From contig NZ_LT907982.1 of NCBI RefSeq assembly GCF_900230215.1, positions 4,387,568-4,451,567 on the forward strand: 64,000 bases of DNA. The letters run 5' to 3'. A program made the translations under genes and the position numbers. This stretch comes from Jatrophihabitans sp. GAS493 (GTDB taxonomy: Bacteria; Actinomycetota; Actinomycetes; Mycobacteriales; Jatrophihabitantaceae). This document shows, one piece after another, positions 1 through 64,000 of this stretch. The notes under the pieces were generated by a model that saw only the letters and a program-made list of their open reading frames with translations, did no database searches and was not told the origin of the DNA. The number at the start of each line of letters is the position of its first letter. The first letter of the stretch is position 1.

Positions 1-897
1 ACGGCACTCGTCACGCATACGGAGCCGTTTCATCTCTCCAAGGCGATCGCCACCCTGGACTACGTCAGCACCGGCCGGGCCGGGGTACAGGTGAAGGTCT
101 CGGGTCGGGCCGACGAGGCGGCGCTCTTCGGGCGGCGGGAGATCCCGGCCATCCGCTTCGAGGACTTCCAGCAGCCAGCGGCCCAGCGCCTGATCGCGGA
201 ACTCTTCGACGAGGCCGAGGACTACGTCGAGGTGCTGCGCCGGCTCTGGGACAGCTGGGAGGACGACGCGGAGATCCGCGATGTCGCCACTGGTCGGTTC
301 GTTGACCGCGAAAAGCTGCATTACATCGACTTCGCCGGGCGTCGCTTCAGCGTCAAGGGGCCCTCGATCACGCCGCGTCCACCGCAGGGGCAGCCGATCG
401 TGAGTGCCCTGGCCCACCAGGAGCGCCCGTACCAACTGGTCGCCACCTCGGCCGACATCGGCTATATCACGCCGACCGACGCGGCGGATGCCGCCCGGAT
501 CGTCAAGCACATCCGTTCGCTGCAGGTCGCCGCTGGGCGTGAGCATGAGACGGTCCACGTCTTCGCCGATCTGGTGGTCTTCCTCGACGGCGACTCCGAG
601 ACCGGGTCCAATCGGCGCGAGCGCCTGGACGCCGCCGCCGGCGAGGAGTACCGAAGCGATGCCCAGATCTTCACCGGCTCCGCGGCCCAGCTGGCCGACC
701 TCGTGGCTGAGTGGCAGCAGGCCGGCATCGCCGGGTTCCGGCTGCGGCCGGCGGTCCTTCCCGACGATCTGGAATCGATTGGGCGCCGCCTGGTTCCCGA
801 ACTACAGCGCCGCGGCCTCTTCCGCACCGAGTATCAGGGCAGCAGCCTGCGTGACCTCCTCGGTCTACCCCGCGCCGCCAATCGCTACGCCGCGTAG
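1..897 (+). CDS. LLM-class flavin-dependent monooxygenase, 5'-truncated by window edge
   Basis: The reading frame is open from base 1 (it begins TALVTHTEPFHLSKAIATLD), so the gene starts outside the window; 298 residues are visible. The segment around residues 10-40 (LDYVSTGRAGVQVKVSGR) matches the conserved core of bacterial luciferase-like (LLM) oxidoreductases, where the family has L(D)xxSxGRxxW/xVxxG. Such enzymes use FMNH2 from a partner reductase and O2 to oxidise small organic substrates, often C-S or C-N compounds. The C-terminal end (residues 265-298) has the FRTEYxGSxLRDLLGL ending shared with the next gene. It is 44 bases upstream of a second LLM gene on the same strand, so an operon is likely. 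The substrate cannot be told from sequence. Confidence 0.85.
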   Translation, partial: TALVTHTEPFHLSKAIATLDYVSTGRAGVQVKVSGRADEAALFGRREIPAIRFEDFQQPAAQRLIAELFDEAEDYVEVLRRLWDSWEDDAEIRDVATGRFVDREKLHYIDFAGRRFSVKGPSITPRPPQGQPIVSALAHQERPYQLVATSADIGYITPTDAADAARIVKHIRSLQVAAGREHETVHVFADLVVFLDGDSETGSNRRERLDAAAGEEYRSDAQIFTGSAAQLADLVAEWQQAGIAGFRLRPAVLPDDLESIGRRLVPELQRRGLFRTEYQGSSLRDLLGLPRAANRYAA

Positions 898-941
898 CCA
901 AGCCCGACCACCAGCCTGAACCAGATAAGGACCACGAGACA

Positions 942-2321
942 ATGAGCAAGCCTGTCAAGCAGATCCACCTCGCCGCCCACTTCCCCGGCGTCAACAACAC
1001 CACCGTCTGGAGCGACCCGGCAGCCGGAAGCCACATAGATTTCAGCTCCTTCGCCCACCTGGCGCAGACCGCCGAGCGGGCCAAGTTCGACTTCCTGTTC
1101 CTGGCCGAGGGGCTGCGTCTACGTGAGCAGAACGGCAAGATCTACGACCTCGACGTGGTCGGGCGCCCGGACACCTTCACCGTGCTGGCCGCGCTGGCTG
1201 CGGTCACCGAGCGCCTGGGATTGGCCGGAACGATCAACTCGACGTTCAACGAGCCTTACGAGGTGGCCCGGCAGTTTGCCAGCCTGGACCACCTCTCGGC
1301 CGGACGCGCCGCCTGGAACGTCGTCACGTCCTGGGATGCCTTCACCGGCGAGAACTTCCGCCGGGGCGGGTTCCTGGCTCAGGAGGATCGATACTCCCGG
1401 GCCGAGCAATTCATGCGCACCACCTGGGAGCTCTTCGACTCCTGGCGCGGCGATGAGATTCTCGCCGACAAGGCCAGCGGGCAGTTCCTCGGCGACCCGG
1501 ATGCCGGCGCCTTCAGCCACCAGGACGAGCACTTCGACATCACCGGCCAGTTCAACGTCCCGCGCAGCCCACAGGGGCGGCCGGTCATCTTCCAGGCCGG
1601 CGACTCCGACCAGGGACGCGAGTTCGCCGCCTCCTCGGCCGACGCGATCTTCAGCCGGCACGGCACGTTCGACGACGGGCAGGCGTTCTACGCCGACGTG
1701 AAGCGACGCCTCTCCCGCTATGGGCGCCGCTCTGAGCAGCTTCTCATCCTGCCGGCGGCCACCTTCGCCCTGGGAGATACCGACGCCGAGGCCCAGGACC
1801 TGGCCCACGAGGTGCGGCTGCAGCAGGTGAGCGGCCAGACCGCGATCAACTTCCTCGAGCAGCTCTGGAACCGCGACCTCTCCGACTACGACCCCGACGG
1901 CCCGCTGCCGGAGATCGACCCGGAGCTGGGCGATCCCAAGATCGCCCGCGGCACCGCGCGGGCCCGGCAGTTCACCGACCGGCTGGCCACCGCCAACGAA
2001 TGGCGCGAGCTGGCCACGGCCAAGAAGCTATCCATCCGGGAGCTGATGATCGAGCTCACCGGGCGGCAGGCCTTCATCGGCTCGGCCCAAACAATCGCCA
2101 ATGAAATCAACCGATTCGTCCAGGAGGATGCCAGCGACGGCTTCATCCTGGTCCCGCACATCACCCCGGGCGGCCTGGACGGCTTCGCCGACTCGGTCGT
2201 CCCGCTGCTACAGGAGCAGGGCGTCTTCCGTGCCGACTACGAGGGAACGACGCTGCGCGATCACCTCGGCCTGGAGCAGCCGGCGCGGGTCGACACCACC
2301 CAGGCTCGGGCCGCCTCGTGA
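942..2321 (+). CDS. NtaA/SnaA/DszA-family FMN-dependent monooxygenase
   Basis: This 459-aa protein has the length and signatures of the NtaA/SnaA/DszA/SoxA branch of LLM monooxygenases: an N-terminal QIHLAAHFPGVNN segment, FDFLFLAEG near residue 48, the SLDHLSAGRAAWNVVTS core at about residues 110-130, and the family-typical FRADYEGTTLRDHLGL end. Members oxidise nitrilotriacetate, dibenzothiophene sulfone, sulfonates and related compounds with FMNH2 supplied by a separate NAD(P)H:FMN reductase. No such reductase lies in this window. The ATG follows an AAGGA-type ribosome site (ATAAGGACCACGAGACA). Its stop overlaps the start of the next gene (GTGA), which implies translational coupling. Cytoplasmic; substrate unknown. 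Confidence 0.9.
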   Translation: MSKPVKQIHLAAHFPGVNNTTVWSDPAAGSHIDFSSFAHLAQTAERAKFDFLFLAEGLRLREQNGKIYDLDVVGRPDTFTVLAALAAVTERLGLAGTINSTFNEPYEVARQFASLDHLSAGRAAWNVVTSWDAFTGENFRRGGFLAQEDRYSRAEQFMRTTWELFDSWRGDEILADKASGQFLGDPDAGAFSHQDEHFDITGQFNVPRSPQGRPVIFQAGDSDQGREFAASSADAIFSRHGTFDDGQAFYADVKRRLSRYGRRSEQLLILPAATFALGDTDAEAQDLAHEVRLQQVSGQTAINFLEQLWNRDLSDYDPDGPLPEIDPELGDPKIARGTARARQFTDRLATANEWRELATAKKLSIRELMIELTGRQAFIGSAQTIANEINRFVQEDASDGFILVPHITPGGLDGFADSVVPLLQEQGVFRADYEGTTLRDHLGLEQPARVDTTQARAAS

Positions 2322-3412
2322 AGTTCCTGGCGATCACCCTGATCGTCCATGCCCCGGACCCGCTGACCGGCATCCAGAAGCCGACCTACGATCGCTTCCA
2401 GGAGGTCATCGCCAACGCGGTCCTGGCCGAGGAGCTCGGTTTCGACGGATTCGGGGTCGGCGAGCGACACGAGCGTCCGTTCATCTCCTCCTCGCCCCCG
2501 GTCGTGCTCAGCCATATCGCAGCGCTCACCACGACCATCCGTCTCTTCACCGCCGTGACGACGCTGAGCCTGCTCGACCCGGTGCGGGCCTTCGAGGACT
2601 ACGCGACGCTCGACAACCTCTCCGATGGGCGGCTGGAGCTGATCATCGGCAAGGGCAACGGCTCCGCCCAGCGTGAGCTCTTCCACGTCACACCGGAGGA
2701 TCAGTGGGCACGCAATGCCGAGAGCTACGAGCTCTTCCGGCAGCTCTGGCGCAACAACAAGATCACCGCGACGCCGCAGTTCCGTCCGGCCCTCAACGAG
2801 GCGGAGGTCTGGCCGCAGCCGCTACAGACCCCGATCCGGATCTGGCACGGCAGCGCCACGAGTGGGGAGTCGGTTGATCTGGCCGCGCGCTACGGTGACC
2901 CGCTCTTCTCGGCCAATGTCACCAATCCGATCGAGCCCTACGCCGAGCTGATCCGCTACTACCGCGAACGCTGGGCCCACTACGGCAACGACCCGGCTGA
3001 GGCCGTCGTCGGGGCCGGAACGGCCGGCTACTACGCCGCGCGCAACTCTCAGGATGCGATCAACACCTATCGCCCCATCTTCGAAGGGCAACTGGCGTTC
3101 CAGAAGAGGCTCGGCCTCGAGCCGGTCTTCCACACCCTCGAGGACTACATCGAACGTAGCTCGGCGCTCATCGGCAGCCCGGCGCAGATCATCGAGAAGG
3201 TGCACCGCTACCACGAGCAGTTCGGACATTCGGTGCTGCACCTGCACGCGGACGGCGGCGGCCTCACCGACGATCAGCATCGCCAGGCCCTGGAGCTCTT
3301 CCAGTCCGACATTGCCCCAGTGCTGCGCCGGGACATCCCCGATCCGCCGTGGGGGGCAAACCTCCCCATCGGTCACTCCGCGACCACTCGTAGCGTCCCC
3401 GCAACCGTCTGA
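2318..3412 (+). CDS. LLM-class flavin-dependent oxidoreductase
   Basis: This 364-aa protein starts at a GTG that overlaps the previous stop. It has LLM features: ELGFDGFGVGERHERPF near residues 38-52, the ATLDNLSDGRLELIIGKGNG core at about 95-115, and a GSATSGESVDLAARYGDPLF segment that contributes to the flavin phosphate region. It resembles the CE1758/alkanal-monooxygenase-like groups more than the NtaA branch. It is the third of four adjacent LLM genes. The role is inferred only at family level: FMNH2-dependent oxygenation of a small organic substrate. Confidence 0.88.
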   Translation: MKFLAITLIVHAPDPLTGIQKPTYDRFQEVIANAVLAEELGFDGFGVGERHERPFISSSPPVVLSHIAALTTTIRLFTAVTTLSLLDPVRAFEDYATLDNLSDGRLELIIGKGNGSAQRELFHVTPEDQWARNAESYELFRQLWRNNKITATPQFRPALNEAEVWPQPLQTPIRIWHGSATSGESVDLAARYGDPLFSANVTNPIEPYAELIRYYRERWAHYGNDPAEAVVGAGTAGYYAARNSQDAINTYRPIFEGQLAFQKRLGLEPVFHTLEDYIERSSALIGSPAQIIEKVHRYHEQFGHSVLHLHADGGGLTDDQHRQALELFQSDIAPVLRRDIPDPPWGANLPIGHSATTRSVPATV

Positions 3413-3425
3413 GAAGGACATCCCG

Positions 3426-4556
3426 ATGACCAACACCCCACTCACCGTGCTCGACCTCGTCCCGATCTCCTCCGGCTCGAACGCGACCGAGGCCCTGCGC
3501 AACAGCATCAACCTCGCCCAGGAGACCGAACGTCTCGGCTACGCCCGCTACTGGTTCGCCGAGCACCACCTCAACCCGGGCGTCGCCGGAACGTCCCCGG
3601 CCGTGGTCCTGGCACTGACCGCAGCGGCCACCTCAACCATTCGGCTCGGAGCCGGAGCAGTGCAGCTGGGGCACCGCACGGCTCTCTCGACCGTGGAGGA
3701 GTTCGGGCTGCTCGACGCGCTGCACCCGGGACGCTTCGACCTGGGTCTGGGTCGCTCCGGAGCCCGCGGCGCCAAACCGGCCAAGGTTCCGGAGCTCGTC
3801 GGTGCCGGCGCGGTGGATGACGGGCGAGCCCCGAACGGCCTGCGAATTCCGAAGAAGTTCTCCTTCGAGCACCTGATCGGCTCACCGCGTTTCGCGTTGC
3901 AGCTGAAGCTGCTCACCCAGCACAACGCCGAACCCCAGGACTACACCGAGCAGATCGGTGACATCCTCTCGCTCATCGCCGGTACCTACCGCTCCGCCGA
4001 CGGCGTCGAGGCGCACGTCATACCGGGCGAGCACGCCGATCTGCAGGTCTGGATCCTCGGCAGCAGTGGCGGCGAGAGCGCGCAGGTCGCCGGGAGCAAC
4101 GGCCTGCGTTTTGCGGCGAATTATCACGTCAGCCCGGCGACCGTGCTGGAGGCGGCCGAGGGCTACCGGGCTGCCTTCGTACAGTCGGCCGAACTCGACC
4201 GGCCGCACGTCAGCGTGTCGGCCGACGTCGTCGTCGCCGAGGATGAGGCGACCGCGCGCGAGCTCTCCACCGGCTATGGCCTGTGGGTTCGCAGCATCCG
4301 TACGGCCGAGGGGGCGATCCAGTTCCCGACTCCGGCCGAGGCTCGCGCGCACGCCTGGACGGAGGCCGATCGAGCCCTGGTCGACGACCGAGTCGAGACG
4401 CAGTTCGTGGGGTCGGCTCGCCAAGTCGCCGATCAGCTGGAGCAGCTGCGCGACGCCACGGGCGCCGACGAGCTGATCATCACCACGATTACCCACGACC
4501 ACGCCGATCGGGTTCGCTCCTACGCGCTGCTGGCCGAAGAGTGGTCCCGACGGTAG
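3426..4556 (+). CDS. MsnO8-type LLM-class oxidoreductase
   Basis: The 376-aa protein starts with MTNTPLTVLDLVPISSG. The ATG at 3426 follows GAGAAGGACATCCC and lies 13 bases after the previous stop; the frame stays open further upstream but that part overlaps gene three and lacks family similarity. The N-terminal LxVLDLxPxxxGxxxxxAL motif and YWFAEHHLNPGVAGTSPAV are typical of the MsnO8 group of LLM oxidoreductases. The LGAGAVQLGHRTALSTVEEFG stretch forms the flavin barrel edge. It ends the four-gene monooxygenase operon, so it probably acts on the same or a related substrate as its neighbours. Confidence 0.88.
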   Translation: MTNTPLTVLDLVPISSGSNATEALRNSINLAQETERLGYARYWFAEHHLNPGVAGTSPAVVLALTAAATSTIRLGAGAVQLGHRTALSTVEEFGLLDALHPGRFDLGLGRSGARGAKPAKVPELVGAGAVDDGRAPNGLRIPKKFSFEHLIGSPRFALQLKLLTQHNAEPQDYTEQIGDILSLIAGTYRSADGVEAHVIPGEHADLQVWILGSSGGESAQVAGSNGLRFAANYHVSPATVLEAAEGYRAAFVQSAELDRPHVSVSADVVVAEDEATARELSTGYGLWVRSIRTAEGAIQFPTPAEARAHAWTEADRALVDDRVETQFVGSARQVADQLEQLRDATGADELIITTITHDHADRVRSYALLAEEWSRR

Positions 4557-4567
4557 CCGGCAACCGT
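4550..4567. terminator. Palindrome over the stop codon of the monooxygenase operon
   Basis: ACGGTAGCCGGCAACCGT reads almost identically on both strands (16 of 18 positions) and includes the TAG stop of the preceding gene. It could fold as a short hairpin ending the operon. There is no T-run, so termination is only a guess. Confidence 0.35.
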
Positions 4568-4665
4568 TAGGGGGCACCAGGTTCGGCCAGCGTTTGCCGG
4601 GGATTCACCCACCGGCCGCGTAACGATGAGAGCGTGCACATCAACGCCACATCGAACGAAAACGG

Positions 4666-6105
4666 GTGCTCAACATGACTGTCGACCGACGTACGATCCT
4701 GGCCGCCTCCGGGTTGGGCCTGATGGGGGCCGGATTGGCGGCGGCATTCCCAACCTCGGCCGAGGCAACGACCGCGCCGGCCGTGCTGGCCGTCCCGGCC
4801 GACCCGTTCGGTGGCGCCCCAGCGATCGACGGCTACGGTCCGCTGTCGCCGGCCGGTCCGGACCTGGCGCTGCCCAGGGGGTTCAGCTACCGCAGCTTCG
4901 GCGCGGCCGGAACTCGGATGAGCGACGGTCTGCCGACGCCCGGGTGCCACGACGGACAGGGTCTCTTCTCCGCGGGCGGCAGCCGCTACCGGTTGATCCG
5001 CAACCACGAGCTGGACCTCGACATCCCCAAGATCACGCAGCGTTCCCTCACAACCGCCTACGCCTACGATCGGGCGGCGCCGGCTGGCTGCACCTCCTCC
5101 CTCTACGACGTCGGCAGCGGCCGGCTGCTGGAGAGCTTCCTGGTCCTCAACGGAACGCTGGACAACTGCAGCGGGGCGGCAACGCCGTGGGGATCCTGGC
5201 TCACCTGCGAGGAGACCACCGATGGCGTCGCTGCCGGTTACGAGAAGCCGCACGGCTACGTCTTCGAGATTCCGTCCCAGGCCCGGGGCCTCATCGAGTC
5301 GGTTCCGCTGAAGGCGATGGGGCGGTTCGAGCACGAAACGGCGCCAGTCGACCCTAAGACCGGAGTCGTCTACATGACCGAGGACAACGGTGATCCGGGT
5401 GACGGCTTCTACCGCTTCCTGCCGAATCGACCCGGACGCCTCGCGGCCGGCGGCCGGCTGCAGATGCTCGCGGTGAGCGGCGACCGGGAGTACGACACGG
5501 CGACCGGGCAGCGCGTCGGCGAGATCCTCGACGCCCACTGGGTCGACATCGACGAGCCCGACCCGAGCGACGCCGAGGAGAACCCCGGATCGGTCTACTC
5601 ACAGGGACGGGCCAAGGGCGGTGCCCGGTTCTACGGGCTGGAGGGTTCGTCCTGGTCACACGGTGGAGTGACGTTCGTGGCCAGCGAGGCCGGTGACAGC
5701 GAGAACGGTCAGGTCTGGCGTTACGAGCCGACCGGCCACGACACCGGACGCCTGCGACTGCTCTTCGAGTCGCCGAACCCGAAGACGCTCAACCAACCGG
5801 ACTCGATCACGGTCAGCGCGGGCGGGCAGGTCATCATGGCCGAGGATGGCGACGGGGAGGACATAGACGGCGGCGACAACTGGATCCGCATCCTCACTCC
5901 AGCCGGTGGTATAGCCAACCTGGCCCGCATCATCGCACCACTGGACCTGCACTACTGGGATCCGGAAGACTTTCCGACCCCGGGCCCGATCGGGGCCAGC
6001 GAGGCGGCCGGGCCGGTCTTCACCCCAGACGGTAAACACCTGTTCGTCAACGTGCAGTACCCCGGTCTGACCTGCGTCATCACCGGACCGTGGGGGCGGC
6101 TGTAA
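4666..6105 (+). CDS. PhoX-like (DUF839) Tat-exported protein
   Basis: The protein is 479 aa from the GTG at 4666, or 476 aa from the ATG at 4675 (MTVDRRTILAASGLGLMGAG). A twin-arginine signal (DRRTILAAS, then a hydrophobic stretch and a PTSAEA cleavage region) indicates Tat export of a folded, cofactor-loaded enzyme. The mature part has DUF839/PhoX hallmarks: LPRGFSYRSFG, RNHELD near residue 115, WGSWLTCEETTDG near residue 180, MGRFEHETAPVD near residue 215 and YMTEDNGDPGDGFYRFLP. In PhoX such acidic and His residues bind Ca/Fe and phosphate. It may be a phosphatase, but other DUF839 proteins are uncharacterised, so activity is uncertain. It appears to be a single gene. Confidence 0.85.
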   Translation: MLNMTVDRRTILAASGLGLMGAGLAAAFPTSAEATTAPAVLAVPADPFGGAPAIDGYGPLSPAGPDLALPRGFSYRSFGAAGTRMSDGLPTPGCHDGQGLFSAGGSRYRLIRNHELDLDIPKITQRSLTTAYAYDRAAPAGCTSSLYDVGSGRLLESFLVLNGTLDNCSGAATPWGSWLTCEETTDGVAAGYEKPHGYVFEIPSQARGLIESVPLKAMGRFEHETAPVDPKTGVVYMTEDNGDPGDGFYRFLPNRPGRLAAGGRLQMLAVSGDREYDTATGQRVGEILDAHWVDIDEPDPSDAEENPGSVYSQGRAKGGARFYGLEGSSWSHGGVTFVASEAGDSENGQVWRYEPTGHDTGRLRLLFESPNPKTLNQPDSITVSAGGQVIMAEDGDGEDIDGGDNWIRILTPAGGIANLARIIAPLDLHYWDPEDFPTPGPIGASEAAGPVFTPDGKHLFVNVQYPGLTCVITGPWGRL

Positions 6106-6124
6106 TACACCGCCCCCGGCTCGA

Positions 6125-6826
6125 TCAGGCGAACTGGGGGTAGAGCGCGGTGACCCCGCCGGAGAGGCCGGCTCGCAGCTGAGTGCTGGTCGCGTCGGCC
6201 AGGATCTCGACCTCGCCGGACTCGACGCCGTCCAGGGCGATCTTGGCGATCACGCCCGGATCGGACTTCTCGACGTTGAGGCCGGCCGTCATGTCGGTGT
6301 CCATGTAGCCGACATGCAGTGCCGAGACTCGCGTTCCCTGCCCGGCCAGCCACACCCGAAGTGCGTTGGTGAGTGACCACTCGGCCGACTTCGCAGCGGC
6401 GTACGGCGCGAAGTCGGGCGCGGTGAACCAAGAGAGGGCGGATAGGACGTTGAGGACGGCGCTGCCCCGGGGCGCGAGCGCGAGCTGAGGCGCGAAGGCC
6501 CTGGTGACGGCGAGCGTGCCGAAGTAGTGAACCTCCATCTCGGTGCGGATGTCGGCCTCCGATCCGGTGGCCAGCGACGCCCCGGTCGAGGAGCCGGCAT
6601 TGTTGATCAGCAGCGAAACATTGCCGGTTGCCGCCACCGCCGCGGCGATCGAGGCGGGATCGGTGACGTCCAGCGCGATCGGGATCGCCCCGGGGAGGTC
6701 GACCGAGTCTGGGTTACGAGCCGCGGCGTAGACGGTCGCTCCGCGGGCTAGCAGTTGCTCGGCAAAGTGCCGGCCCAAGCCACGGTTGGCTCCGGTTACC
6801 AGGGCGACGCTTCCAGACAGTTCCAT
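6125..6826 (-). CDS. Short-chain dehydrogenase/reductase (SDR)
   Basis: The protein is 233 aa, starting MELSGSVALVTGANRGLGRHF. It shows the classical SDR motifs: TGANRGLG for NAD(P) binding (about residues 11-18), LLINNAG at about 80, the catalytic Ser in NVLSALSWF, and YAAAKSAEW (YxxxK). Arg directly after the TGAN of the glycine motif favours NADPH. The frame stays open upstream of the ATG but runs across the divergent HxlR gene, so this ATG is the sensible start. The gene is divergent from a redox- or ligand-type HxlR regulator, which is a common arrangement in which the regulator controls the reductase. Substrate unknown. Confidence 0.9.
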   Translation of the reverse strand: MELSGSVALVTGANRGLGRHFAEQLLARGATVYAAARNPDSVDLPGAIPIALDVTDPASIAAAVAATGNVSLLINNAGSSTGASLATGSEADIRTEMEVHYFGTLAVTRAFAPQLALAPRGSAVLNVLSALSWFTAPDFAPYAAAKSAEWSLTNALRVWLAGQGTRVSALHVGYMDTDMTAGLNVEKSDPGVIAKIALDGVESGEVEILADATSTQLRAGLSGGVTALYPQFA

Positions 6827-6910
6827 GATTTGCTCCGAACGTGAAGGCTGAGTTGATATTTGCAACCTAGCTGGCTGGATACAGAAACGCAAGTTAGGTA
6901 AGGTAGAAGG
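6827..6910. promoter_or_regulatory. Divergent SDR/hxlR promoter with direct repeats
   Basis: The 84 bases between the two divergent starts are AT-richer than their surroundings. Two copies of a 9-base element occur, GCAACCTAG at 6862-6870 and GCAAGTTAG at 6889-6897, 27 bases apart. They could be half-sites for the HxlR protein. The TAGGTA/TAAGGT run just before the hxlR ATG could be its -10 region. This is inferred from position only. Confidence 0.4.
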
Positions 6911-7366
6911 ATGGACGGCTCCAAGATCCCCGACACCAGCTGCTCGATTCACCGCACCCTCGGTGTGCTCGGTGAGCGCTGGACGTTCCTGATCCTGCGC
7001 GAAGCATTGGGCGGTGCGACTCGCTTCGCCGAGTTCCGCGACGCGCTGGACGTCGCGCCCAACCTGCTCACCGACCGCCTCAACACCCTCGTCGAGTACG
7101 GCGTCATGACCCGCGAGCCGTATCAGGAACCGGGCCGCCGGCAACGTTTCTCCTATCACCTGACACCGGCCGGGCGGGAGCTGCAGATCGTGCTCGGCGC
7201 GCTCCTGCAGTGGGGCGACAAGTGGCTACCGCGTCCGGACGGACCATCGGTGCTGCTGCGCAGCGACTCCGATGCGCCGCTGCACGTCGCCTTCCTCGAT
7301 CCCGAAGGTCAGGAGATCGCACCCGAGGAGGTCAACGCGATCCGGACGGCGGCCTACGGCCTCTGA
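6911..7366 (+). CDS. HxlR-family winged-helix regulator
   Basis: This 151-aa protein has the HxlR signature: an N-terminal Cys (DTSCSIHRTLGVLG, Cys11), GERWTFLILREALGGATRF, FAEFRDALDVAPNLLTDRL as the recognition region, and the wing YHLTPAGREL. The C-terminal about 50 residues form an extra small domain. HxlR proteins are dimeric cytoplasmic DNA-binding proteins, often sensing aldehydes or electrophiles through the N-terminal Cys. It is divergent from the SDR gene, its most likely target. Confidence 0.9.
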   Translation: MDGSKIPDTSCSIHRTLGVLGERWTFLILREALGGATRFAEFRDALDVAPNLLTDRLNTLVEYGVMTREPYQEPGRRQRFSYHLTPAGRELQIVLGALLQWGDKWLPRPDGPSVLLRSDSDAPLHVAFLDPEGQEIAPEEVNAIRTAAYGL

Positions 7367-7396
7367 TCCGAGGCGGCCGCCTTCTCGTACTGATAG

Positions 7397-8317
7397 TCAA
7401 AACCGCTCCGGGACAGTGATGTCACAAGCGCCAGTTTCACCCTGACTCCCCGGCCGTTGCCCGCCGGGCTGAGGCGCGTTCAGGTCTCGCAGTAGCTCGC
7501 ACACGGCCCGTGTCATCGCGTCACGACCTGGTCCCAGATACTTACGCGGATCGACCAGCGCATCATCGGCCAGCACGAACCGGATCGCGGTGGTGAGGGC
7601 GATGTTCAACGCCGTGCCGACGTTGACCTTCGTGATCCCGGCCGCGACGATGTGGGGCAGATCGGCCGCCGGGACACCGGACGATCCATGAAGCACGAGT
7701 GGCACGGCAAGGCGCGCATGTAGCCGGCTGACGAGGTCGAGGTCGATCGACGCGCTGCGGTTCGTCATCGCATGTGAACTGCCGACGGCCACTGCCAGTG
7801 CGTCCACCCCAGTGGCCGAGACGTACCGCGCGGCCTCCTCGGGATCGGTGCGGACTCCAGCCGAGTGCGCACTCTGCACCTGATCCGGCTTGCCGCCGAC
7901 ATAGCCGAGTTCCGCCTCGATCCAGAGACCGGCCTCGTGCGCGGCCTGGGCAACCCGCCGGGTCCGCGCCACGTTCTCCGCATAGGGCAGCGCACCGGCG
8001 TCGTACATGATGGAACTGAAGACCGAGCCCAGCGCCGCATCCGCCAGCGCCTCGTCGGTGACGTGGTCGAGGTGCAGCGAGACCGGGACCGAAGCCTGCC
8101 GGGCCAGTGCCGCCGTCGCCAGCGCTATCGGTTCCAGCCTCCCACCGTGGTAACGCACCGCATTCTCACTGATCTGCATGATCACCGGCACACCGGCGGC
8201 GGAGGCGGCGTCGGCAATCGCCTCGGCATGCTCCAGCGTGATCACGTTGATCGCGGCCAGACCGACCCGTCGCGCAACGGCGTCGGCCACCAGTTCCCGA
8301 GTCGTCGCGATGCTCAT
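7397..8317 (-). CDS. Class II fructose/tagatose-bisphosphate aldolase family protein
   Basis: The 306-aa protein contains the zinc ligands and active-site motifs of class II ketose-bisphosphate aldolases (GatY/KbaY/FbaA fold): VSLHLDHV (catalytic Asp and Zn-His), WIEAELGYVGGKPD, AVAVGSSHAM (Zn-His), LVLHGSSGVP (Zn-His, phosphate binding) and KVNVGTALN. It would cleave a ketose-1,6-bisphosphate into DHAP and glyceraldehyde-3-phosphate. Its start overlaps the end of the upstream kinase by ATGA, so kinase and aldolase are made together. With a tagatose-6-phosphate-type kinase next door, tagatose-1,6-bisphosphate is the likely substrate, but fructose bisphosphate cannot be excluded. The last about 25 residues are a non-conserved tail. 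Confidence 0.87.
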   Translation of the reverse strand: MSIATTRELVADAVARRVGLAAINVITLEHAEAIADAASAAGVPVIMQISENAVRYHGGRLEPIALATAALARQASVPVSLHLDHVTDEALADAALGSVFSSIMYDAGALPYAENVARTRRVAQAAHEAGLWIEAELGYVGGKPDQVQSAHSAGVRTDPEEAARYVSATGVDALAVAVGSSHAMTNRSASIDLDLVSRLHARLAVPLVLHGSSGVPAADLPHIVAAGITKVNVGTALNIALTTAIRFVLADDALVDPRKYLGPGRDAMTRAVCELLRDLNAPQPGGQRPGSQGETGACDITVPERF

Positions 8318-9282
8318 CGCTGCCCCGCCAGCTCGACGATCGAGACCGATCGTTGCTGCTCCCGGTAGGCCGCGAGATCGACCTCGCCGGCGACGGGCGA
8401 GAGCACCGACGCGGCCGAGAGGGCGACAGCATCGACCACGAATCTAGGTGGTTCCGTGCCGCCTCCATCCAGGCTGGTCGCCAGATCCGTCGACCCGCCG
8501 GCCGCTCGACGATCGGCCAGCCCGATGGCCAACCCCGCGACCAGCGCGTCACCGGCGCCGGTCGGGTTGCCGCTCAGCGCATGGCCGGGACGCACGGACC
8601 AGGTCCGCGACGGTGACGCCGCGATCACCCCAACCGGACCGAGTGAGGCGACGACGACCGTACCGAAGGCGGCGGCGACGCGACCGGCGGCTCGCGGGGC
8701 ATCGGAATCGTCTGTCAGCAGCCGGAGTTCCTCGGCATTCGGCTTCACCATCGTCGGGACGGCGGCCAGCGCCGGGCGAAGACCGGGTTCGCTCGTGTCC
8801 ACCAGCACCGGGCGAGCGAGGTCGTGACAGCGCCCGACCAGCGTGGCGATGGCGGTCTCCGGCACACCGGCCGGCAGGGCGCCGCTGACCACCACCGCGT
8901 CGGCCCGCACGATCTCGGCCGACGCCACCCGAAGCAGTTCATCCCAGCAGTCGATCGACGCCGCCTCGGAGAATACCGTTGCATCTCCTAGTGATTCGTC
9001 GAAGACGGTGACCGTGCGGCGGGTGCCGCAGCTCGTTTCGACCAGTAGGGCCGGGATGTCGAGGTCGTCCAGATCGGCGGCGAACCGGGCCCCGTCCCCA
9101 CCCCCGATCGGCGCCACCACCTGCACGCCGGCACCCAGCTGCTGCAGGATTCGTGCCACGTTGATCGCCTTACCGCCGGGCCGCTGCGTCACCGCGGTAA
9201 CCCGGTTGGTGCCACCCGTCTGGAGCCGGGACACCCGATAGGTGACGTCCAGCGCCGGGCTCAAGCAGATGCAGAGGATCAT
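8314..9282 (-). CDS. PfkB-family hexose-phosphate kinase (1-phosphofructokinase/tagatose-6-phosphate kinase type)
   Basis: This 322-aa protein has the FruK/LacC layout: MILCICLSPALDVTY at the start, RPGGKAINVARILQQLG near residues 35-51 (sugar site), and GNPTGAGDALVAGLAIGLAD near residue 240 (anion hole and catalytic Asp). These enzymes phosphorylate fructose-1-P or tagatose-6-P at the remaining position with ATP. It sits between the SIS isomerase and the aldolase with four-base overlaps on both sides. In this context tagatose-6-phosphate (from galactosamine or GalNAc-type sugars) is the favoured substrate by analogy with Aga-type pathways. Confidence 0.87.
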   Translation of the reverse strand: MILCICLSPALDVTYRVSRLQTGGTNRVTAVTQRPGGKAINVARILQQLGAGVQVVAPIGGGDGARFAADLDDLDIPALLVETSCGTRRTVTVFDESLGDATVFSEAASIDCWDELLRVASAEIVRADAVVVSGALPAGVPETAIATLVGRCHDLARPVLVDTSEPGLRPALAAVPTMVKPNAEELRLLTDDSDAPRAAGRVAAAFGTVVVASLGPVGVIAASPSRTWSVRPGHALSGNPTGAGDALVAGLAIGLADRRAAGGSTDLATSLDGGGTEPPRFVVDAVALSAASVLSPVAGEVDLAAYREQQRSVSIVELAGQR

Positions 9283-10196
9283 GCCGTCCGATCAGCTTCG
9301 ACCAGCATGACCGACCGGGTGAGCTGCCGGGGCCGGTCCGGATCGAGGCCGGAGCGGCTGGCCAGCTGCAGGGCCAGCAGTTGAGCCCGGATGAGATCGA
9401 CCAGCGGGTCGAGGTCATCGTCCACCAGAAGCGCGCCGGTCACCCGGACATCGGCGCAGATTCCCTCGACCGGACGGCCGAGAATCCATACCACACGCCC
9501 GGGCTCGGCGATGGCGATCGGGCCGTGCCGGTACTCCATCTGCAGGTACGACTCGGTCCAGAGCTGGGCCGCTTCCCGTAACTTCAGTCCCGCTTCCAGC
9601 GCCAGACCGTAGGCCCAACCCTGTCCGAGAAAGGTGATCTGACTGGCCTCCGCGACGCCGGCCGGCAATGCCGATGCCCCATTGAGCACCCCGGTAGCCT
9701 CGGCGATCAACGCCTCGGCCGGCAATCCGAGGCCGCCCCGCAGCAGCATGAGAGCCGTCGTGGCAAAGAGCGTCTGCACCACCGACTCCTCATCGGCGAA
9801 GTCGAGCAGGATCGTCTCGTCGGCGGCCACGGCCACCGGCGAGTCCGGCAACGCGGTGATCACGGTTACCGGCACGGCGCTCACCTCGATGGCCCGCACC
9901 ACCTCGGTCGTCGTGCCGGAGCGGGAGATGGCGACGACCCGGTCATAGCTGCGCCCGGCGGGAAATTCGCTGGCCGCAAAGGGATCCGTCTCGCCGTGTC
10001 CCAGGCTCTCGCGGAGGCTGGCGTAGGCCGCGGCCATGAACCATGAGGTCCCACAGCCGATCACGGCGACCCGTTCGCCCGGCTGCGGTAGGCCGGCCAC
10101 CGTTCGGCCGAGCTCGTCGGCCCGTCGCCAGGACTCTGGTTGACGGCGAATCTCCCGTTCGATGTGGGAGATCGTCGCCTTCACTTCAGTGCTCAT
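9279..10196 (-). CDS. SIS-domain sugar-phosphate isomerase/deaminase (AgaS/GlmS isomerase-domain type)
   Basis: The 305-aa protein has two SIS domains. The first contains VAVIGCGTSWFMAAAY and VVAISRSGTTTEVV (phosphate-binding Ser/Thr loop, about residues 45-115); the second has FLGQGWAYGLALEAGLKLRE followed by ESYLQMEYRHGPIA (about 190-230). This arrangement is that of GlmS isomerase domains, AgaS and FrlB, which convert amino- or amine-linked sugar-6-phosphates to ketose- or hexose-phosphates. There is no glutaminase domain, so it is a catabolic enzyme. It would feed the kinase and aldolase encoded directly downstream. Confidence 0.87.
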   Translation of the reverse strand: MSTEVKATISHIEREIRRQPESWRRADELGRTVAGLPQPGERVAVIGCGTSWFMAAAYASLRESLGHGETDPFAASEFPAGRSYDRVVAISRSGTTTEVVRAIEVSAVPVTVITALPDSPVAVAADETILLDFADEESVVQTLFATTALMLLRGGLGLPAEALIAEATGVLNGASALPAGVAEASQITFLGQGWAYGLALEAGLKLREAAQLWTESYLQMEYRHGPIAIAEPGRVVWILGRPVEGICADVRVTGALLVDDDLDPLVDLIRAQLLALQLASRSGLDPDRPRQLTRSVMLVEADRTA

Positions 10197-10218
10197 CGGT
10201 CGTTGCTCATCGGTCGTT
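10191..10218. repeat. 14-bp tandem duplication across a stop/start junction
   Basis: GCTCATCGGTCGTT occurs twice back to back (10191-10204 and 10205-10218). One copy holds the start codon of the SIS gene (10194-10196) and the other the stop codon of the upstream kinase (10207-10209). It looks like a recent slippage duplication that set the present 10-base intergenic gap. Confidence 0.8.
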
Positions 10219-11193
10219 CAAACCCTTCTCGCTGATCAGTTCCTGACGATTCGGCTGGCCGGCGGTTCCGCCGACCGCGGCCACAGATCGCCCCCCGGCG
10301 TAGCCCGCCCGCTCCAGGCAGCTCGACAGGTCGAGGCCGTCGAGCCAGGAGTCAAGGAAGGCCGCATTGAAGCTGTCACCGGCCCCGGTGGTGTCAATAG
10401 CTGCAACGGGCACCGCGGGCACGCCTACCGTCTCGCCATCCGGTGCCACTGCAAACGCCCCGTCGCTACCGTTCTTCACGACCACCAGCGGGCCACGACG
10501 GGCCAGGCCGGCGGCGGCCAACCGGGGGTCGGGTTCGCGGCCCAGCGCCATTACCTCGCTGCGGTTGGGCAGCAGCAGGTCCAGGTGCGGCAGCAACGCA
10601 TCGATCTCCCACTGCCGGGCGGGATCGTCGTTGGTGTCGAGGGAGATGGTGAGGCCCCGGCCGCGCAGTTCGGCCAGCGCGTCGGGCAGTGACGCGACGA
10701 GCGTCGGCTGCAAGTAGAGCGAGGAGATGTGCACATGACCCAGCGCATCGGACGCCAGCGCATCGGAAGCCAACGCATCGGAAGCCAGCGCGGCGGCCGC
10801 GGCGAGCATCTCGGTCGCGGTGAGGCTGGCGATCGTGCCGGGCAGAGTCAGGATGGCCCGATCGTCTGGCCCGGAGAGGACCACGGTCAGCCCCGTCGGC
10901 TGGCCGGTCCGGCGCAGGACCGGCGAGATGTCGACGCCGGCGCCCACCAATCGCCGGCAGATCTCCTCGCCGTAGAGGTCAACGCCCACGGCACCGACCA
11001 GCGAGACGGGACGCTCGAGACGGGCCAGCCCGTGCGCAGTGATCGCGGCCGAACCACCGATGACCAGGCTTGCCTCGTCCAGAAGTTGCTCGCTCTGGCC
11101 GAAGCGCGGCACGACATCGCCGCGAAGAATGAGGTCCGGATTGATGTCGCCGACGACGAGCACGCGCGAGGCGTGGCCGGAGGCGGTATCCAT
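10207..11193 (-). CDS. PfkB-family sugar kinase (ribokinase-like)
   Basis: The 328-aa protein starts at MDTASGHASRVLVVGDINPDL; an in-frame ATG 60 bases further up would run into the divergent promoter. It has the ribokinase fold signatures VVGDINPDLIL, LVIGGSAAITAHGLARL (sugar-binding Gly region) and the catalytic DTTGAGDSFNAAFL near residue 255. It probably phosphorylates the free sugar released by the GH4 enzyme encoded divergently, giving the locus a second kinase. Around residues 136-152 the protein contains an in-frame Ala-Ser-Asp-Ala-Leu repeat encoded by a 15-bp tandem repeat, unusual in this fold. Confidence 0.87.
   Translation of the reverse strand: MDTASGHASRVLVVGDINPDLILRGDVVPRFGQSEQLLDEASLVIGGSAAITAHGLARLERPVSLVGAVGVDLYGEEICRRLVGAGVDISPVLRRTGQPTGLTVVLSGPDDRAILTLPGTIASLTATEMLAAAAALASDALASDALASDALGHVHISSLYLQPTLVASLPDALAELRGRGLTISLDTNDDPARQWEIDALLPHLDLLLPNRSEVMALGREPDPRLAAAGLARRGPLVVVKNGSDGAFAVAPDGETVGVPAVPVAAIDTTGAGDSFNAAFLDSWLDGLDLSSCLERAGYAGGRSVAAVGGTAGQPNRQELISEKGLNDR
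10741..10785. repeat. 15-bp in-frame tandem repeat inside the sugar kinase gene
   Basis: Three units of about CAGCGCATCGGAMGC (10741-10755, 10756-10770, 10771-10785) encode ASDAL repeats on the minus strand. The third differs by one base. As the unit is a multiple of three it keeps the frame. Confidence 0.85.
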
Positions 11194-11290
11194 GTTCACA
11201 TCATGACCGATCTGCGCAGCTTCTGTCCAGAACTGCGCATTGCTTCTGCTCACTCTTGCTCGTTTTTCTCAGGCGTGGGATTCTCGACCG
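11194..11290. promoter_or_regulatory. Divergent kinase/GH4 promoter region with 21-bp-spaced repeats
   Basis: Between the divergent kinase and glycosidase starts, CTGCGCA occurs at 11212-11218 and again at 11233-11239, exactly 21 bases (two helical turns) apart. Same-face direct repeats are what DeoR-family repressors commonly bind, and a DeoR gene lies 1.4 kb away. Operator function is inferred. Confidence 0.4.
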
Positions 11291-12607
11291 GTGACCACTG
11301 TCTGTTTCGTCGGGGCCGGCTCGGCCGAGTTCACCCGGCAACTGCTGCGTGACCTGCTCAGCTATGAAGATCTCACCGACGCCTCCGAGCTGACCCTCGT
11401 GATGCACGACATCGATCCCCGGCGCCTGCGCCTGGCAGAAGGGTTGGCCCGCATCGCCGTCGAGCGACACGGTCGCCCGGCCACCGTTCGGGTCGAGGCG
11501 GACCGGCGCCGCGCCCTGGCCGGAGCCGACTTCGTCATCAACGCGGTGAACATCGGCGGCCACGCCGCCACTGTCATCGACTTCGAGATTCCGGCACGGT
11601 ATGGCCTGCGGCAGACGATCGCCGACACGCTCGGCACCGGCGGAGTCTTCCGCGGGCTGCGCACCTTCGGCTTCCTGGACGAGCTGGCCAACGATATGCG
11701 GAGCGTCTGCCCCGAGGCCTGGCTGCTGAACTACACCAACCCGATGGCGATGAACATCCAGTATCTGTCGCTGAACCACCCCGATATCCGGGTGCTCGGC
11801 CTCTGCCATTCGGTGTACTGGACGGTGCACGACCTCTGCGAGCTGGTCGACGTACCACTTGAACAGGTGCAGTTCCACAGCGCCGGGGTGAACCATCAGG
11901 CCTGGATCCTGCGCTGGGAACACGAGGGCAGGAGCCTCTATCCGCTGCTCGACGAGCGCATCGCGTCTGACCCACAACTGCGGCGCCGGGTGCGGGTCGA
12001 CATGTATCGGCGGCTCGGCTACTACCCCACCGAGACCAGCGAGCACTCCAGCGAGTATGTCCCCTGGTACCTGCACGACCCAGCCGAGATCGAACGCTTA
12101 CGCATCCCGGTCGGTGACTACCTGCAGATCAGCCAGAGCAATGTCGACGACATCGAGCGGCTGATCCCCCAGGTCGAGGCCGGACACTACAGCGAGCCCG
12201 AGGAGGAGGCCGCGGAGTACGCGCCGCAGGTCATCCACAGCCTGGTCACCGGCGCGCGTCGAATCATTCAGGTGAACGTCGCCAATGCCGGGCTGATCCC
12301 GAATCTCCCGGCCGGATCGGCCGTCGAAGTGCCTTGCCTCCTCGACGGCACGGGGGTACACCCGCAGACGGTCGAGGCCTTGCCGCCGCAGTGCGCGGCG
12401 CTGAACCAGCACTTCACCTCCGTCGTCGACCTCACCGTGCGGGCCGCCAGCGAGGCGCGTCCGGAGTTCGTCCGGCAGGCCCTGATGTGCGATCCGAACA
12501 CCGCGGCGACAATGTCGGTCGACAGCATCTGGCGGATGGCCGACGAGATGGTTACCGCCCACTCGGCGCTGCTGCCCGAGTCACTGCGTGCCCGGCTACT
12601 CGACTAG
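11291..12607 (+). CDS. Glycoside hydrolase family 4 (alpha-galactosidase/6-phospho-glycosidase type)
   Basis: From the GTG at 11291 the protein is 438 aa and begins VTTVCFVGAGSAEFT, the NAD-binding start typical of GH4; the open frame 17 codons upstream does not look like part of the protein. Other GH4 features are LVMHDIDPRRL, the ADFVINAVNIGG segment, LLNYTNPMAM, LGLCHSVYW (Cys and His that bind Mn) and VNHQAWIL. GH4 enzymes hydrolyse glycosides through an NAD- and metal-dependent oxidation-elimination mechanism. The CHSV metal site is that of the MelA alpha-galactosidase and alpha-glucosidase branches. The enzyme lacks a signal peptide, so it acts on a sugar imported by the nearby ABC transporter. 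Confidence 0.9.
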   Translation: MTTVCFVGAGSAEFTRQLLRDLLSYEDLTDASELTLVMHDIDPRRLRLAEGLARIAVERHGRPATVRVEADRRRALAGADFVINAVNIGGHAATVIDFEIPARYGLRQTIADTLGTGGVFRGLRTFGFLDELANDMRSVCPEAWLLNYTNPMAMNIQYLSLNHPDIRVLGLCHSVYWTVHDLCELVDVPLEQVQFHSAGVNHQAWILRWEHEGRSLYPLLDERIASDPQLRRRVRVDMYRRLGYYPTETSEHSSEYVPWYLHDPAEIERLRIPVGDYLQISQSNVDDIERLIPQVEAGHYSEPEEEAAEYAPQVIHSLVTGARRIIQVNVANAGLIPNLPAGSAVEVPCLLDGTGVHPQTVEALPPQCAALNQHFTSVVDLTVRAASEARPEFVRQALMCDPNTAATMSVDSIWRMADEMVTAHSALLPESLRARLLD

Positions 12608-12621
12608 CGAGCCGACGGTCC

Positions 12622-13392
12622 TCAGCTCACCTCGACGACGTGCACCTGGGGGCCGGACCGCCTTAGTTCCTCGAGGTCTTTGGCCGACGCGCCGGAGTCG
12701 GTGACGATGTCCGACGCGGTGGCGATATCGGCGATCCGGGCGAAGCTGCGCTTTCCGATCTTGCTCGAGTCGGCTACCACGATCACCCGCTCGGCGGCGT
12801 TGACCAATGCGCGGTTGGTGTGCGCCTCGACCTCGTGATGGGTGGTGAAGCCGGCGCCGGCGCTCACGCCGTCCACCCCGATGATGGCGATGTCGAGGTT
12901 GATGTTGGCCAGCGTCATCTCAGCCAGCGGCCCGACCAGCTCATAGGACTCCGTCCGGGCGCTCCCGCCACAGACCACCAGCTCGATGTTGGCCCGCACC
13001 GCGAGTTCGGAGGCGATATTGAGGGCGTTGGTGACTACTCGCAGACCGGTCCTTGAGGCCAGGGCGCGGCCGACCTCGGTCGTCGTCGAGCCGCCGTTGA
13101 GTCCGACCGAGGTGACGTCGGCCGGGATCAGCGCGACCGCGGCTTCGGCGATGGCACGCTTCTCGGCGTAGTGCTGACCGCCGCGATAGCGCATCGGCAG
13201 CTCGTAGAGCACCCCGGAGGCGACCGCCCCGCCATGCGTGCGAGTGAGCAATTTCTGCTGTTCCAGCAGGTGCAGATCACGGCGCACCGAGGCGGCCGAG
13301 ACGTTCAGCTGGGTCGACAAGCCGACGACACCGACGGATCCGTGCTCGTTCAGCTCATGCAGGATCAACCCGAGTCTGTCTTCTTGGCGCAT
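12622..13392 (-). CDS. DeoR-family transcriptional repressor
   Basis: The 256-aa protein starts MRQEDRLGLILHELNEHGSV, with the DeoR helix-turn-helix at about residues 20-55 (LSTQLNVSAASVRRDLHLLE) and the LTRTHGGAV connector. The rest is a DeoRC sugar-phosphate sensor: GLNGGSTTTEVGRAL, VVTNALNIASEL and VVADSSKIGKRSFARI. The reading frame extends upstream but into the divergent binding-protein gene, so this start is chosen. Such repressors release DNA on binding a phosphorylated sugar, here perhaps the tagatose-type phosphate. It lies between GH4 and the ABC operon and probably controls the whole locus. Confidence 0.9.
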   Translation of the reverse strand: MRQEDRLGLILHELNEHGSVGVVGLSTQLNVSAASVRRDLHLLEQQKLLTRTHGGAVASGVLYELPMRYRGGQHYAEKRAIAEAAVALIPADVTSVGLNGGSTTTEVGRALASRTGLRVVTNALNIASELAVRANIELVVCGGSARTESYELVGPLAEMTLANINLDIAIIGVDGVSAGAGFTTHHEVEAHTNRALVNAAERVIVVADSSKIGKRSFARIADIATASDIVTDSGASAKDLEELRRSGPQVHVVEVS

Positions 13393-13519
13393 AACGTGCA
13401 CATTACGCGCACATGAAGGACGCAGAAGGGTTGACCGCCGCGGAAACTGCGTGCAAAACTGATCATCAGAAACGATTGATTGTGCTCGAATGTCCCTCGA
13501 TGCCATCCAGGAGTTCATC
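13393..13519. promoter_or_regulatory. Divergent deoR/ABC transporter promoter region
   Basis: This 127-base region holds GTGCACATTACGCGCAC (palindromic GTGC...GCAC ends) next to the deoR start, a TTGACC that could be a -35 box at about 13430, CTGATCATCAG (arms CTGAT/ATCAG around one base), and an AGGAG ribosome site six bases before the binding-protein ATG. These are plausible operator parts for DeoR; none is proven. Confidence 0.4.
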
Positions 13520-14824
13520 ATGACCCGAGCCCGCCGGAGCAATCTCCGAAGTGTTGTGGCGGGCGCGACCGTCACGCTCGTAGCCGTCGGCGCTCTGGTC
13601 GCCTGCAGTAGCAGCGGAGGCGGCGGGGCCTCGTCGGGCGGAACCACCATCACCCTGACCCATGGCTACACCGACGCCGAGGCCACCGAGCTGACCGCAT
13701 TGGCCAAACAGTGGAACACCGCGAACCCGGACGCCAAGGTCGTTCTGGCCTTCAACGGCGGCAACGACAGTGCCCTGCAGAAGACGGTGGCCGGATTCGC
13801 TGCCGGCAACTACCCGGACATCGCCTACGAATACGGCTCGTCGAGCGCGCAGCTGGCCACCCAGCCGAAACTGGTCGACCTGACCGAGAAGGTGAAGGCG
13901 AGCGGCTTCAACTGGGACGACTTCTACCCCTCCGAACAGCAGGCGGCCAGCGTCAACGGCAAGGTAGTCGGCATTCCGGCCTTGGTCGACAATCTGAGCC
14001 TGGTCTACAACAAGAAACTCTTCACAGCGGCCGGATTGGCACCGCCGACCAACGACTGGACCTGGCAGGACTTCCGCACCGCCGCGGCGAAACTCACCAA
14101 CGCCGGGCAGCACCAATACGGCTGGAGCTACGTAAACGACGGCAGTGAGGACACGGTCTGGCGCTACCTGGCCATGCTCTGGCAGGCCGGCGGTGACCTG
14201 CTCACCTCCGACAACAGCAAGCCCGCCTTCGACTCCCCCGCGGGCCTGGCCGCCCTGCAGCAACTGCACGACATGGCGGTCACCGACAAGTCCGTCTACC
14301 TAGACACCGGGAACCAGAACTACCTGAACCTCTTCAACGGCGGCAAGATCGCGATGCTCTGGACCGGGCCTTGGGACCTCTCCAGCATCAACAGCGACGT
14401 GCAGTACGGCGTCGCCTACCTCCCGTCCGACAACGGCGATCACGAGACGATCTCCGGCCCCGACCTCTATATGCTCTTCGACCGCTCGGCGGCCCGCACC
14501 GACACCGCGGTCAAGTTCATCACCTGGCTGACCTCGCCGACCATCCATCTACAGTTCGCCACCGCGACCGGCGACCTGCCGGTGCGCAAGTCGGAGACGA
14601 CGCTGCCCGGCTACAAGACGTTCCTGACCAAGTACCCGGCCGAGCAGGTCTTCGTCGACAACCTGGACAACGTCAAGCACGTCCGTCCGAACATCCCGCA
14701 GTACGCGCAGGTCTCCACCGCGGTGGGACAGATGGTGCAGTCGGTCCTCCTCGGTCAGGCCACCCCGGAGGCCGCGATCAAGTCGGGGGCCAGCGCGGTG
14801 ACGGCGGCCCTGGCCGGATCGTGA
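13520..14824 (+). CDS. ABC transporter sugar-binding lipoprotein
   Basis: The 434-aa protein starts at MTRARRSNLRS after an AGGAG site. It has a lipoprotein signal with the lipobox LVAC followed by SSSGGGGASSGG, so the mature protein is anchored to the membrane at about Cys29. The rest fits family 1 (CUT1) extracellular solute-binding proteins: ITLTHGYTDAEA, NGGNDSALQKTVAGFAAGNYPDI, GIPALVDNLSLVYNKKLF and IAMLWTGPWDLSSI. It captures an oligosaccharide or glycoside outside the cell and hands it to the two permeases encoded immediately downstream. Confidence 0.93.
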   Translation: MTRARRSNLRSVVAGATVTLVAVGALVACSSSGGGGASSGGTTITLTHGYTDAEATELTALAKQWNTANPDAKVVLAFNGGNDSALQKTVAGFAAGNYPDIAYEYGSSSAQLATQPKLVDLTEKVKASGFNWDDFYPSEQQAASVNGKVVGIPALVDNLSLVYNKKLFTAAGLAPPTNDWTWQDFRTAAAKLTNAGQHQYGWSYVNDGSEDTVWRYLAMLWQAGGDLLTSDNSKPAFDSPAGLAALQQLHDMAVTDKSVYLDTGNQNYLNLFNGGKIAMLWTGPWDLSSINSDVQYGVAYLPSDNGDHETISGPDLYMLFDRSAARTDTAVKFITWLTSPTIHLQFATATGDLPVRKSETTLPGYKTFLTKYPAEQVFVDNLDNVKHVRPNIPQYAQVSTAVGQMVQSVLLGQATPEAAIKSGASAVTAALAGS

Positions 14825-15819
14825 CCCAGCAGGTTGTGGCTGCCAAGGCACGGACCCGGCGCCCGGCCACGATCCTGCCGCGGAATCAGCAAGAATCGGG
14901 CAAGCGGGTGCGCCGGAGCCGTCTGCGGGGCGGCCGACGGACAGGGCGCCGGGGCGACGCGCTGATCGGCTGGACGATGATCGCCCCGAGCGTGCTGCTC
15001 ATCGGGATCTTCGGGCTGATCCCGGTGATCTGGTCGTTCGCCCTCTCATTTCAGAAGAACGACCTACAGACGCCCGGTCAGTGGATCGGCTTCAAGAATT
15101 ACCGAAAACTGGTGCATGATCCAGTCTTCGTTGACTCGATCCGGCACACGATCGTCTACACGCTGCTCTTCGTGCCGATCACCCTGGTGCTGTCGCTGCT
15201 GGTCGCCGCGGCGCTGAACCGCCGGATCCGTGGCATGACGGTCTACCGGCTCGCCGTCTTCATCCCGGTGGTCACCTCCACCATCGCCACCGGCGTAATC
15301 TTCACCTGGCTGATGGATCCGAACTTCGGCCTTATAAACGTGGTGCTTCACAAGCTTCATCTGCCGACGTTCGGCTTCTTCGCCGACCCCAACCAGGCGC
15401 TCTACTCGATCGTGATCATGACCGTCTGGGGCTGGGTCGGTTTCGGGGCGCTTATCTTCCTGGCCGGTCTGCAGAGCATTCCGCAGGACCTGGTGGAGGC
15501 GGCGCAGATCGACGGTTGCTCGAAGCGCGGCGCCTTCTGGCGGATTCAGGTTCCACTGATGCGCCCGGTCAGCGGGTTCCTGCTGGTCTGGCTGACGATC
15601 AATGCGCTGCAACTCTTCGACGAGGTCTACGCCACCACCAAGGGCGGACCGCTGCAGTCGACGATGGTCGTCGTGTATTACCTGTACACCCAGGCCTTCC
15701 AGTATTTCCATGCCGGCTATGCGGCGGCGATCGCCGTGCTGCTCTTCCTGGCGATCATCGTCATCTCCGTCATTCAGTTGCGAATCACTCGTGATCCGCT
15801 GACTGCGGGCGAGCAATGA
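14821..15819 (+). CDS. ABC sugar permease, MalF/UgpA type
   Basis: The protein is 332 aa from the GTG at 14821, which overlaps the previous stop (GTGA). After a basic, about 45-residue N-terminal extension there are about six membrane segments, beginning at GWTMIAPSVLLIGIFGLIPVIW. The cytoplasmic EAA loop reads VEAAQIDGCSKRGAFWRIQVP, close to the EAAxxDGA-x8-G consensus that docks the ATPase. It is CUT1-type. The long Arg-rich N-terminus is unusual, and a later start inside it is possible. Confidence 0.9.
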   Translation: MTQQVVAAKARTRRPATILPRNQQESGKRVRRSRLRGGRRTGRRGDALIGWTMIAPSVLLIGIFGLIPVIWSFALSFQKNDLQTPGQWIGFKNYRKLVHDPVFVDSIRHTIVYTLLFVPITLVLSLLVAAALNRRIRGMTVYRLAVFIPVVTSTIATGVIFTWLMDPNFGLINVVLHKLHLPTFGFFADPNQALYSIVIMTVWGWVGFGALIFLAGLQSIPQDLVEAAQIDGCSKRGAFWRIQVPLMRPVSGFLLVWLTINALQLFDEVYATTKGGPLQSTMVVVYYLYTQAFQYFHAGYAAAIAVLLFLAIIVISVIQLRITRDPLTAGEQ

Positions 15820-16664
15820 CGGCTACTGCAGAAGGGGTGCAGGTCCGCCGCCGATGGTTGCGCCGCCCGTCCGGGTGGCATCTCGTACTTATCCCGCTGG
15901 CCGTGCTGATGGCCATGCCACTGATCTGGATGCTGATCACCAGCCTCTCGTCGCTGGCCGACACCCATCGCTACCCGCCGAGCTTGCCGTCGACGCTGCA
16001 TTGGGAGAACTACCGCACGGCCTGGACCGATTCGCCCTTCGCCCGCTGGATGTGGAACAGCACGATCGTGTCGATGACCTGCGTCGTGAGCAACCTGGTG
16101 CTCTGCAGCCTGGCCGGATACGCCTTTGCCCGGCTGCGGTTTCCCGGTCAGCGGATCGTCTTCCTCGCCATCCTCACCACGCTCATGGTGCCGTTTCAAG
16201 TGGTGATGATCCCGACACTGATCATCATCAAGCACCTCGGGCTGGTCGACACGCTACCGGCCCTGATCGTCCCCAACCTCGTTACCCCGTTCGGCATCTA
16301 CCTGCTCAGGCAGTTCTTCCTGTCGCTACCAGTCGAGCTTGAGGAGGCCGCCCTCATCGACGGCGCCGGGCGGGTGCGGATCCTCTTCAGCATCCTGCTG
16401 CCGCTGATGGGGCCGCCATTGAGCACAGTCGCGGTGCTCACTTTCCTGTCGGTCTGGAACGATTTCCTGTGGCCCCTGGTCGCCACCCTGTCGCCGGACA
16501 AGATGACCGTTCAACTCGGGCTGGCCACGTTCCAGAGCGCGCACTTCACCAACTGGCCGGTACTCATGGCCGGAACGGTGATGAGCCAACTACCGGTGCT
16601 CATTCTCTTCGTCGTCGGACAGCGATTCTTCGTCAGCTCGATCGCCACCACCGGCATCAAGTAG
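15816..16664 (+). CDS. ABC sugar permease, MalG/UgpE type
   Basis: The 282-aa protein starts by ATGA overlap with the first permease. It has six predicted membrane segments and the EAA loop LEEAALIDGAGRVRILFSI, followed by LPLMGPPLSTVAVLTFLSVWNDFLWPL, which is characteristic of the MalG half. No ATPase gene follows. In many actinobacteria a shared MsiK-type ATPase encoded elsewhere energises several such CUT1 transporters, and that is the likely case here. Confidence 0.92.
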   Translation: MTATAEGVQVRRRWLRRPSGWHLVLIPLAVLMAMPLIWMLITSLSSLADTHRYPPSLPSTLHWENYRTAWTDSPFARWMWNSTIVSMTCVVSNLVLCSLAGYAFARLRFPGQRIVFLAILTTLMVPFQVVMIPTLIIIKHLGLVDTLPALIVPNLVTPFGIYLLRQFFLSLPVELEEAALIDGAGRVRILFSILLPLMGPPLSTVAVLTFLSVWNDFLWPLVATLSPDKMTVQLGLATFQSAHFTNWPVLMAGTVMSQLPVLILFVVGQRFFVSSIATTGIK

Positions 16665-16698
16665 CACACCCGACGACGCGCCGACACGCAGGCTGGTC

Positions 16699-16735
16699 TT
16701 GACTGATTCAAGATTAGGCGACGATACTCGGGGTT
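16699..16735 (+). promoter_or_regulatory. furA-katG promoter with probable FurA operator
   Basis: TTGACT at 16699-16704 and GATACT at 16723-16728 form a -35/-10 pair with an 18-base spacer. The AT-rich stretch between them (GATTCAAGATTAG) occupies the position of the FurA box in mycobacterial furA promoters. The -10 lies only seven bases before the GTG start, so the transcript would begin at or next to the start codon (leaderless), as known for mycobacterial furA. Confidence 0.65.
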
Positions 16736-17212
16736 GTGCCCACCAGGTCAGAAGTCGAGCACCTGCTGCGCGGGGCCGAGCTTAGAGTGACCCGACCCCG
16801 GGTCGCCGTACTGACCGCGGTGTATGAAAATCCGCATGCCGATACTGATCAACTTCTGAGTTTCGCCCGTAAAGATCTGGGTGATGTCTCCCATCAGGCC
16901 GTCTATGACGTGTTGCGGGCGCTCACCACAGCCGGCCTGGTGCGACGCATCGAACCGGCCGGCTCGGCGGCCCGCTACGAGTCTCGGGTGGCCGACAACC
17001 ATCACCATCTGGTCTGCCGCTCCTGTGGGGTGGTCGCCGACGTGGACTGCGCGGTCGGCGAGACACCCTGCCTCACCGCCGCGGACAGCCAAGGCTTCGA
17101 GATCGACGAGGCCGAGGTCATCTACTGGGGTCTCTGCCCCGGCTGCACCGCCTCTGCCGGTGCGCCCGCTCTCGCGGTCACCGCTGTCAGTTCCACCGCA
17201 TCTGTCTCCTGA
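16736..17212 (+). CDS. furA: Fur-family peroxide-sensing repressor FurA
   Basis: The 158-aa protein has a Fur winged helix (TRPRVAVLTAVYENPHADTDQL, then VSHQAVYDVLRALTTAGLV) and the metal-binding dimer domain with NHHHLVCRSCGVVADVDC. A second Cys pair, CPGC near the end, would form the structural zinc site with CRSC. Its place 41 bases upstream of katG on the same strand is the classical actinobacterial furA-katG arrangement, in which FurA represses both until oxidised. Start GTG is favoured by the promoter position and by length. Confidence 0.93.
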   Translation: MPTRSEVEHLLRGAELRVTRPRVAVLTAVYENPHADTDQLLSFARKDLGDVSHQAVYDVLRALTTAGLVRRIEPAGSAARYESRVADNHHHLVCRSCGVVADVDCAVGETPCLTAADSQGFEIDEAEVIYWGLCPGCTASAGAPALAVTAVSSTASVS

Positions 17213-17220
17213 GTACCTAG

Positions 17221-19488
<2,268 letters not shown>

Positions 19489-19505
19489 GTAGCCTGACGC
19501 CTTGA

Positions 19506-19542
19506 GAGTCCGGGTCGGCCGTCCATCGGCCGGCCCGGACTC
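19506..19542. terminator. Strong hairpin terminator between katG and the isochorismatase gene
   Basis: Arms 19506-19521 and 19527-19542 (GAGTCCGGG-T-CGGCCG and its near-perfect complement) surround the five-base loop TCCAT. A T-rich stretch follows on the plus strand. It lies between convergent genes and could serve both. Confidence 0.8.
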
Positions 19543-19545
19543 TGC

Positions 19546-20208
19546 CTATTCTTTAGTCTTTGTCTTGTTTGGCGACGACTTCCAAACCTCGGCGATCTCG
19601 CCGCCGGTGGCACAGACTCCGAAGCACTGCCGCATCGTGGCCAGCGTGGCCGCGGTCGTCTCAGCGTCGGCACCGCCGGTCAGGTCTTCTCCGAAGACGA
19701 CGTAATAGTCGAGAAAGTATGCATGACGGGCCGTGGAGTCGACGCAGACATGGGTCGCGACGCCGGTGATGACGACCGTCCGAATTTCCCTCGCCTGCAG
19801 AATGGCGTGCAGATCAGTCTCAAAGAATGCGTCGAAGCGATGTTTGATGACGACCGGCTCCCCCGGCAATGGTTCGAAGCCGGGGTAAGGCTCAAAGCCC
19901 TGGGTGCCGTGTTGGCAGTAGGGTTCCCGCCCATGCCGCACTAAACGCTCCCACATCGGCCCGCTCATATGCTGCGGTGCGTAGTCGGCGTGTACGTGCG
20001 CGACCATCACTCCGGCGTCGCGGGCGGCAGTGAGCAGATCACCCAGCCGCGACGCCACCCCTGCGGCGTCGGAGATGTTCTGCCCGATCCGATCGGAGAA
20101 GAAGCCGGGGAGCGTGAACTCCTGCTGCATGTCGATGACGATCACCGCCGTGTGGCGCGGGTCGAGCTTCTCCTCGGCGGTCAGTAACAGGTCGCGCGGC
20201 GCAGTCAC
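19546..20208 (-). CDS. Isochorismatase-family cysteine hydrolase
   Basis: The 220-aa protein uses a GTG start at 20208, preceded by GAGAGGAACCGACC. The catalytic triad of the family is visible: Asp in VIVIDMQQEF (about residue 24), Lys in VVIKHRFDAFF, and Cys in GVATHVCVDSTARHAYF. The cis-peptide segment TGVATHV is present. Such enzymes hydrolyse isochorismate, nicotinamide, ureidoacrylate or N-carbamoyl compounds. The longer frame upstream adds 30 residues without family features. It is divergent from the epimerase gene and may share its regulation. Confidence 0.87.
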   Translation of the reverse strand: MTAPRDLLLTAEEKLDPRHTAVIVIDMQQEFTLPGFFSDRIGQNISDAAGVASRLGDLLTAARDAGVMVAHVHADYAPQHMSGPMWERLVRHGREPYCQHGTQGFEPYPGFEPLPGEPVVIKHRFDAFFETDLHAILQAREIRTVVITGVATHVCVDSTARHAYFLDYYVVFGEDLTGGADAETTAATLATMRQCFGVCATGGEIAEVWKSSPNKTKTKE

Positions 20209-20339
20209 GGTCGGTTCCTCTCTGCGTCTGGTGTCTCGCGTCTGGTGTCGTACGTCTGGACAGCCATGGCAGGCTGGTTCTCGCGAGGTGCTCGTCACTG
20301 CTAGCCATGACGATCCACGATACGGACAGGAGTCCAGGC
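20209..20339. promoter_or_regulatory. Divergent promoter region with 14-bp direct repeats
   Basis: GCGTCTGGTGTC begins at 20224 and again at 20238, and a third partial copy (ACGTCTGG) begins at 20252, so the period is 14 bases. The region separates two divergent genes, and AGGAG at 20328-20332 is the ribosome site of the plus-strand gene. The repeats could be protein-binding iterons or simple slippage products. Confidence 0.45.
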
Positions 20340-21206
20340 ATGCCGCATGTTGTCGTCACCGGTGGATCCGGAAAGCTCGGCCGCGCCTGCGTGGCCGACC
20401 TGGTCCAGCACGGCTGGCAGGTCATTGTCTTCGACCGCCTACGATCCCCGGAGTTGAGCGAGGGCGTTATCCTCACGCCGGTCGACCTGACCGACTACGC
20501 CGCCGTCCTGGACGGGATGCTCGGCGTCGAAGAGCGCTTCGACCACGTGGATGCCGTTGTGCACCTCGCGGCGATTCCCGCTCCGGGCATCGTCGGTGAT
20601 CATGCGACTTTCGCCAACAATATGAACGCATCCTTCAACGTGATCTCCGCGGCGCGGCGGGCCGGCGTCAAGAACATCGTCTGGGCCTCCAGTGAGACGG
20701 TGTTGGGGCTGCCCTTCGACGCTCCCCCGCCCTACCTGCCGGTCGACGAGGAGTACGCGCCGCGGCCGGAGAGCACCTACTCGCTGACGAAGACTCTCGA
20801 AGAGGCGATGGCGGTGCAGCTGTGCCGATGGGACCCGACCCTGAAGATGATCGGACTGCGCTTCTCGAATGTGATGGAACCCGAGGACTACGAGTTGTTC
20901 CCGTCGTATGACCTGGACGCGTCGCTGCGCAAGTGGAATCTCTGGGGCTATATCGACGCTCGCGACGGTGCTCAGGCGATCCGCCGAGCCTTGGAGTATG
21001 AGCGCCCCGGAGCGGAGGTCTTCATCATCGCGAACGCCGACACCGTGATGAGCCGCTCTAACGCGTCGCTCGTTGCCGAGGTGTTCCCGGACGTCGAGAT
21101 CCGCGGAGACCTCGGTGAGCACGACACGTTGCTGTCGATCGAGAAGGCACGACGCGTGTTGGGCTACCAGCCGCAACACAGCTGGCGCGCACGTACTGGC
21201 GGCTGA
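20340..21206 (+). CDS. NAD-dependent epimerase/dehydratase (extended SDR)
   Basis: The 288-aa protein starts MPHVVVTGGSGKLGRACV at an ATG seven bases after AGGAG; a further in-frame ATG 33 bases up has no such site. It has the extended-SDR glycine motif (TGGSGKLG, residues 7-14), DHVDAVVHLAAIPAPG, the active-site Ser in VWASSETVLG and the YSLTK (YxxxK) motif. These features support an oxidoreductase/epimerase acting on a sugar or sugar acid. The shorter C-terminal part resembles uronate dehydrogenase-like members. The exact substrate is unknown. Confidence 0.87.
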   Translation: MPHVVVTGGSGKLGRACVADLVQHGWQVIVFDRLRSPELSEGVILTPVDLTDYAAVLDGMLGVEERFDHVDAVVHLAAIPAPGIVGDHATFANNMNASFNVISAARRAGVKNIVWASSETVLGLPFDAPPPYLPVDEEYAPRPESTYSLTKTLEEAMAVQLCRWDPTLKMIGLRFSNVMEPEDYELFPSYDLDASLRKWNLWGYIDARDGAQAIRRALEYERPGAEVFIIANADTVMSRSNASLVAEVFPDVEIRGDLGEHDTLLSIEKARRVLGYQPQHSWRARTGG

Positions 21207-21316
21207 GCTGGCGCGCGTTCACCATGAGCTGAATCATCCGGGTTTTGTTCGGTTTTGCCTCTGGATTGATCGGTTGATCGATCTTTTTGTCGTACCTCAC
21301 CGCTACGGTTCTGGGT

Positions 21317-22779
21317 ATGGGAGGAACACCGCGCGACGAGACGGATGATGGGGCTGCTGTGCGGGTTCCGTCGTTTGCCGATGCGGTGATGTTTCCCGAT
21401 GGTGTGGCTGCGTGGTTGGCCTCGCATGAGCCGGGTCCTGAGACGGGGGCGTTGTTGGGGGTGCTGGACCCGGAACGGCTGACCCATGCTGGGCGGGTGG
21501 ACCTGTTGGTCGCGGTCCGCCGTCAGCAGGCCTGGTTCGCCGCGACCGAAGCCGGCCTGTTGGCGTCGATCAGTGCTCATGCGGCGGAGCTATCCCCGGT
21601 GCCGGAGTTGGCGTTCGAAGCCGCGGAGGCGGACGTGTCGTGTGCGCTGCAGATCCCGCCGCGGACAGCCGGATTCGCGTTGGACCACGCCGTGACCCTG
21701 GTCAACCGGATCCCGACCACGCATCGGTTGCTGTTGGAGGGGCGGACGACACTGCGGCACGCGATGACCCTCACGGTGCCATCACCAACATCAGCGACGA
21801 CCGGATCGCCTCCCAGGTCGAGGACGCGGTGCTACCGCAGGTGGGGCATCAGACGCCGACCCAGTTCACCGGCACCGTCCGCCGCGCCGTCGCCAAGTTC
21901 AACCCGACCACAGATCAGAAACGCCACGAAGACGCGGTGAAGGAGCGCCGGGTCGCCAGGTTCGCTCATGACGACGGGATGGCCGCGATCTGGGCCTACC
22001 TCCCCGCCGACGCCGCGGACGCGGTGCTGGTCGCCGTCAACGCCGTCGCCGACCAGTCGAAAGCTCAGGCCCCCGGTGATGGGCGGACCGCCGACCAACG
22101 CCGAGCTGATGCGTTCCTGAACATCGCCCTGCGGGCGTTGAACGATCCGGGGCTGCCGAAAGCCCACGGCCTGCGACCCAGCGTTCACGTCACCGTCTCC
22201 GCAACCACCCTGTTGGGCTTGGATGAGTTGCCGGGGGACCTCGACGGGTACGGCCCGATCCCCGCCGCCCTGGCCCGACGCATCGCCGCCGACCCCACCG
22301 GCACCTGGCGCCGCCTGATCACCGACCCACTGTCCGGCACCCTCCTCGACCGCGGCCGCAGCACCTACACACCACCCCGCGACCTCACCGAACACGTCAT
22401 CACCCGAGACCGGACCTGCGCCTTCCCCACCTGCACCCGACCCGCTCGCCGCTGCGATCTCGACCACCGCATCCCGTATCCCACCGGCTGCACAAGCGCC
22501 TGCAACCTCAACGCCCTCTGCCGCCGACACCACCGCCTCAAACACCAACTCGGCTGGAACATCACCCACCGCGACACCCACGGCAACTACCACTGGAGCA
22601 CCCCAACCGGCCACCACTACAAATCCATCACCCCACCGCTGAGCGACCCCGACCCACCCGACCCACCCGACGACCCCGACGCACCCGACGCACCCGACGC
22701 ACCCGACGCACCCGACGATGCGGACCCGGGCCCTAGCAACTCCAGGCCGCCGGAGAGTCCGACAACCGACCAGACATAG
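21317..22779 (+). pseudogene. DUF222/HNH endonuclease-domain gene with a frameshift
   Basis: The N-terminal half (21317 to about 21778) and the C-terminal half (about 21778 to 22779) are in different frames. The first ends its family-like part at RTTLRHAMTLT, the second resumes at AITNISDDRIASQVEDAVLP. Adding one G after 21778 would join them as HAMTLTVAITNISDD and give an about 487-aa DUF222 protein. The C-terminal half has the HNH nuclease motif CAFPTCTRPARRCDLDHRIPY and LCRRHHRLKHQLGW, then an Asp/Pro-rich tail. These proteins are abundant in actinobacteria and their function is unclear. A sequencing error would give the same picture. Confidence 0.8.
22681..22716. repeat. 9-bp tandem repeat encoding a Pro-Asp-Ala tail
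   Basis: GCACCCGAC occurs four times in a row (22681-22716), preceded by related GACCCACCC units. It codes for the Asp-Ala-Pro repeat in the acidic tail of the DUF222/HNH gene. Confidence 0.85.
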
Positions 22780-22919
22780 GCGCCCGACCAGTCATAAGAA
22801 TGGGGATCGAAGCTGGCGGGGTGGGTCACGCTCTACTGTGACCTCACCAGGCTCGGTTGGCTTCCGTTGGCCGCAGGGCGGATCGCGACTCCAGCGGCTG
22901 CGGTCGCTAGGCTCACGGC

Positions 22920-23354
22920 ATGATCGCTCGGAACGGGGGCGCACTCCGCCTAGGGCTGATCGCGCCCGCCGATCTGATCGACGTCTTCGTCTACGTCACG
23001 GTGCTCAACCTGGCCGCCGAGTTCGTGCCCAACGTGATCGCGGAGAGCTTCTCGGTCTCCCTGCTCACCGCGGTCATGCTGAAACTTGTACTCGAAGTCG
23101 TGGTCTGGGTGAAGAGCCGCGTGAAGCGGCGCATCCGCCAGGCCGACACACCACTGGGCAAGGTCGCCGGCGGCGTAGCACTCTGGGTGGTCCTGGTCGG
23201 TAGCAAGTTCGTCGTGCTGGAATTGGAGAGCCTCATCTTCGGCGACGCGGTGAGTCTCGGTGGATTCTTCTCGGTGACGCTGCTGATCCTGACGCTGCTC
23301 ATTTCCCGCGCAGGGGTTCGTCTCCTGCTGGCGATCGACGATCCGGCGAAATAG
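22920..23354 (+). CDS. Small membrane protein of unknown function
   Basis: I do not recognise a family for this 144-aa protein. It has three or four hydrophobic segments: IDVFVYVTVLNLAAEFV near residue 20, a second at about 45-62, ALWVVLVGSKFVVLELE near 88, and FFSVTLLILTLLIS near 118. A basic loop, KSRVKRRIRQAD, probably faces the cytoplasm. It lies alone between the DUF222 gene and the two-component system. Codon use and GC match the neighbours, so it is likely a real gene. Confidence 0.7.
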   Translation: MIARNGGALRLGLIAPADLIDVFVYVTVLNLAAEFVPNVIAESFSVSLLTAVMLKLVLEVVVWVKSRVKRRIRQADTPLGKVAGGVALWVVLVGSKFVVLELESLIFGDAVSLGGFFSVTLLILTLLISRAGVRLLLAIDDPAK

Positions 23355-23450
23355 GTGGAGCAGTGGAGAAGATGGATCGATGTCGGTTCGGCCATTCGCC
23401 ACTGAGAGCTGAGAACATGATGTTGGGCGTGCCAATCGGCGAGACGAACC

Positions 23451-23490
23451 CCGCCCGACATTGTTCCGCCCGACATTGTTCCGCCCGACA
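23451..23490. repeat. 15-bp direct repeats upstream of the response regulator
   Basis: CCGCCCGACATTGTT occurs at 23451-23465 and 23466-23480, with a third partial copy (CCGCCCGACA) at 23481-23490 and a degenerate fourth from 23496. The array ends about 45 bases before the response-regulator start. It could be an autoregulatory binding array or a minisatellite. Confidence 0.8.
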
Positions 23491-23536
23491 TGATCCCGCC
23501 GACGCGATCGTGCCGAGGCGAAACCGAGGAGAGCAC

Positions 23537-24193
23537 GTGACGAGAAGCGGGTACACGCAGCCACTCATCACCGCCGTCGTCATCGACGACCATCCATTCT
23601 TCCGCGACGGGGTCACCCGTGGGCTCACTCAGAGCGGTCGGATCAAGGTCCTCGGTGAGGCCGACGGCGGGCGGTCCGGGCTCGAGCTCATCCGACGTGA
23701 GACCCCGGACGTGGCCGTCGTCGACTACCAGATGCCCGACCTCAACGGGATCGAAGTCGTCCGCATCGCCGCCCGAGATTCCCTCGTGACCCGCATCCTG
23801 CTCCTGTCGGCGGTCACCGACCCGGCCGTCGTCTACGAGGCCGTCCAGGAAGGAGCCGCGGGATATCTGAGCAAAGACGCCAAGCGCTCCGAGATCGTCG
23901 AAGCGGTTACACGCGTCGCCGCCGGCGACACCGTCGTCCCACCAGAATTGGCAGCCGGACTCGTCAACCAGATCCGGATGCGCAAAAGCAGCGATGTCCC
24001 GGTCCTGAGCGAACGCGAACGGCAGGTGCTGGAAGGCTTCGCCCGCGGTCTGTCGATTCCGCAGCTCGCGGCTGAGCTCTACATCGGCGTCAGCACGGTG
24101 AAGACCCATACGCAGCGCCTCTACCAGAAACTCGGTGTCTCCGATCGGGCCGCAGCCGTCGCCGCCGCCATGCGCCTCGGCCTTCTCGACTAG
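23537..24193 (+). CDS. NarL/FixJ-type response regulator
   Basis: The 218-aa protein starts at GTG 23537 after a GAGGAGAG ribosome site. The receiver domain has the acidic pair in VVIDDHPFF, the phosphoacceptor Asp63 in VAVVDYQMPDLNG, and the Lys in GYLSKDAKRSE. The C-terminal LuxR helix-turn-helix reads LSERERQVLEGFARGLS and IGVSTVKTHTQRLYQKLGVSDR. It would be phosphorylated by the histidine kinase encoded four bases downstream. A longer reading frame upstream runs through the 15-bp repeats and is not needed. Confidence 0.93.
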   Translation: MTRSGYTQPLITAVVIDDHPFFRDGVTRGLTQSGRIKVLGEADGGRSGLELIRRETPDVAVVDYQMPDLNGIEVVRIAARDSLVTRILLLSAVTDPAVVYEAVQEGAAGYLSKDAKRSEIVEAVTRVAAGDTVVPPELAAGLVNQIRMRKSSDVPVLSERERQVLEGFARGLSIPQLAAELYIGVSTVKTHTQRLYQKLGVSDRAAAVAAAMRLGLLD

Positions 24194-24197
24194 AAAC

Positions 24198-25439
24198 ATG
24201 GACGACCGCTCCGCGCTGAGTCGCCTGGCCGGCCAGCGCGACCTGCACGACATCCTCCTCGAACACGCCCTGCGCGGACTGCGCATCCAAGTACTCCTAC
24301 GCATCGTCCTCGCCCTCTTCGTCGTGCTCGTCGTGGTCATCGAACCGCCGGCCAATGACGCCGCCGCGTGCTATCTCATCGCCGCGCTCTACGCCGTCTG
24401 GGCCGGCGCCGGCCTACTGGTCGTCGGTCACGGCGGCGAAGGTACCGCGCGTTTCGCCTGGCTCGCCCTCTTCGTCGACCTCATCGCCATCGGCACCCTG
24501 ACCGTCGTGGCCAGCGACTCAGACCAGCAGAGCTGGACGGCCGACATCCTGGTCAACGGCCTGATCCTGATACCGCTGCTCGCCGCCACCCAACTTCGGC
24601 CGATGGTCTGTGCGCTCGTGGCCGGACCGACGGTGCTGGTCTACCTCGGGGCCAGCGCCGCCGCGAGGCAAGCCAACACTGAGCCATGGGCCTCCGTGCT
24701 GCTCCGCACGCTGGTCGTCGCCGGGCTGGCCGCCGGCTGCGTGCTTCTCTCCCGCGTGCAGCGCTCCCGCGTGCTGACGATCGGTGCACTCGCCACCGAT
24801 CGGGCCCGGCTGCTGTCGGAGGTTATGCAGATCGAGGAGCGGAACCGACGCGAACTCGCCGAGAACCTGCACGACGGAGTGCTGCAGTACCTGCTCGCCG
24901 CTCGTCAGGACCTCGAGGAGGCACAAGGCAGCGGCGACGACGAATCCTTCGAACGGGTCGAGTGGGCTCTCACCGAGTCTTCCCGGCTGCTGCGCTCGAC
25001 CATGACCGAACTCCATCCAGCCGTGCTGAAGCAGGCCGGGCTACCGTCGGCACTGCGCGAACTGGCCCAGACGATCGGCTCGCGGGGCGGTATCGAGGTC
25101 ACCGTGGACACCAGTGAATGGCCGATAACGCAGGATCCCGCGGTCGACGCCGTGCTCTTCACCGCCGCTCGCGAACTGCTGACCAACGTCGTCAAGCACG
25201 CCCGGGCCACCCGAGCGAGCGTCGCCATCGCGGCCGAGGAGGGGAGCGCGCGTCTGGAGGTCACCGACGACGGCCAAGGAGTTCAGTCGGCCCAACTAGC
25301 GCAGAGCCTGGCCGACGGGCACATCGGGGTCGCCTCGCAGCGCGCCCGAATCGAAGCGCTCGGGGGCCGCTTCACCCTGCGGCCGGCCGACTCGCGGGGA
25401 ACCATCGCCGAGGTAGAGATCCCACTGCCACCTCGTTGA
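24198..25439 (+). CDS. NarL-type (HisKA_3) sensor histidine kinase
   Basis: The 413-aa protein begins MDDRSALSRLAGQ, four bases after the response regulator stop. The N-terminal part has five or six membrane segments (about residues 29-48, 56-76, 86-105, 117-131, 137-152 and 170-186), so the signal may be sensed in the membrane. The dimerisation box is RRELAENLHDGVLQ with the phosphorylated His225, followed by the ATP-binding HATPase motifs LLTNVVKHARA (N box) and VTDDGQGVQ (G1). The pair forms a complete two-component system; its stimulus is unknown. Confidence 0.92.
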   Translation: MDDRSALSRLAGQRDLHDILLEHALRGLRIQVLLRIVLALFVVLVVVIEPPANDAAACYLIAALYAVWAGAGLLVVGHGGEGTARFAWLALFVDLIAIGTLTVVASDSDQQSWTADILVNGLILIPLLAATQLRPMVCALVAGPTVLVYLGASAAARQANTEPWASVLLRTLVVAGLAAGCVLLSRVQRSRVLTIGALATDRARLLSEVMQIEERNRRELAENLHDGVLQYLLAARQDLEEAQGSGDDESFERVEWALTESSRLLRSTMTELHPAVLKQAGLPSALRELAQTIGSRGGIEVTVDTSEWPITQDPAVDAVLFTAARELLTNVVKHARATRASVAIAAEEGSARLEVTDDGQGVQSAQLAQSLADGHIGVASQRARIEALGGRFTLRPADSRGTIAEVEIPLPPR

Positions 25440-25464
25440 CCGAGCGCATCGGAAGCCTGCGGTG

Positions 25465-25480
25465 TCCCCCAATCGGGGGA
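25465..25480. promoter_or_regulatory. Perfect 6-bp inverted repeat upstream of the small membrane protein
   Basis: TCCCCC-AATC-GGGGGA lies 26 bases after the histidine kinase stop and 104 bases before the next start. It could be a terminator hairpin of the two-component operon, although no T-run follows, or an operator for the response regulator. Confidence 0.5.
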
Positions 25481-25584
25481 ACGGCACATCAACCACTCCA
25501 TCCTCCAGCTGGCCGACCTTAAGCCCGCCGGCTTGCGACGAAGCTACTGAGTAGCAAACATTCGCGCAGACAAAGGAGAAAGCC

Positions 25585-26067
25585 ATGACCCCCACCGACC
25601 TTCTCGTGGTAGCCGCCCTCGTCGGATACGCCATCTACCGACAGACCCGTATCAACGAGATCACCGGCCACAGCCGCTTCAAGCTCGCCATCATCTACAG
25701 CGTCATCGGCATCTGCCTGGGTGTGCACGTCGCCCACACACCGGCCGCCGTCGGCCTGCTTCTCGTCGGCCTGGCGGCCAGCCTCGGCATCGGATACCTG
25801 CGCGGCCGTAAGACGCGGATGTGGTCGATCGGCGCGAAGACGTATAGCCAGGGCACCACGCTCACGGTCGGCCTCTTCCTCGGTCTGGTCGCCTTCAAGT
25901 TCCTCCTCGGCACGGTCGCCTACCTGACGCACACGCCGTACGAGAGCGGAATCGGCAGCATTCTGTTGATGATCGGCCTGATGCTCGCCGTGCAGGCCGA
26001 GCTGATCTGGCGCCGCGCGCAGGCCATACAGACTGAACCGGCTCTGGTCTTCGCCGCCGCCCACTGA
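25585..26067 (+). CDS. Small polytopic membrane protein (CcdC/DUF1453-like)
   Basis: The 160-aa protein follows a clear AAAGGAGAAAGCC site. Five hydrophobic segments are visible (starting at TDLLVVAALVGYAIY, then IIYSVIGICLGVHV, VGLLLVGLAASLGIGYL, LTVGLFLGLVAFKF and ILLMIGLMLAVQAEL). The pattern YRQTRINEI after the first segment and LRGRKTRMWSIGAKTYSQG in the middle resembles CcdC/DUF1453 membrane proteins, but that is only a likeness. It lies between the two-component system and the LAL regulator and ends at a strong terminator. Confidence 0.75.
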   Translation: MTPTDLLVVAALVGYAIYRQTRINEITGHSRFKLAIIYSVIGICLGVHVAHTPAAVGLLLVGLAASLGIGYLRGRKTRMWSIGAKTYSQGTTLTVGLFLGLVAFKFLLGTVAYLTHTPYESGIGSILLMIGLMLAVQAELIWRRAQAIQTEPALVFAAAH

Positions 26068-26079
26068 CCGCCATCGCCG

Positions 26080-26112
26080 TGCGCCCCGGACGACTCACGT
26101 CTCCGGGGCGCA
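26080..26112 (+). terminator. Rho-independent-like hairpin
   Basis: TGCGCCCCGGA (26080-26090) pairs perfectly with TCCGGGGCGCA (26102-26112) over an 11-base loop, 12 bases after the stop of the small membrane protein. No T-run follows, as is common in high-GC actinobacteria. Confidence 0.75.
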
Positions 26113-26134
26113 GGGCGCATATCCTTCCTACATA

Positions 26135-28834
26135 ATGGATAGCCCCTTGGTCGAGACCAAGCTCCACATTCCGCAGTCGAGGCCGACGACAGTGCCTCGG
26201 CCCCACCTGCTGGAGCGATTGAGTCACGGCGCCGAGTCGCGGCTGATCCTGATCTCGGCTCCCGCGGGCTTCGGAAAGACGACACTCCTCGCCGAATGGA
26301 TGACCGACCGCACTGATCTCCGCGTGGCCTGGGTATCGCTCGAGGCGAATGACCAGCACGAGCCTGAGTTCTGGTCCTACGTCGTCACCGCCCTTCACCG
26401 CGCGGTCCCAGTGGTGGGTTCTACATCGCTTGCCCTACTGAAGTCAGGCGCATCGCTCGAGGCCGTCCTCACCACGCTGGTCAATGAACTCAGCACGGCA
26501 CCGGAGCAGATCATCCTGGTCCTCGACGACTACCACCTCGTCGATGGGCCGGATCTCCAAGTCGGCATGGCATTTCTGCTTGATCATCTCCCGGCCCAGG
26601 CGCACCTGGTGATCAGCTCCCGGGCCGATCCGGCGCTGCCGCTGGCTCGCCTCCGGGCCCGCGGTGAGCTGCTGGAGGTACGGGCGGCCGACCTGCGCTT
26701 CACCCTCGACGAGGTATCGGCATACCTCAACGAGATCATCGGACTCGACCTCTCCGCAGATGCGATAGCGACGCTGGAAGGGCGGACCGAAGGGTGGATC
26801 GCTGCCCTCCAACTGGCGGCCATCTCACTACAGGGACGAAGCGATGTCACGGATTTCATCGCTGGATTCGCCGGCGACGATCGCTTCGTGGTCGACTACC
26901 TCGCCGAGGAGGTACTGGAACGTCAACCCGATCAGGTACGAGCCTTTCTCCTCCAGACGTCGATTCTGGACCGGCTGAACGGCTCGCTCTGCGACGCCGT
27001 CACCGGCCGGTCGGGTGGCAAGGTGATGCTGGAGGCGCTGGACCACGCGAACCTCTTCGTCATCGGACTCGACGACAACCGTCGCTGGTACCGCTACCAC
27101 CACCTCTTCGCCGATGTCCTGCACGCGTACCTGCTGGACGAGCATGCGGCCGAGGTGGCCGAACTGCACAGCCGAGCCAGCCGTTGGTATGCCGAGAATG
27201 ATCAACAATCTCTAGCGATTCGCCACGCCGTGGCCGCCGGTGACGTCGACCGCGCCGCGGCGCTGATCGAGTTGGCGCTACCGGCGCTTCGCCGTGACCG
27301 GCATGAGTCGACGGTCCTGAGCTGGCTCGACGACATTCCCGACGACGTGGTGCGTCTGCGCCCAGTGCTGGCGGTCGGCTTTATCGGCGCGTTGATGGCC
27401 GGCAACCAGTTCGACGACATTGACCGCAGGCTGCAGGAGGTCGAGGAATGCCTGCAGACGCCACCGGCGGGAACGGTCGTGGTTGATCAAGCCGAACTGG
27501 TCCGGCTTCCGGGAGCCATCGAGACCTTTCGGGCCGCGCTATCGCTCGGAAGGGGCGATCCGATCGCCACCGTCCGTCACGCGCGTCTGGGCATCGAGCG
27601 GGCGGCCGACGGCGACCACCTCATTCGGGCCGCGGCATCGGGCATTCTCGGACTCGCGCTCTGGAGCGGCGGCGACCTGGAGGGCGCACACCAGGCCTAC
27701 TCCGTCTGCGTCGAAGGTCTGCAGCGAGCCGGGCACATCTCCGATATCTTCGGCTGCTCCATCACGCTGGCCGACATTCGCCTCACTCAGGGTCGGCTCG
27801 GCGACGCGCAGCGCAGCTACGAATGGGCGCTGCAGTTGTCGCCTCCCGGCGGCGGATCCGTTCTCCGCGGAACGGCCGACATGTACGTCGGGCTGAGCCA
27901 GATTGCCGTCGAGCGTGATGATCTGCCCGCCGCCGCCGCCCAGCTAGCCCGAGCTGAGGAGCTGGGCGAGCAGGGTGGACTGCCTCAGAACGCGTATCGC
28001 TTTCGGGCCGCGCTGGCTCGTCTGCGTCACGCCGAAGGCGACCTCGCCGGTGCGCTAACGCTGCTCGAAGCGGCTGAGCGCGTCTACGTCGGAGACTTCT
28101 CCCCCAATGTGCGACCGCTCGCGGCCTCGAAGGCGCGCGTCCTGGCGGAGCTCGGGAGAGTCGACGAAGCCCACACCTGGGCTCGCGAGCACGCAGTCAC
28201 AGCTGGGGACGATCTCGCGTACGCGCGCGAATTCGAGCACATCACCCTGGCTCGCGTGCTGCTGAGCCCGTCCCCGTGGCAGTCTCCGCAGCAGCGGCCA
28301 GCGGCAGACGAAGCCGTCGCTCTACTCGACCGTCTCGCCGAAGAGGCCGCCACTGGCGGGCGAACCGGCAACCTCATCGAGATCCGTGTACTGCAGGCCA
28401 TCGCCCACCAGGCCATGCAGGATCTACCCACTGCTCTCCTACGTCTGGAGCAGGCGCTTTCGCTGGCCGAACCGGAGGGATACGTACGCGTCTTCGCCGA
28501 CGAGGGGGCGTCGATGACTCTGCTTCTGAAGGCGATCGCAAAGCGGCGCCCTCACGCCGGTTATGTCCGTCGACTCCTCGAATCTCACGCTGGGGGTGTC
28601 CCCGCCAAACTGTCGAGCACCCTCGTGGATCCACTGAGCGACCGCGAACTCGACATCCTCCGTCTCCTCACGAGCGACCTCACCGGCCCCGACATAGCCC
28701 GTCACCTCAGCATTTCGCTCAACACCGTCCGAACGCACACCAGGAACATCTTCACCAAACTCGGGGTGACCAGCCGCCGAGCCGCAGTACGACGGGCGTC
28801 TGAGCTCGGCCTGCTGTCGCGCCACCCAACGTAG
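26135..28834 (+). CDS. LAL-type LuxR regulator (MalT-like, STAND ATPase)
   Basis: The 899-aa protein has the MalT/LAL layout. It starts VETKLHIPQSRP; Walker A is APAGFGKTT (residues 42-50); Walker B is IILVLDDYHLVD (about 126-137). A TPR-like helical region fills about residues 340-820, and a C-terminal LuxR helix-turn-helix reads LSDRELDILRLLTSDL and LSISLNTVRTHTRNIFTKLGV. LAL proteins are large ATP-dependent activators switched by a ligand bound to the helical region. Downstream on the same strand, after a palindromic site, are a small unknown gene and a DUF4386 gene, its probable targets. Confidence 0.93.
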   Translation: MDSPLVETKLHIPQSRPTTVPRPHLLERLSHGAESRLILISAPAGFGKTTLLAEWMTDRTDLRVAWVSLEANDQHEPEFWSYVVTALHRAVPVVGSTSLALLKSGASLEAVLTTLVNELSTAPEQIILVLDDYHLVDGPDLQVGMAFLLDHLPAQAHLVISSRADPALPLARLRARGELLEVRAADLRFTLDEVSAYLNEIIGLDLSADAIATLEGRTEGWIAALQLAAISLQGRSDVTDFIAGFAGDDRFVVDYLAEEVLERQPDQVRAFLLQTSILDRLNGSLCDAVTGRSGGKVMLEALDHANLFVIGLDDNRRWYRYHHLFADVLHAYLLDEHAAEVAELHSRASRWYAENDQQSLAIRHAVAAGDVDRAAALIELALPALRRDRHESTVLSWLDDIPDDVVRLRPVLAVGFIGALMAGNQFDDIDRRLQEVEECLQTPPAGTVVVDQAELVRLPGAIETFRAALSLGRGDPIATVRHARLGIERAADGDHLIRAAASGILGLALWSGGDLEGAHQAYSVCVEGLQRAGHISDIFGCSITLADIRLTQGRLGDAQRSYEWALQLSPPGGGSVLRGTADMYVGLSQIAVERDDLPAAAAQLARAEELGEQGGLPQNAYRFRAALARLRHAEGDLAGALTLLEAAERVYVGDFSPNVRPLAASKARVLAELGRVDEAHTWAREHAVTAGDDLAYAREFEHITLARVLLSPSPWQSPQQRPAADEAVALLDRLAEEAATGGRTGNLIEIRVLQAIAHQAMQDLPTALLRLEQALSLAEPEGYVRVFADEGASMTLLLKAIAKRRPHAGYVRRLLESHAGGVPAKLSSTLVDPLSDRELDILRLLTSDLTGPDIARHLSISLNTVRTHTRNIFTKLGVTSRRAAVRRASELGLLSRHPT

Positions 28835-28873
28835 GCGTCGCGGCGGTCTGGAATAGCAGAATAGCTACGGAAA

Positions 28874-28902
28874 TCACCAGATGTGGTGAGGACCGCTCAC
28901 CA
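28874..28902. promoter_or_regulatory. Overlapping inverted repeats, probable LAL operator
   Basis: Three half-sites alternate: TCACCA (28874-28879), TGGTGAG (28884-28890) and CTCACCA (28896-28902). The last two form a perfect 7-bp inverted repeat around GACCG, and the first two a 6-bp one. They lie 22 bases before the 105-aa gene and 40 bases after the LAL gene, as expected for an activator or repressor site. Confidence 0.65.
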
Positions 28903-28924
28903 TCTTTGCTCCTAGCTTTCAGTC

Positions 28925-29242
28925 ATGAGCGAGACATCTGATGCAACCGGCACCAGCAGCGGCACCGGCAGCGATGGCGGGCAGTACGACATCCACCTCC
29001 GAGGCCATCTCGACTCCCGCTGGAGCGCGTGGTTCGACGGGCTGACGCTGACCCAGTTGCCTGACGGCAGCACGGTCATCCAGGCGGACCTACCCGACCA
29101 GGCGGCCCTGCACGGCCTGCTTCGACGGGTCAACGACCTCGGTGTGCCGCTCATCGCAGTGACTCGGGCTCAGACCGGCAATTCAAGCCCAGCAACCACC
29201 ACAAGCCCAGCAACCACCACAACAAAAAGGAGCACCCGATGA
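28925..29242 (+). CDS. Small conserved-looking protein next to the LAL regulator
   Basis: The 105-aa protein has a low-complexity Ser/Thr/Gly start, then a compact region YDIHLRGHLDSRWSAWFDGL through LTQLPDGSTVIQADLPDQAALHGLLRRV and LGVPLIAV (about residues 20-80), and a Ser/Pro/Thr tail. I recall the WxAWFDGLTL and DQAALHGLLxxVxDLGxPL patterns from small actinobacterial proteins encoded beside LuxR regulators and DUF4386 genes; their function is unknown. It overlaps the next gene by ATGA, so the two are coupled. Part of its tail is encoded by an 18-bp duplication. Confidence 0.8.
   Translation: MSETSDATGTSSGTGSDGGQYDIHLRGHLDSRWSAWFDGLTLTQLPDGSTVIQADLPDQAALHGLLRRVNDLGVPLIAVTRAQTGNSSPATTTSPATTTTKRSTR
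29185..29220. repeat. 18-bp tandem duplication in the tail of the 105-aa gene
   Basis: AAGCCCAGCAACCACCAC occurs twice in a row (29185-29202, 29203-29220), giving the repeated Ser-Pro-Ala-Thr-Thr-Thr tail. Confidence 0.9.
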
Positions 29243-30036
29243 CAAGCACCACGACCCTCCGGCCTGTCGGCCGGCTACGACGCATGTCCAGCCTGCGCAG
29301 AATCTCGTTGGCCGGCGGACTGCTCTACTTGATCACCTTCATCGCCTCGCTGCCGGCGTTGAAGCTCTATGCCGACGTCGTCAACCAGAATGATTACATC
29401 AGCACGGCTGGCAGTAACACGCCGCTGCTGTGGGGCGCCTGGCTGGAGATCATCACCGCGATCGCCGGCATCGGAACCGCTGTCGTGCTCTACCCGGTCA
29501 CCAAACGGGTTAGCGCGACCGCGGCGATCGGATTTGTGACCTCCCGAGTGGTCGAGGCGGCCCTCATCGGTGTCGGAGTGGTCAGCCTGCTGGCCATCGT
29601 CACGCTGCGACACGAGTTCGCCGCGTCCACGGGAGCGCAGCGAGATGCGCTTGAGGTAACGGGTCGGGCGTTGGTCGCCGTGCGGCAGTGGACCTTCCTG
29701 GTCGGGCCGGGCCTCATCGCCGGTGTGAACGGTCTCTTCCTCGGCTACGTCATGTACCGCTCGCGCCTCGTCCCGCGGATCATCCCGACGATCGGACTCA
29801 TCGGCGCGCCGCTCATCCTCGTCTCCGCTACCGCGACCATCTTCGGAGTCTGGGATCAGCTCTCCGTGGCCGGGGCAGTGTTCGGCTTCCCAGTCGCCGC
29901 TTGGGAGCTCAGCTTGGGAATGTGGCTGACTTTCAAGGGATTCCGGCCGACGACGCTAACCCTCGACACCGTGGTTGCGCCGGACACGTTCGGCTCGGTC
30001 ATCGACTCCGCTCCCGAGGCGATAGCCATCGGTTGA
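29239..30036 (+). CDS. DUF4386-family membrane protein
   Basis: The 265-aa protein starts by ATGA overlap. Its features match DUF4386: SLAGGLLYLITFIASLPAL near residue 20, WGAWLEIITAIAGIGTAVVLYPV near residue 65, SRVVEAALIGVGVVSLLAIV near 95, and FLVGPGLIAGVNGLFLGYVMYRSRLVPRII near 145. There are about six membrane segments. Function is unknown; in actinobacteria such genes commonly sit beside LAL regulators, as here. It is likely co-regulated through the palindromes upstream of the 105-aa gene. Confidence 0.87.
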   Translation: MTSTTTLRPVGRLRRMSSLRRISLAGGLLYLITFIASLPALKLYADVVNQNDYISTAGSNTPLLWGAWLEIITAIAGIGTAVVLYPVTKRVSATAAIGFVTSRVVEAALIGVGVVSLLAIVTLRHEFAASTGAQRDALEVTGRALVAVRQWTFLVGPGLIAGVNGLFLGYVMYRSRLVPRIIPTIGLIGAPLILVSATATIFGVWDQLSVAGAVFGFPVAAWELSLGMWLTFKGFRPTTLTLDTVVAPDTFGSVIDSAPEAIAIG

Positions 30037-30067
30037 TCGGCGCCGGCCGACGGATTCACCCGTAGTC

Positions 30068-30081
30068 TGGGGTCAACCCCA
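30068..30081. promoter_or_regulatory. Perfect 14-bp inverted repeat before the alpha/beta hydrolase
   Basis: TGGGGT-CA-ACCCCA lies 28 bases before the hydrolase ATG, at the position of a promoter or transcription start. It may be an operator. It does not match the LAL half-site TCACCA. Confidence 0.5.
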
Positions 30082-30109
30082 ATGCACCACCAACCGCAGT
30101 AGGAGCCAG

Positions 30110-30835
30110 ATGTCAAAACCAACGATTGTCCTCGTCCACGGAGCATGGGCGGACGGGTCCAGCTGGAACGCCGTCGCCTCAGAACTGCAGAGCCAGGGAT
30201 TCACGGTTCTCACCCCGCCGAACCTGCTGCGCGGTGCCTCTGACGCCGACTACATCTCCTCGTTCCTGGCTCAGCGAACGAGCGGTCCAGTCGTACTCGT
30301 CGGCCACTCCTACGGTGGTTTCGTGATCACCAACGCCGCCGCCGGCGGCGGTGACGTGAAGGCCCTGGTCTTCGTCGACGCCTTCATCCCCGAGGTCGGC
30401 GAGATCGTCTTCCAGATCCTCGGTGGCTCCGGATCGGCGTTGGACGTCCCGGATCCAACGGCTGTCCTCGACGTCGTCGGCTACCCGGGCGGCCCGGAGG
30501 GTGACGCCGAGGCGTTCCTCAAGCCGGAGACCGTGCACAACTCCTTTGCCCAGGACCTACCGGAGGCTGACCGCTGGCTGATCGTGCAGAGCCAGCGGCC
30601 GATCACGCTGAGCGCCAATACGACACCGTCGGCCACCGCAGCCTGGAAGACGCTGCCCAGCTGGGCCGTCGTCGGCACCGAGGACAAGGTGATCCCGCCG
30701 GCCACCCAGCGCAGCATGGCCGAGCGGGCCGGCGCGACGATCACCGAGGTCGCCGGATCGCACGTCTCGATGGTCTCGCACCCGCAGGCAACAATCGACG
30801 CCATCCTGGCCGCGGTGGCCGCGACCAGCGACTAG
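30110..30835 (+). CDS. Alpha/beta hydrolase
   Basis: The 241-aa protein follows AGGAGCCAG. It has the oxyanion motif VLVHGAWADGSSW, the nucleophile elbow GHSYGGFV (Ser near residue 68), an acidic residue in AVVGTEDKVIPP near 190, and the catalytic His in VAGSHVSMVSHP near 222. It resembles the salicylate-esterase-like/EstC group of soluble hydrolases that have the HGAWxDGSxW start. It is cytoplasmic, with no signal peptide. Substrate unknown. Confidence 0.9.
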   Translation: MSKPTIVLVHGAWADGSSWNAVASELQSQGFTVLTPPNLLRGASDADYISSFLAQRTSGPVVLVGHSYGGFVITNAAAGGGDVKALVFVDAFIPEVGEIVFQILGGSGSALDVPDPTAVLDVVGYPGGPEGDAEAFLKPETVHNSFAQDLPEADRWLIVQSQRPITLSANTTPSATAAWKTLPSWAVVGTEDKVIPPATQRSMAERAGATITEVAGSHVSMVSHPQATIDAILAAVAATSD

Positions 30836-30848
30836 CCCGTTCTCTTTC

Positions 30849-30889
30849 AGCTGCGCGGCGGCCCGACTTCGTTCGGGCGCCGTGCAGCT
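30849..30889. terminator. Bidirectional terminator hairpin
   Basis: AGCTGC...GCCCGA pairs with TCGGGC...GCAGCT across the loop CTTCGT (30849-30889). It lies between the plus-strand hydrolase and the minus-strand DUF4234 remnant, and includes the latter's stop codon. Confidence 0.75.
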
Positions 30890-31315
30890 AGGAGGACTTC
30901 GCGGCCAGAACGTCATGCAGAATGTTGATCCTTCGCTGCAGATAGCGCGTCTGCGACGCAAACCACGCCGGTGCCCAGAACCAGGTGGTGAAGATACCGA
31001 CGCGGGTCGGGGAACCGACCAGGCTATGCGCGGAGTTCACTCGCTTCGCGGTACGGGCCAACCCAATCAACCGTAAATCGGGACTAGCTGCGACCACCAC
31101 TGGCCATCGGCCGGCACCTCGGCTCGCAGCACCGCCCCGAGTTCTTTGTTGATCCGCGAGTACCACACGCAGTAGTAGATACCGAACGTGTTGATGGCCA
31201 ACCACCAGAGGCCCCACGCTCCCTGTTTGCGAACGGTCGCCGCGCTTGCCCCCGCGCTTTGCTGAGCTCCAGCCGACGCAGCGAACGGCGGGGCAGCAAA
31301 GTTTCTAACCTTCGG
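30888..31315 (-). pseudogene. DUF4234-like small membrane protein, frameshifted and lacking a start
   Basis: On the minus strand one frame reads RKQGAWGLWWLAINTFGIYY then WYSRINKELGAVLRAEVPAD and ends VPIYG-stop at about 31069. The next frame continues LIGLARTAKRVNSAHSLVG and WFWAPAWFASQTRYLQRRIN to the stop at 30888. Together these give the DUF4234 pattern (W-aliphatic-GIY-x-WY-x-RIN then a second W-rich helix). A single missing base at about 31070/31071 explains the break. Upstream the first frame is closed by a TGA at 31316-31318 and has no ATG or GTG before the conserved part, so the start is also lost or unusual. It follows the TIG gene on the same strand. Confidence 0.65.
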
Positions 31316-34205
31316 TCAGACGAGCGCTCACGAGAGTCGGCCCGGCCGCGTTTATCAGGGCCGTGACGTCGCCACAATGCATGAACGGTTTCAGCGTTGC
31401 CTTGCCGGTCAACCCGGCCGCTTCAGCCCCGTGCAACGTCAGTGCCGCCGGCGCGGCGGACTGACAAGTCTGCGGGTTCGATAGCAACGGCAAGATTCCG
31501 AGCAGCCGCAGTGACGTGATGGTCGCGGAGACCGGTGCGCTCACTGACCACACGCCACCCGTGACGTTGCCGGTGGGAGCGCCGATGCCGAGTTTGGCGC
31601 TACCGGTGAGTGGAATGAAGCCGAAGAGTGAGTAGCTGAAATTGAATGACGCCGAAGTGGCGGATCCACTGACGCTGCCAGCACCCGTGGTCTTGAGAAT
31701 CGTCACGGCGGTGGGCAACGAAGTTGACTGACCGCCCAGCCCAACCGTGACCCGAACGGCGAACGTGTGTAGGCCGGCCGTCGGCGTGGGAGTCGGTGTC
31801 GGTGTCGGTGTCGGCGTCGGTGTCGGCGTCGGTGTCGGTGTCGGCGTGGGTGTCGGTGTCGGCGTGGGTGTCGGTGTCGGCGTGGGTGTCGGTGTCGGTG
31901 TCGGCGTGGGTGTCGGTGTGGGAGTTCCACCGCAGCCCGGGGTCAGCCCCGTGTCGATAACACTGATCGCATCGACCAACGGCCCGCGAATACCCGGCGT
32001 GGTGCTGGCCAACGTCAGCCGCGAAGGGCCCGGGGTGCAGACGGTCGTCGCCACCGATTCGGCGGTCCAGGCGAGCGCGCCACTACTGGTGCGCGCCGCC
32101 GTCACCGAGAAGGGGCTCGTCTGGCCGCCGAAGTCGACATCCATCGTCTTCACCAGCGGATCGCCGTTGGGATTGCCGGCCAACTCGAATCGCACCAAGT
32201 ACGTATGGCCGATCTGAGTGGTGATGTCCTGGTACAGCGAGGTCTGCGTGGTGTCGGTGTTGTCATTTCCTTCCAGGTCGAGGAACTGCGTCCCCTCAGC
32301 CGCCGCATCAGCGCTCGGGCCGACGACGTCCACGCTGCTGCCGTCGTTCATGTGCCAGTTCAGGCCGAGTTCGGCGACATCGACCGCGTCGACGGTCTGG
32401 AAGGAGCTGACCTGCAGCGCGGTCGGCGGCTCGAAGCCGCCGCCGGAGACCAGCGTGCCGGCCGGCAGCGTCACCGGCCCGATGGGGCCAGCGGCATAGG
32501 TGTAGCGATCAGCCGGCACCGTCAGCGAGCGGCCGGTGGGATTGACGGCGGTGACATCGACGGTGCCACTGCCACCAGGAGCGGTGACGGTGCACTGGGT
32601 CGTCGAACAGGAACCCGACGTTGCGGCGGTGGCGCCGAAATCGACCTCGGTCACGTCGGCGAGCCCGAATCCGGTGATCGTCACGATCGTCTTGCCGGCG
32701 GCTGGCCCGCTCTGCGGGCTCACGGTGCTCACGACCGGGACGGCAGCCACGAAGGTGAAGCGATCCGCGCTGCTGGCGACCGAGGTGCCGGCCCCGGTGG
32801 TGACAGTGACGTCGACGGCTCCGCTACCACCCGGCGAGGTGGCGGTGCAGGAGGTCGCGCTACAGGTGAAGGAGTCGGCCGGCGTGCCACCGAAGGACAC
32901 GGCGGTGGCGCCGCTGAAGTTGGTCCCGCTGATCGTCACCGCGGTACCGCCGCCGGCCGGTCCAGTGGCCGGACTGACGCCGGTTACCGCCGGCGGCGTG
33001 GCGCTGAGAATCGCGGAGTATCCGGCGATGTCATCGGCAACAGTGGCCGGAAGGGCTGACATCACCCGCGGCAGCAGTGGCCCGCTGTTGGCCGCCGGAT
33101 CGACTTGCAGCGCTTCGCCGGCGACCTGGGCGATGGTGTCGTCCGAGGCGCCGATCTTCTTCAGATAGGCCGCGACCCCTGGGTCGATTCCGGAATCGGC
33201 CACCGCGTCCTGCGCGTCGGAGAGCTGGGCGGCGGTGAGGGCGGGGTTGAAGCCGGCGTGTTGCAGCGCGGCGATGGCCGCCGCCCGCTTCGCCGCGTCC
33301 TGCTTCAGCAGCTCGACGATGGCATCGATGTCAGCGTTGGCCGCATCCAACTGCTTGACCCGCCAGCTCTCGACGCCCGCATCGGCCGCCCCGCTGGCCC
33401 GGTCGATCGACATGCTGAACGCGTTGGTGTATCCGAGCTCCGCGCCGAGCAGCGAGAGGTAGGCGTTGACGGCCGCCACGTCGGCCGGGTCGGTCATGGC
33501 CCCACCGACGGCGAGCTGTCCGACGTCGACCGCCGCGGTCGATGGAAGCTCCGTGTAGTTGGGATCAGGGGGGTCGGCGCTGACGTTGCCCCATTGCGCC
33601 GCCATGATCCCGGCTGAGCCGCCGAGCACGCCGTAGAGCAGTCCAACGCTCACCGCACCCGCGAGACCGCCCGAGCCGACGAGGATGATTCCGGCTGCAG
33701 CGACTGCCGCGGCGATCGTGAGTACACCGGTGATCGTCCAGAATTCATTGGAGATTTTCGCGGCGGCGGCCTTCTGGTCCGGGGTCAGCTGCGGCGTCTT
33801 GGGCGGGGCGATGACCGCGAAGACCAACGTCGGCGAGTTGACGACCGTGTTTCCCAGCCCGTCACTGGACCACTCGACGTAGGCGCTGTAGGTCCCGGAG
33901 GCGGTGACCGGAACGTGGAACACCGCGGTGTGATTCGAGGTGCCGGCCGGGTAGTCGGCCTGCCCCAACGGGTTCCCGGGTCCGTCAATATGCAGGATCG
34001 CCTCGGCGAAGCTCTTCGGAGGCGTGAAGTGAGCGGACGCCACAATGGTGACCTCGATGCCGTGTCCGCCGGCCTGGGCGAAGGGGCCATTCACAATTGG
34101 CTTCTTCGGATCGATGACCAATCCGGCCGCGCTGCTCACCGACACTCCGCTGAGCACGATTGCGGTCGCGAGACCGAGAACGAGTGCTGTCGACTTGAAC
34201 GCCAC
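31305..34205 (-). CDS. Large secreted TIG/DUF642-like protein with a Thr-Pro linker
   Basis: From the GTG at 34205 (after GGAGGTCCA) the protein is 966 aa. A signal peptide (VAFKSTALVLGLATAIVLSG...SSAAG) indicates secretion. Rough order: a beta-rich domain to about 130; a hydrophobic Gly/Ala-rich stretch at about 155-205; a helical region to about 400; two IPT/TIG domains (VTGVSPATGPAGGGTAVTIS and VSTVSPQSGPAAGKTIVTIT); a DUF642/choice-of-anchor-like domain from LVSGGGFEPPTALQ; an uninterrupted Thr-Pro tract of about 24 units; and a C-terminal beta domain. Such proteins bind surfaces or polysaccharides. It is divergent from the RCC1-repeat gene. Confidence 0.8.
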   Translation of the reverse strand: MAFKSTALVLGLATAIVLSGVSVSSAAGLVIDPKKPIVNGPFAQAGGHGIEVTIVASAHFTPPKSFAEAILHIDGPGNPLGQADYPAGTSNHTAVFHVPVTASGTYSAYVEWSSDGLGNTVVNSPTLVFAVIAPPKTPQLTPDQKAAAAKISNEFWTITGVLTIAAAVAAAGIILVGSGGLAGAVSVGLLYGVLGGSAGIMAAQWGNVSADPPDPNYTELPSTAAVDVGQLAVGGAMTDPADVAAVNAYLSLLGAELGYTNAFSMSIDRASGAADAGVESWRVKQLDAANADIDAIVELLKQDAAKRAAAIAALQHAGFNPALTAAQLSDAQDAVADSGIDPGVAAYLKKIGASDDTIAQVAGEALQVDPAANSGPLLPRVMSALPATVADDIAGYSAILSATPPAVTGVSPATGPAGGGTAVTISGTNFSGATAVSFGGTPADSFTCSATSCTATSPGGSGAVDVTVTTGAGTSVASSADRFTFVAAVPVVSTVSPQSGPAAGKTIVTITGFGLADVTEVDFGATAATSGSCSTTQCTVTAPGGSGTVDVTAVNPTGRSLTVPADRYTYAAGPIGPVTLPAGTLVSGGGFEPPTALQVSSFQTVDAVDVAELGLNWHMNDGSSVDVVGPSADAAAEGTQFLDLEGNDNTDTTQTSLYQDITTQIGHTYLVRFELAGNPNGDPLVKTMDVDFGGQTSPFSVTAARTSSGALAWTAESVATTVCTPGPSRLTLASTTPGIRGPLVDAISVIDTGLTPGCGGTPTPTPTPTPTPTPTPTPTPTPTPTPTPTPTPTPTPTPTPTPTPTPTPTAGLHTFAVRVTVGLGGQSTSLPTAVTILKTTGAGSVSGSATSASFNFSYSLFGFIPLTGSAKLGIGAPTGNVTGGVWSVSAPVSATITSLRLLGILPLLSNPQTCQSAAPAALTLHGAEAAGLTGKATLKPFMHCGDVTALINAAGPTLVSARLTEG
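31780..31925. repeat. Hexanucleotide repeat encoding (Thr-Pro)n
   Basis: About 24 units of GTCGGT/GTCGGC/GTGGGT (plus strand) give a pure Thr-Pro tract on the minus strand. This is a flexible, extended linker or glycosylation target, and a likely site of length variation by slippage. Confidence 0.9.
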
Positions 34206-34507
34206 TGGACCTCCAGCAGTAGCTAGTTCCGAGATCTGAAGCAGGTACGAGGCGCGAACGACGGTGGTTCGCCTCGCGTTCTTGAACGGATGCAGGCGAT
34301 CTGGGGGCACGACAGCCGATCAGATAATAGCGAGCCTGGCGGCCGCTGTGAAGAGCCGTAGCGCCGGTCGCCGGGCAATGCCCCGCAAGGAGGTCAGTTG
34401 CGCTCAACTCTTGGACGAAGCCGCCGATGGGTCGTTAAAGACTGGAATGTCCAGACGCGGACCGAAATAGGGGCAGTGATGGCACCGGCGACGACCTGCA
34501 GGTTCTT
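34206..34507. promoter_or_regulatory. 302-base divergent intergenic region with a leader hairpin
   Basis: The region separates the two large secreted-protein genes. On the minus strand, close to the TIG gene, arms at 34247-34259 and 34267-34279 (GAGGC/GAAC pairing with GTTC/GCCTC, one bulge) form a hairpin in the probable leader. I compared the rest with c-di-GMP and c-di-AMP riboswitch patterns and found no match. No other gene is supported. Confidence 0.4.
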
Positions 34508-36880
34508 GTGGGAACGCGCCTGCGCCTAACCGGCGGCGATGAAGTAGGTCGTCATAGCTTCAGCCGTCCACGCCCCAATCGCCTGGGAGTACTGCGCGGT
34601 AGCCCGCTCGTCGCTGCGTCTCGCGCGATGGCTGCACTCGCTCTGCTGCTGCCGTTCTTGGTCGCCTCGACCTTCGCCAGCTGGACGGCGTCCAACTCGA
34701 GTCCCACCAACACACTCGCCACCGGCAGCTGGCTGCTCTCCAGTTGGGGGACGTCGAATCTCGGCCAGACCGGTCTAGTCAGCGTCAACTCCGGGTCCAA
34801 TTCGACGATCCCGATCGCGCTCCCCGGCCCTGAGACCTGGGCCTCGATCTCGACCGGCCATCAGGACACGTGCGCAATCACCGATGCCCAGGCGCTCTAC
34901 TGCTGGGGTTACAACGGCCTCGGCCAGCTCGGAGACGGCACCGTCGGCGACGAATTCGATCCCGAGCTGATCGCCGGGTCGTGGTCGAGCATCTCGGCCG
35001 GCTACGACGGAACCTGCGGCATCAAGACCGACCAGACGCTCTGGTGCTGGGGTTACAACGTGCACGGCAGTGTGGGCGACTCGACCACGGCCGACAAGCA
35101 CGCCCCGACGGCGGCGACGGTGAGCGGCACGACGACCTGGCTGAGCGTGTCGGTGGGGCAGTACTTCGCGTGTGGGCTAAAGACCGACCACACCCTCTGG
35201 TGCTGGGGCAACAACGGCAACGGGGAACTCGGGATCGGCTCGACGACGGACGCCACCCTTCCGACGCAGGTCGGCGCCACCACCTGGTCGGCGGTCGGAA
35301 CCGGCTATGACCACGCCTGCGCGGTGAAGAGCTCGGACAGTTCGCTCTGGTGTTGGGGTTACAACGCCCAGGGGCAACTCGGCGATGCCAGCACCACGCA
35401 GCGCACCAGCCCGGTGGCGGTGGCCGGCGGCGGCACCTGGACCGCGGTCTCCGGTGGAATCCTGCACACCTGCGCTACCCGGGTCAGCGGGGCCATGTAC
35501 TGCTGGGGCTACAACGCCTACGGCCAGGTCGGTGACGGAACGACGACGACGCCCCGCTCCTCCCCAACCCTGGTGACGACTTCCGGAGTCACCACCTGGT
35601 CGACGGTCACGTTGGGGCAGAACACCTCCTGTGGGCTGAAGACCGACAACACTCTCTGGTGCTGGGGCCACAACGACCTCGGGATGCTCGGCAACGGCAA
35701 CACAACTGACCAACCGACGCCGGTCTCTCCCGGGACCAGCACTTACAACACGATCTCCGGCGGGTTCCAGCACGTCTGCGGAATCCGGAGCGGCGGGACG
35801 ATCTGGTGCCAGGGTTATGACGGCTACGGCATCGCCGGACAGACCAAGGATTATGGGGTATTTGCTCCCTCCCAGCTGCCGCTGACCGCATCGGCCTGGG
35901 CGTCGGGGGCGCAAGCCACCACCGACGGGTGCGGGGTCAAGTCCGACGGGACGATCTGGTGCTGGGGCAACAACGCCTACGGTCAAGACGGTGACTCCAC
36001 CGTCACGGTGAACCTCGCCCCGGACCGGGCCGGCAGCGGCACGAACTGGAGCACGGTGTCGATGGGCCACTACACGACCTGCGGCCTGACCACAGCCGGC
36101 AGCAACAACCTCTTGTGCTGGGGTTACGGCGGCTCAAACCAGTTCGGCACTGGAAGTACCACCGACCAGCACGCCCCCACCGCCGGCCCCGCTGGTTCGT
36201 GGTCCTCGGTCAGCGTCGGTGATACCCATACGTGCGCGATCAACACCGCACACTCCCTGTATTGCTGGGGCACCAACGACCAGGGACAGGTCGGCAATGG
36301 CACCACCACCCTCGCCACCACCCCGGTGGCGATCACCGCCTCCGGAGTAAGCGGCTGGGCCTCGGTCTCGGCCGGCGTGGCGAACACCTGTGCCATCAGT
36401 ACCGCGGCGAGCACCAACAGCAGTGCCCTCTACTGCTGGGGGTACAACGGACACGGCCAGGACGGAAAGGGCGGCGCAGCCGGCTCTCCAGCCAACTACC
36501 AGTCCCCGCAACTTCTCTCCACCGGATGGCAGAGTGTCGGCGTCGGGTTCTACAACACCTGCGCAGTGAAGACGACCGGGACGCTCTGGTGCTTTGGATA
36601 CAACAATGACGGTCAACTCGGCAATGGATCATCCGGCGCCGACGTCACGTCGCCGGCTCAGATCGGAGCCGTCACAACGTGGAGTACCGCCGCCTCCGGA
36701 GACGGCTTCTCCTGTGCCACCCGAACCGACCGGACCCTCTGGTGCTGGGGCACCGACACCAGCGGCCAGCTCGGAGACCGTAACAAGATGCAGCAGAACA
36801 GCCCGCAGCTCGTGCCGAACGTCAAGTTCAGCTACCTCGACGGGCACGGCAACGTCGACGGCATGATCGCCTGGGGCTGA
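34508..36880 (+). CDS. Secreted RCC1-repeat beta-propeller protein
   Basis: The 790-aa protein (GTG start; an exact start is uncertain) has a hydrophobic export segment MAALALLLPFLVAS followed by FASWTASNSSPTNTLATGSW, which resembles the N-terminus of SipW-processed TasA-like proteins. About 13 RCC1-type repeats follow, each with a Cys in TCGIK/TCAI and a second in LWCWGYNxxGQLGDG; these Cys pairs probably form one disulfide per blade. The whole would fold as one or two seven-bladed propellers outside the cell. Function is unknown; binding or adhesion is a guess. It ends just before a chemoreceptor gene on the other strand. Confidence 0.82.
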   Translation: MGTRLRLTGGDEVGRHSFSRPRPNRLGVLRGSPLVAASRAMAALALLLPFLVASTFASWTASNSSPTNTLATGSWLLSSWGTSNLGQTGLVSVNSGSNSTIPIALPGPETWASISTGHQDTCAITDAQALYCWGYNGLGQLGDGTVGDEFDPELIAGSWSSISAGYDGTCGIKTDQTLWCWGYNVHGSVGDSTTADKHAPTAATVSGTTTWLSVSVGQYFACGLKTDHTLWCWGNNGNGELGIGSTTDATLPTQVGATTWSAVGTGYDHACAVKSSDSSLWCWGYNAQGQLGDASTTQRTSPVAVAGGGTWTAVSGGILHTCATRVSGAMYCWGYNAYGQVGDGTTTTPRSSPTLVTTSGVTTWSTVTLGQNTSCGLKTDNTLWCWGHNDLGMLGNGNTTDQPTPVSPGTSTYNTISGGFQHVCGIRSGGTIWCQGYDGYGIAGQTKDYGVFAPSQLPLTASAWASGAQATTDGCGVKSDGTIWCWGNNAYGQDGDSTVTVNLAPDRAGSGTNWSTVSMGHYTTCGLTTAGSNNLLCWGYGGSNQFGTGSTTDQHAPTAGPAGSWSSVSVGDTHTCAINTAHSLYCWGTNDQGQVGNGTTTLATTPVAITASGVSGWASVSAGVANTCAISTAASTNSSALYCWGYNGHGQDGKGGAAGSPANYQSPQLLSTGWQSVGVGFYNTCAVKTTGTLWCFGYNNDGQLGNGSSGADVTSPAQIGAVTTWSTAASGDGFSCATRTDRTLWCWGTDTSGQLGDRNKMQQNSPQLVPNVKFSYLDGHGNVDGMIAWG

Positions 36881-37008
36881 CGGGTCCCACCACACCGTCG
36901 GGGGACATCACCGCATCGGCAAACGACGGCACCCGCGTGGAGACAGAAGCCTCCTCGCGGCCCTCGTACGGTGTTCCCTCCATGCCCAGACTCGTACGGG
37001 CCCGGGGC
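36881..37008. other. Convergent gap with two CTCGTACGG copies
   Basis: CTCGTACGG occurs at about 36964 and 36990 between the RCC1 gene and the chemoreceptor gene. No convincing terminator hairpin or gene is visible. Confidence 0.4.
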
Positions 37009-38628
37009 TTAGAGGGTGAATTGGTTCGAGATCAGATCCAGCTCCGAGCTGAGCCCGGCCAGCTCGACGCTGGCGACCTGCACTCCGTCGATGGCCTGAC
37101 GGGTCGACGACGCAGTGACAACGACGGCGCCGACGTTCTCGGCGATGAGGTTGGCGTTGCCGGAGACCTCGTCGATCCAGCGGGACATGTCCGCCGTGGT
37201 CGCCGTCTGCTCCTCCACCGCGCTGGCGATGGTGGTCTGGAAGTCGCTGATCTGGCCGATCACCGAATCGATCTCGCCGATCGCGTTGACGGCCTGCTTG
37301 GCATCGTGCTGGATCGCGGTGACCCGTCCGGCGATGTCGTTGGTGGCCTGTTCGGTCTTCTGCGCCAGGGCCTTCACCTCGTTCGCGACGACGGCGAAGC
37401 CCTTCCCCAGCTCGCCGGCCCGGGCCGCCTCGATGGTGGCGTTGAGGGCGAGGAGGTTGGTCTGGGCGGCGATCGCGTTGATGAGTTTCACGACCGCACC
37501 GATCTCGTCCGAGGACTCGTCCAGGCCGGTCATCGTCTGCGCGGTCCGGCTGGTCAGTTCGACGGCGCTGGCGGCGACCCGGGCCGCTTCGGCCGTGTTG
37601 CGGGAGATCTCGCTGATCGCGGCGTGCATCTCCTCGCCACCGACCGACAGCGCGTTGACCGCGGTGGTCACCTGACCGGCATTGACGTCGGCTCGTCCGG
37701 ACTCGCGCGTCGCATCGTCAGCGGCGGCAATGACACTGGTCGAGCTACTGGTCAGGGAAGCAGAGGTGCGTGACAGTTGCTCGGCGGTACGGGTGATCCC
37801 GCTGACGGCGGTGGCGGTGGCGTCGACGCTTCGGTTCAGCGCCTCGGCCAGGTCGGTGACCTCGTCATGGCCGACAACTTCGGCCCGAACGGTGAGGTCG
37901 CCGGCGGCAACTGAGCGCAGCGTCGCGACACAGCGCTTGAGGGGGGCGACGATGGAGCGAGTGACCAGGAAGGCCGCGCCGATCGCGACGGCCAGCGCGG
38001 CGAGGGTCACCGCCAGCGTGATCGTGCGAACCCGCGCGGTGTCGGCGTGGATCGTCTTCTGCAGAGCGGCGCTCCGCTTGGCGATGGAGGCTTGGATGTC
38101 GTCGGTCGCGGTGACCACCTGCGAATACTGCTCGCTGTTGAAGCCGGTGTTCATCGCGGCGGTGGCCGCCTGGAAGGAGGCTGGTGTCCCCTGCCTCCAG
38201 AGGGCCTCGACCTTCGGAACGGTGGCGAAGTAGCTATCCCAGGCCGTCTTCAGGGCGGCGAAGGACTTAGCTTCGGAGGCGCTCATCGCGCCGCTGTGCC
38301 AGGACGTGAGCAGCGCGTTGATCGCCTTCTCGTCGTCGGCGAAGCCCTGCACATTCACGTCATCGGCTGCGAGTGCCTTCACGGGGCCGTAGGCGGCCAC
38401 ATCCATGGCTTCGTAGGACTGCCAGCCGGTCTCGTCGGCGACGTAGAACTTCATCGAGGCCGCGTCATTGGAGAGGGTGTGGATAGCAATGAGCTGGTCT
38501 GAGAGGCGGGACTGGTGGCGCAGGCCCCAGAGCCCGACGCCGGCGCACGTGACACAGAGCGCACAGACGAGGGCGAAAGCTATCGCCAACCTCGTGCCGA
38601 TCTTCCAACTGGTCCAGACGCGCTGCAT
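37009..38628 (-). CDS. Methyl-accepting chemotaxis protein
   Basis: The 539-aa receptor has a first membrane helix at about residues 12-34 ([19 protein letters not shown]), a four-helix-type external domain to about 185, a second membrane helix ([20 protein letters not shown]) and a HAMP domain starting [20 protein letters not shown]. The signalling tip reads [20 protein letters not shown] and [20 protein letters not shown], the CheA/CheW contact region. It would couple an external signal to flagellar or pilus motility; no other chemotaxis gene is in the window. It is divergent from a diguanylate cyclase, which suggests a common motility/attachment theme. Confidence 0.93.
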
Positions 38629-38795
38629 TCAAACTCCTCAATGATGACTGCTGACCTTGGCCTATCGGCCGCCCCGCGGCTGTCCTGAGGGGCCACCGAC
38701 GCCGGCTCAAGATCGCCCCGGAGCGGTCGATAGACAGTCATGCGTATTGACCGGTCGTCGTCAACGCCGCTCAGCGCTGACGCGGGGCAGGCGAG

Positions 38796-40658
38796 ATGCT
38801 GACATCCCCCCACGAGCAGCGACGCGTCGCTGCGCTGCACGCGTACAACGTTCTCGACACCGAGCCCGAGCCGTCCTTCGACGCGATCACCCGACTCGCC
38901 GCGCAGTTGGCCGACGCCCCAATGGCGCTGGTCGGCCTCATCGACGAGTCCCGGCAATGGTTCAAATCCAAGCAGGGCATGACTGGCTGCGAGACTCCGC
39001 GCGACGACACGTTCTGCCGCTATGCCCTGCACAGCAGCGACATTCTCGTCATCCCCGACGCCCAGCTCGATCCTCGCTTCGCCGCGAATCCGCAGGTCAC
39101 CGGCGCACCGTTCATCCGGTTCTACGCCGGGGTACCGCTGGTCTCCGACGACGGCTACGTGCTCGGCACCCTCTGCGTGCTCGACACAGCTCCCCGCGAA
39201 CTCACCGAAGTGCAGTACGACCAGCTACGAGCCTTAGCCAGTCAGGTGATGGCGCAGTTACTGCTACGTAAGCACACCTACACGCTGGCGGCCGAGGTTG
39301 CTGCTCGCCAGGCCGCCGAGCAGGCGGCCCGGGACTCGGAGACGCGGTGGCGCACGCTGGTCGAGGCCTCGCCGGTGGGCATTGCACTGTCAGACGAGCA
39401 CGGGCGCTACCTCACCGCGAACGCGGCCCTCTGTTCGATCCTCGGACGCCGCCACGACCAATTGATCGGTCGGACCTCCGCGAGTTTCACCCACAAGGAT
39501 GATCTGGAGAGCTACAACGCGACTGGCGAGACGATCGTCGCCCACGGCGGCGTGGCGCGAGTCGAGCGGCGCTGCTACCGGCCGGACGGGGACCTGCGCT
39601 GGCTCTGGCTGACGCTGACCCATACGCCGGGCCCGCAGGGGCAGACGTGGACGCTGGCCCACGCCGAGGACATCACCGACCGGAAGTTGTCGGAGCAGGC
39701 GCTGCGGGAGTCCGAGGCCGATTTGGCCGCCGTCGCCCAGGTGGTGCGCAAGATCCAGAGCGGCGCGGATGCGCGCGAGAGCGTGGTGCAGGCCGGTCTG
39801 CGGCTCGCCTCGGCCAGCTATGTCAGCCTCGTCGAGCCGAGTGGGGACGGTTCGACGCTGACCGTCACCGCCGCCACCGAACCGGCCCTGGTCGGCGCAT
39901 CGGTGGCGATCGACCCCTCCTCGGCCACTTCGCGAACCTTTCTGACCGGAGAAGCCTTCTTCTCCGCCCATACGGCCGGACACCCGCTCATCTCGGCGGC
40001 ATTGCTGGAGCTGACCGGGGCCCGCACGGTCTACATCGTGCCGGTCTACTCAGCCGAGGCGATCAGTGCGGTCCTCATCGTCGCCTGGAGCCACGAGCTC
40101 TCCAGCATGGACGACCGGCGAGCCCGGGTCGTGGCCCTGCTGGCCGACAACGCCGGCGTCGCGCTGCGCCAAGCCGGTCTTCTCGCCGAACTGCACACGC
40201 TCGCATCGACCGATCCACTGACCGGTCTGGCCAACCGCCGTAGCTGGGACCAGCGTCTCGAATCGCTGATGGAGCGCGCCCACGAGGACGGCACACCACT
40301 CACCATCGCGGTCGCCGACCTCGACCACTTCAAGAAGTTCAACGACCGGCACGGCCATCTCGCCGGCGACCGGATGCTGCGTGACTTCGCCGACTCGATG
40401 CTGAGCCAGCTGCGCACCGGGGACTTCGCCGCCCGTTGGGGCGGGGAGGAGTTCACCGTCGCCCTCCCCAACTGCGCGCAGTCGGAGGCGATTCGGGTGC
40501 TGAACCGGGTTCGGCTGTCGGTGCCGCACGACTCGACCTGCAGCATCGGGCTCGCCACCTGGGACGACCGTGAGGACGCGGACGCGCTACTGCGCCGAGC
40601 CGACGCCGCCCTCTACGCGGCGAAACAGGCTGGCCGAAACCAGACACTCGCCGCCTAG
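38796..40658 (+). CDS. Diguanylate cyclase with GAF-PAS-GAF sensor domains
   Basis: The 620-aa cytoplasmic protein has a first GAF domain (about residues 20-165, with FDAITRLAAQLADAPMALVG), a PAS/PAC domain (about 185-305, WRTLVEASPVGIALSDEHGR), a second GAF-like domain (about 315-455) and a GGDEF domain. The active site is GGEEF near residue 550. An RxxD product-inhibition site (RTGD) lies five residues before it, as in PleD. It should make c-di-GMP and be inhibited by it. No membrane segment and no EAL domain are present. Confidence 0.93.
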   Translation: MLTSPHEQRRVAALHAYNVLDTEPEPSFDAITRLAAQLADAPMALVGLIDESRQWFKSKQGMTGCETPRDDTFCRYALHSSDILVIPDAQLDPRFAANPQVTGAPFIRFYAGVPLVSDDGYVLGTLCVLDTAPRELTEVQYDQLRALASQVMAQLLLRKHTYTLAAEVAARQAAEQAARDSETRWRTLVEASPVGIALSDEHGRYLTANAALCSILGRRHDQLIGRTSASFTHKDDLESYNATGETIVAHGGVARVERRCYRPDGDLRWLWLTLTHTPGPQGQTWTLAHAEDITDRKLSEQALRESEADLAAVAQVVRKIQSGADARESVVQAGLRLASASYVSLVEPSGDGSTLTVTAATEPALVGASVAIDPSSATSRTFLTGEAFFSAHTAGHPLISAALLELTGARTVYIVPVYSAEAISAVLIVAWSHELSSMDDRRARVVALLADNAGVALRQAGLLAELHTLASTDPLTGLANRRSWDQRLESLMERAHEDGTPLTIAVADLDHFKKFNDRHGHLAGDRMLRDFADSMLSQLRTGDFAARWGGEEFTVALPNCAQSEAIRVLNRVRLSVPHDSTCSIGLATWDDREDADALLRRADAALYAAKQAGRNQTLAA

Positions 40659-40684
40659 TTTTTTAAGACATCGGCGACACCAAC

Positions 40685-40725
40685 CTACGACCGACTACGA
40701 CCGACTAGCCTGCGGCTGACTACTA
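40685..40725. repeat. Repeats of TAGTCGGTCG after the lipid-kinase stop codon
   Basis: On the minus strand the stop TAG (40725-40723) is followed at once by a second TAG and then by two tandem copies of TAGTCGGTCG (40707-40688 region) and a further TAG. Plus-strand units are TACGACCGAC at 40686-40695 and 40696-40705. Confidence 0.75.
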
Positions 40726-42039
40726 CCGATTCAAGGCCAGCTTGGTGAGCAATCCGAGACTCTTGCGGGGCGGCGGGGCCGGGGCGGCGAGCCGCTCGCG
40801 CGGCACCCGGACCCGGAGGGCGGCCGGCCAGATCTGACAGCGTACGGGCGTCGGCAGCATCAGCGACTCCCCGTCCACGCCGACCGGGATCTCAGCCGCA
40901 TCCGACTCCACCACGACCTCAATCGCATCGAAGCGCTGCAGAGTGCGGCCGCTACGGACCCGCACCAGCGCGGCGGCCTGCGCGGCACTGTGCACTGAGA
41001 CGGCGATGACCCCCAGCTTGCCACCGTCGATTCGAGCTCGACGCCCCAGTCCGGCAGGGTCTGACATTTCGTAGGGGTTGTTGCTGATCAGCAGCGCCGT
41101 CGGGGCATCGATGGTGTCGTCGCCGATGCGAGCGGTGAGTCGTGGGCCACTATCCCCGGAGAGGAGATCTGGCAGCATTTTCAAGGTGGTTCCACGCTTG
41201 TCGGCGCGGTACGCCGGACTCTCCACGATCGCGGCGTAGGCGCCGAAGGAGGCGTTGTTGACGAAGGTACGACCGCCCACCAGGCCCAGGTCGAGGGTGA
41301 CCTCGACGCCGTCGGTGAGCGCGGCGAGCCCGGACTCCGGCCGCTCCCGGTCCAGTCCCAGATCCAGCGCGAAGTGGTTTCGGGTCCCGGCCGAGAGGAC
41401 CAGGAACGGAATGTCATGCTCGGCGGCGATCGCCGCCACCAGCGCTTGGGTGCCATCGCCCCCGGCTACACCGAGCAGGTCGGCCCCAGCGGCGACCGCG
41501 GCCCGCGCCATCGCCGCGACGTCGACCTGGCCGGGTCCATCGATCAGGGCCACGTTCGCGCCCAGCGCAGCCGCCTTCTTATCGAGTTGGAACTTGGTGA
41601 CCTTCCCGCCTCCGGAGCGCGGATTCATGATGAAATACGGGCGTTTGGGCGGCGGGGTCAGCCGCTCGGGCATCCGCGAACCCGAACTCGCTCGCGACAG
41701 CGCCGCCCGACCCAGGCCGCCGGCGATGAGCAGCAGGACGATGACCCCCAGGGCGGGCAGCAGCAGATTCCGTGAGATGTAAACCGCAATCACCACGACC
41801 GGCGCCGCGATGGCCAGGAATGCCGCGACCCAGCGGATGAGGCTGCGATTGCTCAGGAACCACCAGGCGGCGGCGAGGAAGACGACAACGCCGACGACTG
41901 CAACCACAAGCACGGCGACGGTCTTGGTTCCCGCGGCCAGCAGCAGGACGATCGCGGCGACAACCGCCAGCCAGGCTCCGCGGGCCAGCCACCGCGCGGC
42001 CGGCGTCGCCCCGGCCGACGCCGGATCGGGTTGAGTCAT
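40723..42039 (-). CDS. Diacylglycerol kinase-family lipid kinase with membrane N-terminus
   Basis: The 438-aa protein has three membrane segments in the first about 115 residues, then a DAGK catalytic domain: YFIMNPRSGGGKVTKF, LLGVAGGDGTQALVAAIAAE (GGDGT nucleotide loop) and LVLSAGTRNHFALDLGLDR. Family members phosphorylate diacylglycerol, sphingosine-like lipids or undecaprenol-type lipids. The gene overlaps the SulP gene by ATGA, so lipid kinase and anion transporter are expressed together. The putative operator at 43927-43943 lies upstream of the pair. Confidence 0.9.
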   Translation of the reverse strand: MTQPDPASAGATPAARWLARGAWLAVVAAIVLLLAAGTKTVAVLVVAVVGVVVFLAAAWWFLSNRSLIRWVAAFLAIAAPVVVIAVYISRNLLLPALGVIVLLLIAGGLGRAALSRASSGSRMPERLTPPPKRPYFIMNPRSGGGKVTKFQLDKKAAALGANVALIDGPGQVDVAAMARAAVAAGADLLGVAGGDGTQALVAAIAAEHDIPFLVLSAGTRNHFALDLGLDRERPESGLAALTDGVEVTLDLGLVGGRTFVNNASFGAYAAIVESPAYRADKRGTTLKMLPDLLSGDSGPRLTARIGDDTIDAPTALLISNNPYEMSDPAGLGRRARIDGGKLGVIAVSVHSAAQAAALVRVRSGRTLQRFDAIEVVVESDAAEIPVGVDGESLMLPTPVRCQIWPAALRVRVPRERLAAPAPPPRKSLGLLTKLALNR

Positions 42040-43775
42040 TGGGGATCCTCTCGTCCGGGAGTTTCGTCAATCGCCGCCCACTGGGCCCCTGACGTGACGC
42101 GGAAGGCGGCGACCGCCGATTCGATCGTCGGGAAGAACTGCCCGGCGTCGATGTGTCGGGTAAGCCCGTAACGCTCGATCTTGCGGCGCACCGGGTCCTT
42201 GAGTTCCGCGAACACGATGAGAATGCCGGCCGAAGCCAACGCCTCGTCCAGGTCCTCCAAGACGTCGGCGGCGGTGGTATCCACATCGGTGATCGGCTCG
42301 GCGGCCACCACGATCCACGACGGGGCCGGCTCGGACTTGGCCAGTCGGCGGACAGCGTCGCGGAAAGTCTTGGCGTTGGCGAAGATCAGCGGCGCGTCGA
42401 AGCGCAGGATGACCAGACCGGGCAGGTGCTCGGCCTGCGGGTAGGAGCGCAGGTCGTGGTAGCCCCCGAGACCCTCGACCCGACCGAGCTCAGTCTGGTA
42501 CGGCCACCACGTCCGCCGGAATACATTGAGGATCGACAGCCCGACGGCGATCGCGATTCCGGCCAGCACCCCAATCAGTGCGACGCCGAGGAAGGCGGCG
42601 ATCGAGAGCAGGCACTCCGTCCGACGCTGACGCCACAACCGCACCGTGCCGGGGATGTCGGCCAGCGATAGCGACGCGGTGATGACGATCGCGGCGAGAG
42701 CAGGTTGGGGCAGATCGCGAAACAGGCCCGGCAGCAGGACGATCATCAGAATTATCAGCGCAGCGCCGATTACCCCGGTGAACTGCGTCTTCGCTCCTGA
42801 GCGTTCGGCTACCGCCGTACGTGAGCCGCTGGTGCTGACCGGGAACCCTTGGAAGAGGCCGGCCGCCAGGTTGGCCGCGCCGATGCCGACCATCTCCTGA
42901 TTGCCGTGTATCTCCTGGCCGGTACGTTCGGCGAACGACGAGGCGGTCGAGATCGTGTCGGCCAACGACACCAGGGCGATGCCGAGGGCGCCGATCACAA
43001 TCGGGCCGACGTCGGAGAGGCGCACGGTGGGGACCGTCAGGGGCGGGAAGCCCTTCGGAAGCGTGCCGACCAGGCTGACCCCGTGCTCGGCGAGATCGAA
43101 GATCACGGCCGCGGCGATCGCCAGCACGACGAGGGTGAGAACGGCCGGCACCTTCGGCGCCCAGCGTTGCAGGGCCAGAATCAGCACAACTCCCGCGACT
43201 CCGACGACAGCTGCTGCGGTCACGGCGTCTCCGTCGGCCAGCCCCCGGAAGAAACCGGTGATCTCCCCCCACAGGTTGTCCGCGCTCACCTTGAAACCAA
43301 ACAACTTCGGCAGCTGTCCGACCAGGATGGTCAGCGCCAGGCCGTTCATGTAGCCGATCATCGTCGGGTGTGACAGCAGGTCGGCGATGAAGCCCAGTTT
43401 GGCGGCTGCGGCCAGCAGCATGACCGCTGACACGCAGATCGCCAGCAGCGATGCGATGGCGATGGCCCGCGCCGGGTCGCCGCCCGAGCCTACGAGGGGC
43501 AGGATCACCGCAGCGATCATCGGACCGAGGGAGGAGTCCGGACCGAGGACGAGGATTCGGGACGGGCCGAAGATCGCGTACGCCAGCAGGCACATGATCG
43601 AGGTGTAGAGCCCGGTGATCGGCGGCAAGCCGGCCAGCTCTGCGTAAGCCATCCCCTGTGGAACCAGGAGAGTCGTCAATACGACGCCGGCGACGACGTC
43701 CTTGAACAGCCACTCGCGACGATATGACGAAGCCGCCCGTAGACCGGGTAGGGCACTCAGTACCGACACGATCAC
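42036..43775 (-). CDS. SulP-family anion transporter with STAS domain
   Basis: The 579-aa protein has the SulP start DVVAGVVLTTLLVPQGMAYAEL (about residues 25-48), PPITGLYTSIMCLLAYAIFG, and about 11-12 membrane helices. A C-terminal STAS domain (about 445-565) ends the protein, with EPITDVDTTAADVLEDL in the conserved phosphorylation-loop position. SulP carriers move sulfate, bicarbonate or other anions. The gene carries a 151-base leader to the 17-bp palindrome upstream. Substrate cannot be fixed from sequence. Confidence 0.92.
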   Translation of the reverse strand: MIVSVLSALPGLRAASSYRREWLFKDVVAGVVLTTLLVPQGMAYAELAGLPPITGLYTSIMCLLAYAIFGPSRILVLGPDSSLGPMIAAVILPLVGSGGDPARAIAIASLLAICVSAVMLLAAAAKLGFIADLLSHPTMIGYMNGLALTILVGQLPKLFGFKVSADNLWGEITGFFRGLADGDAVTAAAVVGVAGVVLILALQRWAPKVPAVLTLVVLAIAAAVIFDLAEHGVSLVGTLPKGFPPLTVPTVRLSDVGPIVIGALGIALVSLADTISTASSFAERTGQEIHGNQEMVGIGAANLAAGLFQGFPVSTSGSRTAVAERSGAKTQFTGVIGAALIILMIVLLPGLFRDLPQPALAAIVITASLSLADIPGTVRLWRQRRTECLLSIAAFLGVALIGVLAGIAIAVGLSILNVFRRTWWPYQTELGRVEGLGGYHDLRSYPQAEHLPGLVILRFDAPLIFANAKTFRDAVRRLAKSEPAPSWIVVAAEPITDVDTTAADVLEDLDEALASAGILIVFAELKDPVRRKIERYGLTRHIDAGQFFPTIESAVAAFRVTSGAQWAAIDETPGREDPQ

Positions 43776-43817
43776 CTCTGCACGGCTGGGCGGCGCGGCC
43801 GCGTCGAGCGACGCGCT

Positions 43818-43887
43818 ACGTCAGAACTTCACGTCAGAACTCCGCGGCACGCAGTGAGCCACTGAAGCCACTGAAGCCACTGAACCA
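43818..43887. repeat. Two short tandem repeats in the SulP leader
   Basis: ACGTCAGAACTTC and ACGTCAGAACTCC sit in tandem at 43818-43843 (13-bp unit). A 9-bp unit ACTGAAGCC repeats at 43861-43887, with a degenerate copy before it. Both lie between the SulP start and the palindromic operator. Confidence 0.75.
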
Positions 43888-43926
43888 TCGGCACGAAGCT
43901 GTCCTGATCGTCGCGGCTAACCCGGC

Positions 43927-43943
43927 ATCGGCCATCACCCGTA
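43927..43943. promoter_or_regulatory. 17-bp palindromic operator candidate, copy 1
   Basis: TCACCCGTACGGGATGA is a near-perfect palindrome of the type TCATCCG-N3-CGGATGA, 151 bases upstream of the SulP start. Confidence 0.55.
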
Positions 43944-43964
43944 CGGGATGAAACCGCCGCCGGT

Positions 43965-44336
43965 TCAGTCCTGCTCGAGGGCGTCGTCGACGTCGAACCC
44001 GATTGCCAGCGCCAGCGCCGATGCATCGGCCACTACGCGCGAGACGCCGATCGCGGGCGCGATGGCGATCAGCACGCCGACGATCTCATCGACGCTGGTG
44101 CCGGCGGCGACGGCGATCGCGACGGCCGAGGAATAGGAGGCGGTTGCGGAGTTGAGCGCCAGCAGGGCCGCGACCCGAACGAGTGCGTGGGTGCGGGCGT
44201 CCAGCGTCGACAGCTCGAGATTGGCGTCATGGGAGTTCAGCACAGAGTCGATCAACCCGTCGTCATTCAACGCAAGACGGACGAGCATCTCCTGGTAATT
44301 CAGCGGTGTTGGCCCGCTGGCAGCGCCGGACCTCAT
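43965..44336 (-). CDS. Carboxymuconolactone decarboxylase-like (CMD/AhpD-fold) protein
   Basis: The 123-aa protein has the all-helical CMD layout: LDARTHALVRVAALLALNSATASY followed by AVAAGTSVDEIVGVLIAIAPAIGVSRVVADASALA. It lacks the CxxC pair of AhpD, so peroxidase activity is unlikely. The last residues are acidic. It lies downstream of the second LAL gene on the same strand, with a palindromic operator candidate in the 57-base gap, so it may have its own promoter and be a target of that regulator. Confidence 0.82.
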   Translation of the reverse strand: MRSGAASGPTPLNYQEMLVRLALNDDGLIDSVLNSHDANLELSTLDARTHALVRVAALLALNSATASYSSAVAIAVAAGTSVDEIVGVLIAIAPAIGVSRVVADASALALAIGFDVDDALEQD

Positions 44337-44371
44337 AGCTTGAATTCAAGCGTGAGGACGCCCGAGCGGCG

Positions 44372-44388
44372 TCATCCCAACGTGATGA
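44372..44388. promoter_or_regulatory. 17-bp palindromic operator candidate, copy 2
   Basis: TCATCCCAACGTGATGA lies 35 bases upstream of the CMD-protein start and just after the LAL regulator stop. It matches the TCATCCG-N3-CGGATGA pattern with two arm mismatches. Confidence 0.5.
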
Positions 44389-44393
44389 AACGG

Positions 44394-46838
44394 CTACGAT
44401 TCGAGCAATCCGCACGCGGTCGCGACTCGCAACGCCTCCGACCGACTGGAGACGCCGAGCTTGCGATAGATCGAAATGGCCTGACTTTTCACCGTGTTGG
44501 GCGAGACGAAGAGGCGCTGCGAAATCTCACGGAAGGTCAGGTGCGTCGGCAGGTAGGCCAAGACGCGAAGTTCCGCCGTGGAGAGTGTCATGGTGCCGGC
44601 GATGGTGTCCGTGGTTCTGGCCCGCAGTTCGCTGTCCAATCCGCCGAGACGCTGGTTGAGCGTGCCCAGGTCTGGCCGGCGACGCTGGATCTCCTGCGCG
44701 TCCTTCACCACGGTCCTGGCGCCGGCGAGATCCCCCAGCGCCTGATGAACCCGGGCCATGACGATCCGGGCCTGAACACCCAGCCAGGGCAGCGTGATGG
44801 TCGAGTCGGAGCGCAGCACGTGCGCGTGGGCCAGCGCTTCCCGGGAGCGTCGCGGATCGCCATTGTGGATCCCGAGTTCTGCCACCAGCGCGAAGGTCAG
44901 GATCTGGCTCGCGTCGTCGGAGATCTGAGCCGACAGCGCCGTGGCCCGGGCGAGCGCAGCGTGTTCAGCCGCCTCATCCCACTCGCCCGCTTCGGTGGCC
45001 AGCAGCCCCAGTTCGGCCTGGGCAACGCAGACCGACGGGGCGCGGTCACTGCCCGCTCCATCGATTACCTGCTCGAAGCCGTCGCGGGCCTCCGCCGTTC
45101 GCCCGGCTAGCAGCAGAGCAATGGACCTGCTCACCAGCGCGCCGCTGTACCACGGACTCGCCGCCGATTCGGCCATCAGGCAGTCGGTCGCGTCCGTCAG
45201 CATCTGGTTGACACCATGCGGCGCCAGCAGAGCCCGAGCGAAGGAGATCATCGACGAGAACGAGGCGGCATCCCCCGGCATCGGACCGTCGAACTTCACC
45301 TGCTCCGCGCGCTGCAACCAGCTGACGGCAGCCGGATCGCCGAGGAAGGCGAGGGTCACCGCGGTGTACACCGCGAGCGGCGGATAGGCCCGGATCGCGT
45401 CGTCATCGAAGGCCTCCAGCAATCGGACAACGCTGTGTATCCGCCCGCGAGCGATGTACGGCGCAACCAGATCACAGACGAGTTCACCGGCGACGGAGGT
45501 TGCCCCAGCGGCGTGGGCATGCTCGATCGCCTCCTCGACCCGTCCGTGCTGCTGCAGCCAGCAAGCCGCGCGCAGATGCAGCGATGGGAGCTCGTCGGGC
45601 TCGCGGCGGGCAAGTTCGGCCAGCAAGGCGTGCCGGAAGGGCGCGTGATATCGATACGACCTAGTCGCGGCATCGATCGGCACCACGAAGCGATTGCCGG
45701 TTGCCAGCTGCGCCAGAACGGCAGCGCTGTCAGACGTGCCGACGACGGCATCGCAGAGCGCCGGTGACGGCCGCTCCAGGATCGCCGACCGGGTGAGAAA
45801 CCGGACCCGGGAATCCGGCAGCCCGGCCAGGATCTCTTCGCGCACGTAGTCGGTGACCAACTCATCGGCCGCGCCGAGCGAACCGGCGGCGATCGCGCGG
45901 TCGGATCGCTTGCGCAGGGCGAGGGCGGCGAGGTAGAGCCCGGCCGGCCACCCCTCGGCCCAATCGTTGAGGCCGCTCGCCACATCCGCAGAGACGTTCA
46001 GACCAGCGTTACGCAGTAGCAGCAACGCCTCGGCATCGTCCATCGCAAGTTCGGGCACCCCGAGCTCCACGAGCCGCCCGGCGACCCGGGGCCGGGCCAG
46101 CGGGATGGGGGGCATGGCTCGGGCCGAGATCACGAGCTGGGCGTTGAGCGGCAACTGCAGAGCCATCATCGCCAGGATGTCGGTGGCCACCGGATCGCGG
46201 AGCAGGTGCGCGTCATCCAGGACGAGGGCGAACGAGGTCTCACTCGCTTCGACCGACCGCAGGAACGCGCGCACGTTGGTGGCCGGCAGGCCCGAGCCGG
46301 CGGAGCTCATTCGCCGATTCAGGGTGCCGCCCAACTCCAGGGCGTTGTCGACGGCGAAGGCAATGTCGGCGAGCAGGACGGCCGCATCGTTGTCCGTCTC
46401 GTCCAGGCAGATCCAGGCAATCCGGCGTTGTTGGCGCGCTGCCCACGCGGCGAGCAGCGTCGTCTTCCCGTCGCCCGGCGGCGCAATGACGGTCGCAATT
46501 GAGGATTCCGAGGTCGTGAGATGGGCGATCAGCCGTTCGCGGATGATGACATGCGCACCGACCGGGGGAACCACGAACTTCCGCTGCGCTGGCGGGTTGG
46601 GGCGATCTCCGAACCGGCGCTGCCAGTCGTGTCGGCTCTGCCGTGACGGCGCGGGGAGAGCACCGGCAGCACCGGCATCCCCGAGCGGCAACCCCTTGCT
46701 CGTCTCAAGCGTCGTCACCGACGGGATAGAGGCCAACGGGGTAGAGGCCGACGGGGTAGAGGCCAACGGGGTAGAGGCCGCAAGGAGGCCGAGGTCCGCG
46801 TCGAGGCCAGCGTCTGGCACATTTTTCAACGCTGTCAC
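44394..46838 (-). CDS. LAL-type LuxR regulator (second, 814 aa)
   Basis: The 814-aa protein has a low-complexity N-terminal tail, partly encoded by a 15-bp tandem repeat (ASTPL/ASTPS units, residues 21-40). It is followed by a STAND ATPase with Walker A APPGDGKTT (residues 119-127) and Walker B LVLDDAHLL (about 208-216). A helical repeat region and a LuxR helix-turn-helix complete it (LSTAELRVLAYLPTHL, then LFVSPNTVKSQAISIYRKLGVSSR). It is shorter than the first LAL. Two copies of the 17-bp palindrome flank the gene (44372 and 47463), making it a candidate regulator of the surrounding group. Confidence 0.92.
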   Translation of the reverse strand: MTALKNVPDAGLDADLGLLAASTPLASTPSASTPLASIPSVTTLETSKGLPLGDAGAAGALPAPSRQSRHDWQRRFGDRPNPPAQRKFVVPPVGAHVIIRERLIAHLTTSESSIATVIAPPGDGKTTLLAAWAARQQRRIAWICLDETDNDAAVLLADIAFAVDNALELGGTLNRRMSSAGSGLPATNVRAFLRSVEASETSFALVLDDAHLLRDPVATDILAMMALQLPLNAQLVISARAMPPIPLARPRVAGRLVELGVPELAMDDAEALLLLRNAGLNVSADVASGLNDWAEGWPAGLYLAALALRKRSDRAIAAGSLGAADELVTDYVREEILAGLPDSRVRFLTRSAILERPSPALCDAVVGTSDSAAVLAQLATGNRFVVPIDAATRSYRYHAPFRHALLAELARREPDELPSLHLRAACWLQQHGRVEEAIEHAHAAGATSVAGELVCDLVAPYIARGRIHSVVRLLEAFDDDAIRAYPPLAVYTAVTLAFLGDPAAVSWLQRAEQVKFDGPMPGDAASFSSMISFARALLAPHGVNQMLTDATDCLMAESAASPWYSGALVSRSIALLLAGRTAEARDGFEQVIDGAGSDRAPSVCVAQAELGLLATEAGEWDEAAEHAALARATALSAQISDDASQILTFALVAELGIHNGDPRRSREALAHAHVLRSDSTITLPWLGVQARIVMARVHQALGDLAGARTVVKDAQEIQRRRPDLGTLNQRLGGLDSELRARTTDTIAGTMTLSTAELRVLAYLPTHLTFREISQRLFVSPNTVKSQAISIYRKLGVSSRSEALRVATACGLLES
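46726..46785. repeat. 15-bp tandem repeat in the LAL N-terminus
   Basis: Four units of about GTAGAGGCCRACGGG (46726-46740, 46741-46755, 46756-46770, 46771-46785) encode the Ala-Ser-Thr-Pro-Leu/Ser repeats. The unit keeps the frame. Confidence 0.85.
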
Positions 46839-47151
46839 ATTGAGCTCCCAACTACCGATTTGGAACCGCCGGGTCTACTCCGGGTAGGGCCTCGAACAGG
46901 ACGACGCAGAAATACTATGGTACCGAACTGCACCGGCGATAGATTTCTTCCGTCTCGATTTCGCAGCATTTCAATTTCCGGTCCGAGACCGCTTCTCGCC
47001 ACCAATTCCGGGGCCGTCGGCGGCATCCGAGCATCGACCAGAAACAATGCGACCGACTAACTGTTGCACGAACAACCGTTCCTTGCTCAACCTCGTGCGC
47101 TCCAAATACACAGCAGGCGGGCCGCGGCTAGACCAGCAAACACGGGAGTAG

Positions 47152-47313
47152 ATGGTGCTGGCCGGGCTAGTGGCCGAAAACGAAAGGCGCCGGAATTCCC
47201 GGCATACGAAGAAAGGCGCCATTAATGAATTGGTGACACTGCTGTCGCTTTCGGTTGCCCCCTTGGCGAACAAACGCGCAATTCACGCGTGCCGGATCCT
47301 TGAATCACCCTGA
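47152..47313 (+). CDS. Possible 53-aa small protein
   Basis: ATG at 47152 is preceded by GGGAG, and the frame runs 53 codons to TGA at 47311-47313 (MVLAGLVAENERRRNSRHTK at the start, INELVTLLSLSVAP in the middle). It shows no known family and codon use is not strongly actinobacterial, so it may be chance. Confidence 0.2.
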   Translation: MVLAGLVAENERRRNSRHTKKGAINELVTLLSLSVAPLANKRAIHACRILESP

Positions 47314-47462
47314 GAGGGTGAGGCCAATTGCCCTTCGCATCCTCTTCGCTCGGTCAATGCCACGGATCGACTTCGCAATACCGGCCGGTAACAAGTGCCT
47401 ATTCGGGCCACCCGCCGGGCGATCGGCCGCGCTGGCCGCCACCCGGAACGGAGGGGTGCAAC

Positions 47463-47479
47463 TCATCCGCTTCGGATGA
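47463..47479. promoter_or_regulatory. 17-bp palindromic operator candidate, copy 3 (perfect)
   Basis: TCATCCGCTTCGGATGA has perfect 7-bp arms around CTT and lies 66 bases before the Abhydrolase_9 start. Confidence 0.65.
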
Positions 47480-47545
47480 CGCTGCCCGGAGCGCGGCGGA
47501 GCAGGATGCCTAGATGGAATCCGCGTCCGCAGGAAGGCACCGCCG

Positions 47546-49375
47546 GTGACGAGTACCAACGAGCCGGAGGTCTCAGACGAGCCGGAGGCGTCCGAGACGT
47601 CCGAGACGTCCGGCATCGACACCGATCGGGCTGTCACCACCGCCGACAACAATCGGGCGATCACCACCACCGACACCGATCAAGCCGACACCGATCAGAC
47701 GGTCACCGATCAGCCGGTCACCGATGCGCCGATCCGTCGCAGCTGGCGCCGTGCGCTGGTCACTTACACGCTTCCGGGGTGTTGGCTCGGGCTCATCTTC
47801 GCCTGTCTTTCGTTCACGCCGTCGCTGCTGCCTCGCGGTGGGGTCGTCCAGGGCCTGGTGGTCGGTATCAACGCCGCCATCGGCTACGGGCTCGGGGTGA
47901 TGGCCGCCTCGATCTGGCGTGCGTTCGCTGATCGCGGGCCGCGTCCGGCCCGGCGCTGGGCCTGGCGGGCCTTCTTCATCGCCGGCGCCACCCTCTTCGT
48001 CGTGATGTTCGCGCTGGGACAGTACTGGCAGCACGAGATTCGACAGTTGATGGGGGTTACCGAATACAGCATTCCCTACGTCATTCTCTCGCCGTTCATC
48101 GCCGCCGCGACCTTCATCGGGCTCGTGCTCATCGGGCGGGGTGTGCGCGGGATCTATCGCTGGGCGGCCCGGGTGCTGCGGCGTTGGATCGGTCCGCGCG
48201 CGGCGTCGGTGGTCGGTTGGATACTGGCCGCCGGGGTCACCTATCTGGTCATCACCGGACTGCTGCTGGACGGGCTGGTCGGGCTAGCCAACGACGCCTT
48301 CTCGGTGAAGGACACCACGACCGACGAGGGCGTCCATCAGCCGACCACCAGCCTGCGTTCGGGCGGCCCCGAGTCACTGGTCCCCTGGGATTCACTGGGG
48401 CGCCAGGGACGGAAGTTCACCGGTCTCGGGCCCACGGCCAGTCAGATCACCGAGGTCACCCACCAGCCGGCCCAGGAACCGATCCGCATCTACGCCGGTC
48501 TGCAGTCGGCCGACGACGCGGAGGCTCGGGCCACCCTGGCCGTCCAGGACCTCGAACGCGCCGGCGGCTTCAAGCGCAAGAACCTACTCATCGTGACCAC
48601 GACCGGTAGCGGCTGGGTCGACCCGGCCTCAGTCGACACCTTCGAATATCTCAGCGACGGCGACTCCGCGTCGGTGGCCATCCAGTACTCGTATCTGCCG
48701 TCGTGGATCTCGTATCTGGTCGATCAGTCGAAGGCCCGTGAAGCGGGGCGGAGTCTCTTCGACGCGGTCTATGACCAGTGGTCGAAGCTGCCCGAGAACG
48801 CCCGCCCCCGGCTCTTCGTCGCCGGCGAGAGCTTGGGCTCCTTCGGCGGCGAGGCCGCCTTCAGCGGCGAATACGACCTGCGCAACCGCACCAACGGCAC
48901 CCTCTTCGCCGGACCGCCGAACTTCAACACGCTGTTTCGGGAGTTCAGCGACCACCGAGACGCCAGCAGTCCCGAGGTCGAGCCGGTGTACAAGAACGGG
49001 CGGACGGTGCGATTCGCGAACGACCCGAGCGTCTCGATACCGCCGACCGATCAGCCCTGGGACGGCACCCGGGTGCTGTACCTGATGCACCCGTCTGACC
49101 CGATCGTGTGGTGGAGCCCGAACCTGATCCTGCACAAGCCGGATTGGATCAGCCAGACGCCCGGAAGCGACGTGCTCAAGGGGATCGTCTGGATGCCCTT
49201 CGTGACGTTCTGGCAGATCACCGCCGATCTGCCGTTCTCCACCGGCGTCCCGGGCGGCCACGGACACAAGTACACGACCGAGTACGTGGACGGCTGGAAC
49301 GCGGTCCTGCAACCCACCGGCATCACCTCAGCAGACCTCGACAAGCTGAAGGAAGTGATCAGCTCCGGGAACTGA
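47546..49375 (+). CDS. Membrane-anchored alpha/beta hydrolase (Abhydrolase_9 family)
   Basis: The 609-aa protein (GTG start) opens with an acidic, Asp/Thr/Glu-rich tail of about 60 residues that contains short internal repeats. Four membrane segments follow (about residues 70-90, 98-115, 135-155 and 170-195, matching Abhydrolase_9_N), and one more near 220-245. The cytoplasmic or periplasmic hydrolase half has RIYAGLQSADDAEARATLAV and the nucleophile motif FVAGESLGSFGGEAAF near residue 430. Related mycobacterial proteins (Rv1069c type) are of unknown substrate. A copy of the 17-bp palindrome precedes it. Confidence 0.87.
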   Translation: MTSTNEPEVSDEPEASETSETSGIDTDRAVTTADNNRAITTTDTDQADTDQTVTDQPVTDAPIRRSWRRALVTYTLPGCWLGLIFACLSFTPSLLPRGGVVQGLVVGINAAIGYGLGVMAASIWRAFADRGPRPARRWAWRAFFIAGATLFVVMFALGQYWQHEIRQLMGVTEYSIPYVILSPFIAAATFIGLVLIGRGVRGIYRWAARVLRRWIGPRAASVVGWILAAGVTYLVITGLLLDGLVGLANDAFSVKDTTTDEGVHQPTTSLRSGGPESLVPWDSLGRQGRKFTGLGPTASQITEVTHQPAQEPIRIYAGLQSADDAEARATLAVQDLERAGGFKRKNLLIVTTTGSGWVDPASVDTFEYLSDGDSASVAIQYSYLPSWISYLVDQSKAREAGRSLFDAVYDQWSKLPENARPRLFVAGESLGSFGGEAAFSGEYDLRNRTNGTLFAGPPNFNTLFREFSDHRDASSPEVEPVYKNGRTVRFANDPSVSIPPTDQPWDGTRVLYLMHPSDPIVWWSPNLILHKPDWISQTPGSDVLKGIVWMPFVTFWQITADLPFSTGVPGGHGHKYTTEYVDGWNAVLQPTGITSADLDKLKEVISSGN

Positions 49376-49424
49376 CGGCGTGACCGTAGGCGAGACAGAG
49401 ACCAGACCGGCCAGGAGGTAGCGC

Positions 49425-50147
49425 ATGACACCGTCCGGCGATGACACCCCGGGGCGACACCGGATGCAGCCAATCATCGAGGCGGTGTACGCACCAGGCC
49501 GCTACGGACTGGTCGTGCTGCTGATCCTGCTGACCTACGCCCTCTCCGTCTCACTGACGCAGTCGTGGGGGGCCTCGGTGGTGCTCGCAGTGCAGATCGC
49601 AACCGTGTGGCTGATCCTCCGTACCTCCGAGGCCCGAAGAGGCTTACAACTGGTGGCCGACATTGCCCTCGTCATCGCAATCGTCGCAGCGATTCTGGGT
49701 CTATTTCTGCACCGCGAGACCAGCCAGCGAATCCTTCCGGCGATCAGCGGGATGCTCTACGTGGTCGCCCCCTTCTCGATCGGGCGGCATCTGGTGCGCC
49801 GCCGCACGATCGACGGCGAGACGGTGCTGGGCGCGCTGGCGACCTACCTCCTCATCGGAATGTCCTTTGCGTTCATCTATCGAACGGTGGGCGCCAACCA
49901 GTCCGGGCCCTTCTTCGGATCGCAGGGCGAAGGTTCCGTCCCGGAGGATCTGTTCTTCTCCTTCACCACCCTCACCACAACCGGCTACGGCAACCTCGTG
50001 CCGGCCGACAATCCCGGTCAGAGCCTCGCCGTCGCCGAGATGCTCATCGGCCAGCTCTTCCTGGTCACTGCGGTGGCCAAAGTGGTCAACTCCTTCCGAC
50101 CGGCACGACGACCAGGCAACCCGCCAGAATCGGACGACACACCATGA
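49425..50147 (+). CDS. Ion channel (two-pore-helix K+ channel type)
   Basis: The 240-aa protein has four or so membrane segments and a P-loop with the potassium selectivity filter TTTGYGN (about residues 184-190), preceded by the pore helix EDLFFSFTTL and followed by LFLVTAVAKVVNSF. It follows AGGAGGTAGCGC. It lacks RCK or cyclic-nucleotide domains, so gating is not obvious. It overlaps the next MFS gene by ATGA, and MFS overlaps ThrE the same way, so K+ flow and two exporters appear to be co-expressed. Confidence 0.92.
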   Translation: MTPSGDDTPGRHRMQPIIEAVYAPGRYGLVVLLILLTYALSVSLTQSWGASVVLAVQIATVWLILRTSEARRGLQLVADIALVIAIVAAILGLFLHRETSQRILPAISGMLYVVAPFSIGRHLVRRRTIDGETVLGALATYLLIGMSFAFIYRTVGANQSGPFFGSQGEGSVPEDLFFSFTTLTTTGYGNLVPADNPGQSLAVAEMLIGQLFLVTAVAKVVNSFRPARRPGNPPESDDTP

Positions 50148-51742
50148 GCACTGAAGGCCGAGCGGCGGCTCCCGCCGAGAGCACCGCCAGCCCACGGCTG
50201 GCCGTGCTGCTGGCCGCCGCGATGTTCGTCCTCGTCGTCGACACGTCTTTCATGAACGTCTCGATCTCGGCGGTGGTTCGGGATCTGGACACGACGGCCA
50301 GCGGCCTGCAGTCAGCCATTGCCCTGGAGGCGCTCGTCTCGGCCGCCTTCATCCTGATCAACTCCAAGGTCGGCGACCTCATCGGGCGCAAGCGTGCCTA
50401 TGTCATCGGGCTGGTGGCGTATGCCATCGGCGCGACCGCGATGACGCTCACCCAGAGCCTCGGGCCGGTCATCTTCTTCTGGGCGATCATCGGCGGCCTC
50501 GGGGCGTCTCTCCTGTTACCGGCGATGCAGTCGCTCATCCACGGCAATTTCACCGGCGCGGCCCAGAAGAAGACGTATGCGCTGGTGGGCGCCTCCGCCG
50601 CCATCGCGGCCGCCATCGGCCCGCTTCTCGGCGGATTCGTGACAACGTACCTCTCCTGGCGGGTCGGTTTCGGGCTGGAGGTCGTCATCATCCTGGTCGT
50701 CCTGTCGCAGATCCGCCTGGTGAAGGATGTGCCTTACACCGGGCCCCGTCACGTCGATCTGGTCGGCGCCGTCCTCTCCGTGGTCGGTATGGGCGGGGTC
50801 GTACTGGCGATTCTGGTCTGGCAGGAGGGTGGCGGCTACGTCGGCCTCATCATCGCCGTCGGTGTCGTCAGCCTGGGCGCCTTCGCCTACTGGCTGGTTA
50901 TCCGTAAGCGTCAGGGAAAGCCCACCCTGTTGGACCCAGCACTCTTCAAACACCTGGCCTTCCGGATCGGCGTCACCCAGCAGATGCTGCAGCAGATCAC
51001 CCTGGGCGGGGCGATGATCGCCCTGCCGCTGTTCCTGCAGATGACGTTGGAGTACAACGCAATGCAGGCCGGGTTGGCGCTCGCCCCACTCTCGCTCTCC
51101 ATGTTCGGGGTGGCGATGCTCGCCGGTCGCAAGGCCGGAAACCGCCGCCCGGCCAACATCGTGCTGGCCGGCTTCGCCATGTGCACCGTCGGCATCGCGG
51201 TCATCATTCCGCTGGTACCGCGGGTGAACTCGGGCTGGTACCTGGCGATCCCGCTGGTGGTCACCGGCGCCGGGCTCGGTCTGCTCGTCTCTCAGCTCAA
51301 CAACTTCACGCTGGCCCCGATCGCCGAGGAACGGGTCAGCGAAGCCGCGGGGGTGAACTCCGCCGCCGGGTCGTTCGGCCTCTCCTTCGGGCTGGCCGTG
51401 GCCGGCGGGCTGATGCTGTGGATCCTGGCGGTGAGCTTCACCCACCTGACCTATGCCAGTCCGACGATCCCGGCGGCCCAGCAGCACCAGATCGCGGACA
51501 AACTCGAGACCGACGCCCAGGTCATGAGTAACACCGAACTGCAGCACCAGATCGCCGACGAACCCCAGGAGATCCAGGACGCGGTTCTCTCGATCAACAC
51601 CGACGCCCGCAACCGTTCACTGCAGATCGCGCTCATCGTTCCGGCCGCCGCCAGCTTGCTTGGTCTGGGCAACTCGCTGCGCATGCGCCGCCTCCCCGAC
51701 CCCAAGCCATCGGCCGCCCGGGAGGGTCTCGACTTCGGATGA
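50144..51742 (+). CDS. DHA2-type MFS exporter
   Basis: The 532-aa protein starts at the ATG overlapping the channel stop. It has 14 predicted membrane helices as in the DHA2 drug:H+ antiporters. Motif A is seen as KVGDLIGRKRAYVIGLV; LVVDTSFMNVSISAVVRDL is the DHA2 motif D1 equivalent. A C-terminal soluble loop (QQHQIADKLETDAQ through ELQHQIADEPQE) contains a duplicated QHQIAD segment. It is likely an efflux pump, with substrate unknown. Confidence 0.9.
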   Translation: MSTEGRAAAPAESTASPRLAVLLAAAMFVLVVDTSFMNVSISAVVRDLDTTASGLQSAIALEALVSAAFILINSKVGDLIGRKRAYVIGLVAYAIGATAMTLTQSLGPVIFFWAIIGGLGASLLLPAMQSLIHGNFTGAAQKKTYALVGASAAIAAAIGPLLGGFVTTYLSWRVGFGLEVVIILVVLSQIRLVKDVPYTGPRHVDLVGAVLSVVGMGGVVLAILVWQEGGGYVGLIIAVGVVSLGAFAYWLVIRKRQGKPTLLDPALFKHLAFRIGVTQQMLQQITLGGAMIALPLFLQMTLEYNAMQAGLALAPLSLSMFGVAMLAGRKAGNRRPANIVLAGFAMCTVGIAVIIPLVPRVNSGWYLAIPLVVTGAGLGLLVSQLNNFTLAPIAEERVSEAAGVNSAAGSFGLSFGLAVAGGLMLWILAVSFTHLTYASPTIPAAQQHQIADKLETDAQVMSNTELQHQIADEPQEIQDAVLSINTDARNRSLQIALIVPAAASLLGLGNSLRMRRLPDPKPSAAREGLDFG

Positions 51743-53106
51743 GTGAGCTCAGCCCCGACGACTCCGGTGAAACCGACCGGGCTGCCGCGGCGTCTGCTCA
51801 CAGTCGTGGGCGGAGCAGCGCGGCCCAGCGAACCATCCTGTATGAGTTCGTGCTGGAGATGGGCCGCGCGCTGAGCCTCGCCGGCACCGCGGTGAGCGAG
51901 ACCCAGGACCGGCTCCTGCAGATCGCCGCGGCCAACGGGGTGCGCGATGCGCAGGTGGTCGTCCTCCCGACGACTCTCATGGTCGCGCTCGGACACGCGC
52001 GACGGGCCACGGTGGAGGTGATCCCTCAGCGCACCGGCGCCTTACGTCTGGATCAGATCTCCGCGCTCTACGAAATCGTCAAGCGGGCCGAGGCCGGAAC
52101 GGTCACTCCCGAGGACGGCTTGGAGCAGCTACGAGCCGTGGACGCGATGAGACCGCGCTTCGGCCCGGTGATCACCATCTTCGGCCACACCCTGATGACG
52201 GTCGCGCTCTGCCTGCTGCTCAAGCCCACCCTTCCCGATGTAGCGGCCGCCGCGGTCTTCGGGGTGCTCGTCGGCGTGCTGGCCCTGGTCTCCCGCGGCC
52301 GCCACACGCTGACCGTCCTCATTCCGATAGTCGCCGCGCTCGTCGTCTCCGCGCTGACGTTTCTGGCCATCCAGCACGGGGTGGCCGACCTCGGCCTGCC
52401 GGTGCTGATCGCTCCGCTGGTGACCTTCCTCCCCGGCGCGGCCCTCACCACCGCCACCGTCGAGCTCGCCTCTGGCGAGATGGTCGCCGGATCCAGCCGG
52501 TTGGTCTTCGGCGGCCTGCAACTGCTGCTGCTGGCCTTCGGGATCGTCGCCGGCGCCGAGATCGCCGGGCCGGTCGGGGCCGACGCGTTGCACAGCCCGG
52601 ATCGTCACATGCTCGGCTCCTGGGCCCCCTGGCTCGGTGTGCTTGTCTTCGGCCTCGCTGCGGCGGTGTACTTCTCGGCGCCGCGCGGCGCTACCCGCTG
52701 GCTGCTGCTGGTTCTCTTCGTGGCCTGGGGCGGTCAACTCGCCGGTGACCACCTCATCGGCTCGAGCGCGAGCGGATTCTGTGGTGCGCTGGCGATGACC
52801 CCGGTCGCGCTCGCCGTGGCTCGCTTACCGAGTGGTCCACCGTCGCAGGTCACCTTCCTCCCCGCCTTCTGGATGCTCGTCCCCGGTGCGCTGGGGCTGA
52901 TCAGCACGACCGAGCTGCTCGGGAATGTCTCGACCCTCTCCCCGACCGCTTTGATCCAGCCGGTCGTATCAATCGTCGCGATCGCCCTCGGTGTCCTCTG
53001 CGGTGTCTCGCTCTACCGAGCCGGGGCGACCGGCGCTACGCGCATCCCGGAGTGGCAGCGGGCGATCGTCGAGACCTCCAAGCGACGCCCACCGCCGGGT
53101 GGCTAG
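51739..53106 (+). CDS. Threonine/serine exporter family protein (ThrE type)
   Basis: The 455-aa protein starts by ATGA overlap. It has the ThrE N-terminal domain with LEMGRALSLAGTAVSETQDRL and VVVLPTTLMVALGH, then about ten membrane segments including the ThrE_2 part (from WAPWLGVLVFGLAAAVYF). ThrE exports threonine and serine in corynebacteria. It completes the channel-MFS-ThrE operon. Its TAG stop begins a 17-bp tandem repeat. Confidence 0.9.
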   Translation: MSELSPDDSGETDRAAAASAHSRGRSSAAQRTILYEFVLEMGRALSLAGTAVSETQDRLLQIAAANGVRDAQVVVLPTTLMVALGHARRATVEVIPQRTGALRLDQISALYEIVKRAEAGTVTPEDGLEQLRAVDAMRPRFGPVITIFGHTLMTVALCLLLKPTLPDVAAAAVFGVLVGVLALVSRGRHTLTVLIPIVAALVVSALTFLAIQHGVADLGLPVLIAPLVTFLPGAALTTATVELASGEMVAGSSRLVFGGLQLLLLAFGIVAGAEIAGPVGADALHSPDRHMLGSWAPWLGVLVFGLAAAVYFSAPRGATRWLLLVLFVAWGGQLAGDHLIGSSASGFCGALAMTPVALAVARLPSGPPSQVTFLPAFWMLVPGALGLISTTELLGNVSTLSPTALIQPVVSIVAIALGVLCGVSLYRAGATGATRIPEWQRAIVETSKRRPPPGG

Positions 53107-53169
53107 CCGGCACTGACTGTTAGCCGGCACTGACTGTTAGCCGGCACTGACTGTTAGCCAGCACTGACT
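53104..53169. repeat. 17-bp tandem repeat starting at the ThrE stop codon
   Basis: TAGCCGGCACTGACTGT occurs at 53104-53120, 53121-53137 and 53138-53154; a fourth, one-mismatch, 15-base copy ends at 53169. The first TAG is the ThrE stop codon. It fills the gap to the convergent M24 gene. Confidence 0.9.
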
Positions 53170-53179
53170 CGCTGACGCT

Positions 53180-54292
53180 TCAGGAGACGATGTGCATTTC
53201 GTGGCTGGTGTTGTTCAGGCGCCGGCCCCCGGTTTCGGTGACCGTGACGATGTCCTCGATCCGCACGCCGAAGCGCCCGGGCAGGTAGATGCCCGGCTCG
53301 ATCGAGAAGCACATGCCGGGTTCGAGTTCGCGGGCCTCGCCCTCCACCATGTACGGCGGTTCGTGGGTGGTGAGGCCGATCCCGTGGCCCGTCCGGTGGA
53401 TGAAGTATTCGCCGTACCCGGCGTCGGTGATGACCTTCCGAGCCGCCCGGTCGATCTCCTGGCACCCGACGCCCGGGCGAACGGCCTCAAAGCCGGCCTG
53501 CTGAGCCTCCCGGACGATGTCGAATACTTCCCGCTCCTGCGGTGTCGGATCTCCGACGTGCACGGTGCGGGTGGTGTCCGATCCGTAACCGTCCTTCAAT
53601 CCCCCGAAGTCGAGCACCACCATGTCGCCGGGCTGGATGACCCGGTCGCTCACCTCGTGGTGCGGGTTCGCACCGTTGGGACCGGACCCGACCACGGTGA
53701 AGTCGACCTGAGAATGTCCATACTTTCTCAGTCGGTTCGCCAGTTCGTCGCCCAGTTCGCGCTCGGTGCGCCCGGCGAAGGAGACCCCGACGATCTCCTC
53801 GAAGGTGGCGTCGGCCGCGGCCCCGGCGGAGGCCAGCCGGGCCAGCTCGTCATCGTCCTTGATCGCGCGCAGCATAGGCAGCGTCTCGGTCATCGAGGTG
53901 TAGGTCGACTTGGGCAGGTGGGCCTGCAGCCCGAGCAGATGCATCGCCCACGCGCTGTCGGAGATGGCGTACCGCCCACCCGGCTCCAGCAGTTGCGCGG
54001 CGGCGGCGTAGGGGTCACTGCCGTCGGTCCAGTCGGTGAGGCTGGTGACCGCGACCCCCGGTGCCCCTTCAGCGTCCGGACGCTCCAGGATCGGGACGAG
54101 GAGAGCCGGATCGTGGCTCTGCTGGAGCACCAGCATGGTGATCCGCTCGGTGATGGCGGTCGGCTGATAGCCCGTGAAATACACCAGATCGGGTCCCGGG
54201 GTGACCAGCACGCCGGTGAGCCCGGCCCGCGTCGCGTCGCTGACCGCTCGCTGCATCCGCTGCGCGAAATCGGCTGTGGTGAAGGGCTGCAT
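53180..54292 (-). CDS. M24-family Xaa-Pro aminopeptidase
   Basis: The 370-aa protein starts MQPFTTADFAQRMQRAVS at 54292. The frame stays open far upstream but that part lies antisense or out of frame to the M20 gene. The N-terminal creatinase-like domain (VLVTPGPDLVYFTGYQ) is followed by the metal site: Asp in VVLDFGGLKDGY, Asp in GSDTTRTVHVG, His in HRTGHGIGLTTHEPPY, and Glu in FSIEPGIY and GVRIEDIVTV. It would remove N-terminal residues before proline using two metal ions. Its start touches the M20 stop (TGATG), so the two peptidases are coupled. Confidence 0.93.
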   Translation of the reverse strand: MQPFTTADFAQRMQRAVSDATRAGLTGVLVTPGPDLVYFTGYQPTAITERITMLVLQQSHDPALLVPILERPDAEGAPGVAVTSLTDWTDGSDPYAAAAQLLEPGGRYAISDSAWAMHLLGLQAHLPKSTYTSMTETLPMLRAIKDDDELARLASAGAAADATFEEIVGVSFAGRTERELGDELANRLRKYGHSQVDFTVVGSGPNGANPHHEVSDRVIQPGDMVVLDFGGLKDGYGSDTTRTVHVGDPTPQEREVFDIVREAQQAGFEAVRPGVGCQEIDRAARKVITDAGYGEYFIHRTGHGIGLTTHEPPYMVEGEARELEPGMCFSIEPGIYLPGRFGVRIEDIVTVTETGGRRLNNTSHEMHIVS

Positions 54293-55695
54293 CAGGCACC
54301 GGTCCGGGCGTAGCGCTCGAGGAAGAGGGCCTCGGCGAGGGCGGCGTGCTCGATCTCGCTCGGGTTGACGCTCTCGTTCGGGGCGTGGATCAGGCAGAGC
54401 GGCTCCTCCACCCCCATAAGGAAGATCTCGGCGTCCGGGAAGGTGTCGGCGAAGACATTGCACAGCGGGATCGAGCCGCCCTGCCCGGCGGTGGCCAACG
54501 GCCGACCGTAGGACTCCTCCAGGGCGCTCTTGAGCGCGTCGAACCCCCGTCCCTGCAGCGTCCCGACGAACGGATCTCCGACCGCCACCCGATCGATCGT
54601 GCAGCGCAGGCTCCACGGCACCCGCCTCTGCAGATGAGCGATCAGGGCATCCTGGGCCGCCTTCCCGTCGGCTCCCGGCGGAACGCGAAGACTCACTCGC
54701 GCCGAGGCTGACGCCTGCACCACCGACGCCGACCCGATCACCGGCGGGATATCGATGCCGAGAATGGTCACCGCCGGCCGGGCCCAGAGCAGGTCGGCCA
54801 CCGAGCCACTGCCGATGAGCTCGACTCCGTCCAGGACGTTGGCGTCGATGCGGAACTGGTCGGGTGGGTACTCGACGCCCTCCCATCGCTGGGTGTTCTC
54901 CAGGCCGTCGATGATCGTGTTTCCCTCGGTGTCCCGCAGCGAGGCGAGAATGGCCACCAGCGCGGCGACCGGGTCGGGGGCGGGGCCGCCGAACATGCCG
55001 GAGTGCATCGGGCTGCCCAGGGCCTCGAGCTTGATGTCGATGTTGGTCATGCCACGCAGCGTCGTCGTGAGGGTGGGAACACCGACGGCGAAGTTGCCGG
55101 TGTCGCAGACGAGGATCGCGTCGGCCCGCAGCAGCTCCGGGTTCTTGGGGACGAACTCCTCCAGGCCGCCGGTGCCCTGCTCCTCCGAACCTTCGCTGAT
55201 CAGCTTGATCGCGCAGCGGAAATCGCCGTACACCTGCTTCAGCGCGCGCAGTGCCGTCAGGTGCATGACGATGTTGCCCTTGCAGTCGGCCGAGCCGCGT
55301 CCGTACCACCGGCCATCCTTCTCGGTGAGTTCGAAGACCGGCGTGTGCCAATTCTCCTCGCCCAGCGGCGGTTGGACATCGTAGTGGCAGTACAGCAGCA
55401 CCGTCGGCACGTCCGGAGCGTCGCCACCAGCGGGGGTGGGTGCGGGGGTGGGTGCGGAAGTGGGTGCGGGGGCATTGCCGTGCACCGCCATGCTGCCGTC
55501 CGGTGTCGCCGACATGCTCATCTCCTGCAGTCCCACCTCCGCAAACGCGTCGATGAGCCACTGCGCGGTGCGGGTGCATTCTTCCTGTGGATAGAGCTTC
55601 GGGTCGGCCACCGATTTGTAGGCGACGAGTTGGGCGAGGTCTTCTCGCGCGCGCCCCATCAGGCCGGCGACTGCTTCGCGGAGTTCGGCGGACAT
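54292..55695 (-). CDS. M20-family metallopeptidase (dipeptidase)
   Basis: The 467-aa protein has the M20 metal motifs LLYCHYDVQPP (His and Asp, about residue 105), GRGSADCKGNIVMHLTALRA (bridging Asp), ISEGSEEQGTGGLEEF (catalytic Glu and metal Glu), and VCDTGNF. Its likeness is to dipeptidases of the DUG1/CNDP group, which cleave Cys-Gly and other dipeptides. An Ala/Pro/Thr-rich insertion from a 12-bp tandem repeat sits at about residues 75-95, before the metal site. It acts with the M24 peptidase encoded downstream. Confidence 0.92.
   Translation of the reverse strand: MSAELREAVAGLMGRAREDLAQLVAYKSVADPKLYPQEECTRTAQWLIDAFAEVGLQEMSMSATPDGSMAVHGNAPAPTSAPTPAPTPAGGDAPDVPTVLLYCHYDVQPPLGEENWHTPVFELTEKDGRWYGRGSADCKGNIVMHLTALRALKQVYGDFRCAIKLISEGSEEQGTGGLEEFVPKNPELLRADAILVCDTGNFAVGVPTLTTTLRGMTNIDIKLEALGSPMHSGMFGGPAPDPVAALVAILASLRDTEGNTIIDGLENTQRWEGVEYPPDQFRIDANVLDGVELIGSGSVADLLWARPAVTILGIDIPPVIGSASVVQASASARVSLRVPPGADGKAAQDALIAHLQRRVPWSLRCTIDRVAVGDPFVGTLQGRGFDALKSALEESYGRPLATAGQGGSIPLCNVFADTFPDAEIFLMGVEEPLCLIHAPNESVNPSEIEHAALAEALFLERYARTGA
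55432..55467. repeat. 12-bp tandem repeat in the M20 peptidase gene
   Basis: GGGGGTGGGTGC occurs at 55432-55443 and 55444-55455, with a variant at 55456-55467. It codes for the Ala-Pro-Thr-Pro type insert. Confidence 0.8.
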
Positions 55696-55739
55696 TGGTC
55701 TTCCCTTCGTTTTGCCCAGCTGCTGCTTGCGCTACGGCG

Positions 55740-57251
55740 CTACACCGAGGCCGCTGACGCGCTGGCCGGGGTGGGGATCGTCGTGGTGGCGGCCGCCGCG
55801 GCCGCAGCCCGGTCGATGGGGCGAGGCGGAGCGGGGCGATGCCGCACCGCGGCCACCACAGCCAGCAGCACGCCACCGAGGCACATGATCGCCATCAGCA
55901 GACAGGCGCGGGCCAGCCCCGTCGCCAGCGCATCGCCGCCCGATGCCCCGCCGCTCAGGTGGTTGGCGGTCACGCTCGAGTAGACGGCGCCCACCCCGGC
56001 CACGGCCAGCGACCCGCCGACATAGCGGGCCATGTTCGAGATACCGGAGGCCTGGCCGACCTCCTCTGGCGCCACCACCGCGGTAGAGGCGGCCGACGCC
56101 GGCCCGTTGGAGAGGCCGAGCCCGGCCGAGGCGATCAGCAGGGGCACTACCAGGGCGCCGTAGGTCCAGGAGGCGTGGACGAACGACAACGCCACCAGAC
56201 CTACGGTGGCGGCGATGAAGCCGATTCCGATCGCCGCCCGAGCCCCGATCTTCACCGCGATCGGGGTGATCAACGGGGTGATCGCGATCAGCGCACCAGC
56301 GGCCGGCAGGGTTGCCAGCCCCGCCTCGAGCGCGGTCATCCCGAAGGCCGTCGGGTCCTGGAAGTACAGGCTGAGGACGTACATGAGCCCGTTGAGCACA
56401 CCGGCCACGATCAGAATCGCCAGGGTTGCCCCGACGAGAGCGCGGTTGGCGAACAACTGCAGATCGACGAGCGGTGCGGCCACCCTGCCCTCCACCAGCA
56501 CGAAGGCGACCACACTCGCCGCGGAGAGGATCAGGCACCCGATGGTCGCCAACGACGTCCAACCCCACTGGCTTCCCTCGCTCAGCGCCAGCACCACCGG
56601 CACCAGGATCGCCGCGATCAGCACCGTGCCGTAGACGTCGATGGAGTGCGAGCGATCCGGGTCGCGGGACTCGCTGACGGTCATGATCGTCAGCGGAATG
56701 CAGGCGGCGGCGATCAGCGCGTCGATCCAGAACAATCCCTGCCAGCCGGTCGAACTGACGAGGACTCCTCCCAACAGCGGCCCGAGCGCGGCCCCGGCCG
56801 CCGAGGCGGCGCCCCAGAGCGTGATCGCTCTCATCTGCGCTGCCCCCGATGCCGCGACCGAGAGCAGACTCATCCCGCAGGCCAGAATCGTGGAGCCGGC
56901 GGCGCCTTGGATCATCCGCCCGATGATCACTCCCGCGGAGTTGGTCGACAGGGCGATGAGCGCACATGAGGCGACGAAGAGGATGAGGCCGCCGAGGAAG
57001 ATGCGACGGCGACCGAATACGTCGCCCAGGGCGCCTGAGGTGACGATCACCGCGGCACCGACGAGCATGTAGCCGGTGACGGCCCACTGCAGGGTAGAGA
57101 TGGGAGCATTCAGATCGTCACTGATGGCCGGCAGCAGAATCGTCACGGCCGAGGTGTTGGCGTTCACCACCAGCGCCGAGACACACGCGGCGGTGAGCAC
57201 TCCCCAATGAGCCGCGGTGCCGGCCTCTGCGGTAGGGCTGGCAGCGGTCAC
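55740..57251 (-). CDS. DHA2-type MFS transporter
   Basis: The 503-aa protein has 14 membrane helices. Motif A reads GALGDVFGRRRIFLGG; TLQWAVTGYMLVGAAVIV and VSSTGWQGLFWIDALIA belong to the DHA2 pattern. It starts by ATGA overlap with the preceding 154-aa gene, so it is part of the permease operon. It ends 44 bases before the M20 start, consistent with continued transcription. Substrate may be a peptide, amino acid or drug. Confidence 0.9.
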   Translation of the reverse strand: MTAASPTAEAGTAAHWGVLTAACVSALVVNANTSAVTILLPAISDDLNAPISTLQWAVTGYMLVGAAVIVTSGALGDVFGRRRIFLGGLILFVASCALIALSTNSAGVIIGRMIQGAAGSTILACGMSLLSVAASGAAQMRAITLWGAASAAGAALGPLLGGVLVSSTGWQGLFWIDALIAAACIPLTIMTVSESRDPDRSHSIDVYGTVLIAAILVPVVLALSEGSQWGWTSLATIGCLILSAASVVAFVLVEGRVAAPLVDLQLFANRALVGATLAILIVAGVLNGLMYVLSLYFQDPTAFGMTALEAGLATLPAAGALIAITPLITPIAVKIGARAAIGIGFIAATVGLVALSFVHASWTYGALVVPLLIASAGLGLSNGPASAASTAVVAPEEVGQASGISNMARYVGGSLAVAGVGAVYSSVTANHLSGGASGGDALATGLARACLLMAIMCLGGVLLAVVAAVRHRPAPPRPIDRAAAAAAATTTIPTPASASAASV

Positions 57252-57712
57252 TTCTGCCTAATCACGTCGGCGGTCTTGAGCTTGTCGATGGTGTCCTGAT
57301 ACTTGTCCAGCTTCTCCGGGCAGTAGGTCTGCAGGATCAGCGCCTCGCCCTGCAGGACCCGGCGGTCGACGATCACCGGTCGCTGCCCGACGAAGGACGC
57401 GCCGTTGCTCAGGAGGGAGAAGAGCGTTGCCTTACCGAGTGAGTTGGCCGGGTTGTCACAGACCGCTCCCCCGTCAGTGCCGAATGTCCTTACCAGCACC
57501 TCCTCGTCCGGGGAGGTCAGGCCGGCCGAGGAGAGCTTCTGCGACAGGGTGTGGGCCTTGTCCTTGGCCTCCTGGTCGGTCTTGGCCCCGTTGAAGGCGA
57601 CGAGCCCGATGACGGCCAGGATCACCACGACAATCCCGACGACCCAGTACAGCCAGCGGTTGCTGGAATCAGAGACCTCGGGCGCCGGTGCACCCGCTTC
57701 GGCGGTGGTCAT
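57248..57712 (-). CDS. Single-pass membrane protein of unknown function
   Basis: I recognise no named family. The 154-aa protein has an N-terminal tail of about 18 residues, one membrane helix (WLYWVVGIVVVILAVIGLV, about residues 20-38) and a soluble domain of about 110 residues. The domain has two Cys (GGAVCDNPANS and LQTYCPEKLDKY) that could pair outside the cell. It overlaps both neighbours by four bases, between an amino-acid permease and an MFS carrier, so a role in transport or in sensing its substrate is likely. Confidence 0.75.
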   Translation of the reverse strand: MTTAEAGAPAPEVSDSSNRWLYWVVGIVVVILAVIGLVAFNGAKTDQEAKDKAHTLSQKLSSAGLTSPDEEVLVRTFGTDGGAVCDNPANSLGKATLFSLLSNGASFVGQRPVIVDRRVLQGEALILQTYCPEKLDKYQDTIDKLKTADVIRQK

Positions 57713-59199
57713 GACGTCACCGCCGCGTCAGTAGATTCCTCCGTCTTCCAGCTGGGTTTGCGCAACTTCAGGAACAGCCATGGCGGGATCAGCCCGATCA
57801 GAACCGTTCCGGCCAGGATCACTCCCACGTAGGTGCCGGCGTTGCCGCTCTCGAACTGCGACGGCGGGACGAAGCCGATCACGATCGCGGCGGCGGAGGC
57901 CAGGAACCCGACGGCGCAGAGGAAGCCCAGCATCGGGGCCCGATAGCCTCGCTCGACATCGGGCTGGGTCCTTCGTAGTCGCACGGCGGCTACGAACATC
58001 AGCAGATACACGATGAGATACACCTGCGTGGTCATCACGCTCAGGATCCAGTACGCGCTGGAGACCGACGGGATGAGCGCGTAGAACAAGGCGATTATTG
58101 TGGTCACCCCGCCCTGCGCCACCAGGATGTTCACCGGCACACCATTGGAGTTGGTGCGCTGGAACATCGGCGGGAGGTACCCCTCCTGATTTGCGATAAG
58201 CACCAGGCCCTTGGACGGGCCGGCCAACCAGGTCAGCATCCCGCCGGCTGAGGCGCAGACCAGTGCTATCGCCACGATCGGCACCAGCCGGGTGATGTGG
58301 AAGTAGGCGAAGAACTCCGAGAAGGCCTGCATCACGCCGGCGGTGAGGCTGAGCTGGTCGGCCGGAACGACCCAGCTGATAGCCAGAGCCGGCAGGATGA
58401 AGATGAGCAGCACCAGCCCACAGGCGAAGAACATCGCCTTCGGAAACTCCTTACGCGGGTTGCGTAGGGAGGAGACGTGTACCGCGTTCATCTCCATACC
58501 GGAGTAGGAGAGGAAGTTGTTCACGATCAACACCAGGCTGGCGATACCGGTCCACGCCGGAAGGAGGTGAGCCGAATCCATCGGCGCCGCCGAGGCGTTG
58601 CCCTGGAACAGATAGATGAGGCCAAGAACCACGAGAATCGCGCCCGGGACGAGCGTTCCGATGATCAGGCCGCTGGAGGCCAGTTTCGCGATCCCACCGG
58701 TGCCGCCGCGGGCCGACATGAAGACGCCGGCCCAGAAGACCGTGACGATCACGATGCCGGTGTAGACACCGTTGGACGCAAGCTCCGGATTGAAGACGTA
58801 GGCGAGTGTGCTCGCGACGAAGCCCAGCAGTGTCGGATAGTAGAAGATCGTCATGGCGAACTGACACCAGACGGCCAGCAGACCCCACGGGCCCGAGAGA
58901 CCCTCGCTCACCCACCGAAACACCCCGCCTGACCAGCCCGAGGCCAGCTCGGCGGCGACCAGCGACTGCGGCAGCAGGAAGACGATCGCAGGAACCACAT
59001 AGAGGAAGACGCAAGCCAACCCGTAGACCGCCATCGTCGGCGCCGACCGCAGGCTCGCGACCGATGCGGTGGTCATGAACGCCAGCGAAAGCCAGGTGAT
59101 CTTGTTCGGTTTCGGGATCGCCACGGCCTTCGCGGTCTTCGACCCAACCACTCTCGACTTAGCGGTCAGGTCATTGGCTGGAACATCCATCGCGGACAT
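57709..59199 (-). CDS. APC-superfamily amino acid permease (GadC/antiporter-like)
   Basis: The 496-aa protein has 12 membrane helices. Features of the glutamate:GABA antiporter-like APC group are the early ITWLSLAFMTTASVASLRSAP, GWSGGVFRWVSEGL in helix 2/3, and SYSGMEMNAVHVSSLRNPRK near residue 235. It exchanges or imports amino acids. It heads an operon with the 154-aa protein, the MFS carrier and, with a gap of 44 bases, two peptidases. A copy of the 17-bp palindrome lies 151 bases upstream. Confidence 0.9.
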   Translation of the reverse strand: MSAMDVPANDLTAKSRVVGSKTAKAVAIPKPNKITWLSLAFMTTASVASLRSAPTMAVYGLACVFLYVVPAIVFLLPQSLVAAELASGWSGGVFRWVSEGLSGPWGLLAVWCQFAMTIFYYPTLLGFVASTLAYVFNPELASNGVYTGIVIVTVFWAGVFMSARGGTGGIAKLASSGLIIGTLVPGAILVVLGLIYLFQGNASAAPMDSAHLLPAWTGIASLVLIVNNFLSYSGMEMNAVHVSSLRNPRKEFPKAMFFACGLVLLIFILPALAISWVVPADQLSLTAGVMQAFSEFFAYFHITRLVPIVAIALVCASAGGMLTWLAGPSKGLVLIANQEGYLPPMFQRTNSNGVPVNILVAQGGVTTIIALFYALIPSVSSAYWILSVMTTQVYLIVYLLMFVAAVRLRRTQPDVERGYRAPMLGFLCAVGFLASAAAIVIGFVPPSQFESGNAGTYVGVILAGTVLIGLIPPWLFLKLRKPSWKTEESTDAAVTS

Positions 59200-59350
59200 G
59201 AACTCTCCCTTGAGCCATCACTCACGCGCACAACTATTTGCCAGGTTCGTTGACCGGCAGGGACCGCCGAACGACAATCACGTCGACGGTTAGCCAGCCA
59301 ACGGCATCGAAACTCTGAATAGAGCTTTCGCAACTTGCAACGGACCCGCA

Positions 59351-59367
59351 TCATCCGTTTCGAATGA
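59351..59367. promoter_or_regulatory. 17-bp palindromic operator candidate, copy 4
   Basis: TCATCCGTTTCGAATGA matches the palindrome with one arm mismatch. It lies between the amino-acid permease start (151 bases away) and the stop of the next gene on the same strand. Confidence 0.55.
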
Positions 59368-59437
59368 AAGCTGATCAAACTGCCGGCGAAACTCGCGGCT
59401 TCCAATGGTTCGCCGGCGCTGCCTTAACGAACCTTCG

Positions 59438-59830
59438 TCACTCGGCAATCTCTTTACCGTGGGCGGCCAGCGCCCAGATGACGACGACGCTGAGAGCGAT
59501 GATGAGGATGGCCCAGACCGGGTAGTACGGCAGCCACAGGAAGTTCGTGATCGCGATGGCGGCGGCGAAGATGACGCCGAGGATCCGCGCCCACAGGAAA
59601 CCGCTGAGCAAGCCGATTCCGGCGGCCAGCGTGAGCAGGCCGAGAACCAGGTGGATCCAGCCCCAGGTTGCTACGTTGACCTTGTAGACGTAGTCCGGGC
59701 TGATCACGTAGTAATGCTGGCGAATAATTGCGGCCAGGCCCTGCAAGATGTCAAAACCGCCAAGGACCATCATCGTGATGGCGGCAAACAGCGTCAGGCC
59801 GACCGCAGTATTGCTTCTGGTTGTGGTCAT
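59438..59830 (-). CDS. Small four-helix membrane protein (DUF7144-like)
   Basis: The 130-aa protein starts MTTTRSNTAVGLTLF after GAGGGAGAAACG; an in-frame ATG 36 bases up is less well placed. Four hydrophobic segments are visible: VGLTLFAAITMMVLGGFDIL, WIHLVLGLLTLAAGIGLL, WARILGVIFAAAIAITNFLW and WAILIIALSVVVIWAL. The pattern GGxDILQGLAAI then WGWIHLVLGLLTLAAG is typical of a family of small actinobacterial membrane proteins, often stress-related. It lies between two palindrome copies. Confidence 0.82.
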   Translation of the reverse strand: MTTTRSNTAVGLTLFAAITMMVLGGFDILQGLAAIIRQHYYVISPDYVYKVNVATWGWIHLVLGLLTLAAGIGLLSGFLWARILGVIFAAAIAITNFLWLPYYPVWAILIIALSVVVIWALAAHGKEIAE

Positions 59831-59964
59831 CGTTTCTCCCTCTTGCGAATGCGCCGCCACTGTCATGGCCGACCGCTGCTGCTATTTCCTTCTACCGCGA
59901 TATTTCGTTTGGCCGATCAGCTCGGCCCACCCATGAAGTGAAATCCGACGCCGGCCTTGCCCGG

Positions 59965-59981
59965 TCATCCTCGAAGCATGA
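59965..59981. promoter_or_regulatory. 17-bp palindromic operator candidate, copy 5
   Basis: TCATCCTCGAAGCATGA matches TCAT...ATGA with one arm mismatch within the palindrome, 134 bases upstream of the small membrane protein start. Confidence 0.45.
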
Positions 59982-60030
59982 AATCGAGGGGGACCACTGA
60001 CCGGGCAGGCACGGCGTCGTCAATTGCGTC

Positions 60031-60073
60031 CGACTAGCCAATCGGGACCGACTAGTCAATCGGGACCGACTAG
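60031..60073. repeat. 18-bp tandem repeat starting at the SHOCT-gene stop codon
   Basis: Plus-strand units CGACTAGCCAATCGGGAC (60031-60048) and CGACTAGTCAATCGGGAC (60049-60066) are followed by CGACTAG (60067-60073). On the minus strand the gene's TAG stop begins the array, and the unit length keeps two more TAG codons in frame. Confidence 0.9.
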
Positions 60074-60486
60074 GAGAGCGCCTTGGCCTTAGCCTGCTGG
60101 AACTCGGCGTCGGTGAGCACGCCCTGCTTGCGGAGGTCATCCAGCCGTGCGATCTCCTCAGCTGCTCCCGGGGTGTCCTTACTGACCGTCTGGACGTACT
60201 GGCGGAACTGGGCCTCGCGCTGCTGGGCGTCCGCCTGGGCGTGAGCACCCATCTTCGAGCCGCGAGCGATCAGGTAGACGAAGACACCCAGGTACGGAAG
60301 GACGATGATGAAGATCGTCCACAGGGCCTTGCTCCAGCCCCCGAGGTCCGGACTCCGGAAGATGTCGCCGAAGACCACGATCAGCATCCAGATCCAAATG
60401 AAGAAGAGGAAGAACCACAGCATGGACCAGAAGACCTGTCCGGTGCCGAAGTCGCTTGCTTCGATCAGTTGATGCGCTTTGATCAT
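60070..60486 (-). CDS. SHOCT/PLDc_N-type small membrane protein
   Basis: The 138-aa protein starts MIKAHQLIEASDFGTGQVFW. Two membrane segments (MLWFFLFFIWIWMLIVVFGD and LWTIFIIVLPYLGVFVYLIARG) match the PLDc_N domain. The C-terminal SHOCT domain reads EIARLDDLRKQGVLTDAEFQ and QAKAKAL. Such proteins are abundant in actinobacteria and probably serve in membrane stress or protein oligomerisation. The longer reading frame upstream runs into the divergent promoter. Its promoter region shares a palindrome with the SpoIIE-type phosphatase. Confidence 0.87.
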   Translation of the reverse strand: MIKAHQLIEASDFGTGQVFWSMLWFFLFFIWIWMLIVVFGDIFRSPDLGGWSKALWTIFIIVLPYLGVFVYLIARGSKMGAHAQADAQQREAQFRQYVQTVSKDTPGAAEEIARLDDLRKQGVLTDAEFQQAKAKALS

Positions 60487-60548
60487 TTGGTAGTGCCTCT
60501 CGAGTAGGTTATTCGTGTTGATAGTTGCTCCCCTGGGGCGGGCGGCCA

Positions 60549-60565
60549 TCATCCGTACCGGATGA
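60549..60565. promoter_or_regulatory. 17-bp palindromic operator candidate, copy 6 (perfect)
   Basis: TCATCCGTACCGGATGA has perfect 7-bp arms around TAC. It lies between divergent genes, 62 bases from the SHOCT start and 68 bases from the phosphatase start. Confidence 0.65.
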
Positions 60566-60633
60566 ACTGTCGGCGGCGGCGGTGGTTGAGGGCTCACTCA
60601 GTCCGACGGCGGCCCGCGTGGTTAAATCTGCAA

Positions 60634-61833
60634 GTGGAGGAGGTTCAGGAAGCGGATTTTCAGCGGGACGTGCTCTCCCTCGTGGACACCTCCCTCGACG
60701 CGCTCGACGTCGATGACCTGCTGACCCATCTCCTGGAGCGAGTACGCGGCATCCTCGACGCTGACACCGCCGCCGTGCTGATGCGGGCCGACGGCGCGGA
60801 CGTGCTGATCGCCCGGGCCGCCTGTGGCCTGGAGGAGGAGGTCCGCCAGGGCGTGCGGATCCCGATCGGTACAGGCTTTGCCGGGGTGATCGCCGCCACC
60901 GGGCAGCCGCTGCTGCTGGAACGAATCGACGCCACCACCGTCCACAACCCGATCCTGTGGGAGAAGGGCATCCAGATGATGCTCGGCGTTCCGCTGCTCA
61001 GCGGGGACGAAGTGCTCGGCGTGATCCACGTCGGCCGCCTTGAGGACCGGACCTTCACCGAAGCCGACACCCAACTTCTCGAAGTTGTGGCCGCCCGCGT
61101 CACCACCGCCGTCCAGGCCCGACAGCTGGCCATCGAGACGGCGGCCGCGCGCCTGCTGGAGCGCAGCCTGCAGCCCGCTGAACTGCCACGAATCCCGGGC
61201 CTGGAGTTCGCCGCCCGCTACGTACCGGCTGAGGGGCGCGCCGTCGGCGGCGACTGGTACGACGCCTTCATATCCCCCTCGGGTCAGCTCTGGCTGGTCA
61301 CCGGTGATGTCGCCGGCCACGGGCTCAATGCCGCCGTCGTGATGGGCCGGATGAAGAGTGCCTTCCGCTCCTTCACCCTCGTCAACGACGACCCGGCCGA
61401 AGTCCTGACCCTCACCGATCGCAAGTTGCAGCACTTCGAGCCCGGCGCGATGCTGACCATCGTCTGTGCCGCGCTGCGACCGCCCTACGACGAGATCCGT
61501 ATCAGCTCGGCCGGACACCTGCCACCGGTCATCCTGCAGCGCGGCCAAGCGGCCGAGCTTGCCCCGATCGCGGTCGGGCCCCCGCTGGGCGTCAGACTGG
61601 CCACCCGCCGACTGACGACGACCCATGAGTTCCCGCCCGGATCAGAACTGGTCCTCTATACCGACGGCCTCATCGAACGGCGCGACGAGCCGATTGACGA
61701 GGGTCTGCTACGACTTCGCCGCGCCATGGTCGATGCCCATCCGGAGGCGCTCTGCCAGCAACTGATGCACCATCTCGTCGGCGGCGCGCCTCTGCAGGAC
61801 GACACAGCGCTGCTAGTCGTTCGCCGCCGCTAG
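60634..61833 (+). CDS. GAF-SpoIIE PP2C-type serine phosphatase (RsbU-like)
   Basis: From the GTG at 60634 the protein is 399 aa (VEEVQEADFQRDVLSLVDTS); an ATG at 60562 would add 24 Arg-rich residues with no family likeness and would overlap the palindrome. Residues about 20-165 form a GAF domain (LDADTAAVLMRADGAD, GIQMMLGVPLLSGDEVLGVI). The rest is a SpoIIE/PP2C domain: RYVPAEGRAVGGDWYDAF and TGDVAGHGLNAAVVM carry the metal-binding Asp residues, with LQDDTALLVVRRR at the end. It would dephosphorylate an anti-anti-sigma factor in response to a small ligand. No such partner gene is in this window. Confidence 0.88.
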   Translation: MEEVQEADFQRDVLSLVDTSLDALDVDDLLTHLLERVRGILDADTAAVLMRADGADVLIARAACGLEEEVRQGVRIPIGTGFAGVIAATGQPLLLERIDATTVHNPILWEKGIQMMLGVPLLSGDEVLGVIHVGRLEDRTFTEADTQLLEVVAARVTTAVQARQLAIETAAARLLERSLQPAELPRIPGLEFAARYVPAEGRAVGGDWYDAFISPSGQLWLVTGDVAGHGLNAAVVMGRMKSAFRSFTLVNDDPAEVLTLTDRKLQHFEPGAMLTIVCAALRPPYDEIRISSAGHLPPVILQRGQAAELAPIAVGPPLGVRLATRRLTTTHEFPPGSELVLYTDGLIERRDEPIDEGLLRLRRAMVDAHPEALCQQLMHHLVGGAPLQDDTALLVVRRR

Positions 61834-61850
61834 TCGGCCGATAGTCGGCT
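61831..61850. repeat. Duplicated TAGTCGGC after the phosphatase stop codon
   Basis: TAGTCGGCCGA and TAGTCGGCTGC are adjacent, and the first TAG is the stop codon. It is a short version of the stop-codon repeats seen elsewhere in the window. Confidence 0.6.
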
Positions 61851-61880
61851 GCCCAGCTTCGCCCGGGCTTCCAAAACCAC

Positions 61881-62612
61881 TTAGCGCTTACCCGCCATCA
61901 CCGCCGCCGGCCGACTCGCCGCGGCCGCCCGCGCTGACAGTGCGTACCGAAGCAGCACCACGTCACCGATCTGACGGACCTCGAGCAGGTTCGCACGATC
62001 GGTCTCGTTCCACCGGAAATGCCCGTCGTTGACGAAGCGGCGGGCCCGGGAATCGCCGACGAACAGCGGCGCCACGACCAGCTGCAACTCATCGGCCAGG
62101 GCGGCGGCGAGAAACTGCGTGAGGATGGTCCCGCCCCCCTCGACCATCAGCCGCGTTACTCCACGGCTCAGGAGATCCGCGCTGACCGCGCGCAGGTCCA
62201 CATCCGGTCCGCAGCCGCCGTCGACGACGGTGGCGACCGATCCGAACCGGTCGCGAGCCTGGCCGAGCACCGCACGCGGGCAGTAGACGAGCTTCTCGAC
62301 ATCGCCGCAGGTGAAGAAGTTCGAGGCGGGGTCGAGTTCGGCGCTGCGGGTGAGCGTGACCTTCAGCGGCGACGCGGAGAGGCCGCGGGCAACCCGCTCG
62401 GCGCGCCGGGCCGGCGACCGGACGAGGAGCCGGCAATTGTCGTTTCGGACCGTCGTCGCCCCGACGAGAATCGCATCGGAGCGCGCACGGACCTCATCGA
62501 CGCGGTCCAGATCGGCCTCATTGGAGAGGGTCAGCCGCTTGACGGTGGCCGAATCGAGGTACCCGTCAATGGATACCCCGCAGCTGAGAAGGATGTAGGG
62601 ACGCTCAGTCAC
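61881..62612 (-). CDS. RibD C-terminal-like (dihydrofolate-reductase fold) reductase
   Basis: The 243-aa protein uses GTG at 62612 (VTERPYILLSCGVSIDGYLD), which overlaps the end of the upstream membrane-protein gene by eight bases. Family signs are the start motif SIDGYLD, VDEVRARSDAILVGATTVRNDN, SRGVTRLMVEGGGTILTQFL (the conserved VEGG(G/A)xL of RibD reductases), and LVVAPLFVG. It probably reduces a pyrimidine or pterin-like compound with NADPH. The protein lacks the deaminase domain. Its link to the flippase-like gene and glycosyltransferase upstream is unclear. Confidence 0.88.
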   Translation of the reverse strand: MTERPYILLSCGVSIDGYLDSATVKRLTLSNEADLDRVDEVRARSDAILVGATTVRNDNCRLLVRSPARRAERVARGLSASPLKVTLTRSAELDPASNFFTCGDVEKLVYCPRAVLGQARDRFGSVATVVDGGCGPDVDLRAVSADLLSRGVTRLMVEGGGTILTQFLAAALADELQLVVAPLFVGDSRARRFVNDGHFRWNETDRANLLEVRQIGDVVLLRYALSARAAAASRPAAVMAGKR

Positions 62613-63633
62613 GATCGGCCCCTGCCAGTGCCGGAACACTCCGCGGCCGACGAACGGGCCGACGAATCGGCGGACGGACCGTCGGTGCGGCGGACCGACG
62701 CTGGTCGCGATGCACAGCCCCGGCGATCAGCACGACTGCGCCGGGGAGGGTGGCGACGAAGGCCATCGCCCCATACGCGGTGGCGGTTGCGATTCCGTGC
62801 TCGACTCCCAGCCCAGCCGCACCGAAGACCCACGCGGTGGCCCCCTCCCGCGGACCCCAGCCACCGATGCTGAGGGGAATCGACATAGCCAGCAGGGCCA
62901 GCATCGTGAGCGGAAGCAGCCGCTGCGCCGCGACGTCGGTGCCGGTGAGCCGGGCCGCGAGGATGAAGATGGCGGCGTGCCCGGCGACGACCACGACTGA
63001 TGAGACGGCGACCGTGGGCCACGCCCGCCGGTCGAGCAGACTCCGTCGGACGTCTGCTCCGATCAGCTGCCGCAGCCGCGCCAGACGCAGTGAACGGCCG
63101 GCGGGTAGCCGGCGAACGGCGAGCGACACGACCGCCGCACCGGCCAGGGCCAAGGCCAGGACGAGCGCGAGGAGCAACGGCATCCGTGAGCGAACCGGTG
63201 ACGCCAACGCAAGGAGGATGACCATCGCGAGCCCCGTCTGCACCACCTGCCCGGCCGTCCGGTCCAGCGCAACCGCACGCAGCCCGCGCCCGACGTCATC
63301 GACGTCGCGCCCATGGCGCACACCGCGGTGGAGATCGCCCAGCACACCTCCGGGGAGCGCGCTGTTGAGAAACTGCGACCGGTAGTACGCCGCAACGGCC
63401 CGACGCAGCGGCAGCGGCGAACCCAGCGCGGTGGCAATCACCCGCCACCGCCAGGCCGAGGCGAGCGTCGTCACGGCCGTGACGGCGACGGCAGCGAGCA
63501 GCGCGCCGCCGCTGAGCGCGCTCAGGCCGTCGAGAAAGGGGCCCCTCCCGATCCGCCAGCCGAGGCCCACGAGGATGGCGGCGCCGATGACCGGACGCCA
63601 CCAGGTAGATCTTGCGGCGGCTCTGGGATCCAT
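62605..63633 (-). CDS. Flippase-like membrane protein (LPG synthase TM/UPF0104 family)
   Basis: The 342-aa protein has about eight membrane helices. Motifs of the family are LGWRIGRGPFLDGL at the start, ASAWRWRVIATAL, YYRSQFLNSALPGGVLGDL (about residues 82-102), and SIPLSIGGWGPREGATAWVF near residue 258. A proline/arginine-rich tail follows. It lies 14 bases downstream of a glycosyltransferase gene on the same strand and may move glycolipid precursors or stabilise their synthesis. Confidence 0.88.
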   Translation of the reverse strand: MDPRAAARSTWWRPVIGAAILVGLGWRIGRGPFLDGLSALSGGALLAAVAVTAVTTLASAWRWRVIATALGSPLPLRRAVAAYYRSQFLNSALPGGVLGDLHRGVRHGRDVDDVGRGLRAVALDRTAGQVVQTGLAMVILLALASPVRSRMPLLLALVLALALAGAAVVSLAVRRLPAGRSLRLARLRQLIGADVRRSLLDRRAWPTVAVSSVVVVAGHAAIFILAARLTGTDVAAQRLLPLTMLALLAMSIPLSIGGWGPREGATAWVFGAAGLGVEHGIATATAYGAMAFVATLPGAVVLIAGAVHRDQRRSAAPTVRPPIRRPVRRPRSVPALAGADRD

Positions 63634-63647
63634 CGCGCTCAGCCTCC

Positions 63648-64000
63648 CTAACGCTGTCCTACAGACATACGACCACGCGAGCGAACCGGTTCAACCGGGT
63701 GCGAGCCGATCTCGGTGAGTACCTGTGCCATCACGGCGGCGGTCTCCTCCCAGCGGGCCAGCGTCGGGCGCACCTGCCGGGCCAGCCCGCGCAGCGAAGC
63801 GCGCAACCGGCCGTCGCTCAGCCAGCGCCGCAGCGCCGCGCTGAGGGCTGCCGGGTCCTGCGCCGGTACGAGCAGCCCCGGCCGGCCACCGGCCCGGGTC
63901 AGCCCCATCGCCTCGGGGATTCCACCAACGGATGAGGCGATCACCGGGATGCCCCGGGCCAGCGCCTCGCTGATCACCATGCCGTAGGCCTCGAACCTCG
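63648..64000 (-). CDS. GT4-type glycosyltransferase, C-terminal part (cut by window edge)
   Basis: About 117 residues are visible, and the frame runs out of the window at base 64000 in RFEAYGMVISEALARGIPVI. That segment holds the EX7E nucleotide-sugar motif of GT-B fold retaining transferases (Glu-AYGMVIS-Glu), followed by ASSVGGIPEAM and GLLVPAQDPAALSAAL. The donor and acceptor cannot be told. The 14-base gap to the flippase-like gene supports an operon for a glycolipid or polysaccharide. Confidence 0.9.
   Translation of the reverse strand, partial: RFEAYGMVISEALARGIPVIASSVGGIPEAMGLTRAGGRPGLLVPAQDPAALSAALRRWLSDGRLRASLRGLARQVRPTLARWEETAAVMAQVLTEIGSHPVEPVRSRGRMSVGQR

Follow-up and report, generated by a model that had tools for sequence, protein, structure and literature searches.

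LAL (MalT-like) regulators are abundant in actinobacteria, and few of them have a known operator. One of the closest described systems is MalT of Actinoplanes sp. SE50/110 (ACSP50_3915), identified as an activator by deletion and overexpression transcriptomes; the available part of that report gives the motif TCATCC-5 nt-GGATGA, its 3' end located 34.4 ± 1.0 nt from the transcription start, and 17 such starts spread over a region of 51 genes (PMC7567727). The same text quotes the E. coli MalT box, GGGGA(T/G)GAGG, at about -35, and four MalT sites are described in the pulAp-like malPp800 promoter, again in the part of the source at hand (PMC10427625). A third system, SCO6993 of Streptomyces coelicolor, is a LAL of 606 aa described as a negative regulator with footprints on palindromic promoter sequences, for which, in the sections of the paper available, its authors state that no consensus could be predicted (PMC9628970).

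Here, we analyzed a stretch of 64,000 nucleotides from Jatrophihabitans sp. GAS493 (hereafter, the window), in which three TCACCA or TGGTGA half-sites, numbered H1 to H3 and accompanied in many relatives by a fourth, H0, sit in the 90-bp gap between the stop codon of a LAL gene and the ATG of a gene for a 105-aa protein. Like Actinoplanes MalT, this locus pairs an actinomycete MalT-like LuxR-family ATP-binding regulator with a hexamer inverted repeat lying over the -35 region, and the 3' end of H2 is 36 nt before a start that is predicted here (28925), compared with the 34.4 ± 1.0 nt of Actinoplanes (PMC7567727, available part). Unlike that system, with its N5 spacing and 17 start sites (PMC7567727), the element found here has N4 spacing, TCACCA/TGGTGA half-sites and two additional ones at fixed distances, H3 and H0; most genomes carry it once, and its target would be a 105-aa/DUF4386 or MMPL operon. 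With E. coli MalT the locus shares a STAND ATPase with a TPR sensor and a LuxR-type HTH, multi-site arrays and a site at about -35 (available parts of PMC7567727 and PMC10427625). In contrast to E. coli MalT, it has another core hexamer and a half-site inside the -35/-10 spacer, and no maltose genes were found among the neighbours examined at the locus; the half-site TGATGA of some relatives, termed Gln-type below, comes close to the MalT GGATGA. As with SCO6993, a LAL regulator and palindromic promoter sequences occur together, the site here coming from sequence comparison, but the footprinted sequences differ, as does protein length (606 aa versus 899 aa here), as far as the accessible text of PMC9628970 goes.

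As a MalT-type site, the element is of a known kind, and what is new is a half-site of its own, the N4 spacing, a conserved half-site in the spacer, the layout and the specificity. The open-access literature searched held no text in which LuxR and DUF4386 appear together, no matching operator among the matches listed for TGGTGA or TCACCA with LuxR, and no published function for the 105-aa/DUF4386 target operon. For one LAL clade, this would supply a putative operator, complete with its half-site, spacing, associated promoter and target operon, that is conserved between classes of the phylum.

Results

An array of half-sites precedes the 105-aa gene

Read directly, window positions 28874-28902 comprise TCACCA, GATG, TGGTGA, GGACCGC and TCACCA. 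The initial annotation had described this segment as two overlapping inverted repeats, TCACCA-N4-TGGTGA and TGGTGAG-N5-CTCACCA, next to a LAL regulator, a 105-aa gene and a DUF4386 gene. Both sequences are present as claimed, and a domain search agreed with the neighbours named. The reading as two palindromes has to be corrected. The G that extends TGGTGA to TGGTGAG varies between sites, column 17 being T in 15, G in 6 and A in 2 of the 23 aligned. The element is instead one core palindrome, H1/H2, accompanied at fixed spacing by the same-type half-site H3 and often by H0. Similarly, the half-sites were placed exactly, but the span was drawn too narrowly, as conservation begins about 12 bp further upstream and extends through a -10 hexamer (Table 1). 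Relative to the predicted start, H1 would lie at about -51 to -46, H2 at -41 to -36 and H3 at -28 to -23.

Table 1 Positions of the LAL gene, the half-site array, the predicted promoter and the proposed target operon in the window.
Feature	Position	Strand	Remarks
LAL / MalT-like regulator, 899 aa	26135..28834	+	Open reading frame; Pfam AAA_16, TPR_MalT and GerE above cut-off
Codons of HTH stretch SLNTVRTHTR (aa 861-870)	28715..28744	+	Last residue, R870 here, covaries with the operator
H0, optional half-site place	28862..28867	+	Degenerate in the window (TAGCTA); exact TCACCA in 30/61 sites, at least 5/6 letters in 41/61
H1, half-site TCACCA	28874..28879	+	Direct reading; exact in 46/61 sites
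H2, half-site TGGTGA, inverted partner of H1	28884..28889	+	Direct reading; exact in 49/61 sites
H3, half-site TCACCA, between the -35 position and -10	28897..28902	+	Exact in 46/61 sites, at least 5/6 letters in 57/61
Predicted -10 hexamer TAGCTT, 10 bp after H3	28913..28918	+	A41 and T45 conserved
Predicted start of a leaderless mRNA, first letter of the 105-aa ATG	28925..28925	+	Inferred, 7 nt after -10
105-aa gene, first of the proposed target operon	28925..29242	+	Open reading frame
DUF4386 membrane-protein gene, second of the proposed operon	29239..30036	+	4-base overlap with the 105-aa gene

Allowing at most one mismatch, TCACCA-N4-TGGTGA matched twice in the window versus 0.10 expected (sd 0.30; 0 of 100 shuffles reached 2). 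The looser pattern TCAYCA-N4-TGRTGA, with up to two mismatches, was not enriched there (8 versus 5.3 expected; 10 of 100 shuffles reached 8). A scan of the 4.88-Mb genome, a single contig, gave 2 exact matches for the two-half-site pattern and a single exact place for the three-half-site pattern TCACCA-N4-TGGTGA-N7-TCACCA, the next best carrying 3 mismatches.

We also considered a regulon within the same genome and rejected it. The second exact two-half-site match falls within the 3' end of a LuxR-type open reading frame, and a covariance model returned no second site: beyond the known site read from the opposite strand (E 0.07), its next match had an E value of 0.59. With up to two mismatches, TCACCA-N4-TGGTGA occurs 282 times per strand genome-wide versus 88 for a reversed control, an excess for which codon usage may account in part or in full and which we do not read as a regulon.

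The element is conserved with the 105-aa gene

The three-half-site pattern was found in 15 of 397 related genomes, once in each, while its reversed control was found in none of the 397, and all 15 sites adjoin a relative of the 105-aa gene. When 101 genomes were searched with the 105-aa protein, 24 matched. In each of the 14 genomes with a best match of E <= 1e-18, the element stands upstream of the gene, H3 being altered in three; among the other 10, one (G043) has the element and nine are without the exact pattern. The relatives at these loci include Actinomycetospora (five loci) and Geodermatophilus obscurus.

We then built a sequence-only covariance model from 23 sites; searched against 394 class genomes, it matched 41 at E <= 0.01. 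At E <= 1e-7 there were 22 genomes, the window's included, followed by a gap in the scores. Outside the window genome this amounts to 24 strong sites in 21 class genomes, 23 of them adjoining a 105-aa relative and the remaining one (L097) a LAL. Among the weaker sites inspected, two lie beside an element-type LAL (L101 in G437 and L105 in G666) and six do not. A phylum-wide run yielded 10 of 396 genomes at E <= 1e-5, including 6 of other classes with 7 sites; all 7 adjoin a LAL and 6 adjoin a 105-aa relative. Hence, all 31 strong sites outside the training sample (24 in the class, 7 in other classes) adjoin a LAL, a 105-aa relative or both, these genome and site counts not being independent, as relatives share ancestry. 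Most genomes carry one site; G444 has three, and G415 and G775 have two each.

By the criterion of the initial annotation, half-sites that were not conserved at orthologous loci would have refuted its operator reading. At these loci, however, the half-sites and their spacings are retained both within the class and in further classes of the phylum, and the reading is supported. Judged by these comparisons, the repeats are a real, conserved element and not a product of chance.

At G043 (contig C27, 4404-4903), the element stands beside only an N-terminal LAL fragment, and the 105-aa gene was matched in two frames; the best LAL match in that genome reaches 318 bits. The locus looks like a decaying copy, or one affected by sequence errors.

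The half-sites are joined to a predicted promoter with a -10 hexamer

Column counts were taken from a gap-free alignment of 23 non-redundant sites (A2), from which L046 (Geodermatophilus obscurus) and L041 were left out as duplicates of G283 and G022, together with L044, a LAL and DUF4386 fragment without 105-aa gene and element. H1 reads TCACCA in 23/23 sites, and the letters of H2 are invariant or present in 22/23. In H3, C28 and A29 occur in 23/23 and the other letters in 20-23. Downstream, column 41 is A and column 45 is T in all 23, with conservation dropping on either side. A41 and T45 are also kept in 61/61 sites overall; because the -10 formed part of the matrix by which some of those sites were picked, the unbiased count is 15/15, for sites found by the half-site pattern alone.

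In contrast to the -10, a TTGACA-like -35 (at least 4/6 letters) at 16-18 bp was present in only 6/61 sites, with 4.1 expected by shuffling. With no -35 enrichment over the 61 sites, this is not a sigma-70-type promoter with both hexamers. In 18/61 sites an ATG lies 5-8 nt past the -10, the others having longer leaders, and in 30/61 a CAT is placed so that its A comes 7 or 8 nt past the -10; on these distances we predict that transcription in the window starts at the A of the ATG. The site overlaps the -35 region, as a MalT-type site does, when positions are counted from this start predicted from the -10. Its core half-site is not the MalT-type GGA(T/G)GA: TGGTGA occupies H2 in 49/61 sites, and GGATGA is absent from the H2 sequences compared with LAL HTHs. 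At two paralogue loci (L166 and L167), where the sites score near background with the matrix and were placed by eye, H0-H1/H2 and the -10 are kept and H3 is lost.

The element keeps to the 105-aa gene rather than to the LAL gene. At L121 the LAL lies downstream and convergent, and at L118 and L119 it is separated from the element by an MFS gene of opposite orientation. LAL and element are on separate contigs in G403, and at L069 a DUF4389 gene lies between the element and the 105-aa gene; gene calls in this comparison come in part from a crude codon-usage script and not from a gene finder. From these arrangements, the element is assigned to the 105-aa promoter and not to the end of the LAL gene. 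Taken as a whole, it is a predicted promoter-operator consisting of H1-H2-H3, often with H0 12 bp upstream, and a -10 at a fixed distance, without a -35.

Element-bearing genomes share one type of LAL

The window LAL has the MalT-type architecture, with an N-terminal ATPase, a MalT-type TPR and a C-terminal LuxR HTH recognized at Pfam cut-offs. It is not a MalT equivalog, as NCBIfam MalT is its best match with 403 bits against a cut-off of 537. A LAL scoring at least 430 bits to that of the window was present in 40/41 genomes with the element and in 2/39 without it (G013 and G064), the 39 element-free genomes in this 80-genome comparison being hand-picked and not random. HTHs adjacent to the element share an SLNTxRTHTK-type stretch, from which most other LALs examined differ (for example NTVKTH).

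Eight LAL relatives have no element in the adjoining stretch, some of these stretches ending at contig ends. The window contains a second LAL, at 44391-46598 on the minus strand, whose HTH reads PNTVKSQ versus LNTVRTHT in the element-linked clade, and no element was found in the stretch around it with 3-kb flanks. A plasmid search with the LAL returned 10 records, none actinobacterial by name.

HTH and half-sites change together in two lineages

The SLNTVRTHTR stretch is, we assume, the recognition helix of the LuxR-type HTH, and its last residue (HTH column 25; R870 in the window) is presumably equivalent to the base-contacting lysine of NarL. We paired 57 LALs with their sites, leaving out four (G043, L082, L128 and L130) whose HTH was missing or incomplete. 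Column 25 is Lys or Arg in most LALs and Gln in 3/57. In the sites of the three Gln-type LALs, H2 reads TGATGA and both H0 and H3 read TCATCA; H1 is TCATCA in two of them and TCAGCA in L129. The other 54 have G at that H2 position in 53 cases and A in one (L091, an Arg-type LAL with TGATGA at H2 alone). Gln with adenine and Lys/Arg with guanine are the classical amino acid-base preferences. T at the fourth position of H3 also occurs in 6/57 loci without Gln.

The Gln-type LALs do not form one clade. On a tree built without the HTH columns, from which L070 was left out as a duplicate of L017, they require 2 changes, and their monophyly was rejected (AU p 0.003, with the group picked on inspection of an initial FastTree). 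A sign test on the covariation has only 2 independent pairs, too few to reach significance. In an unbiased column scan, the top pair was HTH column 28 with the fifth position of H1, and the Lys-Gln column came second; clade effects probably account for the former pair and for the scores of columns 29 and 32. Further Gln-type LALs were sought in the orders of G775 and G444, which comprise 3 and 8 genomes, and among relatives of G539, where no new strong site appeared.

A second change was seen at column 20, where three LALs carry Phe (NTFRTHTR; L100, L166 and L168). They correspond to the 3/61 sites with arms TCACAT/ATGTGA. This group also requires 2 changes on the tree, but its independence is uncertain because L125 is placed with poor support.

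In sum of the Gln cases, recognition-helix changes from Lys/Arg to Gln coincide, on the sequences compared, with a change from TCACCA to TCATCA in two lineages. Given this covariation and the linkage of the element to one LAL clade, the LAL is very probably the protein that binds it. Such natural specificity switches make the binding code of LuxR-type HTHs directly testable.

Discussion

The best explanation of the comparison, which showed conserved sites of constant spacing, their linkage with a single LAL clade and HTH/half-site covariation, is that the array is the operator of a LAL-activated promoter driving the 105-aa/DUF4386 operon, to which we give a probability of about 0.78. Our model suggests that the LAL, a MalT-like STAND protein, would first be switched on by a signal, and that several subunits would then occupy the H0-H1-H2-H3 array through their LuxR-type HTH domains. 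The H1/H2 palindrome would stand in place of the missing -35 and recruit RNA polymerase to the -10 TAGCTT, and transcription of the operon would begin, in the window genome probably exactly at the ATG. We infer binding, activation rather than repression, an oligomer on four half-sites and the start site. Activation by a LAL oligomer is proposed because the anatomy fits MalT, with the end of H2 near -35 and several sites per promoter; as a counterpoint, activators do not usually bind in the -35/-10 spacer, where H3 is situated. Since most genomes have a single target, this would be a convenient small system in which to find the signal of an uncharacterised STAND regulator.

A more elaborate version of this proposal is tentative and, in our view, rather unlikely. 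Here, the locus would be a self-contained switch, in which a LAL oligomer on the four half-sites, one of them (H3) inside the -35/-10 spacer, could hold the promoter either shut or open and is joined by the 105-aa protein as a putative feedback partner and by membrane proteins (DUF4386, MMPL or DUF4389) as the output. Inhibitory proteins act as feedback partners of E. coli MalT. The 105-aa protein is the steadiest companion of element-linked LALs, and the idea of a partner draws support from its family also adjoining element-free LALs of other clades, at 8 loci.

We think it improbable that the same LAL uses the same operator for repression, either by occupying H2/H3 and blocking the -35/-10 spacer or by switching between repression at H2/H3 and activation at H0/H1/H2. 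The strong retention of H3 (at least 5/6 letters in 57/61 sites) between the -35 position and the -10, a classic place for a repressor, would agree with this, and a LuxR-type LAL repressor, SCO6993, is reported in the available part of PMC9628970. However, the -35 expected of a promoter worth repressing is missing (6/61 sites), H1/H2 lie at the position of the MalT activator (PMC7567727, available part), and L166 and L167 keep H0-H1/H2 and the -10 without H3.

We consider it very improbable that an unlinked regulator binds the element and that the LAL merely adjoins it. Linkage alone cannot identify the binder, and in G043 the element persists with a LAL fragment only, the best LAL elsewhere in that genome reaching 318 bits. 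Against this, HTH and operator covary in separate lineages, the element-type LAL is found in 40/41 element genomes versus 2/39 others, and the 105-aa gene of G043 looks frameshifted, as in a decaying locus. Least credible is a role as RNA structure, in which the LAL gene would have its terminator here or TGGTGAG/CTCACCA would form a leader hairpin. When the 90-nt spacer is folded both arms can pair, but folding is no better than in shuffles (z -0.85; 38/200 at least as good), and no intrinsic or terminator-like site (GC-rich hairpin with a T run) lies there on the plus strand. The element is also upstream of the predicted start, it accompanies the 105-aa gene even at loci that have no LAL end ahead of it (L118, L119 and L121), and changes in H0 and H3 accompany those in the arms.

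The putative target of LAL activation leads into membrane proteins. Downstream of the element these are DUF4386 in many loci and MMPL in four (L131, L120, L070 and L118); L069 has DUF4389, and five other loci carry a family of proteins about 220-230 aa long. This last family is membrane-protein-like and recorded at seven loci in all, and five members were scanned without a Pfam match; on one branch of the LAL tree its gene comes directly after the element, with the 105-aa relative, where found, coming next.

The 105-aa protein itself had no Pfam or NCBIfam match. It is predicted to adopt a beta-alpha-beta-beta-alpha-beta, ferredoxin-like fold in a structure model with a mean pLDDT of 79.0 and a pTM of 0.56, and fold matches were weak (best E 0.015). 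Its family accompanies LALs more widely than the operator does: a distant relative, for example, lies just upstream of another LAL, without the element, in the same genome (G000:C1:2027649-2027885).

Downstream of the DUF4386 gene, an alpha/beta hydrolase is encoded at 30110-30835. Compared with the copies in G001, the hydrolase is 96% identical (residues 1-220; L010), DUF4386 83%, the 105-aa protein 56% and the LAL 64-69%, and the higher identity of the hydrolase suggests recent transfer or strong constraint. Further along the window are an open reading frame of 1001 aa with a long Thr-Pro repeat (31305-34310, minus strand) and one of 790 aa (34508-36880, plus strand) with repeated WCWG-type motifs that look RCC1-like.
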